The notes below the pieces were generated by a model. The model was not told the DNA's origin. It did no database searches and saw only the letters and a program-made list of their open reading frames with translations. The position numbers and the translations under genes were made by a program. Shown one piece after another: positions 1 through 50,778 of a DNA stretch of 50,778 nt. The first letter of the stretch is position 1, and every line of letters begins with the position of its first letter. Source of the stretch: Phytoactinopolyspora halotolerans (GTDB taxonomy: Bacteria > Actinomycetota > Actinomycetes > Jiangellales > Jiangellaceae); assembly GCF_010550675.1 (NCBI RefSeq), contig NZ_JAAGOA010000033.1:1-50778 (forward strand), written 5' to 3'.

Positions 1-131
1 GGGTGCAGCGTTTCACCAGCCCCACCGGACGCCAACACACCGTCAAACTACCCGGACTCGCACCCCCAGCACCCGAACCCGACCCACCACCCACCGACAC
101 ACCACCCGAACCCGACGACCCGCCGTTCTAG
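1..131 (+). CDS. C-terminal end of probable DUF222/HNH endonuclease-like protein (partial)
   Basis: An open frame enters from the left edge and stops at TAG 129-131. The visible 42 residues contain RFTSPTGRQH followed by a Pro/Asp/Glu-rich tail ending DDPPF. A motif like FTSPTGR ahead of a Pro-rich acidic tail is typical of the far C-terminus of actinobacterial 13E12-repeat/DUF222 proteins, where it follows the HNH nuclease core. The core itself is outside the window, so the family call is inference from the tail only. The gene ends 20 bp before the convergent aldo/keto reductase. Confidence 0.5.
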   Translation, partial: VQRFTSPTGRQHTVKLPGLAPPAPEPDPPPTDTPPEPDDPPF

Positions 132-151
132 GGTACGGAGTTGGAGGTTGG

Positions 152-1219
152 CTAGCCGGCGATCGTGACGTCGCCGAACATGACCGCGCGCGTCATCGGC
201 CGGGCGAGGAAGTCGTGCGGGAAACCGAGTTCGATCGCACTGGCCTTCTCCAGCCGTACCCGCTGGTCGTGGTTGAAGTGCACGTCCAGCGCACCTAGGT
301 TGTCCTCGAACTGGGCCAACGTGCGTGCCCCGATGATCGGCGCGGTCACGGCGGGGTGCAGCATGGTCCACGCCAGCGCGACCTGAGACGGTGTGTGGCC
401 CATCTCGCCCGCGACGTCCTTGACCACGTCGGCGATCGAGAGGCCGCGCTCAGTCAGTGCTCCGTTGGCGGCCGCGACGTTCTTACGGGTTCCTTCGGCA
501 CCGGCCGAACCCGATCCGGTATCCAGATCGGTCCGGGTGTACTTGCCGGTCAGCACGCCACTTGCCAGCGGCGACCACGGGATGACGCCGAGCCCCATCT
601 CCCGCGCCATCGGGATCAGGTCGCGCTCGACCGTCCGTTCGATCAGGCTGTACTCGATCTGCAAGGCCACCAGGGGCGACCAGCCGCGAAGGTCCGCGAT
701 GGTCTGCATCCGCGACACCTGCCAGGCCGGAGCATCCGAGATCCCGGCGTACACCACCTTTCCTGCCGCGACCAGATCGTCCATGGCGCGCAGGATCTCC
801 TCGACCGGGGTCATACCGTCCCAGGCGTGCAGGTACAGCAGATCGATGTAGTCGGTGCCGAGGCGACGCAGGCTCGCCTCCACCGAGCGGACCATGTTCT
901 TGCGATGGTTGCCGCCGGCGTTCGGGTCCCGTTCCCGCATGGCACAGGTGTACTTGGTCGCGATCACCAAACGCTCGCGCTTGTCGGCGGCGAACTCACC
1001 CAGCAGTTGCTCGGACGTGCCGTTCGTGTAGACGTTGGCCGTATCGATGAAGTTGCCGCCGCGATCGACGTAGGCGTCGAAGATCCGGCGCGATTCGTCC
1101 TTGTCGGCTCCCCACCCCCAGTCGGTGCCGAACGTCATGGTCCCCAGTGCCAACGGCGACACACGCAGGCCGGAACGGCCCAGCAGCCGATAGGTATCCA
1201 GGGAAACGGATTGCGTCAC
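152..1219 (-). CDS. Aldo/keto reductase
   Basis: A 355-residue NAD(P)H-dependent oxidoreductase of the AKR superfamily, presumably reducing aldehydes or ketones in the cytoplasm; the substrate is unknown. Visible family features are LGTMTFGTDWGWG near the N-terminus, NFIDTANVY with the catalytic Asp and Tyr, VIATKYT with the catalytic Lys, and LLYLHAWD with the catalytic His, followed by a C-terminal NADP-binding region (IIGARTLAQFEDNL). I chose GTG 1219 because GAGGAG lies just upstream; the frame stays open another 80 residues upstream but that extension is low-complexity and non-homologous. It is divergent from the XRE/MmyB regulator at 1386 across 166 bp, an arrangement in which the regulator usually controls the neighbouring oxidoreductase. 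Confidence 0.93.
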   Translation of the reverse strand: MTQSVSLDTYRLLGRSGLRVSPLALGTMTFGTDWGWGADKDESRRIFDAYVDRGGNFIDTANVYTNGTSEQLLGEFAADKRERLVIATKYTCAMRERDPNAGGNHRKNMVRSVEASLRRLGTDYIDLLYLHAWDGMTPVEEILRAMDDLVAAGKVVYAGISDAPAWQVSRMQTIADLRGWSPLVALQIEYSLIERTVERDLIPMAREMGLGVIPWSPLASGVLTGKYTRTDLDTGSGSAGAEGTRKNVAAANGALTERGLSIADVVKDVAGEMGHTPSQVALAWTMLHPAVTAPIIGARTLAQFEDNLGALDVHFNHDQRVRLEKASAIELGFPHDFLARPMTRAVMFGDVTIAG

Positions 1220-1385
1220 GGTGTTCTCCTCATCGTCTGCAGCGGCGTCCGCTACTCCCGGCGGGTCCGCCGCCGCTGCCGGACGACCCGCTCGACTCGA
1301 GGATCGCCAGTCGGCCACCCGCCGATAAGGGAAGGCTCTTCCTGGGATTGGCAGTCCCACGACGTGGCCGCCGTAGAATCCGGAC

Positions 1386-2246
1386 GTGAGCACCACCGTC
1401 GACCTGAGTCGGGAACTGGCGGCGTTCCTGCGAAGCCGTCGAGAGCGGTTGACGCCGGCGGACACCGTCCTCCCCCGTCACCGGCGCGCCCGTCGTACGC
1501 CCGGGCTGCGCCGCGAGGAAGTGGCCGAGCTGGCCGGGGTCAGCGTGGACTACGTGGTCCGCCTGGAGCAGGCTCGCGGCCTGCGGCCCTCACCCGAGGT
1601 GTTGGATGCGCTCGCCGACGCTCTGCAGCTCGACGACGACGAGCGCACGTACCTGTTCGACCTGGCACAGCAGCGTCCCGGTCCCCGCCGCCGGCAGCCG
1701 CGCCCGCCGGAGCCCGCCGCCGGGCCGTTGGCGCGGATGGCACATGACCTGTCGCCGCTGCCGGCCATGGTGCTCAACCACCGGCTGGACATCGTCGCCT
1801 GGAATCCACAGATGCCGCGGCTGATGGGGCTGGACTTCGACGCGATACCCGGGCCGCAGCGGAACGCGATCTGGCTATGCATCCACCACCCCACCATGCG
1901 GGACTTCTACGTCGATCGGGAACAGATCATCCGCGAGGGCATCGCGGACCTGCGCGCCGCTTGGGCGTCCCGGCCCGATGACACCGGGCTTGCCGCGCTG
2001 ATCGAGGAGCTGAGTGCGGACCACCCCGACTTCGCCCGGTTCTGGGACGAGCGTGACGTCCGCGTGAACGCGCACGGCCGCAAACGCGTGCGGCATCCGG
2101 TCGCCGGTCTGATCGAGATCGAGTTCGACGTGTTGACGCCCCTGCACGACCACGATCAGCGCCTCGTCGTCTACCGCGCCGCCGACACCGCCTCGCAGGC
2201 CGCACTCGCCACCGCCATCAGCAGTCCGGACGGCCAGAACGGCTAA
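1386..2246 (+). CDS. XRE-family regulator with MmyB-like ligand-binding domain
   Basis: A 286-residue cytoplasmic DNA-binding protein. Residues about 1-90 form a Cro/C1-type helix-turn-helix (RRTPGLRREEVAELAGVS, then YVVRLEQARG and PSPEVLDALADAL). A linker rich in Arg/Pro follows, and residues about 120-275 match the MmyB-like ligand-binding domain, with VLNHRLDIVAWNP and HGRKRVRHP. This two-domain plan is common in actinobacterial regulators transcribed away from an oxidoreductase, as here with the aldo/keto reductase. The GTG start gives the canonical family N-terminus. The ligand is unknown. Confidence 0.93.
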   Translation: MSTTVDLSRELAAFLRSRRERLTPADTVLPRHRRARRTPGLRREEVAELAGVSVDYVVRLEQARGLRPSPEVLDALADALQLDDDERTYLFDLAQQRPGPRRRQPRPPEPAAGPLARMAHDLSPLPAMVLNHRLDIVAWNPQMPRLMGLDFDAIPGPQRNAIWLCIHHPTMRDFYVDREQIIREGIADLRAAWASRPDDTGLAALIEELSADHPDFARFWDERDVRVNAHGRKRVRHPVAGLIEIEFDVLTPLHDHDQRLVVYRAADTASQAALATAISSPDGQNG

Positions 2247-2510
2247 GGCCCGGATCCTCCGCCGCCGCCACCGCCGTCTCCGCCGCCTGCGTCCCCTCCC
2301 CCGAGGCCGCCCGCGCCGCCATGGCCGCCGGCATCTCCGAAGCCTCCGAAGCCTCCGACTCCGCCGTCACAGCCGAACGCTCCCCCGGCACCGCCATCGC
2401 CGTGCTCGCCGGACATCTGCCCCCCCTGTAAGACCACATGCGGCAGCGAATGCGCCCAGCTCAGCCACATCGGGATGGTCGGCGCCGAGAGCGGGTTCAC
2501 CGGCGGAGCG
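2243..2510 (-). pseudogene. Displaced Gly-rich tail of the TIGR04222 protein
   Basis: In the frame next to that of the membrane protein, translation from about 2510 downward gives MWLSWAHSLPHVVLQGG, then a tail of GGAGGAFGCDGGVGG-type repeats ending at TAG 2243. Third-position GC is very high in this frame from about 2505 onward and falls in the upstream gene's frame over the same stretch. A run of seven C (seven G in the coding sense) at 2420-2426 is one possible slip site, but the codon-bias switch suggests the indel lies closer to 2500-2530. I read this as the true C-terminus of the upstream gene. Confidence 0.6.
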
Positions 2511-3494
2511 GCGGCCGCCTCCCACCGAGACGTGAAGCATGCTCAGCCCGTACAGGGCTACCAGCAACAACGCGTCTCTGCGGCCGGCGCCCGTCCGCTC
2601 ACCTATGTGCGAGCGCGTGGCGGCCAGCAACGCGTCACCGGCCGGGCTGCGTGCGCCGAGCGACCGACGGGTCGCCCGATGAATGCTGTAGGTGCCGAGC
2701 CACACGGCGCCGAAGATCAACCCGGCGACACTCACCCACACGGGCACGTCAGGAACCACCAAGTACGCGGCGGCGACAGCCGATACCGCGATGACGACAG
2801 CGGGCACGCCGGACCAGCGCAGCGCCAGGATCAACACCGGCATGGTGAGGAGGAAGAGCGGCACCCCGATGTACAAGGGCAGGCCCGCTTCGACGAGGTC
2901 GGCCGTCACCAGCATCACGGAGAACAGCGTCATTGCCGCCAGTGGGAACACTGTGACGCTCTGGACTCCGGCGGCGCCGGTGCGCCAGCGTTCTAGCCGG
3001 CGAAGCTGCTTGGCCGGAAGCAGTAGGCCTGCGCCACGCAGCCGAGCCAGGGTGGACCTCGTCCACGTTTCCTCTCTGGCCGTCGCCGCCATCACATCGG
3101 CGGGATACCGGAACCCCCGCGAGCCCACCGCCTTGATCGCGGCGGCCACGGCCGCGTTGTCCGCATCGGCGTGGCCACGCGGGTCCGAACCGGCGGTCGC
3201 CTCGAGCCGTGCCTGTGTGAGATAGCGTCGGCCGCGTCGTCGTACCCGAAACAGTCCATCCAGGTAGAGCTTGGCCAGAACCACCTCGCCGAGCCGGCGC
3301 TTGCCGCCGGCCAGCAGGGCCATCTCGTACGGATCCCATACGTCAGGGTCTGCGACGCGGGAGACGTCCTGCGTGGCGGGGGCGGCTGAACGCAGGCGTC
3401 GCGCCTTGTGCCCTGTGACGACGTAGACCGCCGCGAACAAGGCGAACAGGACACCAAGGATTGCAGACACGACGACAACCATCGACGTGCTCAC
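2367..3494 (-). CDS. TIGR04222 family membrane protein, C-terminus apparently frameshifted
   Basis: A 375-residue product with an N-terminal membrane helix (about 5-27), a cytoplasmic region containing WDPYEMALLAGG and a LARLRGAGLL segment, and four further hydrophobic helices (about 185-270). This matches the TIGR04222 family of actinobacterial membrane proteins of unknown function. Members normally end in a Gly/Cys-rich tail. Here this frame ends in an Arg-rich segment (VRRARRWRCRGSVRL) while a perfect Gly-rich tail sits in the adjacent frame (see 2243-2510), so one indel has probably separated them. The start is GTG 3494, with ATG 3482 as an alternative; neither has a good Shine-Dalgarno sequence. 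Confidence 0.75.
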   Translation of the reverse strand: MSTSMVVVVSAILGVLFALFAAVYVVTGHKARRLRSAAPATQDVSRVADPDVWDPYEMALLAGGKRRLGEVVLAKLYLDGLFRVRRRGRRYLTQARLEATAGSDPRGHADADNAAVAAAIKAVGSRGFRYPADVMAATAREETWTRSTLARLRGAGLLLPAKQLRRLERWRTGAAGVQSVTVFPLAAMTLFSVMLVTADLVEAGLPLYIGVPLFLLTMPVLILALRWSGVPAVVIAVSAVAAAYLVVPDVPVWVSVAGLIFGAVWLGTYSIHRATRRSLGARSPAGDALLAATRSHIGERTGAGRRDALLLVALYGLSMLHVSVGGGRRSAGEPALGADHPDVAELGAFAAACGLTGGADVRRARRWRCRGSVRL

Positions 3495-3623
3495 ATCCGT
3501 CTACGCATGGTGAAGATCAACAACAACGGCAACCCTAACCTGCCATCTGCAGTCACTTCGAGAGCCTCGCCCCAGACGCCCACGCTCAATGGCCCGGCGA
3601 ACGGTGCGCGCCGGACCGAATCA

Positions 3624-3675
3624 TTGACACTACTATGCCATTTGTGTCATGGTCTCGGCATTCCACAAGTGGCAT
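3624..3675 (+). promoter_or_regulatory. Probable PadR operator and -35 element
   Basis: ATGCCATTTGTG at 3635-3646 and CACAAGTGGCAT at 3664-3675 are reverse complements except for one base, a 12-bp dyad with a 17-bp spacer. A second, overlapping dyad pairs TGACAC 3625-3630 with GTGTCA 3644-3649. TTGACA at 3624-3629 fits a -35 hexamer. The site lies directly before the PadR-sulfatase pair, so autorepression is the simple reading. Confidence 0.55.
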
Positions 3676-3693
3676 AGGCGAGGCGGTGCGGCT

Positions 3694-4281
3694 GTGGCGG
3701 CGAAGCTCGAGATGATCCTGCTGGGCGTGCTCCTGCGCAAACCCAGCACCGGCTACGACCTGAAGAAGTTCATGGACTCGCATGGCCGGTTCATGCGGTC
3801 GAACACGCAGATGAGCCAGGTCTACGCATCGCTCGGGAAGATGGAGGACCGCGGCTGGGTCGACCACGCCGTCGAACCCCGCGCCGGCGCCCAGGATGCC
3901 AAGCTGTACAGCGTGACGCCCGAAGGTGAGACAGTCTTCCTTGATTGGCTCACCGGCCCCTACGCCATCACCAGCCGCTTTCAAGACTCCGACCTGTTCA
4001 CCCGGCTCAGCTTCGCCGGCTTCATGAGCACCGACGACGTGCTCCGGCTCCTGGACGCCGAGATCGAGGCTCGCCAGGCGCAGGTCGCCCGGTACCGCAA
4101 CCGGGATCGCAGCACACCCGTCGCTACGTCGTTGCCGTTCGACGCCGAGCTGTCGGACCTGGTCGCCGAGTGGTCGCACCGCACCGGTGCCGCCGCCGTC
4201 GATGCGCACATCGCCGCCTGTATCGAACTGCGCCGCGAGCTCGCGGCGCGCACCGCACACACTCAGGGAGCGACCCGATGA
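3694..4281 (+). CDS. PadR-family transcriptional regulator
   Basis: A 195-residue winged-helix repressor. The N-terminal PadR domain is clear (LEMILLGVLLRKPSTGYDLK, then MSQVYASLGKMEDRGWV and KLYSVTPEGE), followed by a PadR C-terminal helical dimerisation region (residues about 90-190, IEARQAQVARYRNRDR). GTG 3694 is preferred: it gives a standard family N-terminus and leaves the large dyad 3635-3675 outside the coding region, whereas an upstream ATG at 3649 would lie inside it. The stop overlaps the start of the sulfatase gene by 4 bp (ATGA), so both are one translationally coupled unit and the regulator most likely controls the sulfatase. Confidence 0.9.
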   Translation: MAAKLEMILLGVLLRKPSTGYDLKKFMDSHGRFMRSNTQMSQVYASLGKMEDRGWVDHAVEPRAGAQDAKLYSVTPEGETVFLDWLTGPYAITSRFQDSDLFTRLSFAGFMSTDDVLRLLDAEIEARQAQVARYRNRDRSTPVATSLPFDAELSDLVAEWSHRTGAAAVDAHIAACIELRRELAARTAHTQGATR

Positions 4282-6038
4282 GAGCGATCGTGTTGATGTT
4301 CGACAGCCTCAACCGGCACATGCTGCCGCCGTACGGGGAGACGTTCGTCGACGCGCCGAACTTCGCCCGCCTGGCGGAACGGGCGGTCACATTCGACAAC
4401 TTCTACGCCGGGTCGATGCCGTGCATTCCGGCGCGCCGGGAGATGCACACCGGGAGGTACAACTTCCTGCACCGCAGCTGGGGCCCGTTGGAGCCGTTCG
4501 ACGACTCGGCACCGCAACTGCTGGGCGAGGCGGGCGTGCACACCCACCTGGTGTCGGACCACCCGCATTACTGGGAGGACGGCGGCGCGACGTATCACAC
4601 GCGGTTCACCACCTGGGAGTTCATGCGCGGGCAGGAAGGCGACCCGTGGAAGGGCGTCGTCGAACCCGGGACCAGCGCACCCGGCATCCACCGGATGCGC
4701 CGGCAGGACCAGATCAACCGCCGCTACATGCGCACCGAAGCGGAACACTCGCAGACCCGCACGGTGGACGCGGGCATGGAATTCCTTCAGACCAACGTCG
4801 GCGCGGACCGCTGGATGCTGCAGATCGAGCTGTTCGACCCGCACGAGCCGTTCTTCAGCCACCAGACATACAAAGACCGCTACCCGCACAGCTACGACGG
4901 ACCGGAGTTCGACTGGCCGGCGTATCGGAAAGTGTACGAGCCGGACGATCAGGTCAAGCATGCGCAGATGGAGTACGCCGCCCTGGTGTCGATGTGCGAC
5001 CACTCGCTGGGCCGGGTCCTGGACTTCATGGATGCCCATGACATGTGGGACGACACCATGTTGATCGTCAACACCGACCACGGTTTCCTGCTCGGTGAGC
5101 ACGGGTGGTGGGCCAAGGGTGTGCAGCCGTGGTTCAACGAGCTGGTTCATCTGCCGTTCTTCGCCTGGGACCCGCGCTGCGGTGAGCGCGGCACCCGGCG
5201 TGCGGCGTTGACCCAGACCATCGACATCGCCCCGACGATCCTCGCCTTCTTCGGTGTCGATCCGGCGCCGGACATGCAGGGGCAGGATCTGGCCCGGGTG
5301 CTCGCCGACGACGGGCCGGTGCGCGACGGCGCCCTGTTCGGAGTCCACGGCGGGCACGTGAACGTCACCGACGGCCGGTACGTGTACATGCGCGCCTCGG
5401 ACGACGAGCGCAACCTCCCGCTGGAGGAGTACACCCTGATGCCGACCCATATGCGCACGCGGTTCGGAATCGACGAACTCACCGCCTGGGAGCCGGCCGA
5501 GCCGTTCGGTTTCACCAAGGGCGTGCGGACCATGCGCATGCCGGCGACGTCGCGCTGGATGAACCCGTGGCGGCACGGCACCCTGCTGTTCGACCTGGAG
5601 TCCGACCCGGGACAGGAACGGCCGATCGCCGACGACGACGTCGAGCTGCGCATGTTACGGCTGCTCACCGGCCTGATGCGGGAGAACGACGCCCCGGCCA
5701 GCCAATTCCGGCGGCTCGGTATCCCCGCCGACGGCGAGGCGGGACCCGATCATCTGCACGTGCGTTCCCACCGTGCCCGCGCTGACGCCCTGGCGGAGCC
5801 GCTCCCCGTACTCAGCGGCCTGGCCGCCCGGGACCTGCTCGAGCGCCCGTTGGCCGAGCTGCTGCAGGATCCGGCCGCGCGGCACGCCGTCGAACGGCAT
5901 GCCCCGGAGCTGGTGCAGACCGAGTTGATTGCCGTCCCGGCGTCGGCCAGTCTGCTCGACCTCGCCGCACGGGCGGCTATCCCCGCCGGCATGTTGCGCC
6001 GGCTGGACTCCGATCTCGCCACGCTGCCGGTTTCCTGA
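4278..6038 (+). CDS. Type I sulfatase (alkaline phosphatase superfamily)
   Basis: A 586-residue hydrolase of the sulfatase family. The signature CIPARR at residues 49-54 is the C-x-P-x-R motif whose Cys49 is converted to formylglycine by a formylglycine-generating enzyme; no such enzyme is in the window. Other family elements are Asp9 in the N-terminal metal-binding strand, FDPHEPFF, NTDHGFLLGEHGWW (metal and substrate pocket) and QTIDIAPTILAFFGV. There is no signal peptide, so a cytoplasmic enzyme is expected. The last about 90 residues are an extra helical extension beyond the sulfatase fold. Overlap with padR by 4 bp implies co-expression. The substrate (a sulfate or phosphonate ester) cannot be told from sequence. 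Confidence 0.93.
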   Translation: MRAIVLMFDSLNRHMLPPYGETFVDAPNFARLAERAVTFDNFYAGSMPCIPARREMHTGRYNFLHRSWGPLEPFDDSAPQLLGEAGVHTHLVSDHPHYWEDGGATYHTRFTTWEFMRGQEGDPWKGVVEPGTSAPGIHRMRRQDQINRRYMRTEAEHSQTRTVDAGMEFLQTNVGADRWMLQIELFDPHEPFFSHQTYKDRYPHSYDGPEFDWPAYRKVYEPDDQVKHAQMEYAALVSMCDHSLGRVLDFMDAHDMWDDTMLIVNTDHGFLLGEHGWWAKGVQPWFNELVHLPFFAWDPRCGERGTRRAALTQTIDIAPTILAFFGVDPAPDMQGQDLARVLADDGPVRDGALFGVHGGHVNVTDGRYVYMRASDDERNLPLEEYTLMPTHMRTRFGIDELTAWEPAEPFGFTKGVRTMRMPATSRWMNPWRHGTLLFDLESDPGQERPIADDDVELRMLRLLTGLMRENDAPASQFRRLGIPADGEAGPDHLHVRSHRARADALAEPLPVLSGLAARDLLERPLAELLQDPAARHAVERHAPELVQTELIAVPASASLLDLAARAAIPAGMLRRLDSDLATLPVS

Positions 6039-7553
<1,515 letters not shown>

Positions 7554-7568
7554 GCCCGCGGCCTCATC

Positions 7569-7625
7569 CCCATGATCATGAACACTTACCGTTCACATAG
7601 CACGGTGAGTGTTCATGATCATGGG
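7569..7625. terminator. Long stem-loop between convergent genes
   Basis: Arms 7569-7592 and 7602-7625 are 24-base reverse complements with a single A/G difference and a 9-base loop. The core contains the palindrome ATGATCAT. It lies 15 bp after argG and includes the stop codon of the convergent FMN reductase gene, so it probably ends transcripts from both sides. No U-tract follows, as is common in actinobacteria. The unusually long, nearly perfect arms would also suit a dispersed repeat. Confidence 0.7.
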
Positions 7626-8239
7626 CGGAGCATCTGGTCGAGGCTCGGGACGTCGTCGTAGAGATCGGCCGGCCCGGTGCGGTCGGTCCGCATGATGCGC
7701 TCCGCCAGCTCACGGCCGGCGCGCTCGATCCGTTCGGGGAGCGGGTTCTCGGTGTCGCCGTCGCCGGCCCAGTCGTCCGTGGCGGCGAAGACCGTCGTGC
7801 TGACGGCGTCCGCATGCAGGTAGGCGAACAGCGGCCGCATCGCGTAGTCCAGCGCCAGCGAGTGCCGCGGCGTCCCACCGGTGGCCCCCAGCAGGACCGG
7901 CATGCCGGTCAGCGAGTCCGGCTCCAGCACGTCCATGAAGGACTTGAACAGCCCCGAGTACGACGTGCCGAACACCGGCGTCACCGCGATCAGCCCGCTA
8001 GCGTGCGTGACCTTCTCAAGTGCTTCCGGGAGCCCTCCGGCCGGGAAGCCGGTGAGCATCGCGTTCACGACGTCATGCGCGATCTCCCGCACCTCGACCG
8101 TCTCCGCCGTCGCGGTGACGCCGTGTGCGTCGAGGGCCGAGAGCGTCGCCTGCCCCAGCCGGTCGGCAAGCATCCGCGTCGACGACGGCTGCCGCAGGCC
8201 GGCGGACAGCGCCACGACCGAGACGTCACCGTCACGCAT
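7619..8239 (-). CDS. NADPH-dependent FMN reductase, CE1759-like LLM partner
   Basis: A 206-residue flavodoxin-like flavin reductase expected to supply reduced FMN. Visible features are the phosphate-binding loop SAGLRQPSSTRMLADRL, the TPVFGTSYSGLFKSFMDVL segment and GMPVLLGATGG. The family most like it (TIGR04037) is found next to a luciferase-like monooxygenase of the CE1758 type, exactly the neighbour here. ATG 8239 overlaps the end of the monooxygenase gene by 8 bp and has GAGGGATGAG upstream, so the two are translationally coupled. The stop lies inside the stem-loop 7569-7625. Confidence 0.92.
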   Translation of the reverse strand: MRDGDVSVVALSAGLRQPSSTRMLADRLGQATLSALDAHGVTATAETVEVREIAHDVVNAMLTGFPAGGLPEALEKVTHASGLIAVTPVFGTSYSGLFKSFMDVLEPDSLTGMPVLLGATGGTPRHSLALDYAMRPLFAYLHADAVSTTVFAATDDWAGDGDTENPLPERIERAGRELAERIMRTDRTGPADLYDDVPSLDQMLRP

Positions 8240-9359
8240 GGATCTCATCCCTCGCTTCGTTCTCGTTTCGGGTCTGCGCGTCCTCGAGCCGTGCCGCCGC
8301 CCGCTCAGCATGGCTGGGCGGGTTCGCCGGAACGTGCGCCGGGCGCTTGGTCTCCATCTCCTTGCGCAGCACCGGGACGACCTCCTCGGCGAGCATGTCG
8401 ATCTGCTCCAGCACGGTCTTCAGGGGCAGCCCGGCGTGGTCGATCAGGAACAGTTGCCGCTGGTAGTCACCGACGTCGTCACGCATCGACGCGTACCGCT
8501 CGATCACTTGCTGCGGGCTGCCGACCGTCAGCGGCGTCGTCGCGGTGAACTCCTCCATCGACGGGCCGTGGCCGTAGACCGGGGCATTGTCGAAGTACGG
8601 GCGGAACTCGTTCCAGGCGTCTTGCGAGTTCTTCCGCATGAAGACCTGACCGCCCAGCCCGACGATGGCCTGATCCGCCCGCCCGTGGCCATAGTGCTCG
8701 AATCGCTGCCGGTAGAAGTTCACCATCTTCTTCGTGTGCGACATCGGCCAGAAGATGTTGTTGTGGAAGAACCCGTCGCCGTAATAGCCGGCCTGCTCCG
8801 CGATCTCCGGGCTGCGGATCGACCCGTGCCATACGTACGGCGGAACCCCGTCCAGCGGGCGCGGCGTCGCGGTGAAGCCCTGCAAGGGCGTGCGGAACCG
8901 GCCCTCCCAGTCGACGACGTCCTCCTCCCAGAGCCGACGCAGCAGCGCGTAGTTCTCGATGGCCAGCGGGATGCCCTGGCGGATGTCCTGACCGAACCAC
9001 GGATAGACCGGGCCGGTGTTGCCGCGGCCGAGCATCAGGTCCATCCGCCCGTCGGAGATCACCTGGAGCATGGCGTAGTCCTCGGCGATCTTCACCGGGT
9101 CGTTCGTGGTGATCAGCGTGGTCGAGGTGGACAGCACGATATTCTCGGTGGCCGCGGCCAAGTAGCCCAGCAGAGTGGTGGGCGACGACGCGACGAACGG
9201 CGGGTTGTGGTGCTCCCCCGTCGCGAACACGTCCAACCCCGCCGCGTCCGCGTGCCGCGCGATCGTGAGCATCGACCGGACCCGCTCCGTGTCGTCGGGT
9301 GTTCTCCCGGTGGTCGGGTCGGTGGTCACATCGCTCACCGAAAAGATTCCGAACTGCAT
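8232..9359 (-). CDS. Luciferase-like FMN-dependent monooxygenase, CE1758 family
   Basis: A 375-residue bacterial-luciferase-fold monooxygenase. Family features include FATGEHHNPPFVASSP, LSTSTTLITTNDPVKIAEDYA and MDLMLGRGNTGPVYPWFG. The protein is expected to oxidise a small organic molecule with O2 and FMNH2 delivered by the reductase encoded next to it. ATG 9359 is preceded by AAGGAGG at good spacing; upstream extension of the frame would run into the dyad 9393-9437. The gene lies downstream of a MarR regulator in the same orientation. The substrate is unknown. Confidence 0.93.
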   Translation of the reverse strand: MQFGIFSVSDVTTDPTTGRTPDDTERVRSMLTIARHADAAGLDVFATGEHHNPPFVASSPTTLLGYLAAATENIVLSTSTTLITTNDPVKIAEDYAMLQVISDGRMDLMLGRGNTGPVYPWFGQDIRQGIPLAIENYALLRRLWEEDVVDWEGRFRTPLQGFTATPRPLDGVPPYVWHGSIRSPEIAEQAGYYGDGFFHNNIFWPMSHTKKMVNFYRQRFEHYGHGRADQAIVGLGGQVFMRKNSQDAWNEFRPYFDNAPVYGHGPSMEEFTATTPLTVGSPQQVIERYASMRDDVGDYQRQLFLIDHAGLPLKTVLEQIDMLAEEVVPVLRKEMETKRPAHVPANPPSHAERAAARLEDAQTRNENEARDEIHA

Positions 9360-9392
9360 CCCTGTTGCCTCCTTGTCGGCTGCCGTCGCCAT

Positions 9393-9437
9393 GGTAAACA
9401 TCTTCTGCGCAAGAATATTCCTGAGAAGATGTTTACC
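9393..9437 (-). promoter_or_regulatory. 14-bp perfect dyad before the monooxygenase operon
   Basis: GGTAAACATCTTCT 9393-9406 and AGAAGATGTTTACC 9424-9437 are exact reverse complements flanking GAATATTC (9413-9420). On the minus strand this places ATATTCT followed by ATGTTT just before the monooxygenase gene. A similar ATATTCT, CGCG, AATGTTT order occurs at 9961-9979 before the marR gene, suggesting one regulator binds both. It also overlaps the marR stop codon, so a terminator role is possible. Confidence 0.55.
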
Positions 9438-9954
9438 CGTTGGCCGCCCGCAGCACCCGCATGGTCTCAGCCAGGTACGACAGCCGATCCGGGCCCAGTG
9501 GCGCCAGCACACGTTCACGCAGAATCGCCGCACAAGCCTTCCGGCCGGCCTCGGCCAGCTCCAGACCTCGCTCGGTCAAGGCCGCGTATGTGACGCGACG
9601 GTCGGTCTCGCACGGAACCCGCTCGATCAGTCCGGATGCCACCAGCCGATCGGCGACCTTGGTGAACCCACCGCTGCTCAGCGCCGCTTCCTTGGCCAGC
9701 TTGGTCATCGGCAGCCGGTGATCCGGCGATCGAAGCAGCCGGATGAGGATGTCGAAGGAACTCGGCGCCAGCCCGACCGCGTCGGCGATCTCTCCCATGA
9801 CCCGATCATGCGTGGCGTGGTAGCCCTCGATCACCAGGCCCCACCAGGTCACCAGCTCATCGTCGTCGCATAGCTCCGCCACCGCCCGCGAGAGCCCGGC
9901 GGTGGCGGCCTCGACACGCTCGCTTCCTAGCGCAGTTTTCATGCCGTCCAGCAT
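9433..9954 (-). CDS. MarR-family transcriptional regulator
   Basis: A 173-residue winged-helix regulator with the MarR core FDILIRLLRSPDHRLPMTKL, ALSSGGFTKVADRLVASGLI and the wing DRRVTYAALTERG. It precedes the flavin monooxygenase/FMN reductase genes on the same strand and is the likely sensor for their substrate. ATG 9954 or ATG 9942 could be the start; neither has a strong Shine-Dalgarno sequence. A TATTCT -10-like hexamer lies 18 bases before the first ATG. Confidence 0.9.
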   Translation of the reverse strand: MLDGMKTALGSERVEAATAGLSRAVAELCDDDELVTWWGLVIEGYHATHDRVMGEIADAVGLAPSSFDILIRLLRSPDHRLPMTKLAKEAALSSGGFTKVADRLVASGLIERVPCETDRRVTYAALTERGLELAEAGRKACAAILRERVLAPLGPDRLSYLAETMRVLRAANG

Positions 9955-10069
9955 ACGACAAACATTCGCGAGAGAATATCTTCGCCGGAAACAATCTGGT
10001 TCGATGGCGGGTCGCGTTCGACGTACTGGTCCGACATGGGGTACCCATCCATCGATAAGCGCTACGACC

Positions 10070-10234
10070 CATGCCGATCAGGCGGAGCACGTTTCCGGCG
10101 TAGATCCGTCGCCGCTCGTCGTCGCTGACATCGAGTTCGTCGATGACGCGGATCACCTCCCGCACGTACAGCGGCCCGCCGTCCGGGTCGAACGGGCAGT
10201 CACTGGCGAACAGGACCCGTTTGCGGATGTAGAT
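10070..10234 (-). pseudogene. C-terminal remnant of an amidohydrolase
   Basis: One minus-strand frame encodes IYIRKRVLFASDCPFDPDGG, then PLYVREVIRVIDELDVSDDE and IYAGNVLRLIGM. The SDxPFD...GG block and the terminal IYxGNxxRL are hallmarks of the C-terminal end of amidohydrolase-2/ACMSD-type metal-dependent hydrolases. Only about 55 residues survive; no start or active-site His pair is present upstream. The original family is clear and the gene is dead. Confidence 0.7.
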
Positions 10235-10261
10235 CGGAGAGGTGCTCGGCGATAGTCGACG

Positions 10262-10512
10262 ACGAGGTTGAACGACGCGTCAGCGGGTGTACTCCAGCGT
10301 GACCACGTCGGCGATCTCCAGTGCCGTCGCGCTGATCTCGCCGGCCAGCAGCGCCTGTGCGCGAACGTTCGGACCCGCCGATCACCAGGTATTCCAGTTC
10401 TCCGCCCGAACACTCGTCCGCCCCCAGGCCTTCACCATGGCGGTGGCGACGGCGCCTTCGCTGAATTCGACGACGTCGATCTCGTAGCCTTCCTCCCGGA
10501 TGGCCTCCTCCG
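10262..10512 (-). pseudogene. Remnant of an ABC transporter substrate-binding protein
   Basis: Minus-strand frames read EEAIREEGYEIDVVEFSEGA, then in a second frame ADECSGGELEYLVIGGS, then back in the first NVRAQALLAGEISATALEIA and DVVTLEYT. Together they look like the central part of an NMT1/TauA-type periplasmic binding protein (nitrate, taurine or pyrimidine precursor class) interrupted by at least two frameshifts and a stop. It lies upstream of, and in the same direction as, the amidohydrolase remnant, so both may once have formed one uptake-degradation operon. Confidence 0.55.
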
Positions 10513-10577
10513 TGGATCGATGCGACTGAGAACACCCTATGCGGGATCGATCCCTTCGGTCGCATCACCGGGCAGGA

Positions 10578-11486
10578 CTAGGGCGCCGGTACAGCCTCGC
10601 GGTCGGTCGTGAGCACCTCGCGCAACGTGGCGGCGAAGGCCTCCGGCTCACCGGTCATGCCGTACTCACCGCCGAGGAACCCGGCGTGGTTGCTGGGAAA
10701 GGTCACCGGTGCGATCCCCAGCCGCTCGGCCACCGCGACCCCGGCGCGGCAGGCCAGCTCGGCGCTGGACTCCGCGCCGGCACCGATGACGATCCGGGTC
10801 GACGCGGCGCGCAGCGCGTCGAAGTCGTGCTGGTAGTGCGTGCACGAGACGATGTTCTGACCGAGCAGCGGATCGTCGCGGGAGCCGTCATCCTCTGCCG
10901 GCAGCCCGAAGGTAGCCGGATCCGGGAACTCCTGAGCGCAGAAGTCGGCCGGAATCGGGCCCTGGTGGCCGACCAGCACGATGAACTTCGTCATCGCCGG
11001 GCCGAGGCCGCTTCGCAGATACGTCTCGTGGATGTCCACGGATGCGGCCAGCGCCTCCTCTCGATCCGGGAGCACCTGGGCGGCCGGCGGCTCATGCGCG
11101 ACGAGAATGCGTACCTGCTCGGGATGGCGAGCGACCAGAGCCAACGCGTTGACCGCTCCCCCGCTGCTCGCGAAGACGTCGACCGGCCCGACGTCGAGTG
11201 CGGAGATCAGCCGGTGCAGGTCGTCGGCGTGCTCGTCGGGGGTGACCTCGGCCGCGTCGTCGGTTCGCCGGCTGCGCGCCGTGCCACGAGGGTCGTAGGT
11301 GACCACGGTCCGGTCGGTGAAGTGGCCGGCGAGCGTCCCGAATCCGGAGGCGTCCATCGGCGACCCGACGAGCAGCAGCGCGGGCGCGTCGCCGGCGTCG
11401 TTGTGGTTGCCGGCGTCGTTGGCGCGGATGTCGTAGTGCAGCACGGCGCCAGGAACGTCGAGGGTGTGGGTGGTCGGTTCGGTCAT
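10578..11486 (-). CDS. Alpha/beta hydrolase
   Basis: A 302-residue cytoplasmic hydrolase. The oxyanion region LLLVGSPMDASGFG, the strand VVTYDPRGTARSRR and the nucleophile elbow DVFASSGGAVNALALVARHP identify the fold; the elbow is S-S-G-G, so the nucleophile is the second Ser of SSG. The likely catalytic His is in FPSNHAGFLGGEYG near the C-terminus. ATG 11486 has GGGAG upstream and gives the standard start; the open frame continues 18 residues further. It is divergent from the LLM oxidoreductase at 11642. Substrate unknown. Confidence 0.92.
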   Translation of the reverse strand: MTEPTTHTLDVPGAVLHYDIRANDAGNHNDAGDAPALLLVGSPMDASGFGTLAGHFTDRTVVTYDPRGTARSRRTDDAAEVTPDEHADDLHRLISALDVGPVDVFASSGGAVNALALVARHPEQVRILVAHEPPAAQVLPDREEALAASVDIHETYLRSGLGPAMTKFIVLVGHQGPIPADFCAQEFPDPATFGLPAEDDGSRDDPLLGQNIVSCTHYQHDFDALRAASTRIVIGAGAESSAELACRAGVAVAERLGIAPVTFPSNHAGFLGGEYGMTGEPEAFAATLREVLTTDREAVPAP

Positions 11487-11641
11487 GATCGCTCCCAGCC
11501 AGTCGTCGTCGGTGGTGTCGTTCGTGTAGACCACGGTCACGCCGGGAACTCATCGGTGACGTCACGGTGAAGGCGCGCACGGCGGTTTCAACGACGCCGA
11601 TTTCGGATATCCAGACGTGTACCTGTGCATGAGGAGGTCAC

Positions 11642-12499
11642 GTGGACGCTGGTATCGGACTACCCAACGCCTTGCTCGACGTACGAGGGCCGGAGCTGGT
11701 CGACTGGGCCCGGAGAGCGGAAAACGCCGGATTCTCCGTGCTCGGCACCATCGGCCGGGTCGTGTATCCCAATCACGAGGAACTGGTCGCGTTGGCCGCC
11801 GCAGCCGGGGCGACAACGCGAATCAACCTGATGACGTCCGTGCTGGTCGCACCGCCACGCCAGGCTGTCCTGCTCGCCAAGCAGGCGGCGACGCTCGATG
11901 CCGTCTCCGGAGGGCGCTTCCGGCTGGGCCTGGGCATCGGCGGCCGCGACGACGACTGGCAGGTGCTGGGTGTCGAGCCGCGCAACCGCGGTGGCCGATT
12001 GGAGACGCTGATCACCGCCTGCCGCTCGGTCTGGGCCGGGGATACACCCGACGGAGCTGAGAGCCCGGTCGGCCCGCCGCCGACCGACCTCCCGATCGTC
12101 CTCGGCGGATACTCGGAACCGGCGTGGGAGCGGGCCGGTCGTCTGGCCGATGCTTTCATCGCCGGGCCGATGCCACCGGACGCCGTGGCCCACGCCTACC
12201 AGATCGTCAAGGAGAGCGCCGCCACCGCCGGCCGCGCGACGCCGAGGCTCTACGCCGCCCGGTACGTCGCACTCGGGGACGACGCGGCGGCCGAGGCGGA
12301 CCGCAATGTCGAGAGCTACTACGGCTTCGGCGGGCAGGAATTGGTCGGCACGGTGCGCAATAGTGTGCTGAGCTCGGCGTCGCAACTCCGGGAGACCGCG
12401 GACGCCCTTGCCGAGGCCGGCACCGAGGAGGTCTGCTTCTGGCCGGCGTCGGCGCAACCCGACCAGGTGGACCGCGTCGCCGAGGCGGCACTCGGTTGA
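11642..12499 (+). CDS. LLM-class F420-type oxidoreductase
   Basis: A 285-residue luciferase-like TIM-barrel protein. Features are GIGLPNALLDVRGPELVDWA at the N-terminus, RINLMTSVLVAPPRQAVLLA, FRLGLGIGGRDDDW and LPIVLGGYSEPAWERAGRLA. These match the coenzyme F420-binding branch common in mycobacteria and relatives rather than the FMN-dependent branch seen at 8232. GAGGAGG immediately before GTG 11642 supports the start. It is divergent from the alpha/beta hydrolase; partner and substrate are unknown. Confidence 0.92.
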   Translation: MDAGIGLPNALLDVRGPELVDWARRAENAGFSVLGTIGRVVYPNHEELVALAAAAGATTRINLMTSVLVAPPRQAVLLAKQAATLDAVSGGRFRLGLGIGGRDDDWQVLGVEPRNRGGRLETLITACRSVWAGDTPDGAESPVGPPPTDLPIVLGGYSEPAWERAGRLADAFIAGPMPPDAVAHAYQIVKESAATAGRATPRLYAARYVALGDDAAAEADRNVESYYGFGGQELVGTVRNSVLSSASQLRETADALAEAGTEEVCFWPASAQPDQVDRVAEAALG

Positions 12500-12509
12500 A
12501 CTGAAGGCA

Positions 12510-12537
12510 TTGTCACGCCAGCGGCCCCTGGGATAAT
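12510..12537 (+). promoter_or_regulatory. Probable promoter of the acyltransferase gene
   Basis: TTGTCA 12510-12515, a 16-bp spacer and GATAAT 12532-12537 each match the sigma-70-type hexamers at five of six positions. Transcription would begin about 30 bases before ATG 12573. TTGTCACG 12510-12517 and CGTGACAA 12550-12557 are exact reverse complements bracketing the -10 and start point, a candidate operator. Confidence 0.5.
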
Positions 12538-12572
12538 ACGCCGGTGGCTCGTGACAACGACCTCGCCGGTGG

Positions 12573-13844
12573 ATGCCCGCCGAAGCCGCCGAGCGCAATG
12601 CGCGGCGGCGCACCATGACGGCAGGGCGTGCCGAGCGGACGGAGGCGCCGCTGCACGGGCGACGCCCGGAGCTCGACGCGCTGCGCGCCCTGGTCGTCCT
12701 CGGCCTGGTCTTCTTCCACGCGGCGCTGGTGTTCGACGCCGAGGACGACTTCTACGTGAAGAACGCCGACACCACCGAGGCCGTGACGATCATCGCCGGC
12801 TTCGCCGTCGTGTGGGCGATGCCGATGCTGTTCCTCATCTCAGGCCTGGGGGCGTGGTACTCGATCAGCCATCGTGGACCCGGCGGGTTCGTGAAGGAGC
12901 GTCTGCTCCGGCTTGGCGTCCCGCTGGCCTTCGCGTTCGTCGCGCTGCTCCCCATCGCGCCGTGGGTCCGGCAACGCGACGAGCCGGGCGGCGTCGACGG
13001 CTACCTGGCGTTCTGGCCGCGGTTCTTCGACGTCCACGTGGACCTGGGCGAATTGCCGTTCGTCCTGCAGGGCGACCACTTCGAGTCGGGCCACCTCTGG
13101 TTCGTCGTGCTGCTGCTGGTGTTCTCCCTCATGCTGACCGTGTCGGTGAGGTGGCTCCCCCTCGACGTCACCCGACGGATCGGCGATTCGGCCGCCGCAT
13201 CCGCGGCCCGGCGCACGGGTGTGGTGTTGCTACCCGCGCTCGCGTTCGCTCTGCTCAGCGGCTGGGCTGGAATGGAGGACGACTACGCGGGCTGGAACCG
13301 CTGGGCGTACTTGCTGTTCTTCCTCTTCGGCTTTGCGCTCGCCGGTGACGAGCGGTTCCGTGCGGCGATGCGGCGCGACGCCGGGTTGGCTGCCGCGCTG
13401 GGCGGCGTGCTGTTCGTCGCCGTGCTGCCCGGAATGCTCCTCGCCGACGAGCCGTTCACCGACATGACGCCGCTGGCCATCAGCACCCGTGCCGCCTTCG
13501 GCGCCGCGGGGTGGTGCTGGGTCGTCGCCATCCTCGGCCTGCTCGACCGCCGTCGCACCCGGTCCGTGGCCGCTGCCCCGGACGGGCGACTCGGCGCGCC
13601 TCCGTCCGCCACCGGCCTGGGACGCCGTACGTATGCCTACCTCGCCACCGCATTGCTGCCGCTGTACATCCTGCATCAACCGATCGTCGTGGGGGTTGCC
13701 TCCGGGCTGGTCCGGATCGAGGCCCCTATCGTCGTCAAGTACATCGTGATCGTCGTGGCCTCTTACACGATCATGCTCGCGGTCTACGAGTTGTTCGTCC
13801 GCCGCTGGTGGGTCGCCCGTATCCTGTTCGGGATGCGGCCATGA
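12573..13844 (+). CDS. Acyltransferase-3 family integral membrane protein
   Basis: A 423-residue polytopic protein with about ten hydrophobic segments. RRPELDALRALVVLGLVFFH at the start of the membrane region, with His in the first helix, followed by FLISGLGAWYSI and VKERLLRLGVPLAF, is typical of the acyltransferase-3/OpgC superfamily that O-acylates sugars or polysaccharides using a cytoplasmic acyl donor. The final helices (LLPLYILHQPIVV) fit the same family. ATG 12573 or ATG 12615 could be the start. It stands alone behind its own promoter; the acceptor is unknown. Confidence 0.88.
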   Translation: MPAEAAERNARRRTMTAGRAERTEAPLHGRRPELDALRALVVLGLVFFHAALVFDAEDDFYVKNADTTEAVTIIAGFAVVWAMPMLFLISGLGAWYSISHRGPGGFVKERLLRLGVPLAFAFVALLPIAPWVRQRDEPGGVDGYLAFWPRFFDVHVDLGELPFVLQGDHFESGHLWFVVLLLVFSLMLTVSVRWLPLDVTRRIGDSAAASAARRTGVVLLPALAFALLSGWAGMEDDYAGWNRWAYLLFFLFGFALAGDERFRAAMRRDAGLAAALGGVLFVAVLPGMLLADEPFTDMTPLAISTRAAFGAAGWCWVVAILGLLDRRRTRSVAAAPDGRLGAPPSATGLGRRTYAYLATALLPLYILHQPIVVGVASGLVRIEAPIVVKYIVIVVASYTIMLAVYELFVRRWWVARILFGMRP

Positions 13845-14074
13845 GCCGCAAAGAGGCACCCGTCGGCCGGTCGGGATGCGGAGCGCCTCGGACAGATGCC
13901 CCATCACAGCGATGGTGAACTTTGCGGCCGCTGGACCGCCACTATGCCCTCTGTCTCGCGGCTCCGTCGCCTTGTCGGCGGGTGCCTGATACACAGCCTG
14001 CCGCACGGCACAACCGCACCACAGGGTCGACTGGCCTACCGTCGGGGACCGAAAGACCTCAGCCGATCGAACCC

Positions 14075-14101
14075 GTGAACCGGCCCGCCCGGGCCTTTCA
14101 C
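14075..14101. terminator. GC-rich hairpin followed by T-run
   Basis: GGCCC and GGGCC around 14082-14095 pair with a four-base loop, extended after a small internal loop by GTGAA 14075-14079 and TTCAC 14097-14101. TTT follows the core stem on the plus strand. It lies about 230 bp after the acyltransferase gene and overlaps the stop of the convergent marR gene. The 13845-14074 stretch before it holds no gene I can support. Confidence 0.45.
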
Positions 14102-14547
14102 CGGCCGAGGATGTCGCCTAGCGGTAAGTCATTGAATGTCATCAGGACCTCGAGGAACACCTTCCGCTGCGCAGGCGTCAGTTCGGCCAGGAGATCCTCC
14201 TCGGCCGCCTGGATGTCTGCCTGGGCCGCACGTCCCTTCTGCCGCCCGGCCTCGGTGATGGACAGCAGATGGACGCGGCGGTCGGCCGGGTCAGGCTCGC
14301 GCACGATATAGCCCACGTCCTGCAGCTCGTCCAAGGTGCTGATGATCCGCGTCTTGTCGGCACCGATGCTCTGGGCCAGCGCCGCCTGGCTGCGCGCCGG
14401 CTGACCGTCCAAGGCGCACAGGACCGAGTATCCCCACATCGAGATGTCATGCCGCGCGAGGATGGCCCGTTCCGCCGCGATCAGCGCCTGAAGCAGCGGA
14501 TGCACCAATGCGGCCAGATCGGGGCGGCGTCCTGGCTGGTCCGGCAT
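14098..14547 (-). CDS. MarR-family transcriptional regulator
   Basis: A 149-residue winged-helix regulator (ISMWGYSVLCAL, AQSIGADKTRIISTLDEL, wing DPADRRVHLLSITEAGRQ). ATG 14547 starts without a Shine-Dalgarno; TATCTT on the minus strand at 14559-14554 sits six bases upstream, so the messenger is probably leaderless. It is divergent from the TIGR03086 gene with only 51 bp between start codons, and the shared 19-bp dyad at 14584-14602 is the likely operator. Confidence 0.9.
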   Translation of the reverse strand: MPDQPGRRPDLAALVHPLLQALIAAERAILARHDISMWGYSVLCALDGQPARSQAALAQSIGADKTRIISTLDELQDVGYIVREPDPADRRVHLLSITEAGRQKGRAAQADIQAAEEDLLAELTPAQRKVFLEVLMTFNDLPLGDILGR

Positions 14548-14583
14548 AGGTGCAAGATACCGCTGGCGCATCCGTACGCTTGC

Positions 14584-14602
14584 GCATATGATACGCATAT
14601 GC
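14584..14602. promoter_or_regulatory. 19-bp dyad overlapping the -10 and start codon of the TIGR03086 gene
   Basis: GCATATG 14584-14590 and CATATGC 14596-14602 are exact reverse complements with a five-base spacer. TATGAT 14587-14592 is a good -10 hexamer, and ATG 14599 begins seven bases after it, so the transcript probably starts at the start codon. A MarR dimer bound here would cover both promoter and initiation site. Confidence 0.6.
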
Positions 14603-15231
14603 TTACTAATTCTCGCGACAACGACGCAACGACCAGCCCAGATCTGGTCGAACTCGACGCGCAAGCGGTGCGACTCAGCCTCGCGCTTGCCGAGACGATC
14701 AGCCCCGGCGACCTCGACAAGCCCACGCCGTGTGTCGGGTGGACAGTGCACGGGCTCCTGGCACACATGGCAGCGGAGAACGACGGCTTCGCCGCCGCCT
14801 ATGACGGCGACGCCGATCCGGCGCCCTGGAAGTGGGCGCCACAGGCCGCCGACCCGGTCGCCACCTATCAGCGTTCGGCGGAGCGGGTGCTGACGGCCTT
14901 CGCGACCCGCGACCTGCAGCGCATGATGCCGATGGTCACGTTCGGACCGGACGTCACCATCCCGGCCGAGCAGGCGATCAGCATGCACCTGATCGACTAC
15001 GTGGTGCACTCCTGGGACCTCGCCCGCAGCCTGGAGCAGCCCTTGACGGTCGACGGGCCGCTGCTGGACAAGGCGTGGGAGGTCGCCCGGATGGTGCCGG
15101 AGGACGGCGCGGCGCGTACGGATCCCGGCGCACCCTTCGGGCCGCGGGTGTCGTGGCCGGACGAGCCGACCCTCGACGGCCTCGTCGCCTACCTGGGCCG
15201 CTCCCCCAGCTGGCCGGCCGCCACAGGCTGA
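14599..15231 (+). CDS. TIGR03086 family metal-binding protein (DinB/mycothiol-dependent isomerase-like)
   Basis: A 210-residue protein of the DinB-like/mycothiol maleylpyruvate isomerase N-terminal superfamily. LDKPTPCVGWTVHGLLAHMA provides the first metal-binding His region, and HLIDYVVHSWDLARS the second, a typical three-His arrangement. Members are thought to be mycothiol-dependent or metal-binding enzymes, usually uncharacterised. ATG 14599 follows the -10 directly, suggesting leaderless translation. It is controlled most simply by the divergent MarR protein. A hairpin overlaps its stop codon. Confidence 0.9.
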   Translation: MLTNSRDNDATTSPDLVELDAQAVRLSLALAETISPGDLDKPTPCVGWTVHGLLAHMAAENDGFAAAYDGDADPAPWKWAPQAADPVATYQRSAERVLTAFATRDLQRMMPMVTFGPDVTIPAEQAISMHLIDYVVHSWDLARSLEQPLTVDGPLLDKAWEVARMVPEDGAARTDPGAPFGPRVSWPDEPTLDGLVAYLGRSPSWPAATG

Positions 15232-15241
15232 ACGGCCGGCC
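15212..15241 (+). terminator. GC hairpin at the end of the TIGR03086 gene
   Basis: GGCCGGCCG 15212-15220 and CGGCCGGCC 15233-15241 pair perfectly across a 12-base loop that contains the stop codon. No clear U-tract follows. A terminator is the likeliest role; the arms are GC-rich enough that chance is not excluded. Confidence 0.4.
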
Positions 15242-15305
15242 GACATCGCGGCGACCAAAAGTATCGGAAGGTTCTTATCGCTATGGCGACAAAACTGTTC
15301 CGACG

Positions 15306-16040
15306 TTAGGCGCCCGTCCCGCCCCGCGAGCTGGCTTTCGCGCGCAGAACCCACGGCACAGTGATCAGTGCCCACACGGAGGCGACGATGACCGTCTCGA
15401 CCAGCAGGTACCACGGCCACGGGCCGAACCAGTCAAGAAGCGACGCCGTGTCCGGCTTGGCGTTGAGGAAGCCGTAGTTGGTGTCGACGATCGAGTTGAA
15501 GGTGAACACACTGACCGCCCACAACGCCGTCGCGGCGAGCGTCACCCGGTAGCGGCGCCAGTCCGGGGTGATGCCCAGCCCCCAGGTCAGATAGATCGCG
15601 GCCACCACGGTCAGCCCGTGCATCGCCCAGAACAGGAAGAACGGCAGCGCAGGGAAGTCTCGGTCCAGGCTGGGTGTGAAGATCGCCTGAGTGGTGAGGG
15701 TGAGTCCCCAGTAATACGTCAGGGCGCTCGCCCAGCGGGCGCGGGTCATCAGCGCGTACACCGCCGTCAACCAGGCTAGATCCGACAGCTGGATCGGCAG
15801 CGCCCCTTCGATGTTGAACCGTGGCGGCGTCAGGAACCAGATCTGCAGCGGCAAGGTGAGCGCCAGGAAGACGACCGCGAAGGTCATGCTCAGCCGGTCC
15901 GCGGCCGAGGTGCCGCGCAGCGCCCGGCCACGACGCAACAGCCACCATCCGACGACCACCAGCACCGCCAGTACAACCAGATGCGAGGCACCGTACGGTG
16001 TGAAAACGCCGGACGCTGCCCGTGTCGCTGCGTCGTGCAT
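15306..16040 (-). CDS. TIGR02206 (YwaF-like) integral membrane protein
   Basis: A 244-residue protein with about seven membrane helices. Family landmarks are LPIQLSDLAWLTAVYAL, FFLFWAMHGLTVVAAIYLTW and NSIVDTNYGFLNAKP, in the order found in TIGR02206/YwaF proteins of unknown function. The conserved His of FWAMHG and the polar NYGFLNAKP loop are present. No operon partner is obvious; the next upstream gene on this strand begins the small acidic protein at 16116. Confidence 0.9.
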   Translation of the reverse strand: MHDAATRAASGVFTPYGASHLVVLAVLVVVGWWLLRRGRALRGTSAADRLSMTFAVVFLALTLPLQIWFLTPPRFNIEGALPIQLSDLAWLTAVYALMTRARWASALTYYWGLTLTTQAIFTPSLDRDFPALPFFLFWAMHGLTVVAAIYLTWGLGITPDWRRYRVTLAATALWAVSVFTFNSIVDTNYGFLNAKPDTASLLDWFGPWPWYLLVETVIVASVWALITVPWVLRAKASSRGGTGA

Positions 16041-16115
16041 CGGCGCTCACCCGCCTCAGGTCGGCCGCGCCAGTGTCCTGACAGGGCATTAGACGTCGCG
16101 GTCCAGCCGCTCCTC

Positions 16116-16373
16116 TTAGGGCTCGGTCCGACGCTCCGACTCTTCGTACGGTTCGGAACCCAGCACCGTGTCGTCCGCCTCGTCCATGGGCAACTCGCTG
16201 CTGTACTCGCGGCCGGGGAGCCCACCGGTCTTCCCGGCGCGGGTGCCGGCTCTGGAACCAGGCCCCTGTGGACCGGGTTCCACGTCGACCTCGTCGCTGT
16301 GCGCCTGTTCGTGGCCGGTCTCGGCACCGTGGGCGTCGTCCGGTCCTGATTGGTTCGTCGGGCGTTCGTTCAT
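16116..16373 (-). CDS. Small acidic hydrophilic protein of unknown function
   Basis: An 85-residue product rich in Glu, Gly, Pro and Asp with no membrane segment or recognisable domain (ends SEPYEESERRTEP). It begins 10 bp after the stop of the NHL-repeat gene on the same strand, with only a weak Shine-Dalgarno, so it would be co-transcribed with it. The composition resembles disordered stress-type actinobacterial proteins, but that is not a functional assignment. It may not be real. Confidence 0.45.
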   Translation of the reverse strand: MNERPTNQSGPDDAHGAETGHEQAHSDEVDVEPGPQGPGSRAGTRAGKTGGLPGREYSSELPMDEADDTVLGSEPYEESERRTEP

Positions 16374-16383
16374 GCCTGACGCA

Positions 16384-18762
16384 CTACCCACCACCGCCGG
16401 CGGCAAGCGGCTGTGCCGAACGTCGGCGACGCACCAGCACGTACCCACCGACGGTCCCGGCCGCCAGCAGTGCGCCGATGCTCACCAGGATCCACGGTGC
16501 GCTGTTCGCCCCGCCGCCGGCCTCCTCGTTCTCGGCGGACGCCGGTGCCGGGTCCTGGTGGATCCGGGGCAGCACCGAGACCTGATGGCCGTGGGAGAAG
16601 TACAGGTTGCCGTGGCCGTCCAATGCGACCGCGGCAGCGTGGGTGTCGCTCAGTGTCGTGATGATTCCATCCGGTCCGATCTGCCGGATCGATCCGCCCG
16701 CCCCGAGGTACACCGTTCCGGCCTCGTCGACGACGAGATCGCGGACGTGAAGGAACACCTCGGTCGCCGGAACGTCCTCGGTCGGGTCGTCGTAAGCCGA
16801 GCTTCCCGATCCAGCGATCGTCGTGATCACGCCGTCGGTCGTGACGGCACGGATCCGGCGCTCGCGACTGTCGAGGATGTAGAGGGTGCCATCGGCTCCG
16901 ACGTCGATCCTGGACGGCATGTCCAGCTCGGCTTCAGTGGCGGGCCCACCATCGCCGGAGTACCCCTCGGTCCCGGTGCCCGCGACCACCCGCACCATCC
17001 CGTCAAGACCGATGTGGAAGACCTGATTGAGCCGCGAATCGGAGACGTACAGACTTCCGTCCGGTGCGACGGCCACATCCTCGGGGCTGCCGAAAGCCAT
17101 GTACGTGGCGTCGATTCCTGTCTCGGCGTCGTCCTCCTCGTCCGGCGCGATCCCGATGCCTGCGACCGTGGTGATCAGGCCCGCGGGACTCACCTTTCGG
17201 ACCCTGCCGTCACTGTAGCCCGCCATGAACAGCGTCCCGTCGGGTGCGACGTCGATACCGTGGACCATGCTCAGCTGGGCTTCGGTCGCCGACCGGCCGT
17301 CACCCGCCATCGGTCCTGGTCCCCTAGGCGAGCCGCCATGGTCACCGCCGCCGGCGATCGTCACCATGGTGCCGTCCGGTTCGATCGCCCGCACGCTTCT
17401 ACTGTCGTCATCGAGCACGTAGACCGTTCCGTCCGGCCCGACCGCGAGGTCGTCCGCACGAGACAACCGCGCGTCGGTCGCCGGTCCGCCGTCTCCGGAA
17501 GAGCCGTCCGTGCCGGTCCCCGCGACCGGTGTGACGGCATGCGGAGCCGAGTCGGCCCACAGGTCGGGCGCCTCGGCCGAGGTGTCCGGCGCGTCGGAGC
17601 CGGCCGCACTCCCGACCAGCGGAATGCGGTGCACTTGGGCCCGGTCACCGTCGCCGACATACAACGCGCCGTCCGGCCCTACCGCCATCCCGGTGGGCTC
17701 GTCGACGTACGTGGGCAGGCTGTCGATGGTGCCGTCCGGCGAGATCACCCGGATCACGTGGTGTTCGGTGTCGGACAGATAGATGGTTCCGTCGGCGGTG
17801 GTGGTCATGTTGTACGGGAAGCACAGTTCGGCGTCCGCTGCAGGTCCGCCGTCGCCGGTGTAGCCGCACTCCTCGCCACCGGCGATCGTGGTGATCACAC
17901 CGTCGGTGTCGATCCGACGGATCCGGTGACTGGGGATGTCGTCCTCGCTGGCGTTCAGCCTGGTGAGGTCTGCCACGTAGATGTTGCCCTCGGCGTCGAC
18001 CTCGACGTCCATCGGACGGGTGAACGACGCCTCCACCGCCGGTCCACCGTCCCCGCTGGACGCCTCCGCCTCACCGGTGCCGGCGATCGTGGTGATGATG
18101 CCCTCGGAGTCGACCCGCCGGATATACCCACCGGCGTCCGCGATGTAGATCTCGCCGGCGTCGCCGACGGCGACATCGACGGGGCTCTCAAGCTGAGCGC
18201 TCGTGGCCGGACCACCATCCCCGCCGTACTCATACTCGCCCGTTCCGGCAACCACAGCCGGTCCTCCCCCAGGTTCGACGCGCAGAACCTGGCCGACATA
18301 GGCGTCGGCGATGTACAGCTCGCCCTCCGGACCGGTGGCGATACCGCTGACAGCAGCCAGCCCGTCCGGTGTGATCTCCACGTCGTTGCTCTCGGCATCC
18401 TCGCGCAGCCCGCCGGCCACGGTACTGATCGTGCCGTGCGGGTCCACCCTGCGGATGTACGTGCCTTTCTCGTTGGAAGTCGTGCGAGTGGCGATGTAGA
18501 GATTGCCGGCGTCGTCCAGCGCGACGTCGCGCACCTCGCCGAGCTTCGCATCGACAGCCGGGCCGCCGTCACCGGAGTGACCCTCCTCGCGGGTACCCGC
18601 TACCGTCTCCAGCGGGCCTGGTTCGGCCGGCGGCTGCGCCGCGACGGGAGAACTGGCAGGAACGGCCGCGACGGCGCCTTGCGTGGCGGTTCCGAAGAGG
18701 AGGGCAGCAACCGATGACAAGGTGAAGAGAATGGCTCGTGTCACGGGAGGCGAGTATCGCAC
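16384..18762 (-). CDS. Secreted, membrane-anchored NHL-repeat beta-propeller protein
   Basis: A 792-residue protein with an N-terminal signal peptide (about 1-33, ending GAVAAVPA), about ten to twelve NHL-type repeats, and a C-terminal membrane helix followed by Arg-rich residues (WILVSIGALLAAG then VRRRRS). Each repeat follows the pattern TxAGTG...GDGGPA..A.L..P.D.AV...G.LYIAD...IR.I..DG.ITT, enough for two six-bladed propellers. The topology places the propellers outside the cell, where they would bind proteins or glycans; no catalytic motif is seen. A same-length paralogue with a frameshift lies at 33157-35536, and the two share about 45 bp of upstream sequence. Confidence 0.9.
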   Translation of the reverse strand: MRYSPPVTRAILFTLSSVAALLFGTATQGAVAAVPASSPVAAQPPAEPGPLETVAGTREEGHSGDGGPAVDAKLGEVRDVALDDAGNLYIATRTTSNEKGTYIRRVDPHGTISTVAGGLREDAESNDVEITPDGLAAVSGIATGPEGELYIADAYVGQVLRVEPGGGPAVVAGTGEYEYGGDGGPATSAQLESPVDVAVGDAGEIYIADAGGYIRRVDSEGIITTIAGTGEAEASSGDGGPAVEASFTRPMDVEVDAEGNIYVADLTRLNASEDDIPSHRIRRIDTDGVITTIAGGEECGYTGDGGPAADAELCFPYNMTTTADGTIYLSDTEHHVIRVISPDGTIDSLPTYVDEPTGMAVGPDGALYVGDGDRAQVHRIPLVGSAAGSDAPDTSAEAPDLWADSAPHAVTPVAGTGTDGSSGDGGPATDARLSRADDLAVGPDGTVYVLDDDSRSVRAIEPDGTMVTIAGGGDHGGSPRGPGPMAGDGRSATEAQLSMVHGIDVAPDGTLFMAGYSDGRVRKVSPAGLITTVAGIGIAPDEEDDAETGIDATYMAFGSPEDVAVAPDGSLYVSDSRLNQVFHIGLDGMVRVVAGTGTEGYSGDGGPATEAELDMPSRIDVGADGTLYILDSRERRIRAVTTDGVITTIAGSGSSAYDDPTEDVPATEVFLHVRDLVVDEAGTVYLGAGGSIRQIGPDGIITTLSDTHAAAVALDGHGNLYFSHGHQVSVLPRIHQDPAPASAENEEAGGGANSAPWILVSIGALLAAGTVGGYVLVRRRRSAQPLAAGGGG

Positions 18763-18792
18763 CCCGCGGTATCTTCCCGCTTGCGTCCTCGT

Positions 18793-18851
18793 TCGAAGCG
18801 TCCCCGGTCGAAGCGTCCCTGTCGAAGCGTCCCTGTCGAAGCGTCCCCCGG
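18793..18851. repeat. Four-copy tandem repeat, 14-16 bp unit
   Basis: Four consecutive copies of TCGAAGCGTCCCYG, starting at 18793, 18808, 18822 and 18836, differ only in the number of C and G at the end of the unit. The array lies 31 bp upstream of the NHL-repeat gene, in the 264-bp gap before the Liv-type operon's last gene. No array of this kind is present upstream of the paralogue. Confidence 0.75.
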
Positions 18852-19026
18852 CGAGGAGGGCCCGCCGGAGGGCTCGTTGCGGTACTCCTTCTCATACCCG
18901 GTCCGACCCGATGGTGTTCGCGTTTCCAGACGGCCATCACGCATCGAGGGGCGCTGAGAACGACGTCTGGCGGTCATTCGCGGCTCGGGTCGTGATGGGC
19001 CACCTTCTTGGCGATACGGCGTCGGC

Positions 19027-21819
19027 TCATGTCGTCCCGGGCGTCGCTCCGGAGCGATGAATGGCCCTGCTGTCGTGCCCGAGATAGGCGTCGGCGACCG
19101 CGGGATCGGCGCTCACCTCATCTGGCGTGCCGGCCGCGAGCTGACCTCCGTGTACCATCGCCACCAACCGATCGCTGATCCCCATGATGAGCGGCATGTC
19201 ATGCTCGATCACCACCAACGTCAGGTCGAGCTGCGCTTTCAGACTCATCAGCGTTTCGCCCAGCGCCTCGGTCTCCCGCTGTGCGATGCCGCTGGACGGC
19301 TCGTCGAGCAGTAGCAATCTCGGCTCGAGCGCCACCATGCAGGCCAGCTCGGCGATGCGGCGGGTACCGGTGGACAGCTGCCGGACCGGCACATCCCGGA
19401 AACTCTGCAGCCCCATCAGATGGATCACTTCGTCAGCGCGTGCCGTCTTCCGTCGGTCCGCGCCGGACAGCCCGGCGATCGCCGCCATCGACCGGGTGGG
19501 ATGCGTCCGTTCCAGCGCCACCATCACACACTCGGCGACGGTCATGGTCGGGAACAGCGCGGCGTCCTGGAACGAGCGGACCAGCCCGAGCTGCGCTCGT
19601 CGTTCGGGCCCATCACCGGTCACGTCGTGTCCGCCGAACCGGACGCTCCCCGAATCGGGCCGCACGAACCCGCCGATCAGCTCGAACAGGGTGGTCTTGC
19701 CGGCACCGTTCGGCCCGATCAAGCCCACCGTCTCGCCCGGTTGGACGGTCAACGACATCCCGGCCACCGCTTGCACACCGCCGTAGCTCTTGTGGAGATC
19801 GCGGACCACCAGCAGCGGCTCCCTTACGGTCGCGACGTCCCGGTCAGCCCGCACGGCGCTCGTCGCGACCCGGAACGTCGCCCGGCCCGGCGGCGTCTCA
19901 GGCTCGCCATGGGTGGCACCCACAGTGTCCACAGCTGGCACGCCGTATACCCGCGCGAGCCCAGCGACCACTCGGTCCCGCAACGCAGTGGCCAGCTGCG
20001 CCAGGCCACCCGGAACGTAGAGAATGAGGATCAGCAGACCGAGCTGAGTGGCTGCCAGGCCTGCTGCATCCAACGGGACGAAGGCCGGCAGCCCCAATAC
20101 CAGCAGCGCGCCGAGAATCGGACCGTAAAGCACGGCGACCCCGCCCACCACCACCATGACCACCAGGTCGATGCTGGCTGTCACCGGGAATGTGCCCCCA
20201 TCGATGCGCATCAGGGAATGGCCGTAGGCGGCGCCACCCAAGCCCGCGATGAACCCGCTCAGCAGGTACCCCCGCAACTTGACCAGCGACGAGCGGACCG
20301 AGAACGCTCGTGCGCATTCCTCGTTGTCCCGGACCGCTCGCAGGAGTCGTCCGAAGCCGGACCGCCGCGCGTTATGCGCCAGCCACAGTGCGACGAGGAG
20401 CAGGCCTAACGTGAACCAGTAGTACTCGGTCCCAGTACGCAGCGCGTCGCCACCCGGCAGGACCGGCCGCCCGGGATCGCGACCGGATCCCAGCATGCCG
20501 TCGAACACGGTGGGAGCGGCCACCGCGAACGCGAGCGTGGTCACGGCGAGCATCAGCCCGCGCACCCGCAGCGACGGCAGGCCCAGCAACACCGATACGC
20601 CGCCCGCCGTCGCTCCGGCAGCGAGCAGGCCTGTCGGAAAACTCCCAGTCGCGCCGGCGACGACCGCCGACGCAAGCCCACCCGCGCCCGCCACGGCGAA
20701 CTGACCCAGGGTGAGCTGCCCAGCCAGACCGGTCAACAGTCCGACGGCCAAGCCGACAATCATGAAGGCGATGATCCCGTTGATGCGATCGGCGTCCGAC
20801 TCCGACGCGACGAACGGGATCGTCGCCGCCAGCACGACCGCCCCTGCGGCGACGACGTGGCCAAGGTGGCGAACCAGCCACCGATCCTGCAACGCAGGCG
20901 GCAACGGGCGCACTGCCTGCACCGCCGCCCACGAGCCTTTCTCCTCCTCGCGGCCGCCTCGCCGGCGCTGCAGCAGCAACGCGACCAGGATGATCACCAG
21001 TAACGCCACGTCAGTCACACCGGCTCGGGGATGGTTCCACAGCAGCACCTGCTCCACCACCCCCAACCCCACCCCGGCACACAAGGCCGCTGGGAGGCTG
21101 CTCATGCGCGCGAGCACCGCACAGGCCAGCGCCCGGAGCAGGAGATTCGGCCCGAACGAGTCGCCGGTTGTGAAATCCCGGGCGGCCTGGGTCAGGATCG
21201 CGGACAGCGCGCTCAGCACACCCGCGATCCCCCAGGTGAGAGCCGACATGCGAGCCGCCGGGATGCCGGCCATCCGGGCAGCGTCCGGGTTCGACGACGC
21301 GGCGCGCACGGCGAGCCCGAAGCGAGAGCGGCGGAGGAAGACGGCGATCCCGATCACCGCAGCGGGCGCGAGGACGATCATTCCGGTATACGCGGAGTCG
21401 ATATGCAGCGCGCCCAGGTCGAACGTGGGCAGCCCGGGCGGACTCGGGAAGTACGAATCCGACGCGAGACCGAGCGCGTCCGGATTCAGCGCCGCCCCGA
21501 GCATGACCAGGAACTGCCCGACACCCAGGGTGGCGACCACGATCATCAGCCGCGGCGCGTGCCGCAGCCGACGCACCACCACCGCCTCGACCGCGGCGCC
21601 GATCACGCCGGCGAGAAACAGCGCCAGCGGCAACATGACCCAGTACGGGAGACCGAACCGGACGACGGCGAGGCCGAACAGGATCGCCGCGAACGCCCCG
21701 ACCTGGCCGTGCGCGAAGTTGATCACTCGGCTCGTGCGATAGATCAAGACCAGTCCCACGCCGAGCAGCCCATACATCAGGCCCATGATCAGCCCGAGGA
21801 CGACGGGAGCCGCGCTCAC
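19027..21819 (-). CDS. LivH-LivM-LivG fusion: branched-chain-type ABC transporter permeases and ATPase in one chain
   Basis: A 930-residue polypeptide. Residues about 1-290 are a LivH permease (YGLLGVGLVLIYRTSRVINF, AHGQVGAF); about 320-620 a LivM permease (GLLTGLAGQLTLGQFAVAGA, GYLLSGFIAGLGGAAYGHSL); about 660-930 a LivG ATPase. The ATPase has Walker A GPNGAGKTT 702-710, Walker B LLLLDE about 835-840 and H-loop IEHD; its signature is LSTGT at about 815 instead of LSGGQ. Hydrolysis of ATP would drive import of a ligand delivered by the binding protein encoded at 24612. GTG 21819 overlaps the stop of the MFS-LivF gene by 4 bp. LivH, LivM and LivG are normally three genes; M-G fusions are known, the triple fusion is unusual. 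Confidence 0.93.
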   Translation of the reverse strand: MSAAPVVLGLIMGLMYGLLGVGLVLIYRTSRVINFAHGQVGAFAAILFGLAVVRFGLPYWVMLPLALFLAGVIGAAVEAVVVRRLRHAPRLMIVVATLGVGQFLVMLGAALNPDALGLASDSYFPSPPGLPTFDLGALHIDSAYTGMIVLAPAAVIGIAVFLRRSRFGLAVRAASSNPDAARMAGIPAARMSALTWGIAGVLSALSAILTQAARDFTTGDSFGPNLLLRALACAVLARMSSLPAALCAGVGLGVVEQVLLWNHPRAGVTDVALLVIILVALLLQRRRGGREEEKGSWAAVQAVRPLPPALQDRWLVRHLGHVVAAGAVVLAATIPFVASESDADRINGIIAFMIVGLAVGLLTGLAGQLTLGQFAVAGAGGLASAVVAGATGSFPTGLLAAGATAGGVSVLLGLPSLRVRGLMLAVTTLAFAVAAPTVFDGMLGSGRDPGRPVLPGGDALRTGTEYYWFTLGLLLVALWLAHNARRSGFGRLLRAVRDNEECARAFSVRSSLVKLRGYLLSGFIAGLGGAAYGHSLMRIDGGTFPVTASIDLVVMVVVGGVAVLYGPILGALLVLGLPAFVPLDAAGLAATQLGLLILILYVPGGLAQLATALRDRVVAGLARVYGVPAVDTVGATHGEPETPPGRATFRVATSAVRADRDVATVREPLLVVRDLHKSYGGVQAVAGMSLTVQPGETVGLIGPNGAGKTTLFELIGGFVRPDSGSVRFGGHDVTGDGPERRAQLGLVRSFQDAALFPTMTVAECVMVALERTHPTRSMAAIAGLSGADRRKTARADEVIHLMGLQSFRDVPVRQLSTGTRRIAELACMVALEPRLLLLDEPSSGIAQRETEALGETLMSLKAQLDLTLVVIEHDMPLIMGISDRLVAMVHGGQLAAGTPDEVSADPAVADAYLGHDSRAIHRSGATPGTT

Positions 21820-24047
21820 GCCTGGCTCACCTCACCCGCGGCCGCACCTTTCAGGAACACCGCGCGCAGCAGGTCCTCCCGTGCCAGCAGGTCAGCGCTC
21901 GGGCCGTCGAACCGGATCTCTCCCCGCTCCATGAAATACGCATGACCGGCCAAGCTGAGCGCGATGTTGACGCTCTGCTCGACGAGCACCACGGCGGCCC
22001 CGTCGGCATTGATGCGCCGCACCATGTCCAGCAGCTCCCCCACCACGACGGGAGCGAGTCCGAGCGAGAGCTCGTCGATCAGCAGCAGCCGCGGTCGCAA
22101 GATCAACGCCTTGGACAACGCCAGCATCTGCTGCTCGCCCCCGGATAAGGTGCCGGCGTGCTGCGTTCGCCGCTGGGCCAGCTGCGGGAAGCGGTCGAAA
22201 CACTCGTCGACGATGCGTGCCAGCTGGCGTCGGCCGCGCGCCGCCGTGTACCCGAACGCCAGGATGTTCTCCTCCACGGTCATCCGATCGAATACACCAT
22301 GACCACCGGAGATCTGGGTCATCCCGAGCGAGACACGACGCTCGGCGTCGATGTAGGTCACGTCGTGACCGCGGAACCGGACCGATCCACGGCTGGGGAG
22401 ACCGACCCCGGAGATGACGCGCAGGAGCGTCGACTTGCCGGCACCGTTCACGCCGAGCAGCGCCACCATCTCCCCTTCGGCGACCGTGAAGTCGACACCG
22501 TGCAGGACCTGGACCTGCCCGTACGCGAAATCGACGCTCCGGCAGGCCAGCAGCGGCAGACCGGACCCTTCCGCGGTCATCTCCTTCAGCTTCTCGTCCT
22601 CGACGACCTCATCGATCATGCGCTCCAGGTCTTCGCGGATGAACCGTCCCGCACTGCTGATCACCAGGGCTCCGAGGACGCCCGGTACCGCCATGCCGAC
22701 CATCGCACCGGCGATGCCGAAGCGTTCCTCCATACCACCGAGGAACAGCGCGCCGACGAGACCGCCGGACGCCACTGCCATTCCGGTCAGCGCACCGAGA
22801 TGTGGACGCATCACCGCCGGCGTGATCGACATCATCGCGATGCCGAGCGCGGGACCGAGAACACTGACGATCGCGGATGACACGCAGAACAGTGCGGCCA
22901 TCACCGGAAAGCTCGGGGCCAGGGCTCCGACGACGATGCAGCACAGCGCCACTGCGAGTAACAGGCCGGTATTGCGCAGTAGCACGGCTGGATTCTTCCG
23001 GAACTGTTTCTCTCCCCGGCTGCCGTAGACGGCCAGGGCCACGATCGACACGCACGCCTGCGCGCCGGCGAACAGAGCGCGCTGGGTGGGGTCGAGGTCC
23101 CACTGGCGGTCGAGGAAGAACGCGAAGAAGACCGCCATCGGCACGGTCAGGACACCGAAGATGGAGAAGCCGATCAGCAGTCGCCTCGTGGTGCGGATCA
23201 TCAGCAAGCGACGGCAGACCTCCCAGAACCGCAGAGACACATCCGGCTCGTGGATGCCGTGGGTGTCGGGACGCAAATCGGTTCCGGCCTGGTGATCGCG
23301 GTCACGGACGGCGGCACGGACCCGTTGGGTGTCCCACGCCCCGAACCCCGGATCTCGCAGCCTTAGCGCAGCGATCGACACGGCCAGCGAGATCAGGCCG
23401 AGGACGACGAAGACGCCACGCCAGGTCAGGTTGAACCAGCCCGTGCACGCGACGACCAGCAACGGAGCAGCGATCGCTCCAGCCGAGCCCACGGCGGCGT
23501 ACGCGGACAGCACCCGCACACGCGCCTGCGGGTGGTACGAGTCCATCAGCAACGGCGTGTGCAAGGTGGTCACGCTGCCCGTGGTCAACCCGTTGACGAC
23601 CAGGACGAGCACCAGCCCGGCCAGGGACACCACGAACCCGGTGGCAAGAGTGAACACACTCCAGATGAAGGCCGTGACCAGGCATAACAGCGCCCGGCGG
23701 GCCTTATTCTGACATAGCGCTGCGATCGGCAACGGGGATACCGCGGCGGCGAACCCGGAGACCGCCACCACGGCGGCGATCGTTCCCACGTTCAGCCCGA
23801 GCGTGGCGCTGATCTCCGGTGTCAGAACGCTGAACACGAATCCGTGGAACGTGTCCACCACGGATAACAAACCGAGCGCCACCAGTGGATACAGGCGCAG
23901 GTCTCGCTCGCGGAGCACATCGAGGAACCGGCCGGTCTCACGGTCGCCGGCCACGCCGAGCTGAACCAGAGCCCGGTCACGGACACGCTGCCGGGTGTGG
24001 TCGATCTCGCTGATCGGATCGACTGATCTGCCGTCGGATTCACTCAT
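21816..24047 (-). CDS. MFS transporter fused to a LivF-type ABC ATPase
   Basis: A 743-residue chimera. Residues about 50-470 are a complete major facilitator domain with about twelve hydrophobic helices (for example RLYPLVALGLLSVVDTFHGF, QARVRVLSAYAAVGSAGAIA, ALTGMAVASGGLVGALFLGG). After an acidic linker (about 470-495), residues 496-743 are a LivF-type ATPase with Walker A GVNGAGKST 532-540, signature LSGGEQQ 634-640, Walker B LLLIDE 654-659 and VEQS at the H-loop position, as usual in LivF. The two halves are in one uninterrupted frame with no codon-use break. The operon has no separate livF, so this ATPase probably completes the importer, tethering an MFS pump to it. Overlaps both neighbours by 4 bp. 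Confidence 0.93.
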   Translation of the reverse strand: MSESDGRSVDPISEIDHTRQRVRDRALVQLGVAGDRETGRFLDVLRERDLRLYPLVALGLLSVVDTFHGFVFSVLTPEISATLGLNVGTIAAVVAVSGFAAAVSPLPIAALCQNKARRALLCLVTAFIWSVFTLATGFVVSLAGLVLVLVVNGLTTGSVTTLHTPLLMDSYHPQARVRVLSAYAAVGSAGAIAAPLLVVACTGWFNLTWRGVFVVLGLISLAVSIAALRLRDPGFGAWDTQRVRAAVRDRDHQAGTDLRPDTHGIHEPDVSLRFWEVCRRLLMIRTTRRLLIGFSIFGVLTVPMAVFFAFFLDRQWDLDPTQRALFAGAQACVSIVALAVYGSRGEKQFRKNPAVLLRNTGLLLAVALCCIVVGALAPSFPVMAALFCVSSAIVSVLGPALGIAMMSITPAVMRPHLGALTGMAVASGGLVGALFLGGMEERFGIAGAMVGMAVPGVLGALVISSAGRFIREDLERMIDEVVEDEKLKEMTAEGSGLPLLACRSVDFAYGQVQVLHGVDFTVAEGEMVALLGVNGAGKSTLLRVISGVGLPSRGSVRFRGHDVTYIDAERRVSLGMTQISGGHGVFDRMTVEENILAFGYTAARGRRQLARIVDECFDRFPQLAQRRTQHAGTLSGGEQQMLALSKALILRPRLLLIDELSLGLAPVVVGELLDMVRRINADGAAVVLVEQSVNIALSLAGHAYFMERGEIRFDGPSADLLAREDLLRAVFLKGAAAGEVSQA

Positions 24048-24631
24048 CGGCCGTCCTCATTCGGGAGGGTGAACTCCGCATACCATGCGCTTTCCCCGAT
24101 CCGGCGCCCCTCGGAGTCCAATAGCACGATGGTCACCGTGTGCACATCGGAACCGTGGTCGGTGCCGATCCGCGGGATCGAGTCGAGCGTGAAGCTGGTG
24201 TCGGTTGTGGTGTAGGCGCCGCGAATCGCGAAGTACTCGCTGTCCGGGCAGGACCGGATCCGCACGCACTCCGGGTCGTCAGCGGCCAGCTCCTCTAGGG
24301 TCTCGCCCGGCGGGATCGGCGCGCGGTCCACGAACACGCCGAAGAACCCGGCATCCGGCGAAGCGGGAGCCGATCCCGGAGACACGACCCGAAAGTCGTC
24401 GATCCGCCATCGCACGGAGACCGGCAGCTCCGCCGAGGCCCGGTTCTCTGGTGCGAGCACGGTGAGCCGGTCGTCCTGAACGAAGAGCAGGTCGCGCCCG
24501 CCGCATGCCGGGACGGCCAGCGCGAGCAGCGCCAGCGCCGCGCAGCCCGCCCGCCGCGAGCCCCTCGCCCCCGTTCTGCGTGCGCGTCCGGTCGATACCG
24601 GACCCGCCGCCTCACTCGACGCTGATCGCAT
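24044..24631 (-). CDS. Lipoprotein of unknown function in the Liv-type operon
   Basis: A product of about 195 residues with an Arg-rich start, a hydrophobic segment and a lipobox-like LALAVPAC, so probably anchored outside the membrane. The mature part is a small beta-rich domain (LPVSVRWRIDDFRVVSPGS, GVFVDRAPIPPGETLEEL, TSFTLDSIPRIGTDHGSDVH) resembling Ig-like or ligand-clasp domains, with two Cys in CVRIRSCPDSEYF that could pair. ATG 24631 or ATG 24640 are the candidate starts; both overlap the end of the binding-protein gene. It ends with a 4-bp overlap with the MFS-LivF gene. I do not recognise the family; an accessory ligand-binding or gating role is inference from position. Confidence 0.8.
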   Translation of the reverse strand: MRSASSEAAGPVSTGRARRTGARGSRRAGCAALALLALAVPACGGRDLLFVQDDRLTVLAPENRASAELPVSVRWRIDDFRVVSPGSAPASPDAGFFGVFVDRAPIPPGETLEELAADDPECVRIRSCPDSEYFAIRGAYTTTDTSFTLDSIPRIGTDHGSDVHTVTIVLLDSEGRRIGESAWYAEFTLPNEDGR

Positions 24632-25952
24632 CGCCGGCATACCGGAAGCACTCGCACGCGTCCGCGAACTCCAGGTACATCACGCTGGCCACGCCGTCCC
24701 GATGGGCTTCGTCGTAGCGGGTATCCCAGGTCGACGCGGATGAGAACGAGTCACCCAGGCCGGAGATCCCCTCCATGAAGGCATGTCCGCTTGCCGGTTC
24801 CTCCGCCGCCTCGAGCGCCGCCTTGATCAGGAACAGCTGGTCACAGCGGGACAGCATGTCGGCCTCGTCGGCCGCGGTTTCCGGGTGGAGGTTCTGTGCA
24901 GCCAGGATGTCCAGGCATTCCTGCCGCGCAGGAGGTTGCATGGCTGCTTCCCGGTCGGCGACATCCCGCGCCGGGCTGTAGCCGGCGCCCGCCGCACCGG
25001 AGAGCTGCTCGACAGGGACGCCCGACTCATGCAGGCTGGCTGGATAATCCCAGCTGGAGATCGCGTATCGGGGGCGGTAGCCCTGCTTCTGCGCGTCGAT
25101 CATGAACTGCGGGGAACCGCCGAGAAAGATCACATGGTCCACGCCGGCGTCGCGGAACTTGAGGACGGCGCCGGCCACCTGCGCCAGCGTGTCAGCCACG
25201 TCCTCCGGCTTCTCCGGACGCGTGATCAGTGCCTCCTCCGCGATCGTCAGCCCTGCTTCCTCGAGAGCGGGTTCCAGTCCGTGGTCTCGCGCGTCGACGT
25301 ACTCCGGCGCGTCGAAGCTGAAGAACCCGATCGTGGCGTCCGGTTGGAAGAAGCCATGACCGGCCAGCACCTCCACCTGCGTGCGCATCAACCTGGTCAG
25401 GTTGAGCGTGGGTGCGCTCACCAGGTACGAATCGTCGTCGAACGTGGACGCCGGTGCGGACGCCGTGGTCACCACGTGTGGCACGCCCTCAGCCGCAAAG
25501 CACCTGCGGGTGATGTCGGTATCTCCCGCCGCCGCGAGGAACACCGGACGGTCCTGGGTGAAGTCGGTGCACAGCGCCTGTTCCTCTACGTCGGCCGAGG
25601 TAGCGTCGCGCTGGATCCGGTGCCAGACCGGCACGATCTCCCGCCCGCCGATTCCGCCGTCGTCGTTGATGTGCGCCACCAGAGCCTCCACGTACGCTGC
25701 CGTGGGGTTGGATGCCAGGTCAGGTTCATCCGTCGCCCGCCCGTTGCCTTCCCCGAAGTACTCGAACCCGATCCGAACCTCGGAATCGGTGATGCCCGAC
25801 GTCCAGGCATCGACGGGATCGCCGGTCGCCTCCGGCGTAGACGACGTGGTGGTGCCGCAAGCCGCGGCTACCAGCACCACCGTGCCGGCCAGCGCCGCCG
25901 TGGCGCCCGTGGTCAGAAGCCTGGGGTGCGCAACTCGCTGCTCGGTGCTCAT
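24612..25952 (-). CDS. Liv-type ABC substrate-binding lipoprotein
   Basis: A 446-residue periplasmic-binding-protein-fold lipoprotein, lipobox VAAAC with Cys32. The mature protein starts ITDSEVRIGFEYFG and has ALVAHINDDGGIGGREIVPV, FLAAAGDTDITRRC, and VDHVIFLGGSPQFMIDAQKQ, typical of type I (LivJ/LivK-like) binding proteins for amino acids, amides, peptides or urea. It would capture the ligand for the LivHMG and MFS-LivF proteins encoded downstream. The ATG overlaps the stop of the S9 peptidase gene (ATGA), so binding protein and peptidase are coupled. Ligand residues cannot be read with confidence. Confidence 0.93.
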   Translation of the reverse strand: MSTEQRVAHPRLLTTGATAALAGTVVLVAAACGTTTSSTPEATGDPVDAWTSGITDSEVRIGFEYFGEGNGRATDEPDLASNPTAAYVEALVAHINDDGGIGGREIVPVWHRIQRDATSADVEEQALCTDFTQDRPVFLAAAGDTDITRRCFAAEGVPHVVTTASAPASTFDDDSYLVSAPTLNLTRLMRTQVEVLAGHGFFQPDATIGFFSFDAPEYVDARDHGLEPALEEAGLTIAEEALITRPEKPEDVADTLAQVAGAVLKFRDAGVDHVIFLGGSPQFMIDAQKQGYRPRYAISSWDYPASLHESGVPVEQLSGAAGAGYSPARDVADREAAMQPPARQECLDILAAQNLHPETAADEADMLSRCDQLFLIKAALEAAEEPASGHAFMEGISGLGDSFSSASTWDTRYDEAHRDGVASVMYLEFADACECFRYAGDAISVE

Positions 25953-28108
25953 CGCCGTGGGTCCTTCCGTGTGGTGGTGTGCACGGGCTCATCAAGCGCC
26001 TGGGCGGCGGCCCTGGCGCGCATGGATCGTTTCCATTCGTCGTAGCGCTGCTGCTTCACCCGATCGGTGAGCGGGACGTCGCGGAGCCAATAGTCGAACC
26101 AGGTGACATCGCGCCGGTAGTCGTCCGCGATGAGCGCCACCTCGTCGGTGACGTGTCCGGTGCGGGGGTATACGACGTACTCCATCGGGACGCCCCGATC
26201 GTGCAGAGCGTTGGCGAAGATCGCCGCCTCCATCGCCGCCGGCGACAGCTCACCGCTTTCGATCAGCACCGGGGTGTGGATGCGATGCACGTGGTGCAAC
26301 GGGGACTCCGCGAGAATGGCATCGCGCTCCGCAGGTTCGAACGGCGAGCCGCGGCCCGTGTTCTCCCGGCACCGCGCGATGTTATCCGGGCTATCCCACT
26401 GGAAGGCCATGGTGCGCAAGGTGTCCACCGCGCCCTCGTGGAAGGCCGCGGCCTGAAACCTGTCGCTTCGGGTCAGCCCGTACGCCAGCAGCAGCGCACC
26501 GTAGCTGTGCCCCATGACGCCCATCCGCTGTGGATCCGCCCAGCCCTGCTGGATCACCAGGTCGACGCCGCCCATGGCGTCGCGCCAGGGCTCAGCGAAC
26601 TCCGCGTCTCCGGCGGCGATCGCCCGGCCGAACGTCTCCCCGAAGCCCGGGCGGCCACGCGTGTTGGGCACCAACACCGCGTAGCCGCGAGCGGCCATGG
26701 CCAGGACGGGAAAGGCGTAGCTGCCGAATGCGGCCGGCACCATGGTCGGTCCGCCGACGAGTTCGACGAGCAAGGGGTACCGACGGCCGTCCGCATGGTC
26801 CGGCGGAAGCATCAGCAGCCCGTGGATGTCGAATCGGTCGTCGGCGCTGCGCCAGCTCAGATGCCGCACGCTCGGCCGGATACGGTCGGCGAGATGTCCG
26901 TTGAGCCGTGTCACGGGCCGTGGCGAGGTCGAGTCGAGGTCTGCGACGCACACCTCCTGCGGATCCACCGGACTCTCCCGCACGAACGCCACCCGCCCGG
27001 TGGACGATGCTGAGAACGACGAGTGCCAGTGATCCCCGGGTGGCGTGACCTGCACCGGGTCGCCTTCTCGCAGCGGAACGCGAAAGAGGTGCCGTCCCAG
27101 CCGGTACGGGTATTCGACGAACATCGCGGACGAGTCAGCGGACCAGAAGATGTTCCCGGCGTCGAAGAGCCGCTCCTCGAACCCCCGCGCCGGATAGGTC
27201 AACGCGCTTCCGTCCGGCCGGATCACCGCGGGCACTCCGCCCACGGTCCACGTGTGCTCACCCCGATGTGAGACGAACGCGATCCACTCGCCGTCGGGCG
27301 ACCACACCGGATGCTCGTCCGCGCCAGGCTGATCGAGGCACGGTTCCAGCTCTCCGGACGCCACGTCGACGATCATCAGGTCGGACCGAGAGTCGGCAGC
27401 CGGCCCCGTGTGCTGGGTCGAACCCGCGACCACCAGCCTGCGCCCGTCCGGCGACCAGTCGAATCCGGTGACGTTCAGCGTCCGCGGCCCGAGCTGACTG
27501 ACCCGCCCCGTTTGGACATCGAGCACGCACAGCGACTGAACGGGTGGCGGCACCTGCCATCCCAGCGTGGATCCACGGGCCAGGTCGATCTCGATACCGT
27601 GCCGCACGTCGTCGTCGAGATACGAACCCTCAGGTGCCAGCAGCGGGTGTGACGGCACGTTGCCCTCATCGGCGCCCCGCACGAACGCGATCAGTCTGCC
27701 GTCCGGTGACCATCGCAGCACCGAAGAGCCCACTCCGGTCACGACCGCGCCTGAGCCGATGGCGAAGTCCTGCTGACCGCCGTCCACGTGGAGAAGCCGG
27801 ATACGACGCGCCGGCGCACCCGGCAGGACGTAGGCCACGCACGTCGAGTCCGGACTCCAGCACGGGCCGAGCACGGCATGCGGATGCACGCTGAACTCGT
27901 GCGACGTCAATGCGCGAGCCTTGCCGACGGCGATGTCGACGGTCCACAGGTCGACACGGTACCGGTTCTCCGCTGGGAAGCCCTCCCGGCGACGGAACAC
28001 CACCCGGCGCCCGTCCGGCGAGATCGCCACTTCCGGTGAACCGTTCGACGATTCCGCGATCGTGACCGCCCGGAGCAGGTCCTCCGTCTGGATCGGCCTG
28101 GCGCCCAC
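25949..28108 (-). CDS. S9-family peptidase (acylaminoacyl-peptidase/prolyl oligopeptidase type)
   Basis: A 719-residue cytoplasmic protein. Residues about 1-420 form a WD40/TolB-like beta-propeller (repeated W-SPDG motifs); residues about 450-690 the alpha/beta hydrolase domain with GHSYG and nucleophile Ser535, and His652 in YPRTGHVTDE. At the place where the catalytic Asp is normally found in a HGxxD motif this protein has ESGELSPAAM, so Asp appears replaced by Ser622. GTG 28108 has GAGGAG upstream. It heads the transporter operon, 28 bp after the GntR gene and overlapping the binding-protein gene by 4 bp, which suggests it cleaves the imported compound. Confidence 0.93.
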   Translation of the reverse strand: MGARPIQTEDLLRAVTIAESSNGSPEVAISPDGRRVVFRRREGFPAENRYRVDLWTVDIAVGKARALTSHEFSVHPHAVLGPCWSPDSTCVAYVLPGAPARRIRLLHVDGGQQDFAIGSGAVVTGVGSSVLRWSPDGRLIAFVRGADEGNVPSHPLLAPEGSYLDDDVRHGIEIDLARGSTLGWQVPPPVQSLCVLDVQTGRVSQLGPRTLNVTGFDWSPDGRRLVVAGSTQHTGPAADSRSDLMIVDVASGELEPCLDQPGADEHPVWSPDGEWIAFVSHRGEHTWTVGGVPAVIRPDGSALTYPARGFEERLFDAGNIFWSADSSAMFVEYPYRLGRHLFRVPLREGDPVQVTPPGDHWHSSFSASSTGRVAFVRESPVDPQEVCVADLDSTSPRPVTRLNGHLADRIRPSVRHLSWRSADDRFDIHGLLMLPPDHADGRRYPLLVELVGGPTMVPAAFGSYAFPVLAMAARGYAVLVPNTRGRPGFGETFGRAIAAGDAEFAEPWRDAMGGVDLVIQQGWADPQRMGVMGHSYGALLLAYGLTRSDRFQAAAFHEGAVDTLRTMAFQWDSPDNIARCRENTGRGSPFEPAERDAILAESPLHHVHRIHTPVLIESGELSPAAMEAAIFANALHDRGVPMEYVVYPRTGHVTDEVALIADDYRRDVTWFDYWLRDVPLTDRVKQQRYDEWKRSMRARAAAQALDEPVHTTTRKDPRR

Positions 28109-28136
28109 TCCGAGCTCCTCTCACCGTCGCCCGTGC

Positions 28137-28973
28137 TCAGGACTCGCTGGACGGGCCGCGGGTGGCGCCGTCCGCGGTCGCGCTCGCCGGATCCAGCAGC
28201 ACGGCCCCGTCTGGGTCCGTCGCCTGATGGGGAAGAGAGGACCGCAGCACGCCTGTCCCGTCGCCGCCGAGCAGCTCCTCGAGCAGCCGACCGGCCACGC
28301 CCACGTGTTCCCGCGCGGCCCGTGACGCCTCTTCCGGATCCCGAGCCACGATGGCGTCCAAAAGCCTGCGATGCTCGACTTGCGACGCCTGCACCCGGTT
28401 CTCCGGCCACTCCACGAACTCGAAGGCCTCCGCCGTCCGCGCCCGCGCCGTGCGCAGTGTGTCCGCCACGATCGGCAGATCGACGCTGCGCGCCAAGAGA
28501 TCATGGAATTCCTTGTCGAGCGGCCGGCAGGCTTCCCGGGTGCGCTCGAGCAGCATCTGTTCGATCAGCCACCGTGCCTTCGCCGCGCCCTCCTCGGCCA
28601 GCCCGACGGTCGCCAGCCGGTGTGCCACACCGACCTCCAGCATCTCGCGCATGGCGGACATCTGCAGGATCTCCGCGCGATCTCGCCACACTCGGGCACG
28701 GCGGACGTCCGCGTTGCTCACCGACAGCGGTGCGACCCACGCACCACTGCCGCGACGGACGTGCACGCGGCCCCATCCTTCTAGTACGCGCAGCGTTTGG
28801 AGCGCAATCGGCCGACTCACGCCGAGCAGCTTGGCGATGGCGTCGGCCGAAGGGAGCCGCTCGCCGGGCTGGAACTCGCCCAGGTCCAGCATCTGCACCA
28901 TCGCCGCGCACGCCCGTTCCACGGCGGTCAGCGGACGCTGCCCGGACGCGGACTGGCCGGATGCACTACTCAT
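28137..28973 (-). CDS. GntR-family regulator with FCD domain
   Basis: A protein of about 278 residues. The N-terminal winged helix (ERLPSADAIAKLLGVSRPIA, TLRVLEGWGRVHVRRGSGAW) is followed by an FCD ligand-binding domain (MREMLEVGVAHRLATVGLAE, DKEFHDLLARSVDLP, EHRRLLDAIVARDPEEASRA) with His positions suited to metal binding. A Pro/Ala-rich tail of about 40 residues ends the protein. ATG 28973 lies in a 16-bp palindrome; ATG 28985 is an alternative. It is first in the operon and is likely the ligand-responsive repressor of the peptidase and transporter genes. Confidence 0.9.
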   Translation of the reverse strand: MSSASGQSASGQRPLTAVERACAAMVQMLDLGEFQPGERLPSADAIAKLLGVSRPIALQTLRVLEGWGRVHVRRGSGAWVAPLSVSNADVRRARVWRDRAEILQMSAMREMLEVGVAHRLATVGLAEEGAAKARWLIEQMLLERTREACRPLDKEFHDLLARSVDLPIVADTLRTARARTAEAFEFVEWPENRVQASQVEHRRLLDAIVARDPEEASRAAREHVGVAGRLLEELLGGDGTGVLRSSLPHQATDPDGAVLLDPASATADGATRGPSSES

Positions 28974-29030
28974 GCTCCAGAGCATGGACGAGCGCTACGC
29001 CACAAGTCAATAGTGTTTACTTGTTGACTT
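28971..29030 (-). promoter_or_regulatory. Dyads at the start of the GntR-transporter operon
   Basis: CATGCTCCAGAGCATG 28971-28986 is a perfect palindrome with 7-base arms covering the gntR start codons. Further upstream AAGTCAA 29004-29010 and TTGACTT 29024-29030 are exact reverse complements with a 13-bp spacer, nested with CAAGT 29003-29007 and ACTTG 29019-29023. TTGACT on the minus strand (29010-29005) could be the -35. These are the only strong dyads in the 228-bp gap to the divergent phoD gene and are the best operator candidates. Confidence 0.5.
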
Positions 29031-29201
29031 CTCATGCCGGTCAGCGGCAACCGTCGTGTCAGCTGATCGACGCTGTTGCGGCCATGCGTCCGCGACACAC
29101 CGCGCGTTCAGACGTCGTTGGCCGAGACATGGCACAGACGTTACCGGGGCGTCGGACTCGCCGTCGTATCGTCAGGCCACCCACTGACGACTGGAGCTGG
29201 T

Positions 29202-30782
29202 ATGCAGGCACATCTGACCCGCCGCGGCGTTCTGAGCCTGGCCGGAGCAGGCGTCGTGGCAGCCGCGACGACGGCGTCGTTGCCCGCATTGGTCCGGATG
29301 GCCGGCACTGGCGCGCCGACCGGTGCGGATCCGTTCACGCTCGGTGTCGCGTCGGGCGAGCCGATTCCCGGCGGTGTGGTGCTGTGGACCCGGCTCGCGC
29401 CCGACCCGTTGGCCGCCGACGGGAGCGGCGGCATGCCCGCGCGCCCGTTTGAGGTGCAATGGCAGGTGGCGCGGGATGAACAGTTCCGCAGTGTCGAACA
29501 ACAAGGAACGTACGTGGCCCGACCCGAGCTCGGGCACTCCGTACACGTCGAGATCGACGGGCTGCGCCCCGGCCGCGACTACTACTACCGGTTCCGGGCC
29601 GGCGACGCCATCAGCCCGGTCGGCCGGACGCAGACCGCTCCCCCAGACCGTTCCAGCGTGGCGCTGAACTTCGCGGTGGCGTCGTGCGCCATGTACGAGC
29701 ACGGATACTTCACCGCGTATCGCCACATGGCCGAAGAGAACCCCGATTTCGTGGTGTTCCTGGGCGACTACATCTATGAGCACGGGCCGCACGAGTACCA
29801 GTCCCCCACCGGCAATGTCCGCACCTTCGCCAACGGCCACACCTACACCCTGGCCGACTACCGGATCAGGTATGCGCAGTACAAGAGCGACCCCGATCTG
29901 CAGGCCGCGCACGCCGTCGCCCCGTGGATCGTGACCTGGGACGACCATGAGATCGACAACAACTGGGCGGACCAGGTGCCGGAGAACGACGGACAGACGC
30001 CCGAGCAGTTCCTCCGCCGCCGGGCGGCAGCGGCACAGGCCTACTGGGAGAACATGCCGCTGCGCCACTCGTCGGCGCCGTCCGGCATCCACATGCAGCT
30101 GTATCGCCGCCTCAGCTGGGGCCGGTTAGCGACGTTCCACGTGCTCGACACCCGGCAGTACCGGTCCGATCAGCCCTGTGGCGACGGCACCAAGGTCGGC
30201 TGCGAGGAACGTTTCGACCCCGAGCGCACCCTCACCGGGGCCGAGCAGGAAGCGTGGCTGCTGGACGGCCTCGCCCGCTCGGACGCGGCGTGGAACGTAC
30301 TGGCGCAGCAGATCTTCTTCGCCCAACGCGACTCCGCCGCCGGGCCGCCGGAGCGCAACTACCTGGACTCCTGGGACGGCTATGCGGCGTCGCGCGACCG
30401 CATCGTGCACGGCATCATCGAGCGCCGACCGTCTCAGCCCGTCGTACTCACCGGCGACGCTCACCGTAACTACGCCGCCGACCTGAAGACCGACTTCTAC
30501 GATCAGTCGTCGGAGACCTTCGGCGTCGAATTCGTCGGGACCTCGATCACCTCCACGGGCGACGGCTCGGACTCGAACTCCGGTGGCAGGACGATCATGA
30601 GCGAGAGCCCGCACATCAAGTTCTTCAACAACCATCGTGGCTACTTCCGCTGCCACGTGACCAGGGACATCTGGCAGACCGACTTCCGGGTGCTCCCCTA
30701 CGTCAGCGAACCCGGCGCACCCGTGGCGACCCGCGCGAGTTTCATCACCGAACGAGAGCACCCGGGGCTACAGTCGGCCTGA
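29202..30782 (+). CDS. phoD: Alkaline phosphatase D (PhoD), Tat-exported
   Basis: A 526-residue metallophosphoesterase. The N-terminus LTRRGVLSLAGAG is a twin-arginine signal (Arg7-Arg8). A fibronectin-like N-terminal PhoD domain (PFTLGVASGEPIPGGVVLWT, GLRPGRDYYYRFRAGD) precedes the catalytic domain with FAVASCAMYEHGYFTAYRHM, FVVFLGDYIYEHGP, WDDHEIDNNW and VLTGDAHRNYAADLK. It would release phosphate from phosphodiesters or phosphomonoesters outside the cell using Fe/Ca or similar metals. ATG 29202 has GGAG upstream and is the only start that exposes the Tat signal; the open frame runs 42 residues further. Divergent from the GntR operon. Confidence 0.95.
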   Translation: MQAHLTRRGVLSLAGAGVVAAATTASLPALVRMAGTGAPTGADPFTLGVASGEPIPGGVVLWTRLAPDPLAADGSGGMPARPFEVQWQVARDEQFRSVEQQGTYVARPELGHSVHVEIDGLRPGRDYYYRFRAGDAISPVGRTQTAPPDRSSVALNFAVASCAMYEHGYFTAYRHMAEENPDFVVFLGDYIYEHGPHEYQSPTGNVRTFANGHTYTLADYRIRYAQYKSDPDLQAAHAVAPWIVTWDDHEIDNNWADQVPENDGQTPEQFLRRRAAAAQAYWENMPLRHSSAPSGIHMQLYRRLSWGRLATFHVLDTRQYRSDQPCGDGTKVGCEERFDPERTLTGAEQEAWLLDGLARSDAAWNVLAQQIFFAQRDSAAGPPERNYLDSWDGYAASRDRIVHGIIERRPSQPVVLTGDAHRNYAADLKTDFYDQSSETFGVEFVGTSITSTGDGSDSNSGGRTIMSESPHIKFFNNHRGYFRCHVTRDIWQTDFRVLPYVSEPGAPVATRASFITEREHPGLQSA

Positions 30783-30819
30783 CCCGTGCCCGAGGTGCGG
30801 CGACGGAGAGCTGACGACA

Positions 30820-31320
30820 TCAGCGGTGTTGACGCTCCTCCCGCTGCCGGATCAGCTCTTCGACCGCGCTCGGCAGCGTCGTTTCGAAGTCGATGAGCTT
30901 CGCCCACGTCGGGGTCACGACGATCCGGACCATGCCGTCGCGGTACAGCGAACGCACCTCCGCCTCCCATTCGACCCGTTGCTCGGGCGTCATCGTGTAG
31001 CTGCTGTTCGGCTGGAGGTACTCGTCGGGGATGCCATCGACGAAGTCCAGCTCCGCCCGACCCCGGATGAGCAGAATCTTGGGCGGGTGCACCTCGGTGT
31101 CGATCGTCAGGGCCACCATCGGGTTCTCAACCAGACTGCGGAGCTTCGGAGCGTTCTTCGACGTGCACATGACGATCTCCGAGCCGTTCCAGGCGAACCC
31201 GATCGGGACATTCCGCGGTGTACCGTCCGTGGCGACGTAGGCCAATCGGGTCACGTCGCGAGCCAACAGTTCTCTACTGAGCGGTCGGTTCAACACCTCG
31301 GTGATCTGGTTCGGTTGCAC
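30820..31320 (-). CDS. Pyridoxamine 5'-phosphate oxidase-like flavin/F420-binding protein
   Basis: A 166-residue split-barrel protein (DVTRLAYVATDGTPRNVPIG, MCTSKNAPKLRSLVENPMVA, WAKLIDFETTLPSAVEEL). Such proteins bind FMN, F420 or haem; which one cannot be said. The GTG start at 31320 has an ideal GGGAGGA upstream and is preferred to the in-frame ATG 31335, which lies within that same Shine-Dalgarno sequence. It sits convergent with phoD, separated by 37 bp, and 108 bp downstream of the RibD-like gene on the same strand. Confidence 0.9.
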   Translation of the reverse strand: MQPNQITEVLNRPLSRELLARDVTRLAYVATDGTPRNVPIGFAWNGSEIVMCTSKNAPKLRSLVENPMVALTIDTEVHPPKILLIRGRAELDFVDGIPDEYLQPNSSYTMTPEQRVEWEAEVRSLYRDGMVRIVVTPTWAKLIDFETTLPSAVEELIRQREERQHR

Positions 31321-31428
31321 GGCGATTCCTCCCATTGTCGTTCTCGGCCTGGGGTGGCCGCTGATGTATCCAGGACGGAGCCCGCGCCGCATTGTCGACA
31401 CTCGGAAGGCCGCGGAAACGCGTCCGAC

Positions 31429-32007
31429 TCAGACATGCAGAGTGGGCCGGTAGATGAGCTCCTGGATGTGACCATCGAGCGTCCGGCTCTCGATCAGCTC
31501 CAGGTCGAAGTCGGCCGCACCCTGAAAGATCGGATCCGCCCCGGTCTGACCGGTGATCACCGGGAAGAGTGTCACCTGGACGCGGTCGACCAGACCGGCG
31601 GCCATCAGGCCCCGGTTCATCGACAGGCTCCCGTGCGAGCGCAGCGGCACCTCGGACTCCTTCTTGAGCCGGGCGACCACGTCGACGGCGTCACCGCTCG
31701 CGACGGTCGCGTCCGGCCAGTCGAGCGGTCCTTCAAGTGTGGTCGACACCACCGTCGCCGGGAGCTCCGTCATCCGGGTGACCCATGGGTCACGCACGTC
31801 TGAACCCTCGGTGCTCGAGGCCAGCATCCGCGCGAAAGCCCGATACGTATTGGCCCCGAAGACCATGCGCTGCTCCTCGGTGTACAGGGCAAGGCGGTGG
31901 TCGAGCAGTTCGGGACCCTGTTTACCCCAGTAGCCGGTCCAGTTGCCGCCGGCGGCGCCGAAGCCGTCGAGGCTGGAAAAGACGTCGAAGGTGTAGGTAG
32001 CGGTCAT
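31429..32007 (-). CDS. RibD C-terminal/dihydrofolate-reductase-like protein
   Basis: A 192-residue protein of the DHFR-like RibD-C family: TYTFDVFSSLDGFGAAGGNW at the N-terminus, EQRMVFGANTYRAFARML, LRSHGSLSMNRGLMAAGLVD and VTLFPVITGQTGADPIFQG. Members reduce pterin- or flavin-precursor-like substrates with NADPH, but most are uncharacterised. GGAGAG upstream supports ATG 32007. Probably read together with the PPOX-like gene downstream. Confidence 0.9.
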   Translation of the reverse strand: MTATYTFDVFSSLDGFGAAGGNWTGYWGKQGPELLDHRLALYTEEQRMVFGANTYRAFARMLASSTEGSDVRDPWVTRMTELPATVVSTTLEGPLDWPDATVASGDAVDVVARLKKESEVPLRSHGSLSMNRGLMAAGLVDRVQVTLFPVITGQTGADPIFQGAADFDLELIESRTLDGHIQELIYRPTLHV

Positions 32008-32346
32008 GATGCTCTCCAATCGTGTTTCTGTCGCGGTACCTGCGTCCCGCGCTTCGGGAGGGCACGCGATTCAACACCCGTCGCGGGCGACCTCTCACCC
32101 CTACGACGAACACCGCTGCCCCGATCCGACACCGCCTCGAAGAAATTCGCCTATCTCACGACAGCACGCGGTGAGTACCCGTCGGCCGAGATCGTGATGG
32201 CGCTGATCACCGTGCCCACGGATACACCGCGATCGCCGTCGTCTCAGGATTCATGGCTGGAGCATCGCACCATCCACGCCCGCCCACCAGATCGCCGCAT
32301 CCGCGTGGCGCGAATCCTGGGATACGTGTCCTACCGGCGACGTTCG
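32008..32346. other. 339-bp intergenic stretch with no supportable gene
   Basis: Both strands were read in all frames. No frame combines a start, ribosome-binding site and recognisable sequence. The stretch must carry the promoter of the RibD-like gene, reading left, and the 3' end of the methyltransferase gene, but I see no strong dyad or hairpin. Confidence 0.4.
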
Positions 32347-33090
32347 TCAGCGCACCGGCCGATGCGCCACGAACACGTCTCGGGGCTGCCGCTCGTCTGT
32401 GGTCACCTCCACCGCCGCCTGGGCATCGAACCCGGCGTCGCCGAGCACCCGTAGCCAGGTCTGCCGGTCGAACAGGCCGGTCCGGTGCGTCTCATGCACG
32501 GCGTGGACGGTGCCGTCGGCCTCCCGCAACAGGAACGCGTACTCGGTGCACACCGAGGTCTCGCCGGGCTCGGGCGGCCCGGTCCACGCAAGGTAGCGGG
32601 CGCCGCGCCCGGACTCGTCGTCGCCCCCGCCATGCTCCGTACCCGCCTGGAACGTCTCCACCGTGTGGTCGGGGACGAACACGGCGACGCCGCCGGGGCG
32701 GCAGTGGCCGTGTGCCGTCTCGATGACCCGGGCCAGGTCGGCGGTGTCGGTGGCGTAGTCGATGGCGTCATGAACGAACACCGCGTCGAACTCCCGCCCC
32801 AGACGAATCTCGCGCATATCGCCGCGGATGTGCTCACAGCCGGGATTGAGCCGTTGCGATACCGCCAGCATCTGCTCGGAGATATCCACCAGCGTCATCG
32901 TGAACCGCTCGCTCAGGTGGACCGCATTATTACCGCCGCCGCTGCCCAGCTCCAGGACGTCATGAACGGGCACCGAGGCGGACGAGAGCAACGTACCGAG
33001 GTACGCGGCCTCCTCGGCGTACTCGTCGGGCGGGGAGAGCAGCGGCCACCAGTCGGCCAGCTCGCCGTAGAGGCGGTGTTCGCTGGTCAT
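32347..33090 (-). CDS. Class I SAM-dependent methyltransferase
   Basis: A 247-residue Rossmann-fold methyltransferase. Motif I is DVLELGSGGGNNAVHL, followed by the acidic loop TLVDISEQML, DMREIRLGREFDAVFVHDAI and a post-motif HCRPGGVAVFVPDH. ATG 33090 is preceded by GAGGATGAGG. The family includes methylases of small molecules; the substrate is not evident. It is followed on its own strand by no close partner and lies just after the frameshifted NHL gene. Confidence 0.92.
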   Translation of the reverse strand: MTSEHRLYGELADWWPLLSPPDEYAEEAAYLGTLLSSASVPVHDVLELGSGGGNNAVHLSERFTMTLVDISEQMLAVSQRLNPGCEHIRGDMREIRLGREFDAVFVHDAIDYATDTADLARVIETAHGHCRPGGVAVFVPDHTVETFQAGTEHGGGDDESGRGARYLAWTGPPEPGETSVCTEYAFLLREADGTVHAVHETHRTGLFDRQTWLRVLGDAGFDAQAAVEVTTDERQPRDVFVAHRPVR

Positions 33091-33156
33091 TGCCTCATCC
33101 TCCCCCGCACCACCACGAACGACGATGCTCCGCGCATCGCCAACGGGCATCACAAG

Positions 33157-35536
33157 TTAGTCGGTCGGAGGCGTCCGCGTCGAACGCCGCCGCCGGACCG
33201 CGTAACGGGCGACCAGACCCGCCGCCAGCAGAACGCCGATGACCATCGCCCACCACGGCGTGCCGGCCCCGTCCTGGTCGTCATCGGAGGATGCCGGCTC
33301 CGGTGCAGAGCGTTCACTGACCTTGTGCAGTACGGAAACCTGAGAATCGTCGATCTGCGTGAAATACACGTTGTCCGAGCCGTCCACCGTGATGCCGAAG
33401 GCATTGGCGTCGTCCCCGGCCAGCGTCGTCATGATTCCATCGGGTCCGATCGCCCGGATTGCGCCATGACTGGTGAAGTAGACCGTCCCGGCGTCGTCAA
33501 CGACGAGATCGCTGGCAGTGAAGTAGACATCTGTGGCCGGTACGCCACGAGGATCGTCGTCGTAGTTGCTGGCCTCATACGTCTCGTTTCCACCGATGGT
33601 GGTGATCACGCCGTCGGTCGTAACAGCACGGATCCGGAGCCTGCGGCTGTCGAGGATGTAGAGGGTGCCATCGGCGCCGACGTCGACGCCGGTCGGCTCG
33701 TCGAGCTCGGCCTCGGTGGCGGGCCCTCCATCGCCGGAGAAGCCGGCGGACCCGGTCCCAGCCGCGATCTGCACCGTCCCATCCTGGCCGATGTGAAAGA
33801 CCTGGTGATCGAAAGAACTCACGACGTACAGGCTTCCGTCCGGGGCGACCGCCACGTCACTGATGTGGCGTAACGCCGCGTCCGCGGCTACGCCGCCCGC
33901 AGCCGCAGCGCTGCTCTCATCCGGTGGTTGCACGGTGACACTACTGATCACGCCCGTAGTACTGACCTTCCCGGACCCGGCCGTCGTCGAGGCCGACCAA
34001 GAAGAGCGTGCCGTCGGAGGCCACGTCGATGCCGGTAACGAAGCGCAGTAGGACCTCCGTCGCCATGCGACCGTCACCCTCCATAAGCCCTGGTCCTCTT
34101 ACCGAGCCCACCGCGTCACCGCCTCCGGCGACGGTCGTGATCGTACCGTCCGGTTCGATCACGCGTATGCGTTCATTGCCCGCGTCGACAACGTAGAGCG
34201 TGCCGTCAGGCCCGGCGGCGACGGCCTTCGGACGGAGAAACTGCGCATCCGGAGCCGGTCCGCCGTCGCCGGAGAACCCTTCGATCCCGCTGCCCGCAAC
34301 CACAGTGACGAAGCCAGGGACCGCGTCGGCCAATAAGCCGGGCGCGCCGGGCGCGGTCTCCGGCCGGTCTGGGTCGGGACCCGCGTCGAGCGGGATCCGA
34401 TGGACCTGAGCCTGCTTGCCGTCGCCGACATACAACGCCCCATCCGGGCCGATGGCCAGCGCGGACGGATCGTCGATATACGCGGGCAGACTGTCGATGC
34501 TGCCGTCCGGCGAGATTATCCGGATCTGGTGGTGCTTCTCGTCGGTCAGGTAAACGGTTCCGTCGGCGTCCACCGTCAGCGCGGTGGGGCGACACAGCCC
34601 GGCGTCGGCCGCAGGTCCGCCGTCGACGATGTAGCCGCACGCCTCACCACCGGCGACCGTGGTGATCACCCCATCGGCGTCGATCCTGCGGATCCGGTGG
34701 CCGGGGGCATCGTCGCTGTCGTCGGCGATCCCGAACCTGGTCAAGTCAGCGATGTAGATGTCGCCGTCGGGACCGACCTCGACATCCATCGGAAGGGTGA
34801 GCGACACTTCCGTGGCCGGCCCTCCGTCGCCGGACGCCTCCGCCTCACCCGTGCCGGCGATCGTGGTAATGATACCGGCGGCGTCGATTCGCCGGATGTA
34901 TCCGCTGACGTCGGCCACGTAGAGCTCCCCCTCCTCGCCGACAGCGACAGCGACCGGCACGTCGAGCTGGGCGCTCGTCGCAGGGCCTCCGTCCCCGCCG
35001 TGTCCGTGCTCGCCGGTCCCGGCGACCACGGTCGGTTCTCCGCCGGGGTCGAGCCGCAGGACCTGGCCGAAGTCCGCGTCGGCGATGTACACCTCGCCCT
35101 CCGGGCCGGTGGCGATGCCTCGGACAGCCGCCAACCCGCCGGACCTGACGTGGGGGGTGTGGTCCTCGTTCTCGACGTGTGGCGCGCCGGCCACGGTGCT
35201 AATCGTTCCGTCAGGGTCGACCTTTCGGATGTAGGCATTCTCGTTGTCGGAAGTAACGCTGTCGGCGATGTACAGGTTGCCGGCGTCGTCGAACGCCACA
35301 TCGCGCACCTGGCCGAGTTTCGCGTCGACGGCCGGCCCACCGTCACCGGCGTGACCGAGCTCACCCGTTCCCGCCACCGTCTCCAGGGGACCGGGCTCGG
35401 CCACCGGCTGCGCCGCGGCTGGCGCACGGGCTGAGGCAGCCCGGACGGCGCCCGGCGCGACGGTGCCCATGACGAAGACGGTGCATAGCGACAGGGTGAG
35501 GAGGAGTGCTCGTATCACGGGAGGCGATCGTCGCAC
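33157..35536 (-). pseudogene. NHL-repeat protein gene with a single-base frameshift
   Basis: Two frames join into one homologue of the 792-residue NHL protein at 16384. The first (35536 to 33941) has the signal peptide and the N-terminal repeats and breaks after LVGLDDGRVRE; the second picks up KVSTTGVISSVTV and runs to a C-terminal membrane helix and Arg cluster. Removing one C of the triplet at 33970-33972 restores GRVRKVS, as in the paralogue (GRVRKVSP), and gives a product of exactly 792 residues. Both halves keep good codon bias, so the shift is recent or a sequencing error. Function would match the paralogue: an extracellular, membrane-tethered beta-propeller. Confidence 0.88.
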
Positions 35537-35566
35537 CCTGCGGTACTTTCCCGCTTGCGCATGCGC

Positions 35567-35689
35567 TCAGTAGCCGCCACCGCCGCCGTTGCCCGCGCCA
35601 CCACCGAAGATGATCGCCAACACCAGCAGAACGGCCACGATCGCGATGGCGACCCAGATGGCGGTACGCCTGGTTTTCGTCGAAGCCAT
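35567..35689 (-). CDS. 40-residue single-pass membrane peptide with Gly-rich tail
   Basis: The product is short: KTRR at the N-terminus, one strong helix (about residues 10-28, IWVAIAIVAVLLVLAIIF) and a Gly-rich tail ending GGGGGY. GAGGTGAG upstream of ATG 35689 is a good ribosome-binding site. It ends 30 bp before the frameshifted NHL gene in the same direction, so both were probably one operon; no equivalent precedes the intact NHL gene. Basic residues before the helix predict an extracellular Gly tail. Function unknown. Confidence 0.7.
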   Translation of the reverse strand: MASTKTRRTAIWVAIAIVAVLLVLAIIFGGGAGNGGGGGY

Positions 35690-35790
35690 CTTTCTCACCT
35701 CGACACTCGTATTTCCCATATCGACGGCATTCACGCATGCCGCCGAGACGGTCACGTTCCCATGTCCGCGCCACGGCCGTCCGCTCGACG

Positions 35791-36249
35791 TCACGCAGCA
35801 GTCGTCGCCTTGTCGCGGTTCGCGATCGCCCGGACCACCCACGCCGTGATCATCCCGATGACGGACACCACAGAGAACAGCGTCAGAGTCACGGTCGTGG
35901 GATTGACCCAGCCGGGGACGAACTCAACCACCCTCCCGCCGCCCGTACAGGTGGCGCTCAGCCGGAACGGTGCATCCGTCACCTCGTAACGGTTGCCGAG
36001 CGCACAATAGTCGTCGATGTCGAACCACGGAATGTACGCGGCGTGTGCGTAGCAGAACACCAGCGTCGCGGAGCCGAGCGACGCGGCACCGACGAGACCG
36101 AACGAGGCCGGCGCCGGCCTGCCCCGCCGATGGCCTGACCTCACAACCCGCCATAGCCGACGCACGAGGGCGACGCCGGTGCTGAGGACGGTGATCAGTG
36201 CCACCAGCGGGACGAGCAGGATCAGAGCCAGCGTCAACTCACGAGACAC
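35791..36249 (-). CDS. Small membrane protein of unknown function
   Basis: A 152-residue protein starting at GTG 36249 with an N-terminal helix (LALILLVPLVALITVLSTG), a second around residues 50-70 and a C-terminal helix (LTLFSVVSVIGMITAWVV). Between the last two is an extracellular-looking segment with Cys in DDYCALGNRYE and SATCTGGG that could form a disulphide. I do not recognise the family. It lies upstream of the small membrane peptide and NHL gene on the same strand, about 100 bp away. Confidence 0.7.
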   Translation of the reverse strand: MSRELTLALILLVPLVALITVLSTGVALVRRLWRVVRSGHRRGRPAPASFGLVGAASLGSATLVFCYAHAAYIPWFDIDDYCALGNRYEVTDAPFRLSATCTGGGRVVEFVPGWVNPTTVTLTLFSVVSVIGMITAWVVRAIANRDKATTAA

Positions 36250-36283
36250 GGAACACCATCACCCGTCGCAGCTTAGCGTCAAC

Positions 36284-36385
36284 TCATCTGGTCCAGGACA
36301 TCCACTCCGACTGTGAGAGTACGTAGAACACCCGCGCGACGACCGCCATCGCGACGACGACGCCGAGCAGCCCTGCGACGACCAT
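36284..36385 (-). CDS. Possible 33-residue membrane peptide
   Basis: A short frame from ATG 36385 to TGA 36284 encodes one hydrophobic helix (GLLGVVVAMAVVARVFYVL) and a polar end with SEWMSWTR. It follows the aztC stop by 30 bp in the same frame. There is no clear Shine-Dalgarno, so it may be only the read-through region after aztC. Confidence 0.25.
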   Translation of the reverse strand: MVVAGLLGVVVAMAVVARVFYVLSQSEWMSWTR

Positions 36386-36415
36386 GCCGGCGAGGACTAT
36401 GCCGGTGAGGACCGG

Positions 36416-37345
36416 TCAGCCGGCGCAGACCAGGCCGCGGGCGAGCGCGTCCAGATTGCTACGCATCACCGCCATGTAGTCGGCCTCGCTGGGACGCTCC
36501 ATCGGGTCGAGCACGTCGGTGCCCACACCGAGCTCGTCGGCTAGTCGTTCGGCCACTCGCCGGCTGGCGTTGACCTCGAAGAAGACCGTCCGGACGCCGG
36601 TGTCCTCCACCACGGACGTCACCTCGCGCAGCCGCGCCGGCGACGGCTCGACCTCCGGGTCGACGCCGGAGATGCCGACCTGGTTCAGGTTGTACCGGGC
36701 AGCGAGATAGCCGAACGCCTCGTGCGAGGTCACCACCGTGTCGCCCGTGCATGGGGCGAGCGCCTCGGCGTACTCGCGGTCCAGTTCGACCAGCTCCTCA
36801 TCGAGCTCCTCAGCACGGGCGCGATACTCCTCCGCCCGGTCGGGATCGACCTCGGCCAGCGCATCGGCGACATCGTGGCCGGCCCACGCCAGCCGCAGCG
36901 GATCGAGCCAGAAGTGCGGGTCGAGGCCGGGGTCGGGCCATTCACCCGTTTCCCGCTCGCCCGCGATCTCCACCTCGGTCGCCTCCGCCGTGTCCAGCAC
37001 CGGCACATCGTCGAGCAGCGACACGGCGTCGTCGGTCGCGGCTTGCAGCCCCGAGAGGTAGACGACCAGATCGGCCTCATGAAGCTCGGCGATCCTCGCC
37101 CCCGACAGTTCCAGGGCGTGCGGGTCGGCACCGGGCGGCGTCAAATTGGTGACCTGCGCGTCCTCACCGGCCACCCGTTCGGCGACGAACTCGATGGCGG
37201 AGAACGAGGCGATGATCCGTAGCCCATCCCCGCCTCCGCCGTCACGGTCACCCGGCGTCGAACAACCGGCGACGAGAAGGGCGAGGGTTGCGCCCATGCC
37301 GAGCACTCCCGCCGTGCTGTGTTGCCTTGTCAATGTGTCTCCCAC
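36416..37345 (-). CDS. aztC: Zinc ABC transporter substrate-binding protein AztC
   Basis: A 309-residue cluster A-I metal-binding lipoprotein (lipobox LVAGC, Cys28). Likely zinc ligands are His76 (GADPHALE), His144 (LDPHFWLDP) and His208 (VTSHEAFGY), plus an acidic residue near DVLDPMERPS. It lacks the long His-rich loop of ZnuA, as AztC does. It sits 54 bp after the gene of its presumed metallochaperone AztD, which would load Zn onto it outside the cell. The usual permease and ATPase partners (AztB, AztA) are not in the window, so they must be elsewhere or be replaced. Confidence 0.88.
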   Translation of the reverse strand: MGDTLTRQHSTAGVLGMGATLALLVAGCSTPGDRDGGGGDGLRIIASFSAIEFVAERVAGEDAQVTNLTPPGADPHALELSGARIAELHEADLVVYLSGLQAATDDAVSLLDDVPVLDTAEATEVEIAGERETGEWPDPGLDPHFWLDPLRLAWAGHDVADALAEVDPDRAEEYRARAEELDEELVELDREYAEALAPCTGDTVVTSHEAFGYLAARYNLNQVGISGVDPEVEPSPARLREVTSVVEDTGVRTVFFEVNASRRVAERLADELGVGTDVLDPMERPSEADYMAVMRSNLDALARGLVCAG

Positions 37346-37399
37346 AGCACGGCGACGGGACCAATCGTGCGCGATCCCGCCGCCTGCCGTCGTCAGTGC

Positions 37400-38866
37400 C
37401 TATTCGTCGTCGTGGTCGTGGTCGCCGTGGTCTTCGTCGTGTTCGTGATCCTCGTGTTCGTGGTCCTCGTCGTCGTGGTCCTCGTCATCGTGGTCCTCGT
37501 CGTCGCCGCCGTACTCGGCCGAGACGCCGTCGACGGCATCACCGGTGACGCCGTTGATCTCATTCGGCGTGACCTCCAGTTCGACGCTGTTCCACACCTC
37601 ACCGGTCGGGATGTCCACCGCATGGATCGTGTCGGCCATCGGGTCGGTCACGTAGGCGGTGCCGTCGAGCATGTGAATGGCCGGACGCGGCTCCTGCCAT
37701 TCCATCGGCTCCTCCCACTCCTGGATGACCGGGATCGACTCGACCAGTTCCGCACTCTCGGGATCGATCACGTGAATCTGGCCGTCGGTGCCCAGAACGA
37801 GCGCTTCGCCGTCATCACCGCGGGCCAGCGAGCGGAAGGTGTAGCTGGCGGGCAGGTCGACCAGCGTGAGCTCCGCAGTACGGGTGTCGACGAGCGACAC
37901 CCGGGTCGGCCGTTCCAGCTCGGCGTCGGGGTCGCTCTTGTAGTCCCCGAGCACGATCGGCGACGCCTCGGAGCCGGCCTGATTGCCGATCCGTCCGTAC
38001 TCATCAGGACTCTCGACCTTGGTGATCTCGCCGTCCGAATACACCAGGACGCCGTCCTCGCACCCGATCACGACCGTCTCGTCGGCCGCCATCGCTTCTC
38101 CGTGCACCCCTGGACAGTCGTCCGACGCCGCGATCTCCTCGCCGTCGCCGTCCAGCACCCGGATGCCGGTACGGGCCTCTTCGTCGCCCTCGGAGACCAC
38201 CAGGCTGCCGTCGGTGAGCTCGACGGCCACCCCGTGGTGGGCCGACGGCGTCGTGTACTCGCGGACCTCTGCGTCGGACTCCGCGACATCCCCGGAGTCG
38301 AACACCGTGACCTGGCCGGTTCCGTCGTCGAACAGGGCGGTCCGCCCGTGGTGCACGACCACATGGCCCGGCTTCTCGGCGGACACCGATACATCCGTCA
38401 GCTCCGGGTCGGCCGTGTAGTAGTGCGAGTGATCGCCGTGCGGTTCCGCCCACGCGCCGACGTCCAGCAGCTGGAACCCGCCGGTGGTGGAGACGTACAA
38501 GTGCCGCTCGTCGCCGGCAGGGTTGAGGCGGTTGAAGCCGGCAAGCTCGATGTCGCCGACGACGTCGAGGGTCGCGGCGTCCAGGACCTGGATGCCGCCG
38601 TCGTAGGTGATCGCCAGCCGTGGCGAGCGGGCTGCCGCCTCGGTGGCCTCATTCTCATCCGCACCGTCTGCCTCGGGCTCGTCCGTGGCGTCGGTGCCTG
38701 CCTCCTCTTCGACGGCTTCGTCGCCCGCCCCGGTCGCGTCGTCGTCGCTGCCACAACCGGCGAGCAACACGGCGGGCAGGGCCAGGCCGGCCAGAGCGGC
38801 GGCTCGGTGGCGACGGCCGACCGACAGATGTCTCACCCTGGATAGGACATTCGCATGCGTCGTCAT
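37400..38866 (-). CDS. aztD: Zinc metallochaperone AztD
   Basis: A 488-residue lipoprotein (lipobox LLAGC, Cys38) with an acidic linker and then a beta-propeller: LAITYDGGIQVLDAATLDVV, GDERHLYVSTTGGFQLLDV, PSAHHGVAVELTDGSLVVSE and DDCPGVHGEAMAADETVVIG. His residues in WAEPHGDHSHYY and the HHG/HGEAM motifs suit zinc sites. The C-terminus is an exceptional run of Asp, Glu and His from about residue 450, able to hold several zinc ions; AztD usually has its metal-rich part near the N-terminus. The start ATG 38866 lacks a clear Shine-Dalgarno. The promoter carries a Zur-box-like dyad. Confidence 0.88.
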   Translation of the reverse strand: MTTHANVLSRVRHLSVGRRHRAAALAGLALPAVLLAGCGSDDDATGAGDEAVEEEAGTDATDEPEADGADENEATEAAARSPRLAITYDGGIQVLDAATLDVVGDIELAGFNRLNPAGDERHLYVSTTGGFQLLDVGAWAEPHGDHSHYYTADPELTDVSVSAEKPGHVVVHHGRTALFDDGTGQVTVFDSGDVAESDAEVREYTTPSAHHGVAVELTDGSLVVSEGDEEARTGIRVLDGDGEEIAASDDCPGVHGEAMAADETVVIGCEDGVLVYSDGEITKVESPDEYGRIGNQAGSEASPIVLGDYKSDPDAELERPTRVSLVDTRTAELTLVDLPASYTFRSLARGDDGEALVLGTDGQIHVIDPESAELVESIPVIQEWEEPMEWQEPRPAIHMLDGTAYVTDPMADTIHAVDIPTGEVWNSVELEVTPNEINGVTGDAVDGVSAEYGGDDEDHDDEDHDDEDHEHEDHEHDEDHGDHDHDDE

Positions 38867-38928
38867 GAGTGATGTCGAGCGCCGACGGCGCCCCACTCCC
38901 TTCTCTGTGCCGTTACGGTTCGTCACAC

Positions 38929-38959
38929 ACCCTAGCAGAGAATGAGACCGATTCTCATT
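38929..38959 (-). promoter_or_regulatory. Zur box and promoter of aztD-aztC
   Basis: AATGAGA 38941-38947 and TCTCATT 38953-38959 are exact reverse complements with a five-base spacer. The dyad resembles Zur sites (TGAxAATxATTxTCA class). On the minus strand TAGGGT (38934-38929) is a -10, and the -35 region at a 17-bp spacing falls inside the dyad, so bound Zur would block polymerase. Confidence 0.65.
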
Positions 38960-38972
38960 TCTGTGTGACGGC

Positions 38973-39800
38973 TCACGCATCCGGCGCGTCAGCGGTACGC
39001 CGGATCAGCGCGACGTGTGAGCCGGACGGCTCGATGGACAGGCTCGCGGCGAGGTCCGTCGAGATCACTTCCGTGGTGACGATCCGCCATGCGCTGGTGA
39101 ATGTGTACCGCCGGAGCATGACCTCGCCGCGCCACACCTCGTAACTGCTGCGTGACTCGTCCGGGCGATCGGGCGCATGATGGCGTGCGCGGTACTCGTA
39201 TTCACCCAGCGTCCGCACCTCGACGACGTCGCCGCCGGAGCCATCGGCGTCGTTGCCACCGCCAGCGTCGTTCGCACCGTTGGTTTCGTCCGGCGAACCG
39301 CCGACCTCGCGCCGGGGCCAATGCACGGTGACCAGCCCCGTCCCGTCGTCGCTCAGGTGAGTCGCGAGCCAGGCGAAGAGCGCGCGCCGGTCCGACTCAG
39401 CGAGGTGCCCGAGCATGTGCGCACAGACGAATCCGTCCACTCGTTCCGGCAGTCGCCCCAGGTCAGCGGGGACCGCTCCGGCGACGACGGTCACCCGGGA
39501 GGCAAGCTCGGGATCGTCGGCGACGCGGGCGGTCAGGATGGCGCGCATCACCAGGTCGGGCTCGAGAGCGAAGACGCGTGCGCGCGTCTCTTGCGCGATC
39601 ACGCGCGTACCGATGCCGCTTCCCGCCCCGATCTCCACGATGATCGCCTCGGCGGGAAGTCCGCCGAATGCTGCACGCACGTGTGACCGCAACTCGTCCC
39701 AAGGCTCCACCATGAAGAGGTCGTGAAATTCGGCCATCGCGCCGTACGAATCCTGCAGGACGGCCTCACCGCCACGCCAGACGCCGTGCGGGCCGCTCAT
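38973..39800 (-). CDS. SAM-dependent methyltransferase in the zur operon
   Basis: A 275-residue class I methyltransferase with AIIVEIGAGSGIGTRVIAQE (motif I), VFALEPDLVMRAILTARV, and GFVCAHMLGHLAESDRRALF. A Gly/Asn-rich insertion of about 20 residues sits near residue 185 (NGANDAGGGNDADGSGG). ATG 39800 overlaps the zur stop by 4 bp, so the enzyme is made with the zinc regulator. Methyltransferases in zinc-limitation operons can be low-zinc paralogues or make zincophores; which applies here is not known. Confidence 0.88.
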   Translation of the reverse strand: MSGPHGVWRGGEAVLQDSYGAMAEFHDLFMVEPWDELRSHVRAAFGGLPAEAIIVEIGAGSGIGTRVIAQETRARVFALEPDLVMRAILTARVADDPELASRVTVVAGAVPADLGRLPERVDGFVCAHMLGHLAESDRRALFAWLATHLSDDGTGLVTVHWPRREVGGSPDETNGANDAGGGNDADGSGGDVVEVRTLGEYEYRARHHAPDRPDESRSSYEVWRGEVMLRRYTFTSAWRIVTTEVISTDLAASLSIEPSGSHVALIRRTADAPDA

Positions 39801-40207
39801 CGTTCCTCCTTCGCCACGCACCGGCGGCACAGGCCGAGGACTTCGAGCGTGGGATCGACCTCGACGAAGTCGTGTTCCCGCGCCAGCGTGGCGGCCCAGG
39901 CGTCCAGCGCGGCGTCGTCGACCTCGACAGCCCGGTGGCACAGCCGGCAGACGAGGTGGTAATGCCGTTCGCGTCCACAGCGCCGGTACAGCGACTCCTG
40001 ACCGCGACCGTGAACGACGCTGACCTCGCCGGCGTCGACGAGCCGCTGCATGATCCGATAGACGGTGGCCAGGCCGACCGACATGCCTCGCTCGCGCAGC
40101 ATCGCGTGGAATTCCTGCGCGCTGTGGAACCCGTCGACTTCATCCAGCAGCCGCAGCACCGCCGCGCTCTGCCGCGTCGACCGCAGCCTCGACGTCGTCT
40201 CCGTCAC
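39797..40207 (-). CDS. zur: Fur-family regulator, probably Zur
   Basis: A 136-residue Fur-type metalloregulator: STRQSAAVLRLLDEVDGFHS, LATVYRIMQRLVDAGEVSVV as winged helix, YHLVCRLCHRAVEVDD as metal-binding hinge with CxxC, and a C-terminal CRRC completing the structural zinc site. Zur is preferred over Fur because of adjacent aztC and aztD and the dyads in front of both units. GTG 40207 has GAGAGAGG upstream. Its own promoter contains a Zur-like box, implying autoregulation; with bound zinc it should repress zinc uptake genes. Confidence 0.9.
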   Translation of the reverse strand: MTETTSRLRSTRQSAAVLRLLDEVDGFHSAQEFHAMLRERGMSVGLATVYRIMQRLVDAGEVSVVHGRGQESLYRRCGRERHYHLVCRLCHRAVEVDDAALDAWAATLAREHDFVEVDPTLEVLGLCRRCVAKEER

Positions 40208-40246
40208 AATCGCCTCTCTCGACGACCCATCACTCTCAGGTCGGCA

Positions 40247-40276
40247 AGCCTATGTAAGAACGATTGTCACTTTCAA
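40247..40276 (-). promoter_or_regulatory. zur promoter with Zur-box-like spacer
   Basis: On the minus strand TTGAAA (40276-40271), an 18-bp spacer and TAGGCT (40252-40247) form a promoter. The spacer GTGACAATCGTTCTTACA matches the TGAxAATxxTTxTxA pattern of actinobacterial Zur boxes at most positions and is less symmetric than the aztD site. Confidence 0.55.
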
Positions 40277-40322
40277 CTGGAACGAGCGGGTCGAGGCGTC
40301 CGTCATTCCGGGCCGTCGAGGA

Positions 40323-42065
40323 TCATTTCGCGTCCGCGTAGCAGTCCGCCACGGCGACGCTCAACGGGAACTGCACCGGGAAGTCGCCGAACAGGAGCCG
40401 GCCCGCTTCGGCCGCCGCCGCCCGGACCTCGTCGGCAACAGCCTCGGCCATGGAGACCGGAGTGTGCACCACCACCTCGTCGTGCAGGAAGAGCACGAGG
40501 TGCGGCCGCGCGGCGAACGGATCCGGCACCGGCCCCTGCGGCGCCTCGGGCGCCTCTCCCAACGCCCATAGCCGCCGCCGGATCGATGCCATCCAGCACA
40601 TCGCCCATTCCGCGGCCGTCCCCTGCACCACGAAGTTGCGGGTGAAGCGGCCCCACGAGCGCGAGTAGGATCGCGCTTTCGCGGCCTCACCGTCGCCGTT
40701 CTCCTCCAGATAGGCACCTGACTGCGCCTCGTGCCAGGCCTCGCCCGGCGGCGGTGAACTGCGACCCAGGTGCGTCGTGACGATCTCGCCGCGCTCCCCC
40801 GCCCGGGCGGCTTCGTCGACGAACGCCAGCGAACGAGGAAACGCCCTCGCGAGCCGTGGCAGCACCTGGCCGCTGGACCCGGTGGTCCCGCCGTACAACG
40901 CACCGAGCATCCCGACCTTGGCCAGCTCCCGCGTCTCCACCGCGCCGGACGCCACAATGCCCGCGTACATGTCCGCGCCGCGGCCGTCCGCTCCGCGTCC
41001 GGCGGCGGCCATCGCCTCATCGCCCGCCATCCCGGCCAGCACCCGCGGCTCGAGCTGGGCAGCATCGGCGACGACGAAGGTCCACCCGGGGTCGGCGACC
41101 ACCGCCCGGCGCACATTCTTCGGCAGCTGCAGCGCTCCCCCGCCGCTGGATGCCCACCGGCCGGTGACCACGCCGCCGACCACGTACTCGCTGCGGAAAC
41201 GGCCGCCTCGGACCCATGCGTCCAGCCAGGTCCACCCGCTGGCGGTCAGCATCCGATACAGCGACTTGTACTCCAGCAGCGGTTCGATGACCGGGTGGTC
41301 GAGCCGCTCCAGCTCCCACTTGCGCAGGCTACGCGCGCCGACGCCGGCCAGGTCCATCGCCTTGAGCAGGTCCCGGGGCGAATCGGGGTTCAGGCTCGGC
41401 GGAGCTTCCAACGCGTCCCGGATCCGTTCGGCGAGCCGTTCCAAGCGCGCCGGCCGCTCCCCGGCTCGCGGCCGCGGGCCGAGGATCTCGGTGAGGATCG
41501 CGTCGTGGATGTCGGCCCGCCACGGCAGCCCTGCGTGGTGCATCTCCACCGCCACCAGAGCGCCGGCGGACTCCGCCGCCAGCAGCAGCCGCAACCGCCC
41601 CGCCGCGGACGAACCCTCCACCGCCGCGTTCTGGATGTGAAGCTCCGCGACGGGATCCGGCCCGGGTGTCTGCGTCGCCGGCTCCACACCGGCGAACAGC
41701 GCCGCCGGCGCATCAGCCGCCGGCGTCGTCGTGGCTGCCGCCAGCGGTGCCGGCATCATCTGACCCCACGGACCGGCGGGTGTCCCGGCGGGTTCCGGCC
41801 ACGTCGCCAGCGCCGAGCGCCGCAGAATACGATGCGCCAATCGCAGGTCGTGGGCCCGCTCGATACGCACGCCCGCCGTCAGCAGCGCCGGGTACCACCG
41901 GTTCGTGTCATCCCACGTCCATCGCGGCTTCACCGCTGACGCGGCTTCCGCCTCGCGCACCACGCAGGCCAAGACCGCCGCTCTCACCTGCTGTTCGTCG
42001 CCGAAGGCACGCACATCGACGACCCGCACGGTGTCTCCGGGCTCAGGGACGACGACGGGCTGCAC
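40323..42065 (-). CDS. Stand-alone family A DNA polymerase (bifunctional 3'-5' exonuclease/polymerase type)
   Basis: A 580-residue polymerase lacking the 5' nuclease domain of PolA. Motif A is DAAQLEPR at 334-341, motif B runs from Lys383 to Tyr391-Gly392 (KVGMLGALYGG), and motif C is HDE at 528-530 in LVLFLHDEVVVH; TGRWASSGGGALQLPKNVRR is the DNA-binding region before motif A. The N-terminal about 170 residues occupy the exonuclease position but show no clear DxE exonuclease site, so proofreading is doubtful. This short polymerase is widespread in actinobacteria and is thought to act in repair. Stands alone on its strand. Confidence 0.93.
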   Translation of the reverse strand: MQPVVVPEPGDTVRVVDVRAFGDEQQVRAAVLACVVREAEAASAVKPRWTWDDTNRWYPALLTAGVRIERAHDLRLAHRILRRSALATWPEPAGTPAGPWGQMMPAPLAAATTTPAADAPAALFAGVEPATQTPGPDPVAELHIQNAAVEGSSAAGRLRLLLAAESAGALVAVEMHHAGLPWRADIHDAILTEILGPRPRAGERPARLERLAERIRDALEAPPSLNPDSPRDLLKAMDLAGVGARSLRKWELERLDHPVIEPLLEYKSLYRMLTASGWTWLDAWVRGGRFRSEYVVGGVVTGRWASSGGGALQLPKNVRRAVVADPGWTFVVADAAQLEPRVLAGMAGDEAMAAAGRGADGRGADMYAGIVASGAVETRELAKVGMLGALYGGTTGSSGQVLPRLARAFPRSLAFVDEAARAGERGEIVTTHLGRSSPPPGEAWHEAQSGAYLEENGDGEAAKARSYSRSWGRFTRNFVVQGTAAEWAMCWMASIRRRLWALGEAPEAPQGPVPDPFAARPHLVLFLHDEVVVHTPVSMAEAVADEVRAAAAEAGRLLFGDFPVQFPLSVAVADCYADAK

Positions 42066-42331
42066 GCACTCATCATGCCTCCGACCACTGACAGAGATGC
42101 GCCGAACGCGCGCGACCCGATCCGGCCCTCGGCACGACGACGAACCACGTAACGCGGGCGATCGCCCTGATCACCAGCTGGTTGTTCCGCCCGAAGCGGC
42201 GGTAGGCGAGACGTGAGCTGCGTACTGCGCATCCGTCGCCACCAGGAATACACTCCGCTGCCGCCCGGTTGTCACTGCACATGACACCGCTGCGGTATGC
42301 CGGACCTGCGACGATGTGAGGAGATTTCGCC

Positions 42332-42760
42332 GTGCTTCCCAGCCTTGACGACACCACGAACGCGGCCGCCGACCACCGGCTCCGCGACGAGAGAGAAATC
42401 TGGATCACGACGGTCCGATCTGACGGGCAGCCGCAATCGTCCCTGGTCGGATTCCTGTGGGACGGAACCAGCTTCCTCATCTTGACCAGCCCCGAAAGCC
42501 AGAAGATCCGCAACCTGCGAGCAAACCCGCGGGTTTCACTGCATCTCGACGTCGGCGGAGAATCGTCCGAGGATGTGGGCATCCTGACCCTCGAGGGGAC
42601 CGCCGCCGTCGACTCCGTCCCACTCAGCGACGATGAGGCGACCACCTACGTGAACCGGCACCAGGAAGCCATCCGTCAGGCCGGACTCACGCCCGAAGAG
42701 GCCCTTGCCGAGCTCTCCGCGGTGATCCGGGTGACACCGTCTCGCACTCGCGCGTACTGA
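42332..42760 (+). CDS. F420-type PPOX protein (Rv3369-like, TIGR03667)
   Basis: A 142-residue split-barrel protein: REIWITTVRSDGQPQSSLVG, LILTSPESQKIRNLRANPRV and LHLDVGG. The sequence fits the TIGR03667/Rv3369 group of F420- or flavin-binding reductases. GTG 42332 has GAGGAG nine bases upstream. The 266 bp before it hold the promoter region; GGGCGATCGCCC 42156-42167 is the only notable palindrome. No partner gene adjoins. Confidence 0.9.
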   Translation: MLPSLDDTTNAAADHRLRDEREIWITTVRSDGQPQSSLVGFLWDGTSFLILTSPESQKIRNLRANPRVSLHLDVGGESSEDVGILTLEGTAAVDSVPLSDDEATTYVNRHQEAIRQAGLTPEEALAELSAVIRVTPSRTRAY

Positions 42761-42858
42761 TTCCGGTCAACCACGCCGAGCGCCACATCGACCGCCGTCG
42801 GCGGTGTGTGATCTGACTGCGCGGAATCCTGCGACCGTCTCGGCGCGGCTACTACCGG

Positions 42859-43491
42859 CTATGACGCAGGCTGACTCCACGTTTCACGTACTGTGCGACG
42901 GATCGCGCCGGCCTGACGAAGTTGAACGAAGATCCCGACGGCCGCGAGCACAATACCGCCCGCGTACCACAGCGAGTGTTCACCGGCGGTCGCCTCGGCG
43001 TCGATGATGTTGTCGGCGTCGATGACGTCGAATATCAGCATCAACCCGGCGATGGTCACGCTGGCGCCCGCGAACGCGCTGATGACGATCAACAGCAACT
43101 GGGGAAGATTCGCGGCGATCGCGAAGCCCGCAAGGGCCACTCCGCCCAGTGCTCCGATCAACAGCAAGCTCCATGGTTCGTCGACACCCAAAGCCGACGC
43201 CAGAGCGCCACCGAGCACGAAGCCCATCGAGGCCATTCCCAGGATGATGCTGACGGCGAAGAAGAGGTAGGCCAAGGAAGCAAACAGCGCGCCCACGAGA
43301 ATGGCAACGATCCACCCCAGCGCCGACGCAAGGTAGCCCTGGTCCGTGAGTGAGTCGACCAGTCCTGCCCCCGTTGCGAATCCGACGAACGCTCCCCAGA
43401 TCGCCAGCAGGATGCGCATCGCCCATTGTCCGCGCAGGCACAAGAACACGCCCACGGCGACCGCCAGCAGGCCCAGGATGATCTCTGTCAT
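42859..43491 (-). CDS. Polytopic membrane protein, DUF4203-like
   Basis: A 210-residue protein with seven predicted hydrophobic helices and Gly-rich helix pairs (ILLAIWGAFVGFATGAGLVD, ILGMASMGFVLGGALASALG, LLLIVISAFAGASVTIAGLM). The pattern resembles DUF4203/TMEM198-like proteins; function unknown. ATG 43491 has GGAG and GAGAGCG upstream and begins the first helix; the frame's further extension is polar and unlikely. Confidence 0.85.
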   Translation of the reverse strand: MTEIILGLLAVAVGVFLCLRGQWAMRILLAIWGAFVGFATGAGLVDSLTDQGYLASALGWIVAILVGALFASLAYLFFAVSIILGMASMGFVLGGALASALGVDEPWSLLLIGALGGVALAGFAIAANLPQLLLIVISAFAGASVTIAGLMLIFDVIDADNIIDAEATAGEHSLWYAGGIVLAAVGIFVQLRQAGAIRRTVRETWSQPAS

Positions 43492-43574
43492 CGCTCTCGC
43501 ACTCCATTCCCTGCCGGAACCCCGGCAGAGGCCCCCGGCAGATGTCTTTCCGGCCGGGAAGTTACAGGCCATGA

Positions 43575-43730
43575 TCACACCGCCGATACGATCTCAGCGA
43601 TGGTCGGAGCGAGGTCACCTGTGTAGTAGATGACCTCGTCGACGACCGTGCCTGTGCCCAGGTGGCCGGGCTAACGCATGATGAGCGGTACCCAGAAGAC
43701 GTCGTCGATCACGTAGTGCTTGTCCGTCAT
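43575..43730 (-). pseudogene. Remnant of a sulfatase gene
   Basis: The minus strand reads TDKHYVIDDVFWVPLIMR, a stop, then PGHLGTGTVVDEVIYYTGDL and APTIAEI. VPLIxRxPG...GTVVDEV...DLAPTI is the conserved C-terminal segment of type I sulfatases. Only about 50 residues remain, with no catalytic CxPxR. It is unrelated in frame and position to the intact sulfatase at 4278. Confidence 0.6.
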
Positions 43731-43749
43731 GCCCTATGTGCCGCCGGAT

Positions 43750-44598
43750 TCACAGGTCGCGGCGTTGGAAGGCGATGCTCGCGAGCCCGAGTATGAGGGC
43801 GACCCACAGGCCGGCCCAGGCGACATAGGCGGCGGTGAGCGGGGCCATGCTCAAGAACGGGGACTCTCCGATTCCGGAGCCGATCTGGCGGAGCAACGCC
43901 GGGTCCTGGAACGAGTTCATGGCCCCGCGCCACAGACCGTCGGTCGGCAGCAACATCCGTGAGACGGTGCCGACCCGGGCCACGCTGTCATTGCCGAAGG
44001 CTTCACCCACCGAACCCACGACGCCGGCGATCCAGGTAGCTCCGAACAGGCCGACCGCTACGATGCCCGATGCCATCGGCGAGATCGCGGTGGACAGCAA
44101 CAGGCCCAGGGTGAACAGCGCCGTCGTTTCCGCCGCGAGCAGGGCCAGGCCGGTCGCCGGTGCCGGTGGCCAGTAGTCCACGGTGGCCCGGACGACAAGA
44201 AGCTGAGAGAGGCCGGCCACGGCAACGAAAACGCTGCCGAACGTCGCCAAACCCAGCCACTTCCCCACCAACACCGCGGACCGGCGGATCGGCCGCGCCA
44301 GGATCGCCAGCGACGTCCCCGACTCGACCTCCCCGGCCAGGGTGGGGCCGGCGAGGAAGGCTGTACCGAGCGCGGCGATCAGGCTCAGGCCGAACATCAC
44401 CAGGTTCAGCACGGTGGAGCCGGCCACCTTGGCCTCACCGGAGGTGAGGCCGCCGAACTCCGCGTCGAGCCGGGAGAACCCCCAGGCACTCAGCGCCAGC
44501 AGCACGACCGTCATCCCGATGAGCGAACGCAGGACCCGTCGGCGTGCTGCCTCCCGCAGCGTCAGTGCGGCCACGGTGAGAACGGTGCGCACGATCAT
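43750..44598 (-). CDS. ABC-2 type transporter permease
   Basis: A 282-residue permease of the NosY/ABC-2 kind with six helices (TVLNLVMFGLSLIAALGTAF, TSLAILARPIRRSAVLVGKW between helices, ETTALFTLGLLLSTAISPMA, ATWIAGVVG, MAPLTAAYVAWAGLWVALIL). EVESGTSLAILARP is the typical cytoplasmic coupling region. Its ATG overlaps the ATPase stop by 4 bp, so ATPase and permease form one exporter, likely for a lipid, drug or peptide. Confidence 0.92.
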   Translation of the reverse strand: MIVRTVLTVAALTLREAARRRVLRSLIGMTVVLLALSAWGFSRLDAEFGGLTSGEAKVAGSTVLNLVMFGLSLIAALGTAFLAGPTLAGEVESGTSLAILARPIRRSAVLVGKWLGLATFGSVFVAVAGLSQLLVVRATVDYWPPAPATGLALLAAETTALFTLGLLLSTAISPMASGIVAVGLFGATWIAGVVGSVGEAFGNDSVARVGTVSRMLLPTDGLWRGAMNSFQDPALLRQIGSGIGESPFLSMAPLTAAYVAWAGLWVALILGLASIAFQRRDL

Positions 44599-45590
44599 CG
44601 GCGCTCCTCATCGGGACGGGCCCGCAAGATGGCCAGCAGCCGCTCCTCCAGGCTGGTCCGAGCGGGCTCGACCGCGTGCACACGCACGCCCAGGTCGACC
44701 AGGTCGGCAATGAGATCGGGCACAGTCGCGGCTCCTGGGTCGGCGGGCAGCGCGATGGTGAACACGTTGCCGCTGCGGGTGAGCCGTCCGGTGGCGGCCA
44801 GTCTGGCCTCCGCCTGCGCGTCCACGCCGTCGAGCCGCATCCGCAGTTCGTGACCGCCGAGCAGTTCCTCCAGGGTGCCGGACGCAGCGACCTGCCCCTT
44901 GTCCAGAATGACCACACGGTCGCAGACCCGCTCGACTTCACCGATGAGGTGCGAGTTGAGCAGTACGGCGACCTGACGGTCCTTCAGGGAGAGCAGCAGA
45001 TCGCGGACGTCGGCCCGGCCGATCGGGTCCAGAGCGCTCGTCGGTTCGTCGAGCACCACCAGGTCCGGGCGGGCCACCAGGGCGACAGCCAGCCCGAGAC
45101 GCTGCTGCATGCCCTTGGAGAAGCCGCCGACCCGGTCGCCGGCGCGGTCGGCCAGGCCGACAGTGGCCAGGCATTCCCGCTGTTCCTCCGTCGACACGGC
45201 AATCCCCGAGAGCCGGACGTGCAGGGCCAGCACTTCAGTGGCGGTGAGCCACGGCTGGTACCGGAAGAGTTCGGGCAGATAGCCGACTCGTGTCCGGGAG
45301 CGTGGGTCGCCCGCTGGTTGGCCGAGCAGCGACACGTCGCCGGCGTCCGGCCGGACCAGACCGAGCAGGATCTTGATGACGCTGGTCTTGCCCGCGCCGT
45401 TGGGGCCGAGCAGTCCCACCACCTCACCGCGGCCGACGGTGAAGGACACGCCGTCGACCGCGACCTGTCGCCGATACCGTTTGCGCAGGCCCCAGCACCA
45501 CACCGCCGGGGCCGGTGGCAGGTCGGCGAGGACCCGTCCGACGGTGTCGAGGGAGCGCGCGTCGCCCTGCGCAGCAGTCGGGCCGCTCAC
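44595..45590 (-). CDS. ABC transporter ATP-binding protein (CcmA/DrrA type)
   Basis: A 331-residue ATPase. Walker A is GLLGPNGAGKTS, signature GFSKGMQQRLGLA, Walker B LVVLDEPTSALDP and H-loop NSHLIGEVERV. A C-terminal extension of about 90 residues (GRLTRSGNVFTIALP) fits the DrrA/NatA class. GTG 45590 overlaps the anti-sigma stop by 4 bp and is preferred to GTG 45599. Forms the exporter with the downstream permease. Confidence 0.93.
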   Translation of the reverse strand: MSGPTAAQGDARSLDTVGRVLADLPPAPAVWCWGLRKRYRRQVAVDGVSFTVGRGEVVGLLGPNGAGKTSVIKILLGLVRPDAGDVSLLGQPAGDPRSRTRVGYLPELFRYQPWLTATEVLALHVRLSGIAVSTEEQRECLATVGLADRAGDRVGGFSKGMQQRLGLAVALVARPDLVVLDEPTSALDPIGRADVRDLLLSLKDRQVAVLLNSHLIGEVERVCDRVVILDKGQVAASGTLEELLGGHELRMRLDGVDAQAEARLAATGRLTRSGNVFTIALPADPGAATVPDLIADLVDLGVRVHAVEPARTSLEERLLAILRARPDEERR

Positions 45591-46664
45591 CTGTCCCACC
45601 GCAGTCCGTGGGCCACCGACAACACCTCGTCGGCGCTCACCGAGCCGGCCACCGCGGTGACCACACCGTCGTCCACCCAGACCACACCCGCGAGCGCGCC
45701 GTCGCGCGAGGTGAAGACCGTGGCCGGCATGCCGTCGACCTCGGTGGCGGAGCTCGTCAGCTCCTCGGCCGCCATGAACAGCGGTAGCGTCGTCCCGTCG
45801 CCGGAGAAGCCTCGCAGCTGCGAAGCGACGTTCTCCGGCACGATCGGCAGGGACAACAGGTAATCGCGGGCCGTCTCGAACGGCACACCCGACGAGTAGG
45901 CGGTGGGCGCGACAGCTCGGGCCACGATCAATGCGGGTACCGGTCGTCCCTCCGACCAGACAGCGGCCACTCCCGGTCCGGCGGTCAGCCGGAATCGGCT
46001 GCCGTCGAGCTCGGGTGGCGCCGGCGGCAGGGTCTCGCCCGCAGCCGCGGCCGTCTGCTCGGTCTTCTCGGCCGAGAAGGTGAACAGTGCGTTCGCCTCT
46101 TCGCCGACGTGGTACGTCGGGTCACCCGTCACACCGCGGGGCAGCTCGCTCACCATCGGAACGGCAAGGCCAGTGGCTTCCTCGGCGGCGTCGACGCCGG
46201 AGACCGGGCGGATGTCCACTTCCTCGCTCACCTCGAGCTCGCCGAAGTCGGACAGGTCGGGCAGCGTGACCAGGTCGGCTTCGGGAGCGGTGACGGGTGT
46301 GATCTGCTCGGTACGGAAGATCGGTAGCCAGTCCATGGCGGCCGCCACACCGGCCCCGGCCACCAGGACGGCGACGCCGAGCCCGGCGACGGCTGGGCGG
46401 CGCAGCGCCGTACGCCAACGGCGCACGGGGGCGACCGTGGTCGCTCGGCGCGGCTCGTCGACGGCGATGGCGTCCGACAGCCGGCTCCAGGCCATCTCCG
46501 CGTCGACGTCGATGGTGGGTACGCCGCCCAGCGCCGCGTCCGCGAACGCCGCGTCCTGTTGCGCGGCCGCCAGCTCGCACTGGCAGACCGGACACGCCGC
46601 GATGTGTTCCCGGTCGGTGTCGGCGACGCCGGCCGGCTCGTCCAGGAGCCGGCGAAGCGTGCCG

Positions 46665-46681
<17 letters not shown>
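45587..46681 (-). CDS. Anti-sigma factor with zinc-binding N-terminus and extracellular sensor domain
   Basis: A 364-residue membrane protein. The N-terminal ZAS motif is H26-x3-C30-x2-C33 (HIAACPVC), expected to hold the ECF sigma factor. A membrane helix lies at about 96-116 (AVAGLGVAVLVAGAGVAAAM). The remaining about 245 residues are outside the cell, including a block like EVDGMPATVFTSRDGALAGV also found in bacterial anti-sigma sensor domains. It overlaps the sigma gene by 17 bp and the ATPase gene by 4 bp. The signal sensed is unknown. Confidence 0.88.
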
Positions 46682-47469
<788 letters not shown>

Positions 47470-47576
47470 ACCGGGTGAGAGGTCGAGGCTGAGCCGAGCT
47501 TCGATAGCCTTGATCGGACGCGCCCAGCCAGCTGCGCGCAATCAGGTCCAGTGCATCGGTGATCGCCGGTTGGCGT

Positions 47577-48266
47577 TCAATCCTTCTTCGCAGCGGACAC
47601 GTCGACGCATACGATTCCCTCGTTGCCGTCCTGGTCGGCGATCACGGTGAGCGAGGGCGCGTCGCTGTTATCGACGACGGTCCCGCCCGCGGCGAGGGCG
47701 GCGGCGATCCGTTGCTCGGCCACCTCGGGCGCCACATAGACCTCGATGTGGAACCGCTGACGCGGCGTCTCGTGCTCGTCGGCGTCTCCGAACCACAGGT
47801 TCGGTACCCGTCCCGTGGCATCCCGGATCTCGGCGCTGGCCTCGGCGCTCCCGGTCAGCAGGGCGGCCCACACGGGGGCGACGGTCGCTGAGCGCGCCGT
47901 GTCGAGGCCGAGCTCGATGTCGCTGACCGAGGCCGGGTCGGGGTCGAGCCTGTGCTCTGCGGCGATCTCGGTGATCCGTCGAGCGAGGTCGACGTCCTGC
48001 TGGGTCACCCATTCGACGACGTGTTCGGTGCCCTCGTCGTCTCGGTAGATGGCGTCGTCGCTGACCAACTTGAGGTCGACGTACCCATTGCCGATCGAAA
48101 CGCGCGGGTGGTGTCCGAGGTCGTCGCCTGCCTCACCCACCGCGGCGACGAACCGTGCGCCGGTGCCGAAGGCGTCGACCAGATAGCGGGCATGCAGACC
48201 CTGGGCCAGCTTGCGCCAGTCGGTCAGGTTGGCCGCGGCGATCTGTTCGCCCGTCAGCATGTCCAT
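47577..48266 (-). CDS. Pterin-4a-carbinolamine dehydratase fused to a glyoxalase-like (VOC) domain
   Basis: A 229-residue two-domain protein. Residues about 1-95 match pterin carbinolamine dehydratase (MLTGEQIAAANLTDWRKLAQ, GHHPRVSIGNGYVDLKLVSD; the GHHPR block carries the family His residues). Residues about 115-225 are a VOC/glyoxalase-like fold (WFGDADEHETPRQRFHIEVY, IADQDGNEGIVCVDV). It could regenerate pterin cofactor and bind or modify a small molecule, but activity is unknown. ATG 48266 has no strong Shine-Dalgarno. Confidence 0.88.
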   Translation of the reverse strand: MDMLTGEQIAAANLTDWRKLAQGLHARYLVDAFGTGARFVAAVGEAGDDLGHHPRVSIGNGYVDLKLVSDDAIYRDDEGTEHVVEWVTQQDVDLARRITEIAAEHRLDPDPASVSDIELGLDTARSATVAPVWAALLTGSAEASAEIRDATGRVPNLWFGDADEHETPRQRFHIEVYVAPEVAEQRIAAALAAGGTVVDNSDAPSLTVIADQDGNEGIVCVDVSAAKKD

Positions 48267-48444
48267 AGAAAGGAACCTATCCCATCCCAGATTCAGCCTG
48301 CAGCGCTGGCGCCCTGCCACGGACGTGGCTACGCAAACCTCGCTGCATCTCGACAGCGGCGCGCCGATGTGAGCGTGGCCGCGGGGTGAGAGGGGCGAGG
48401 CGGCGGGTGCGGTTGATCTGGCGCAAGCGGACCTGGCGCTCAGT

Positions 48445-48488
48445 GATCGTGTGTGCGTTGCTGTGCCGGCAGCAACGCACACACGATC
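48445..48488. terminator. Perfect 19-bp stem-loop after the cupredoxin-repeat gene
   Basis: GATCGTGTGTGCGTTGCTG 48445-48463 and its exact reverse complement 48470-48488 flank the six-base loop TGCCGG. It lies 20 bp beyond the stop codon of the minus-strand gene at 48508, so it is a likely terminator; no U-tract follows. The remaining 48267-48444 stretch holds the promoter side of the PCD-VOC gene and no visible gene. Confidence 0.65.
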
Positions 48489-48507
48489 GCCGCTGGTGAA
48501 GACCGCG

Positions 48508-50658
48508 TCACCGTCCGATGCCGGACTGTGCCGCGGCCCGCATGATGCGGCTCTTCTCCCTGGCGGAGATGACGCCGTCCGCGGTCCGGGCGCGCGTGAC
48601 CTGTCCGACGTGCCGGACGAACTGACCGTGGTTCGCGTAGTCGCCGTCCTGGTCGATCAGGTCGCTGATCGTGCAGCCGTCCTCCACCTCGACGTTGGGC
48701 ACGGTCGTATCGATCGTGCCGATGATCACCGTGTCACGGTTGTCCGAACCCGGGCAGGCGTCCGAGTCGGATTCGACGACGGTGAAGTGCACCATCCCGG
48801 CCTCGGAGGTGTTGCCGGCGTTGTCCGTGGCGCGGAAGTGCAGCATGTGCTCGCCGGCATCGGCGACGGTCACCGGGCCGGTGTAGGGCTGCCATCCGGC
48901 ACCGTCCAGGTCGTACTCGACCGTGTCGACACCGGAGTCCGCATCCGTCGCACTGATCGACACCGTGGCCGAACCGACATAGTCGCCGTCGCCGTTCTGA
49001 TCGCCGGCGACCTCCGCCGCCACCTGCGGCGGCGTGGTGTCGTCCGGGTCCGGCGCTACCACGGTGAAGGCCACGGAATCGATCTCGGAGGTATTGCCCG
49101 CGTTGTCCGTCGCCCGGTAGCGCAAAGTGTGCTCGCCGGGCTCGGTGACCGTCACCGGGCCGGTGTAAGGCTGCCAACCGGCACCGTCCAGGTCATACTC
49201 GACCGTGTCGACACCGGAGTCCGCATCCGTCGCCGTGACCGTGACCGTGGCCGACCCGACATAGTCGCCATCGCCGTTCTGATCGCCGGCGACCTCCGCC
49301 GCCACCTGCGGCGGCGTGGTGTCGCCCGGGTCCGGCTCCACCACGGTGAAGATGACCGTATGGACGTCGGAGGTGTTCCCCGCATTGTCGGTCGCCCGGT
49401 ATTCGAGCACATGCTCGCCGGCCTCGTCGACCGTGACGGGTTCGGTGTAGGGCTGCCACCCGGCACCGTCCAGGTCATACTCGACCGTGTCGACACCGGA
49501 GTCCGCATCCGTCGCCGTGACCGTGACCGTGGCCGACCCGACGTAGTCGCCGTCGTCGTTCTGGTCGCCGCTGACCTCGGCCGACACCTGTGGCGGTGTG
49601 GTGTCACCGGGATCCGGCTCCACGACCGTGAACATGAGCATGCCGATATCGGAGGTGTTGCCGGCGTTGTCCGTCGCGCGGTAGTGGATCATGTAGTCGC
49701 CCGGCTCCTCGACCGTCACGGGGCCGGTGTAGGTCTGGTAACCCGAACCGTTGATCTCGTATTCGACCGTGTCAACCCCGGAGTCGGCGTCCGTGGCCGT
49801 CACCGACACCGTGGCCGACCCGACGTAGTCGCCGTCGTCGTTCTGGTCGCCGCTGACCTCCGCCGACACCTGCGGCGGCGTGGTGTCACCGGGATCCGCC
49901 TCGACGACGGTGAAGCTGACCGTGCCGGTGTCCGACGTGTTGCCGGCGTTGTCCGTCGCCCGGTACTGGACCGAGTGGTCTCCGGGCTGGTCGATGTCCA
50001 CAGGGCCGGTGTACTCCTGGAACCCGGTGTCGTCGATCTCGAACTCGATGGTGTCGACGCCGGAGTCCGCATCCGTCGCACTGATCGACACCGTGGCCGA
50101 GCCGACATAGTTGCCGTCGTCGTCCCGGTCGCCGGTGACCTCCACGGACACCGACGGCGGCGTGGTGTCCTCACCGCCGCCGTCGTCGGTGACGACCAGC
50201 ACCCCGGACATCTGACCGTGACCGGGGATGTCGCAGAAGTAGCGGTACTGGCCGGCGGTGAGCACGACCTGGGCCTCGTGCCGTCCGCCGTTCGAGTCGA
50301 ACGGATTGGCCAGGATGTCCAAGTTCACATCCTGGTTGTAATCGGGGTTCGACCTGTCGAATGTCAGGGTGTGCGGCATGCCGGTGGTGTTGCCGGTCTC
50401 CGCACTGTTCTCGAAGACGATCGTCGCCGGTCCCGCCGTCGCCGTGGCGGGCGCGGAGGTGTACTCCGTCGTGCTGTCGCTCGCCGTCCATACCAGCACC
50501 TGCTCCTGTGCGATCTCGGGCGCGTCCGCCTCGGACGCCGACACCGACGGGGGCACCAGCCACAACGCGGCGAGCAACGCGCCGGTTACCGCGATGGCAA
50601 GCCCGCGAAGCGACCCTCGTCGCTCCGCCAGTGACGTGTTCAATAATCGTCGAAACAT
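48508..50658 (-). CDS. Secreted cupredoxin-like protein with five Ig-like repeats
   Basis: A 716-residue secreted protein. The signal peptide is about 1-42 (LAIAVTGALLAALWLVPPSV). Residues about 45-160 are a cupredoxin domain with type 1 copper ligands His96 (GMPHTLTF), Cys142, His147 and Met150 in RYFCDIPGHGQM. Residues 164-633 are five tandem 94-residue Ig-like repeats (TTPPQVSAEV, YVGSATVTVTATDADSGVD, YRATDNAGNTSD). The C-terminal about 83 residues include an acidic, EF-hand-like LIDQDGDYANHG and a helical end (REKSRIMRAAAQSGIG). GAGGAGAGG upstream supports ATG 50658. Likely a surface-exposed copper-binding or adhesion protein; no anchor motif is visible. Confidence 0.9.
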   Translation of the reverse strand: MFRRLLNTSLAERRGSLRGLAIAVTGALLAALWLVPPSVSASEADAPEIAQEQVLVWTASDSTTEYTSAPATATAGPATIVFENSAETGNTTGMPHTLTFDRSNPDYNQDVNLDILANPFDSNGGRHEAQVVLTAGQYRYFCDIPGHGQMSGVLVVTDDGGGEDTTPPSVSVEVTGDRDDDGNYVGSATVSISATDADSGVDTIEFEIDDTGFQEYTGPVDIDQPGDHSVQYRATDNAGNTSDTGTVSFTVVEADPGDTTPPQVSAEVSGDQNDDGDYVGSATVSVTATDADSGVDTVEYEINGSGYQTYTGPVTVEEPGDYMIHYRATDNAGNTSDIGMLMFTVVEPDPGDTTPPQVSAEVSGDQNDDGDYVGSATVTVTATDADSGVDTVEYDLDGAGWQPYTEPVTVDEAGEHVLEYRATDNAGNTSDVHTVIFTVVEPDPGDTTPPQVAAEVAGDQNGDGDYVGSATVTVTATDADSGVDTVEYDLDGAGWQPYTGPVTVTEPGEHTLRYRATDNAGNTSEIDSVAFTVVAPDPDDTTPPQVAAEVAGDQNGDGDYVGSATVSISATDADSGVDTVEYDLDGAGWQPYTGPVTVADAGEHMLHFRATDNAGNTSEAGMVHFTVVESDSDACPGSDNRDTVIIGTIDTTVPNVEVEDGCTISDLIDQDGDYANHGQFVRHVGQVTRARTADGVISAREKSRIMRAAAQSGIGR
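48760..50169 (-). repeat. Five tandem 282-bp repeats within the cupredoxin gene
   Basis: Each unit encodes 94 residues beginning DTTPPxVxxEVxGD and ending FTVVEPDPG or similar. Several blocks, notably the stretch coding for GDYVGSATV and ADSGVDTVEYDLDGAGW, are nearly identical at the DNA level in the third, fourth and fifth units, while the first unit has diverged more. This suggests recent unit duplication or gene conversion. Confidence 0.9.
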
Positions 50659-50717
50659 GAGCCGTGATACCTCTCCTCAGCTGGAAGGCGCTCATGGCGC
50701 CGCCGGTGGCCAGGGCC

Positions 50718-50755
50718 GGGGGGGGGGGGGGGGGGGCGCCCCCCCCCACCCCCCC
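50718..50755. other. G-run followed by C-runs near the window end
   Basis: Nineteen G at 50718-50736, then CG, nine C at 50739-50747, A and seven C at 50749-50755. Homopolymers this long are out of keeping with the rest of the window, and mirrored G and C runs are typical of sequencing or assembly failure. They lie upstream of the cupredoxin gene, so its promoter region cannot be read reliably. Confidence 0.7.
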
Positions 50756-50778
50756 GCGCCAACAGGGTACGACAACCG

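Follow-up and report, generated by a model that had tools for sequence, protein, structure and literature searches.

What does an MFS carrier do when it shares one polypeptide with the ATPase of a Liv-type ABC importer, and do the genes packed around it form a single system? Both questions arise from a cluster in a 50,778-nt stretch of Phytoactinopolyspora halotolerans DNA (GCF_010550675.1, contig NZ_JAAGOA010000033.1), denoted here as the window, in which we identify the following features:

28137..28985, minus strand: GntR-family regulator with an FCD ligand domain (Pfam FCD 54.4 bits, GntR 41.9 bits)
28109..28136, minus strand: 28-bp gap between the regulator gene and the peptidase gene
25949..28108, minus strand: S9 (prolyl oligopeptidase) family peptidase (Peptidase_S9 98.2 bits)
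24612..25952, minus strand: binding protein of the Peripla_BP_6 type, its N-terminus lipobox-like (Pfam 34.0 bits, cut-off 31.7)
24044..24640, minus strand: lipoprotein (LIPO) with an invariant lipobox Cys46 (alignment n = 22), without a match in Pfam or NCBIfam
21816..24047, minus strand: Spinster-like MFS (residues ~50-485) fused to a LivF-type ATPase (~497-735) (Pfam MFS_1 and ABC_tran)
19027..21819, minus strand: LivH-LivM-LivG fusion, two permease domains and a LivG-type ATPase (two BPD_transp_2 stretches, ABC_tran and BCA_ABC_TP_C)

The initial annotation had described six tightly packed minus-strand genes, and open reading frames, Pfam and a codon-usage gene caller all confirm them. Downstream of the 28-bp gap, successive reading frames overlap by 4 bp (S9 peptidase and binding protein), 29 bp (binding protein and lipoprotein, provided that the lipoprotein starts at the ATG at 24640), 4 bp (lipoprotein and MFS-LivF) and 4 bp (MFS-LivF and LivHMG). 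The start sites are not certain, because the codon-usage caller places the lipoprotein start further in, at 24460, and, when trained on another set, the MFS-LivF start at 23954. With regard to horizontal arrival, the G+C content of the operon matches that of its surroundings, although the fusion is absent from 21/21 other genomes of the family (search at E<=1e-50).

An MFS-only query of sampled Actinomycetota genomes revealed 33 further loci, and a domain check confirmed that the MFS is joined to a LivF-type ATPase in 33/33. The MFS-LivF architecture is present in 35 other loci (36 rows including the window), and because it recurs in this way the fusions are not sequencing artefacts; scattered relatives within Actinomycetota have it, and it is not unique to the window. 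A scan of genome contigs yielded 17 loci, of which only L009 is full-length, and no MFS was found by profile in six of the remaining 16 (L010, L011, L012, L021, L024, L025); its queries were short patterns from the window protein, and phyla beyond Actinomycetota are not thereby excluded. Among plasmids, a single record (Embleya) contained a match, at 33% identity. We found no description of such a fused system in the open-access literature, outside which most subscription papers lie. Genes at one locus (L066) were called anew with another training set, LivHMG at a second (L047) is truncated by the contig end, and at a third (L063) the gene call merges LivHMG with the lipoprotein and is not trusted.

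The earlier proposal of a Liv-type importer packed into few polypeptides is borne out across these loci. A LivH/LivM partner is present at 35/35 other fused loci (one of them cut by the contig end), the lipoprotein at 23/35, and a related binding protein, not always adjacent, within the fetched stretch at 22/35. The modules are partitioned as H-M-G plus MFS-F in the window and most loci, as H-M plus MFS-F-G in 5/36 (L067, L069, L070, L071, L073), and as H-M plus G plus MFS-F in L053 only. That the same five modules are split across polypeptides in different ways argues for one machine. Both BPD_transp_2 (PF02653) permease domains lie in the LivHMG protein, the best ATPase matches are LivG-like and LivF-like, and the LivF half of the window protein contains Walker A and LSGGEQ motifs. 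The binding protein is of the type I, leucine-binding kind (Peripla_BP_6, 34.0 vs 31.7 bits), and nothing in the PDB matches its sequence at E<=1. The NCBIfam equivalog models score well below their cut-offs (LivF 192.4 vs 441, LivG 205.3 vs 362).

The constancy of LivH and LivM as companions of the fusion also bears on a reading that we consider very unlikely, in which the MFS is a channel for amphipathic (lipid-like, N-acyl) cargo energised by LivF, and LivHM imports something else or assists. To our knowledge no ABC ATPase docks on an MFS protein, which likewise counts against it. In its favor, acyl-CoA genes are seen by eye around some loci that lack the lipoprotein, and Spinster proteins are generally known to carry lipid-like compounds (see the HnSpns paper, PMC9440201).

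The lipoprotein divides the 36 rows. It occurs in 24 of them, which form a single branch of the MFS-LivF tree with a support of 100/100, and its presence requires one change on that tree, a value as low in 0/500 shuffles. A profile search of 387 genomes placed it at 16 sites in 12 genomes, 15/16 of them at a fused locus. Neither Pfam nor NCBIfam has a family model for it: among 22 members scanned with Pfam, six families matched weakly (DUF4399 in 3 members), and the profile search of the PDB returned two lectin matches, both at chance level. AlphaFold models were poor both for the lipoprotein (two sequences, pLDDT 54) and for MFS-LivF (pLDDT 46), in the latter case with 12 long helices of low confidence in the MFS part.

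Among solved structures, the MFS half is closest to HnSpns (6e8j, E 8e-32, profile 49-435 of a 34-row profile), and by sequence it is kin to the Spinster proteins; of the TM1 Asp-Arg, TM4 Arg, motif-A Asp and TM4 Glu residues of that family, 0/5 are present in the window. The residues that give HnSpns its proton drive include D41, R42, R122 and D87 (motif A), whose roles are described in PMC9440201; E129 is its master switch. The site equivalent to D41 is acidic in 11/12 rows without the lipoprotein and in 0/24 rows with it; the corresponding counts are 7/12 and 0/24 for R42, 11/12 and 0/24 for R122, and 11/12 and 0/24 for Asp at the D87 site (one Glu). In the lipoprotein branch the MFS thus appears, from the alignment, to have lost residues that its free relative uses for proton drive, and to have been joined by a lipoprotein partner. 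As this loss is a single event on the tree, it is not replicated. The E129 equivalent is missing from 36/36 rows, so that even in rows without the lipoprotein the HnSpns cycle may not operate.

These losses make it doubtful that the MFS part releases a product, as previously suggested, since the residues with which HnSpns couples to protons are gone from the window's branch. The corresponding two-way system, in which uptake is by the ABC part, a hydrolysis product leaves through the MFS part, and the fusion holds both together, is in our judgment unlikely: the D41, R42, R122 and motif-A Asp equivalents are absent from the window and 23 other rows with the lipoprotein. Fusion would bring both transporters to the same place, and most proton-coupling residues are retained in rows without the lipoprotein. 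TM1 Asp65 (34/36 rows) and His163 in the buried region (33/36) are also conserved, and the MFS could therefore still transport via other residues.

The neighborhood of the transporter offers indications of cargo. In the window's clade, enzymes of peptide, amide or D-amino-acid metabolism occur at 8/8 other loci compared with 3/40 control stretches (from the same or other carrier genomes), and make up 22/81 non-core genes compared with 4/504 control genes. The enzyme families were chosen from a batch containing 7 of the 8 clade loci, and most of this evidence is thus drawn from the very loci that prompted the reading. A second batch of 8 loci with the lipoprotein shows an excess by genes (8/74 vs 4/504, p 1.6e-5) and none by loci (2/8 vs 3/40, p 0.19). 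Outside the window's clade there is little enzyme signal at loci with the lipoprotein (3/10) and no peptide/amide enzyme excess at loci lacking it (2/143 genes). Neighbors there resemble acyl-CoA, amidohydrolase-2 or sugar genes, which suggests that cargo varies. Two S9 labels at L064, rejected on closer look as TolB-like PD40 propellers, and a dehydratase-like enolase at L009 were left out of these counts. On the tree, the peptide-enzyme label, still including both, marks 17 rows with 8 changes, as low in 5/500 shuffles. The enzymes of the window's clade keep the peptide-like substrate of the initial annotation likely; the most probable cargo there is a small peptide or an N-acyl amino acid, which may contain D-residues.

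The S9 peptidase itself, on which that annotation had relied, is found at 0/35 other fused loci, and the GntR regulator is likewise not found there. A neighborhood comparison anchored on MFS-LivF hence separates the six families that had been taken as one system: the lipoprotein and binding protein recur and the peptidase and regulator do not, so that the refutation criterion which the annotation had set for itself applies to the latter pair and not to the former. We reject the six as one conserved system. One might go further and regard the locus as a commonplace Liv importer in condensed form, which carries branched-chain or other amino acids and stands in a chance neighborhood, with S9 and GntR as unrelated passengers, as the genome is dense and the peptidase gene is set 28 bp from one neighbor and overlaps the other by 4 bp. 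The 4-bp coupling of that gene to the binding protein, and the other peptide/amide enzymes that fill the closest clade, lead us to think this improbable.

The peptidase shows no evident signal peptide by eye. Its catalytic candidates Ser535 and His652 align with the AtxE2 triad; by our own reading the third candidate is Glu620, which HMMER sets two columns off the AtxE2 Glu. Its best solved relatives are 8wt1 and, second, AtxE2 (5txc), the latter with an alignment that runs through the C-terminal extension, and the lasso isopeptidase model is its top NCBIfam match. An AtxE2-like isopeptidase that salvages an imported threaded (lasso) peptide would be consistent with these matches and with the GntR-like regulator also present in known isopeptidase clusters, according to PMC9266682. 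We nevertheless consider it highly improbable: the model scores 183.6 bits where its cut-off is 400, another S9 is closer, identity to AtxE2 is low and a signal peptide is not apparent. No Liv genes were seen in the Rhizobium plasmid contexts of S9 relatives (2 of 11 records viewed).

The sequences themselves show that the fusions exist and recur, that the modules are also divided in another way, that the lipoprotein is linked to the fusion, that residues have been lost and that the enzyme genes lie nearby. Alongside these observations we set a reading to which we give about even credence: a HAAT/Liv ABC importer in which LivF and an MFS of Spinster descent are held together for good, the MFS being an accessory subunit in the lipoprotein branch, with peptide-like cargo in the window's clade. 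We infer that the proteins share a complex, in which the binding protein would hand substrate to the importer, LivH-LivM would form the pore, and LivG and LivF would hydrolyze ATP. The MFS of the window's branch, its proton-drive residues gone and a lipoprotein gained, would be an integral accessory subunit and not an independent proton-driven exporter; it may serve assembly, gating, or the passing of substrate between lipoprotein and LivHM. In the window, the S9 enzyme would cut imported cargo in the cytoplasm and GntR would repress the operon. Among the observations that speak against this explanation are that the S9 pairing with the transporter is seen once and that the binding protein is sometimes not adjacent.

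More tentatively, a secondary transporter may have been captured whole by an ABC importer, lost its proton machinery upon lipoprotein gain, and become an obligatory ATP-coupled subunit. If so, we would be dealing with a class of hybrid transporters whose chassis stays constant as relatives swap cargo, and ABC importers and MFS carriers, as a rule distinct answers to the problem of membrane transport, would have merged in Actinomycetota. The tree would provide before and after forms, in 12 rows that keep most proton residues and 24 that lack them, making a change from secondary to primary energising testable, and the family would give a handle on a model-less lipoprotein and on importers of peptide-like or D-amino-acid cargo.

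The N-succinylamino acid racemase route is one route for D-amino acids. An OSBS/NSAR-like enolase with a KLK motif is present at seven relatives' loci, beside M20 hydrolases in 4/7 and GNAT proteins in 3/7, and 2/2 of those scanned (of 7) score above the menC_lowGC_arch cut-off, whereas no such genes are seen by eye beside the window operon. The window S9 shares with AtxE2 and S9 peptidases the propeller, the alpha/beta-hydrolase, the triad Ser and His and, with AtxE2, the C-terminal extension, but falls below the isopeptidase cut-off and is isolated (the best relatives on plasmids are ~30% identical to it). Compared with HnSpns, Arg91 and Asp142 equivalents are kept in 36/36 rows, whereas the window MFS is fused to an ABC ATPase and has His, Gly, Gln, Leu and Thr at the D41, R42, D87, R122 and E129 equivalents. 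With LivJ-LivHMGF, the HAAT/Liv importer of branched-chain amino acids, the window shares the LivH, LivM, LivG and LivF modules and a Peripla_BP_6-type binding protein; its LivF and LivG score far under the equivalog cut-offs, H-M-G is a single chain, F is fused to an MFS, and a lipoprotein is added.

The initial annotation placed six minus-strand genes at 19027-28973, and the open reading frames bear this out. A 28-bp gap follows the regulator, and the last five genes overlap by 4, 29, 4 and 4 bp.

Genes of the operon (19027-28985, minus strand), with families assigned by Pfam and NCBIfam
Regulator: GntR/FCD
Peptidase: S9
Binding protein: Peripla_BP_6
Lipoprotein: no Pfam or NCBIfam family matched
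MFS-LivF fusion: MFS_1 and a LivF-like ABC ATPase
LivHMG fusion (LivH-LivM-LivG): two Liv-type permease domains and a LivG-like ABC ATPase

Among the matches listed for its own genome, the whole fused protein was matched only at the window locus; the other 149 cover the ATPase part. Two similar secreted proteins (16384-18762 and 33941-35470) have a common repeat-rich N-terminal start (AQPxAEPGPLETVAGT in both), and one of them sits directly downstream of the operon.

A query of MFS-LivF residues 1-494, largely the MFS, matched 1/22 genomes of the family (the own genome only, E ≤ 1e-50), 13/393 of the class (16 places, E ≤ 1e-30), 13/396 of the phylum (18 places, E ≤ 1e-25), and 5/12 and 3/35 genomes of two further families, in samples that overlap, with the own genome and others occurring more than once. 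The fused importer is thus sparse and patchy in its occurrence. Excluding the own locus, these searches gave 33 distinct loci (15 + 17 + 1), and a full-length query added L009 (Amycolatopsis jejuensis) and L076 (an Embleya plasmid), bringing the loci outside the window to 35.

A LivF-type ATPase lies in frame behind the MFS in all 33 loci from the MFS query, and no unfused MFS reached the thresholds of that query in the sampled genomes. Walker A is present in 36/36 MFS-LivF sequences and LSGG[EQ]Q in 32/36 (L061, L064, L073 and L076 differ). Five of the 36 loci (L067, L069, L070, L071, L073) encode a single MFS-LivF-LivG chain of ~950-1000 aa and a LivH-LivM chain, which is another packing of the same importer. 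LivG is a separate gene in L053, and the remaining 30/36 have a LivH-LivM-LivG chain (L047 is cut by the contig end and L063 is uncertain). The MFS-LivF and LivH genes overlap by 4 bp in 16/36. Modules that are fused in more than one combination usually belong to one complex, and from the two arrangements seen here we infer a single complex.

Relatives of the S9 peptidase were absent at E ≤ 1e-90 from 392 other genomes of the class and at E ≤ 1e-55 from 345 other genomes of the phylum; 11 plasmid records contain relatives, at ~30% identity at best. The tight packing noted in the initial annotation stands; the six genes are a local set. The solved relatives are 8wt1 (E 3.7e-34) and AtxE2 (E 1.4e-25). 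Ser535 and His652 indicate that the protein is probably an active serine peptidase; its third catalytic residue, the acid, is uncertain. Its score lies below the NCBIfam cut-off for lasso isopeptidases. Two Rhizobium plasmid S9 peptidases (L074, 8419-10536; L075, 8527-10536), ~30% identical to that of the window, are both adjoined by cytochrome P450 and VirK-family genes.

The lipoprotein is present at 24/36 loci, in 21 of these within 25 bp of MFS-LivF (using the ORF start in the window). In the exceptions it lies just past LivHMG (L051, L052) or 6.5 kb off (L062). A profile built from 22 sequences matched 12 of 387 class genomes at 16 places, 15 of them at the fused locus; most of these loci had supplied the profile and their recovery was expected, so that the informative part is that nothing else was matched elsewhere. 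One weak match (52 bits, genome G126, contig C1) lies ~10 kb from the fused locus, outside the fused operon. Conversely, 15 of the 16 MFS-LivF places in the class have the lipoprotein, G103 being the only genome without it. On the tree, a branch supported at 100/100 separates the 24 lipoprotein-bearing sequences from the rest. No Pfam model scored above threshold for the lipoprotein and no credible relative was found among PDB sequences; its predicted structure, a poor model, is mostly strands.

The best solved match of the MFS profile is 6e8j (E 8e-32), which we take to be the Spinster-family transporter HnSpns; its chain carries all seven residues at the published HnSpns numbers (D41, R42, D87, R91, R122, E129, D142). 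According to the HnSpns paper (PMC9440201), D41 and E129 act as proton switches, R122 is a buried arginine near them, and D87-R91-D142 make up a motif-A charge relay. The D41 site is acidic in 11/12 sequences from loci lacking the lipoprotein versus 0/24 from those with it, and the same comparison gives 7/12 versus 0/24 for R42, 11/12 versus 0/24 for Asp at the D87 site and 11/12 versus 0/24 for R122. Equivalents of R91 and D142 are found in 36/36 and of E129 in 0/36. L065, the lipoprotein-less sister of the lipoprotein branch, has the D41 and R122 equivalents without R42 and D87. Our reading of these alignments is that the Spinster proton drive would have been lost at the node where the lipoprotein was gained, the residue loss being a single event on the tree. 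Other charges, new or retained, include Asp65 (34/36), His163 (33/36) and Asp152 (21/24 with the lipoprotein, none outside); the conserved Asp65 and His163 may leave room for another coupling.

For clues to the cargo, enzyme families chosen from a first batch of loci (L009, L042-L056) were searched by single-sequence phmmer over all non-core genes. They account for 22/81 non-core genes (8/8 loci) in the window's clade (9 sequences, support 96/96), 27/125 (10/13 loci) in a wider clade, 5/110 (3/10) at other lipoprotein loci and 2/143 (2/12) at lipoprotein-less loci. The 40 control stretches of carrier genomes, often shorter than the loci, gave 4/504 genes (3/40 stretches; 2/21 among those with at least 12 genes). 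A second batch of eight lipoprotein-type loci alone gave 8/74 genes (p 1.6e-5) and 2/8 loci (p 0.19). The families comprise an OSBS/NSAR-like enolase (7 loci), a class C beta-lactamase fold (6), M20 (5), M19 (4), GNAT (3), Amidohydro_3 (L042 and L045), S15 (L045) and an M55 D-aminopeptidase (L057), and a PucR regulator occurs in 6. Because conversion of D- to L-amino acids by the N-succinyl route takes a GNAT transferase, NSAR and a hydrolase, D-amino-acid compounds are an attractive guess for the cargo of this clade. Since S9 alone stands at the window, such a cargo there is an extrapolation. The racemase of the route is named in PMC8142540.

A secreted family of ~330 aa without a Pfam match also lies beside the fused importer (L046, 1268-2266; also L042, L044, L045, L047, L054, L056, L058), often accompanied by tandem small membrane proteins, likewise without a match. 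In L049 (6637-16874) the importer adjoins M81 (MlrC), FAD oxidoreductase, cytochrome P450 and arginase-family genes.

No description of the importer core was found in the literature searched. The core is a recurring variant of the Liv family, and its novelty comes from the capture of an MFS transporter and from the lipoprotein, not from the peptidase.
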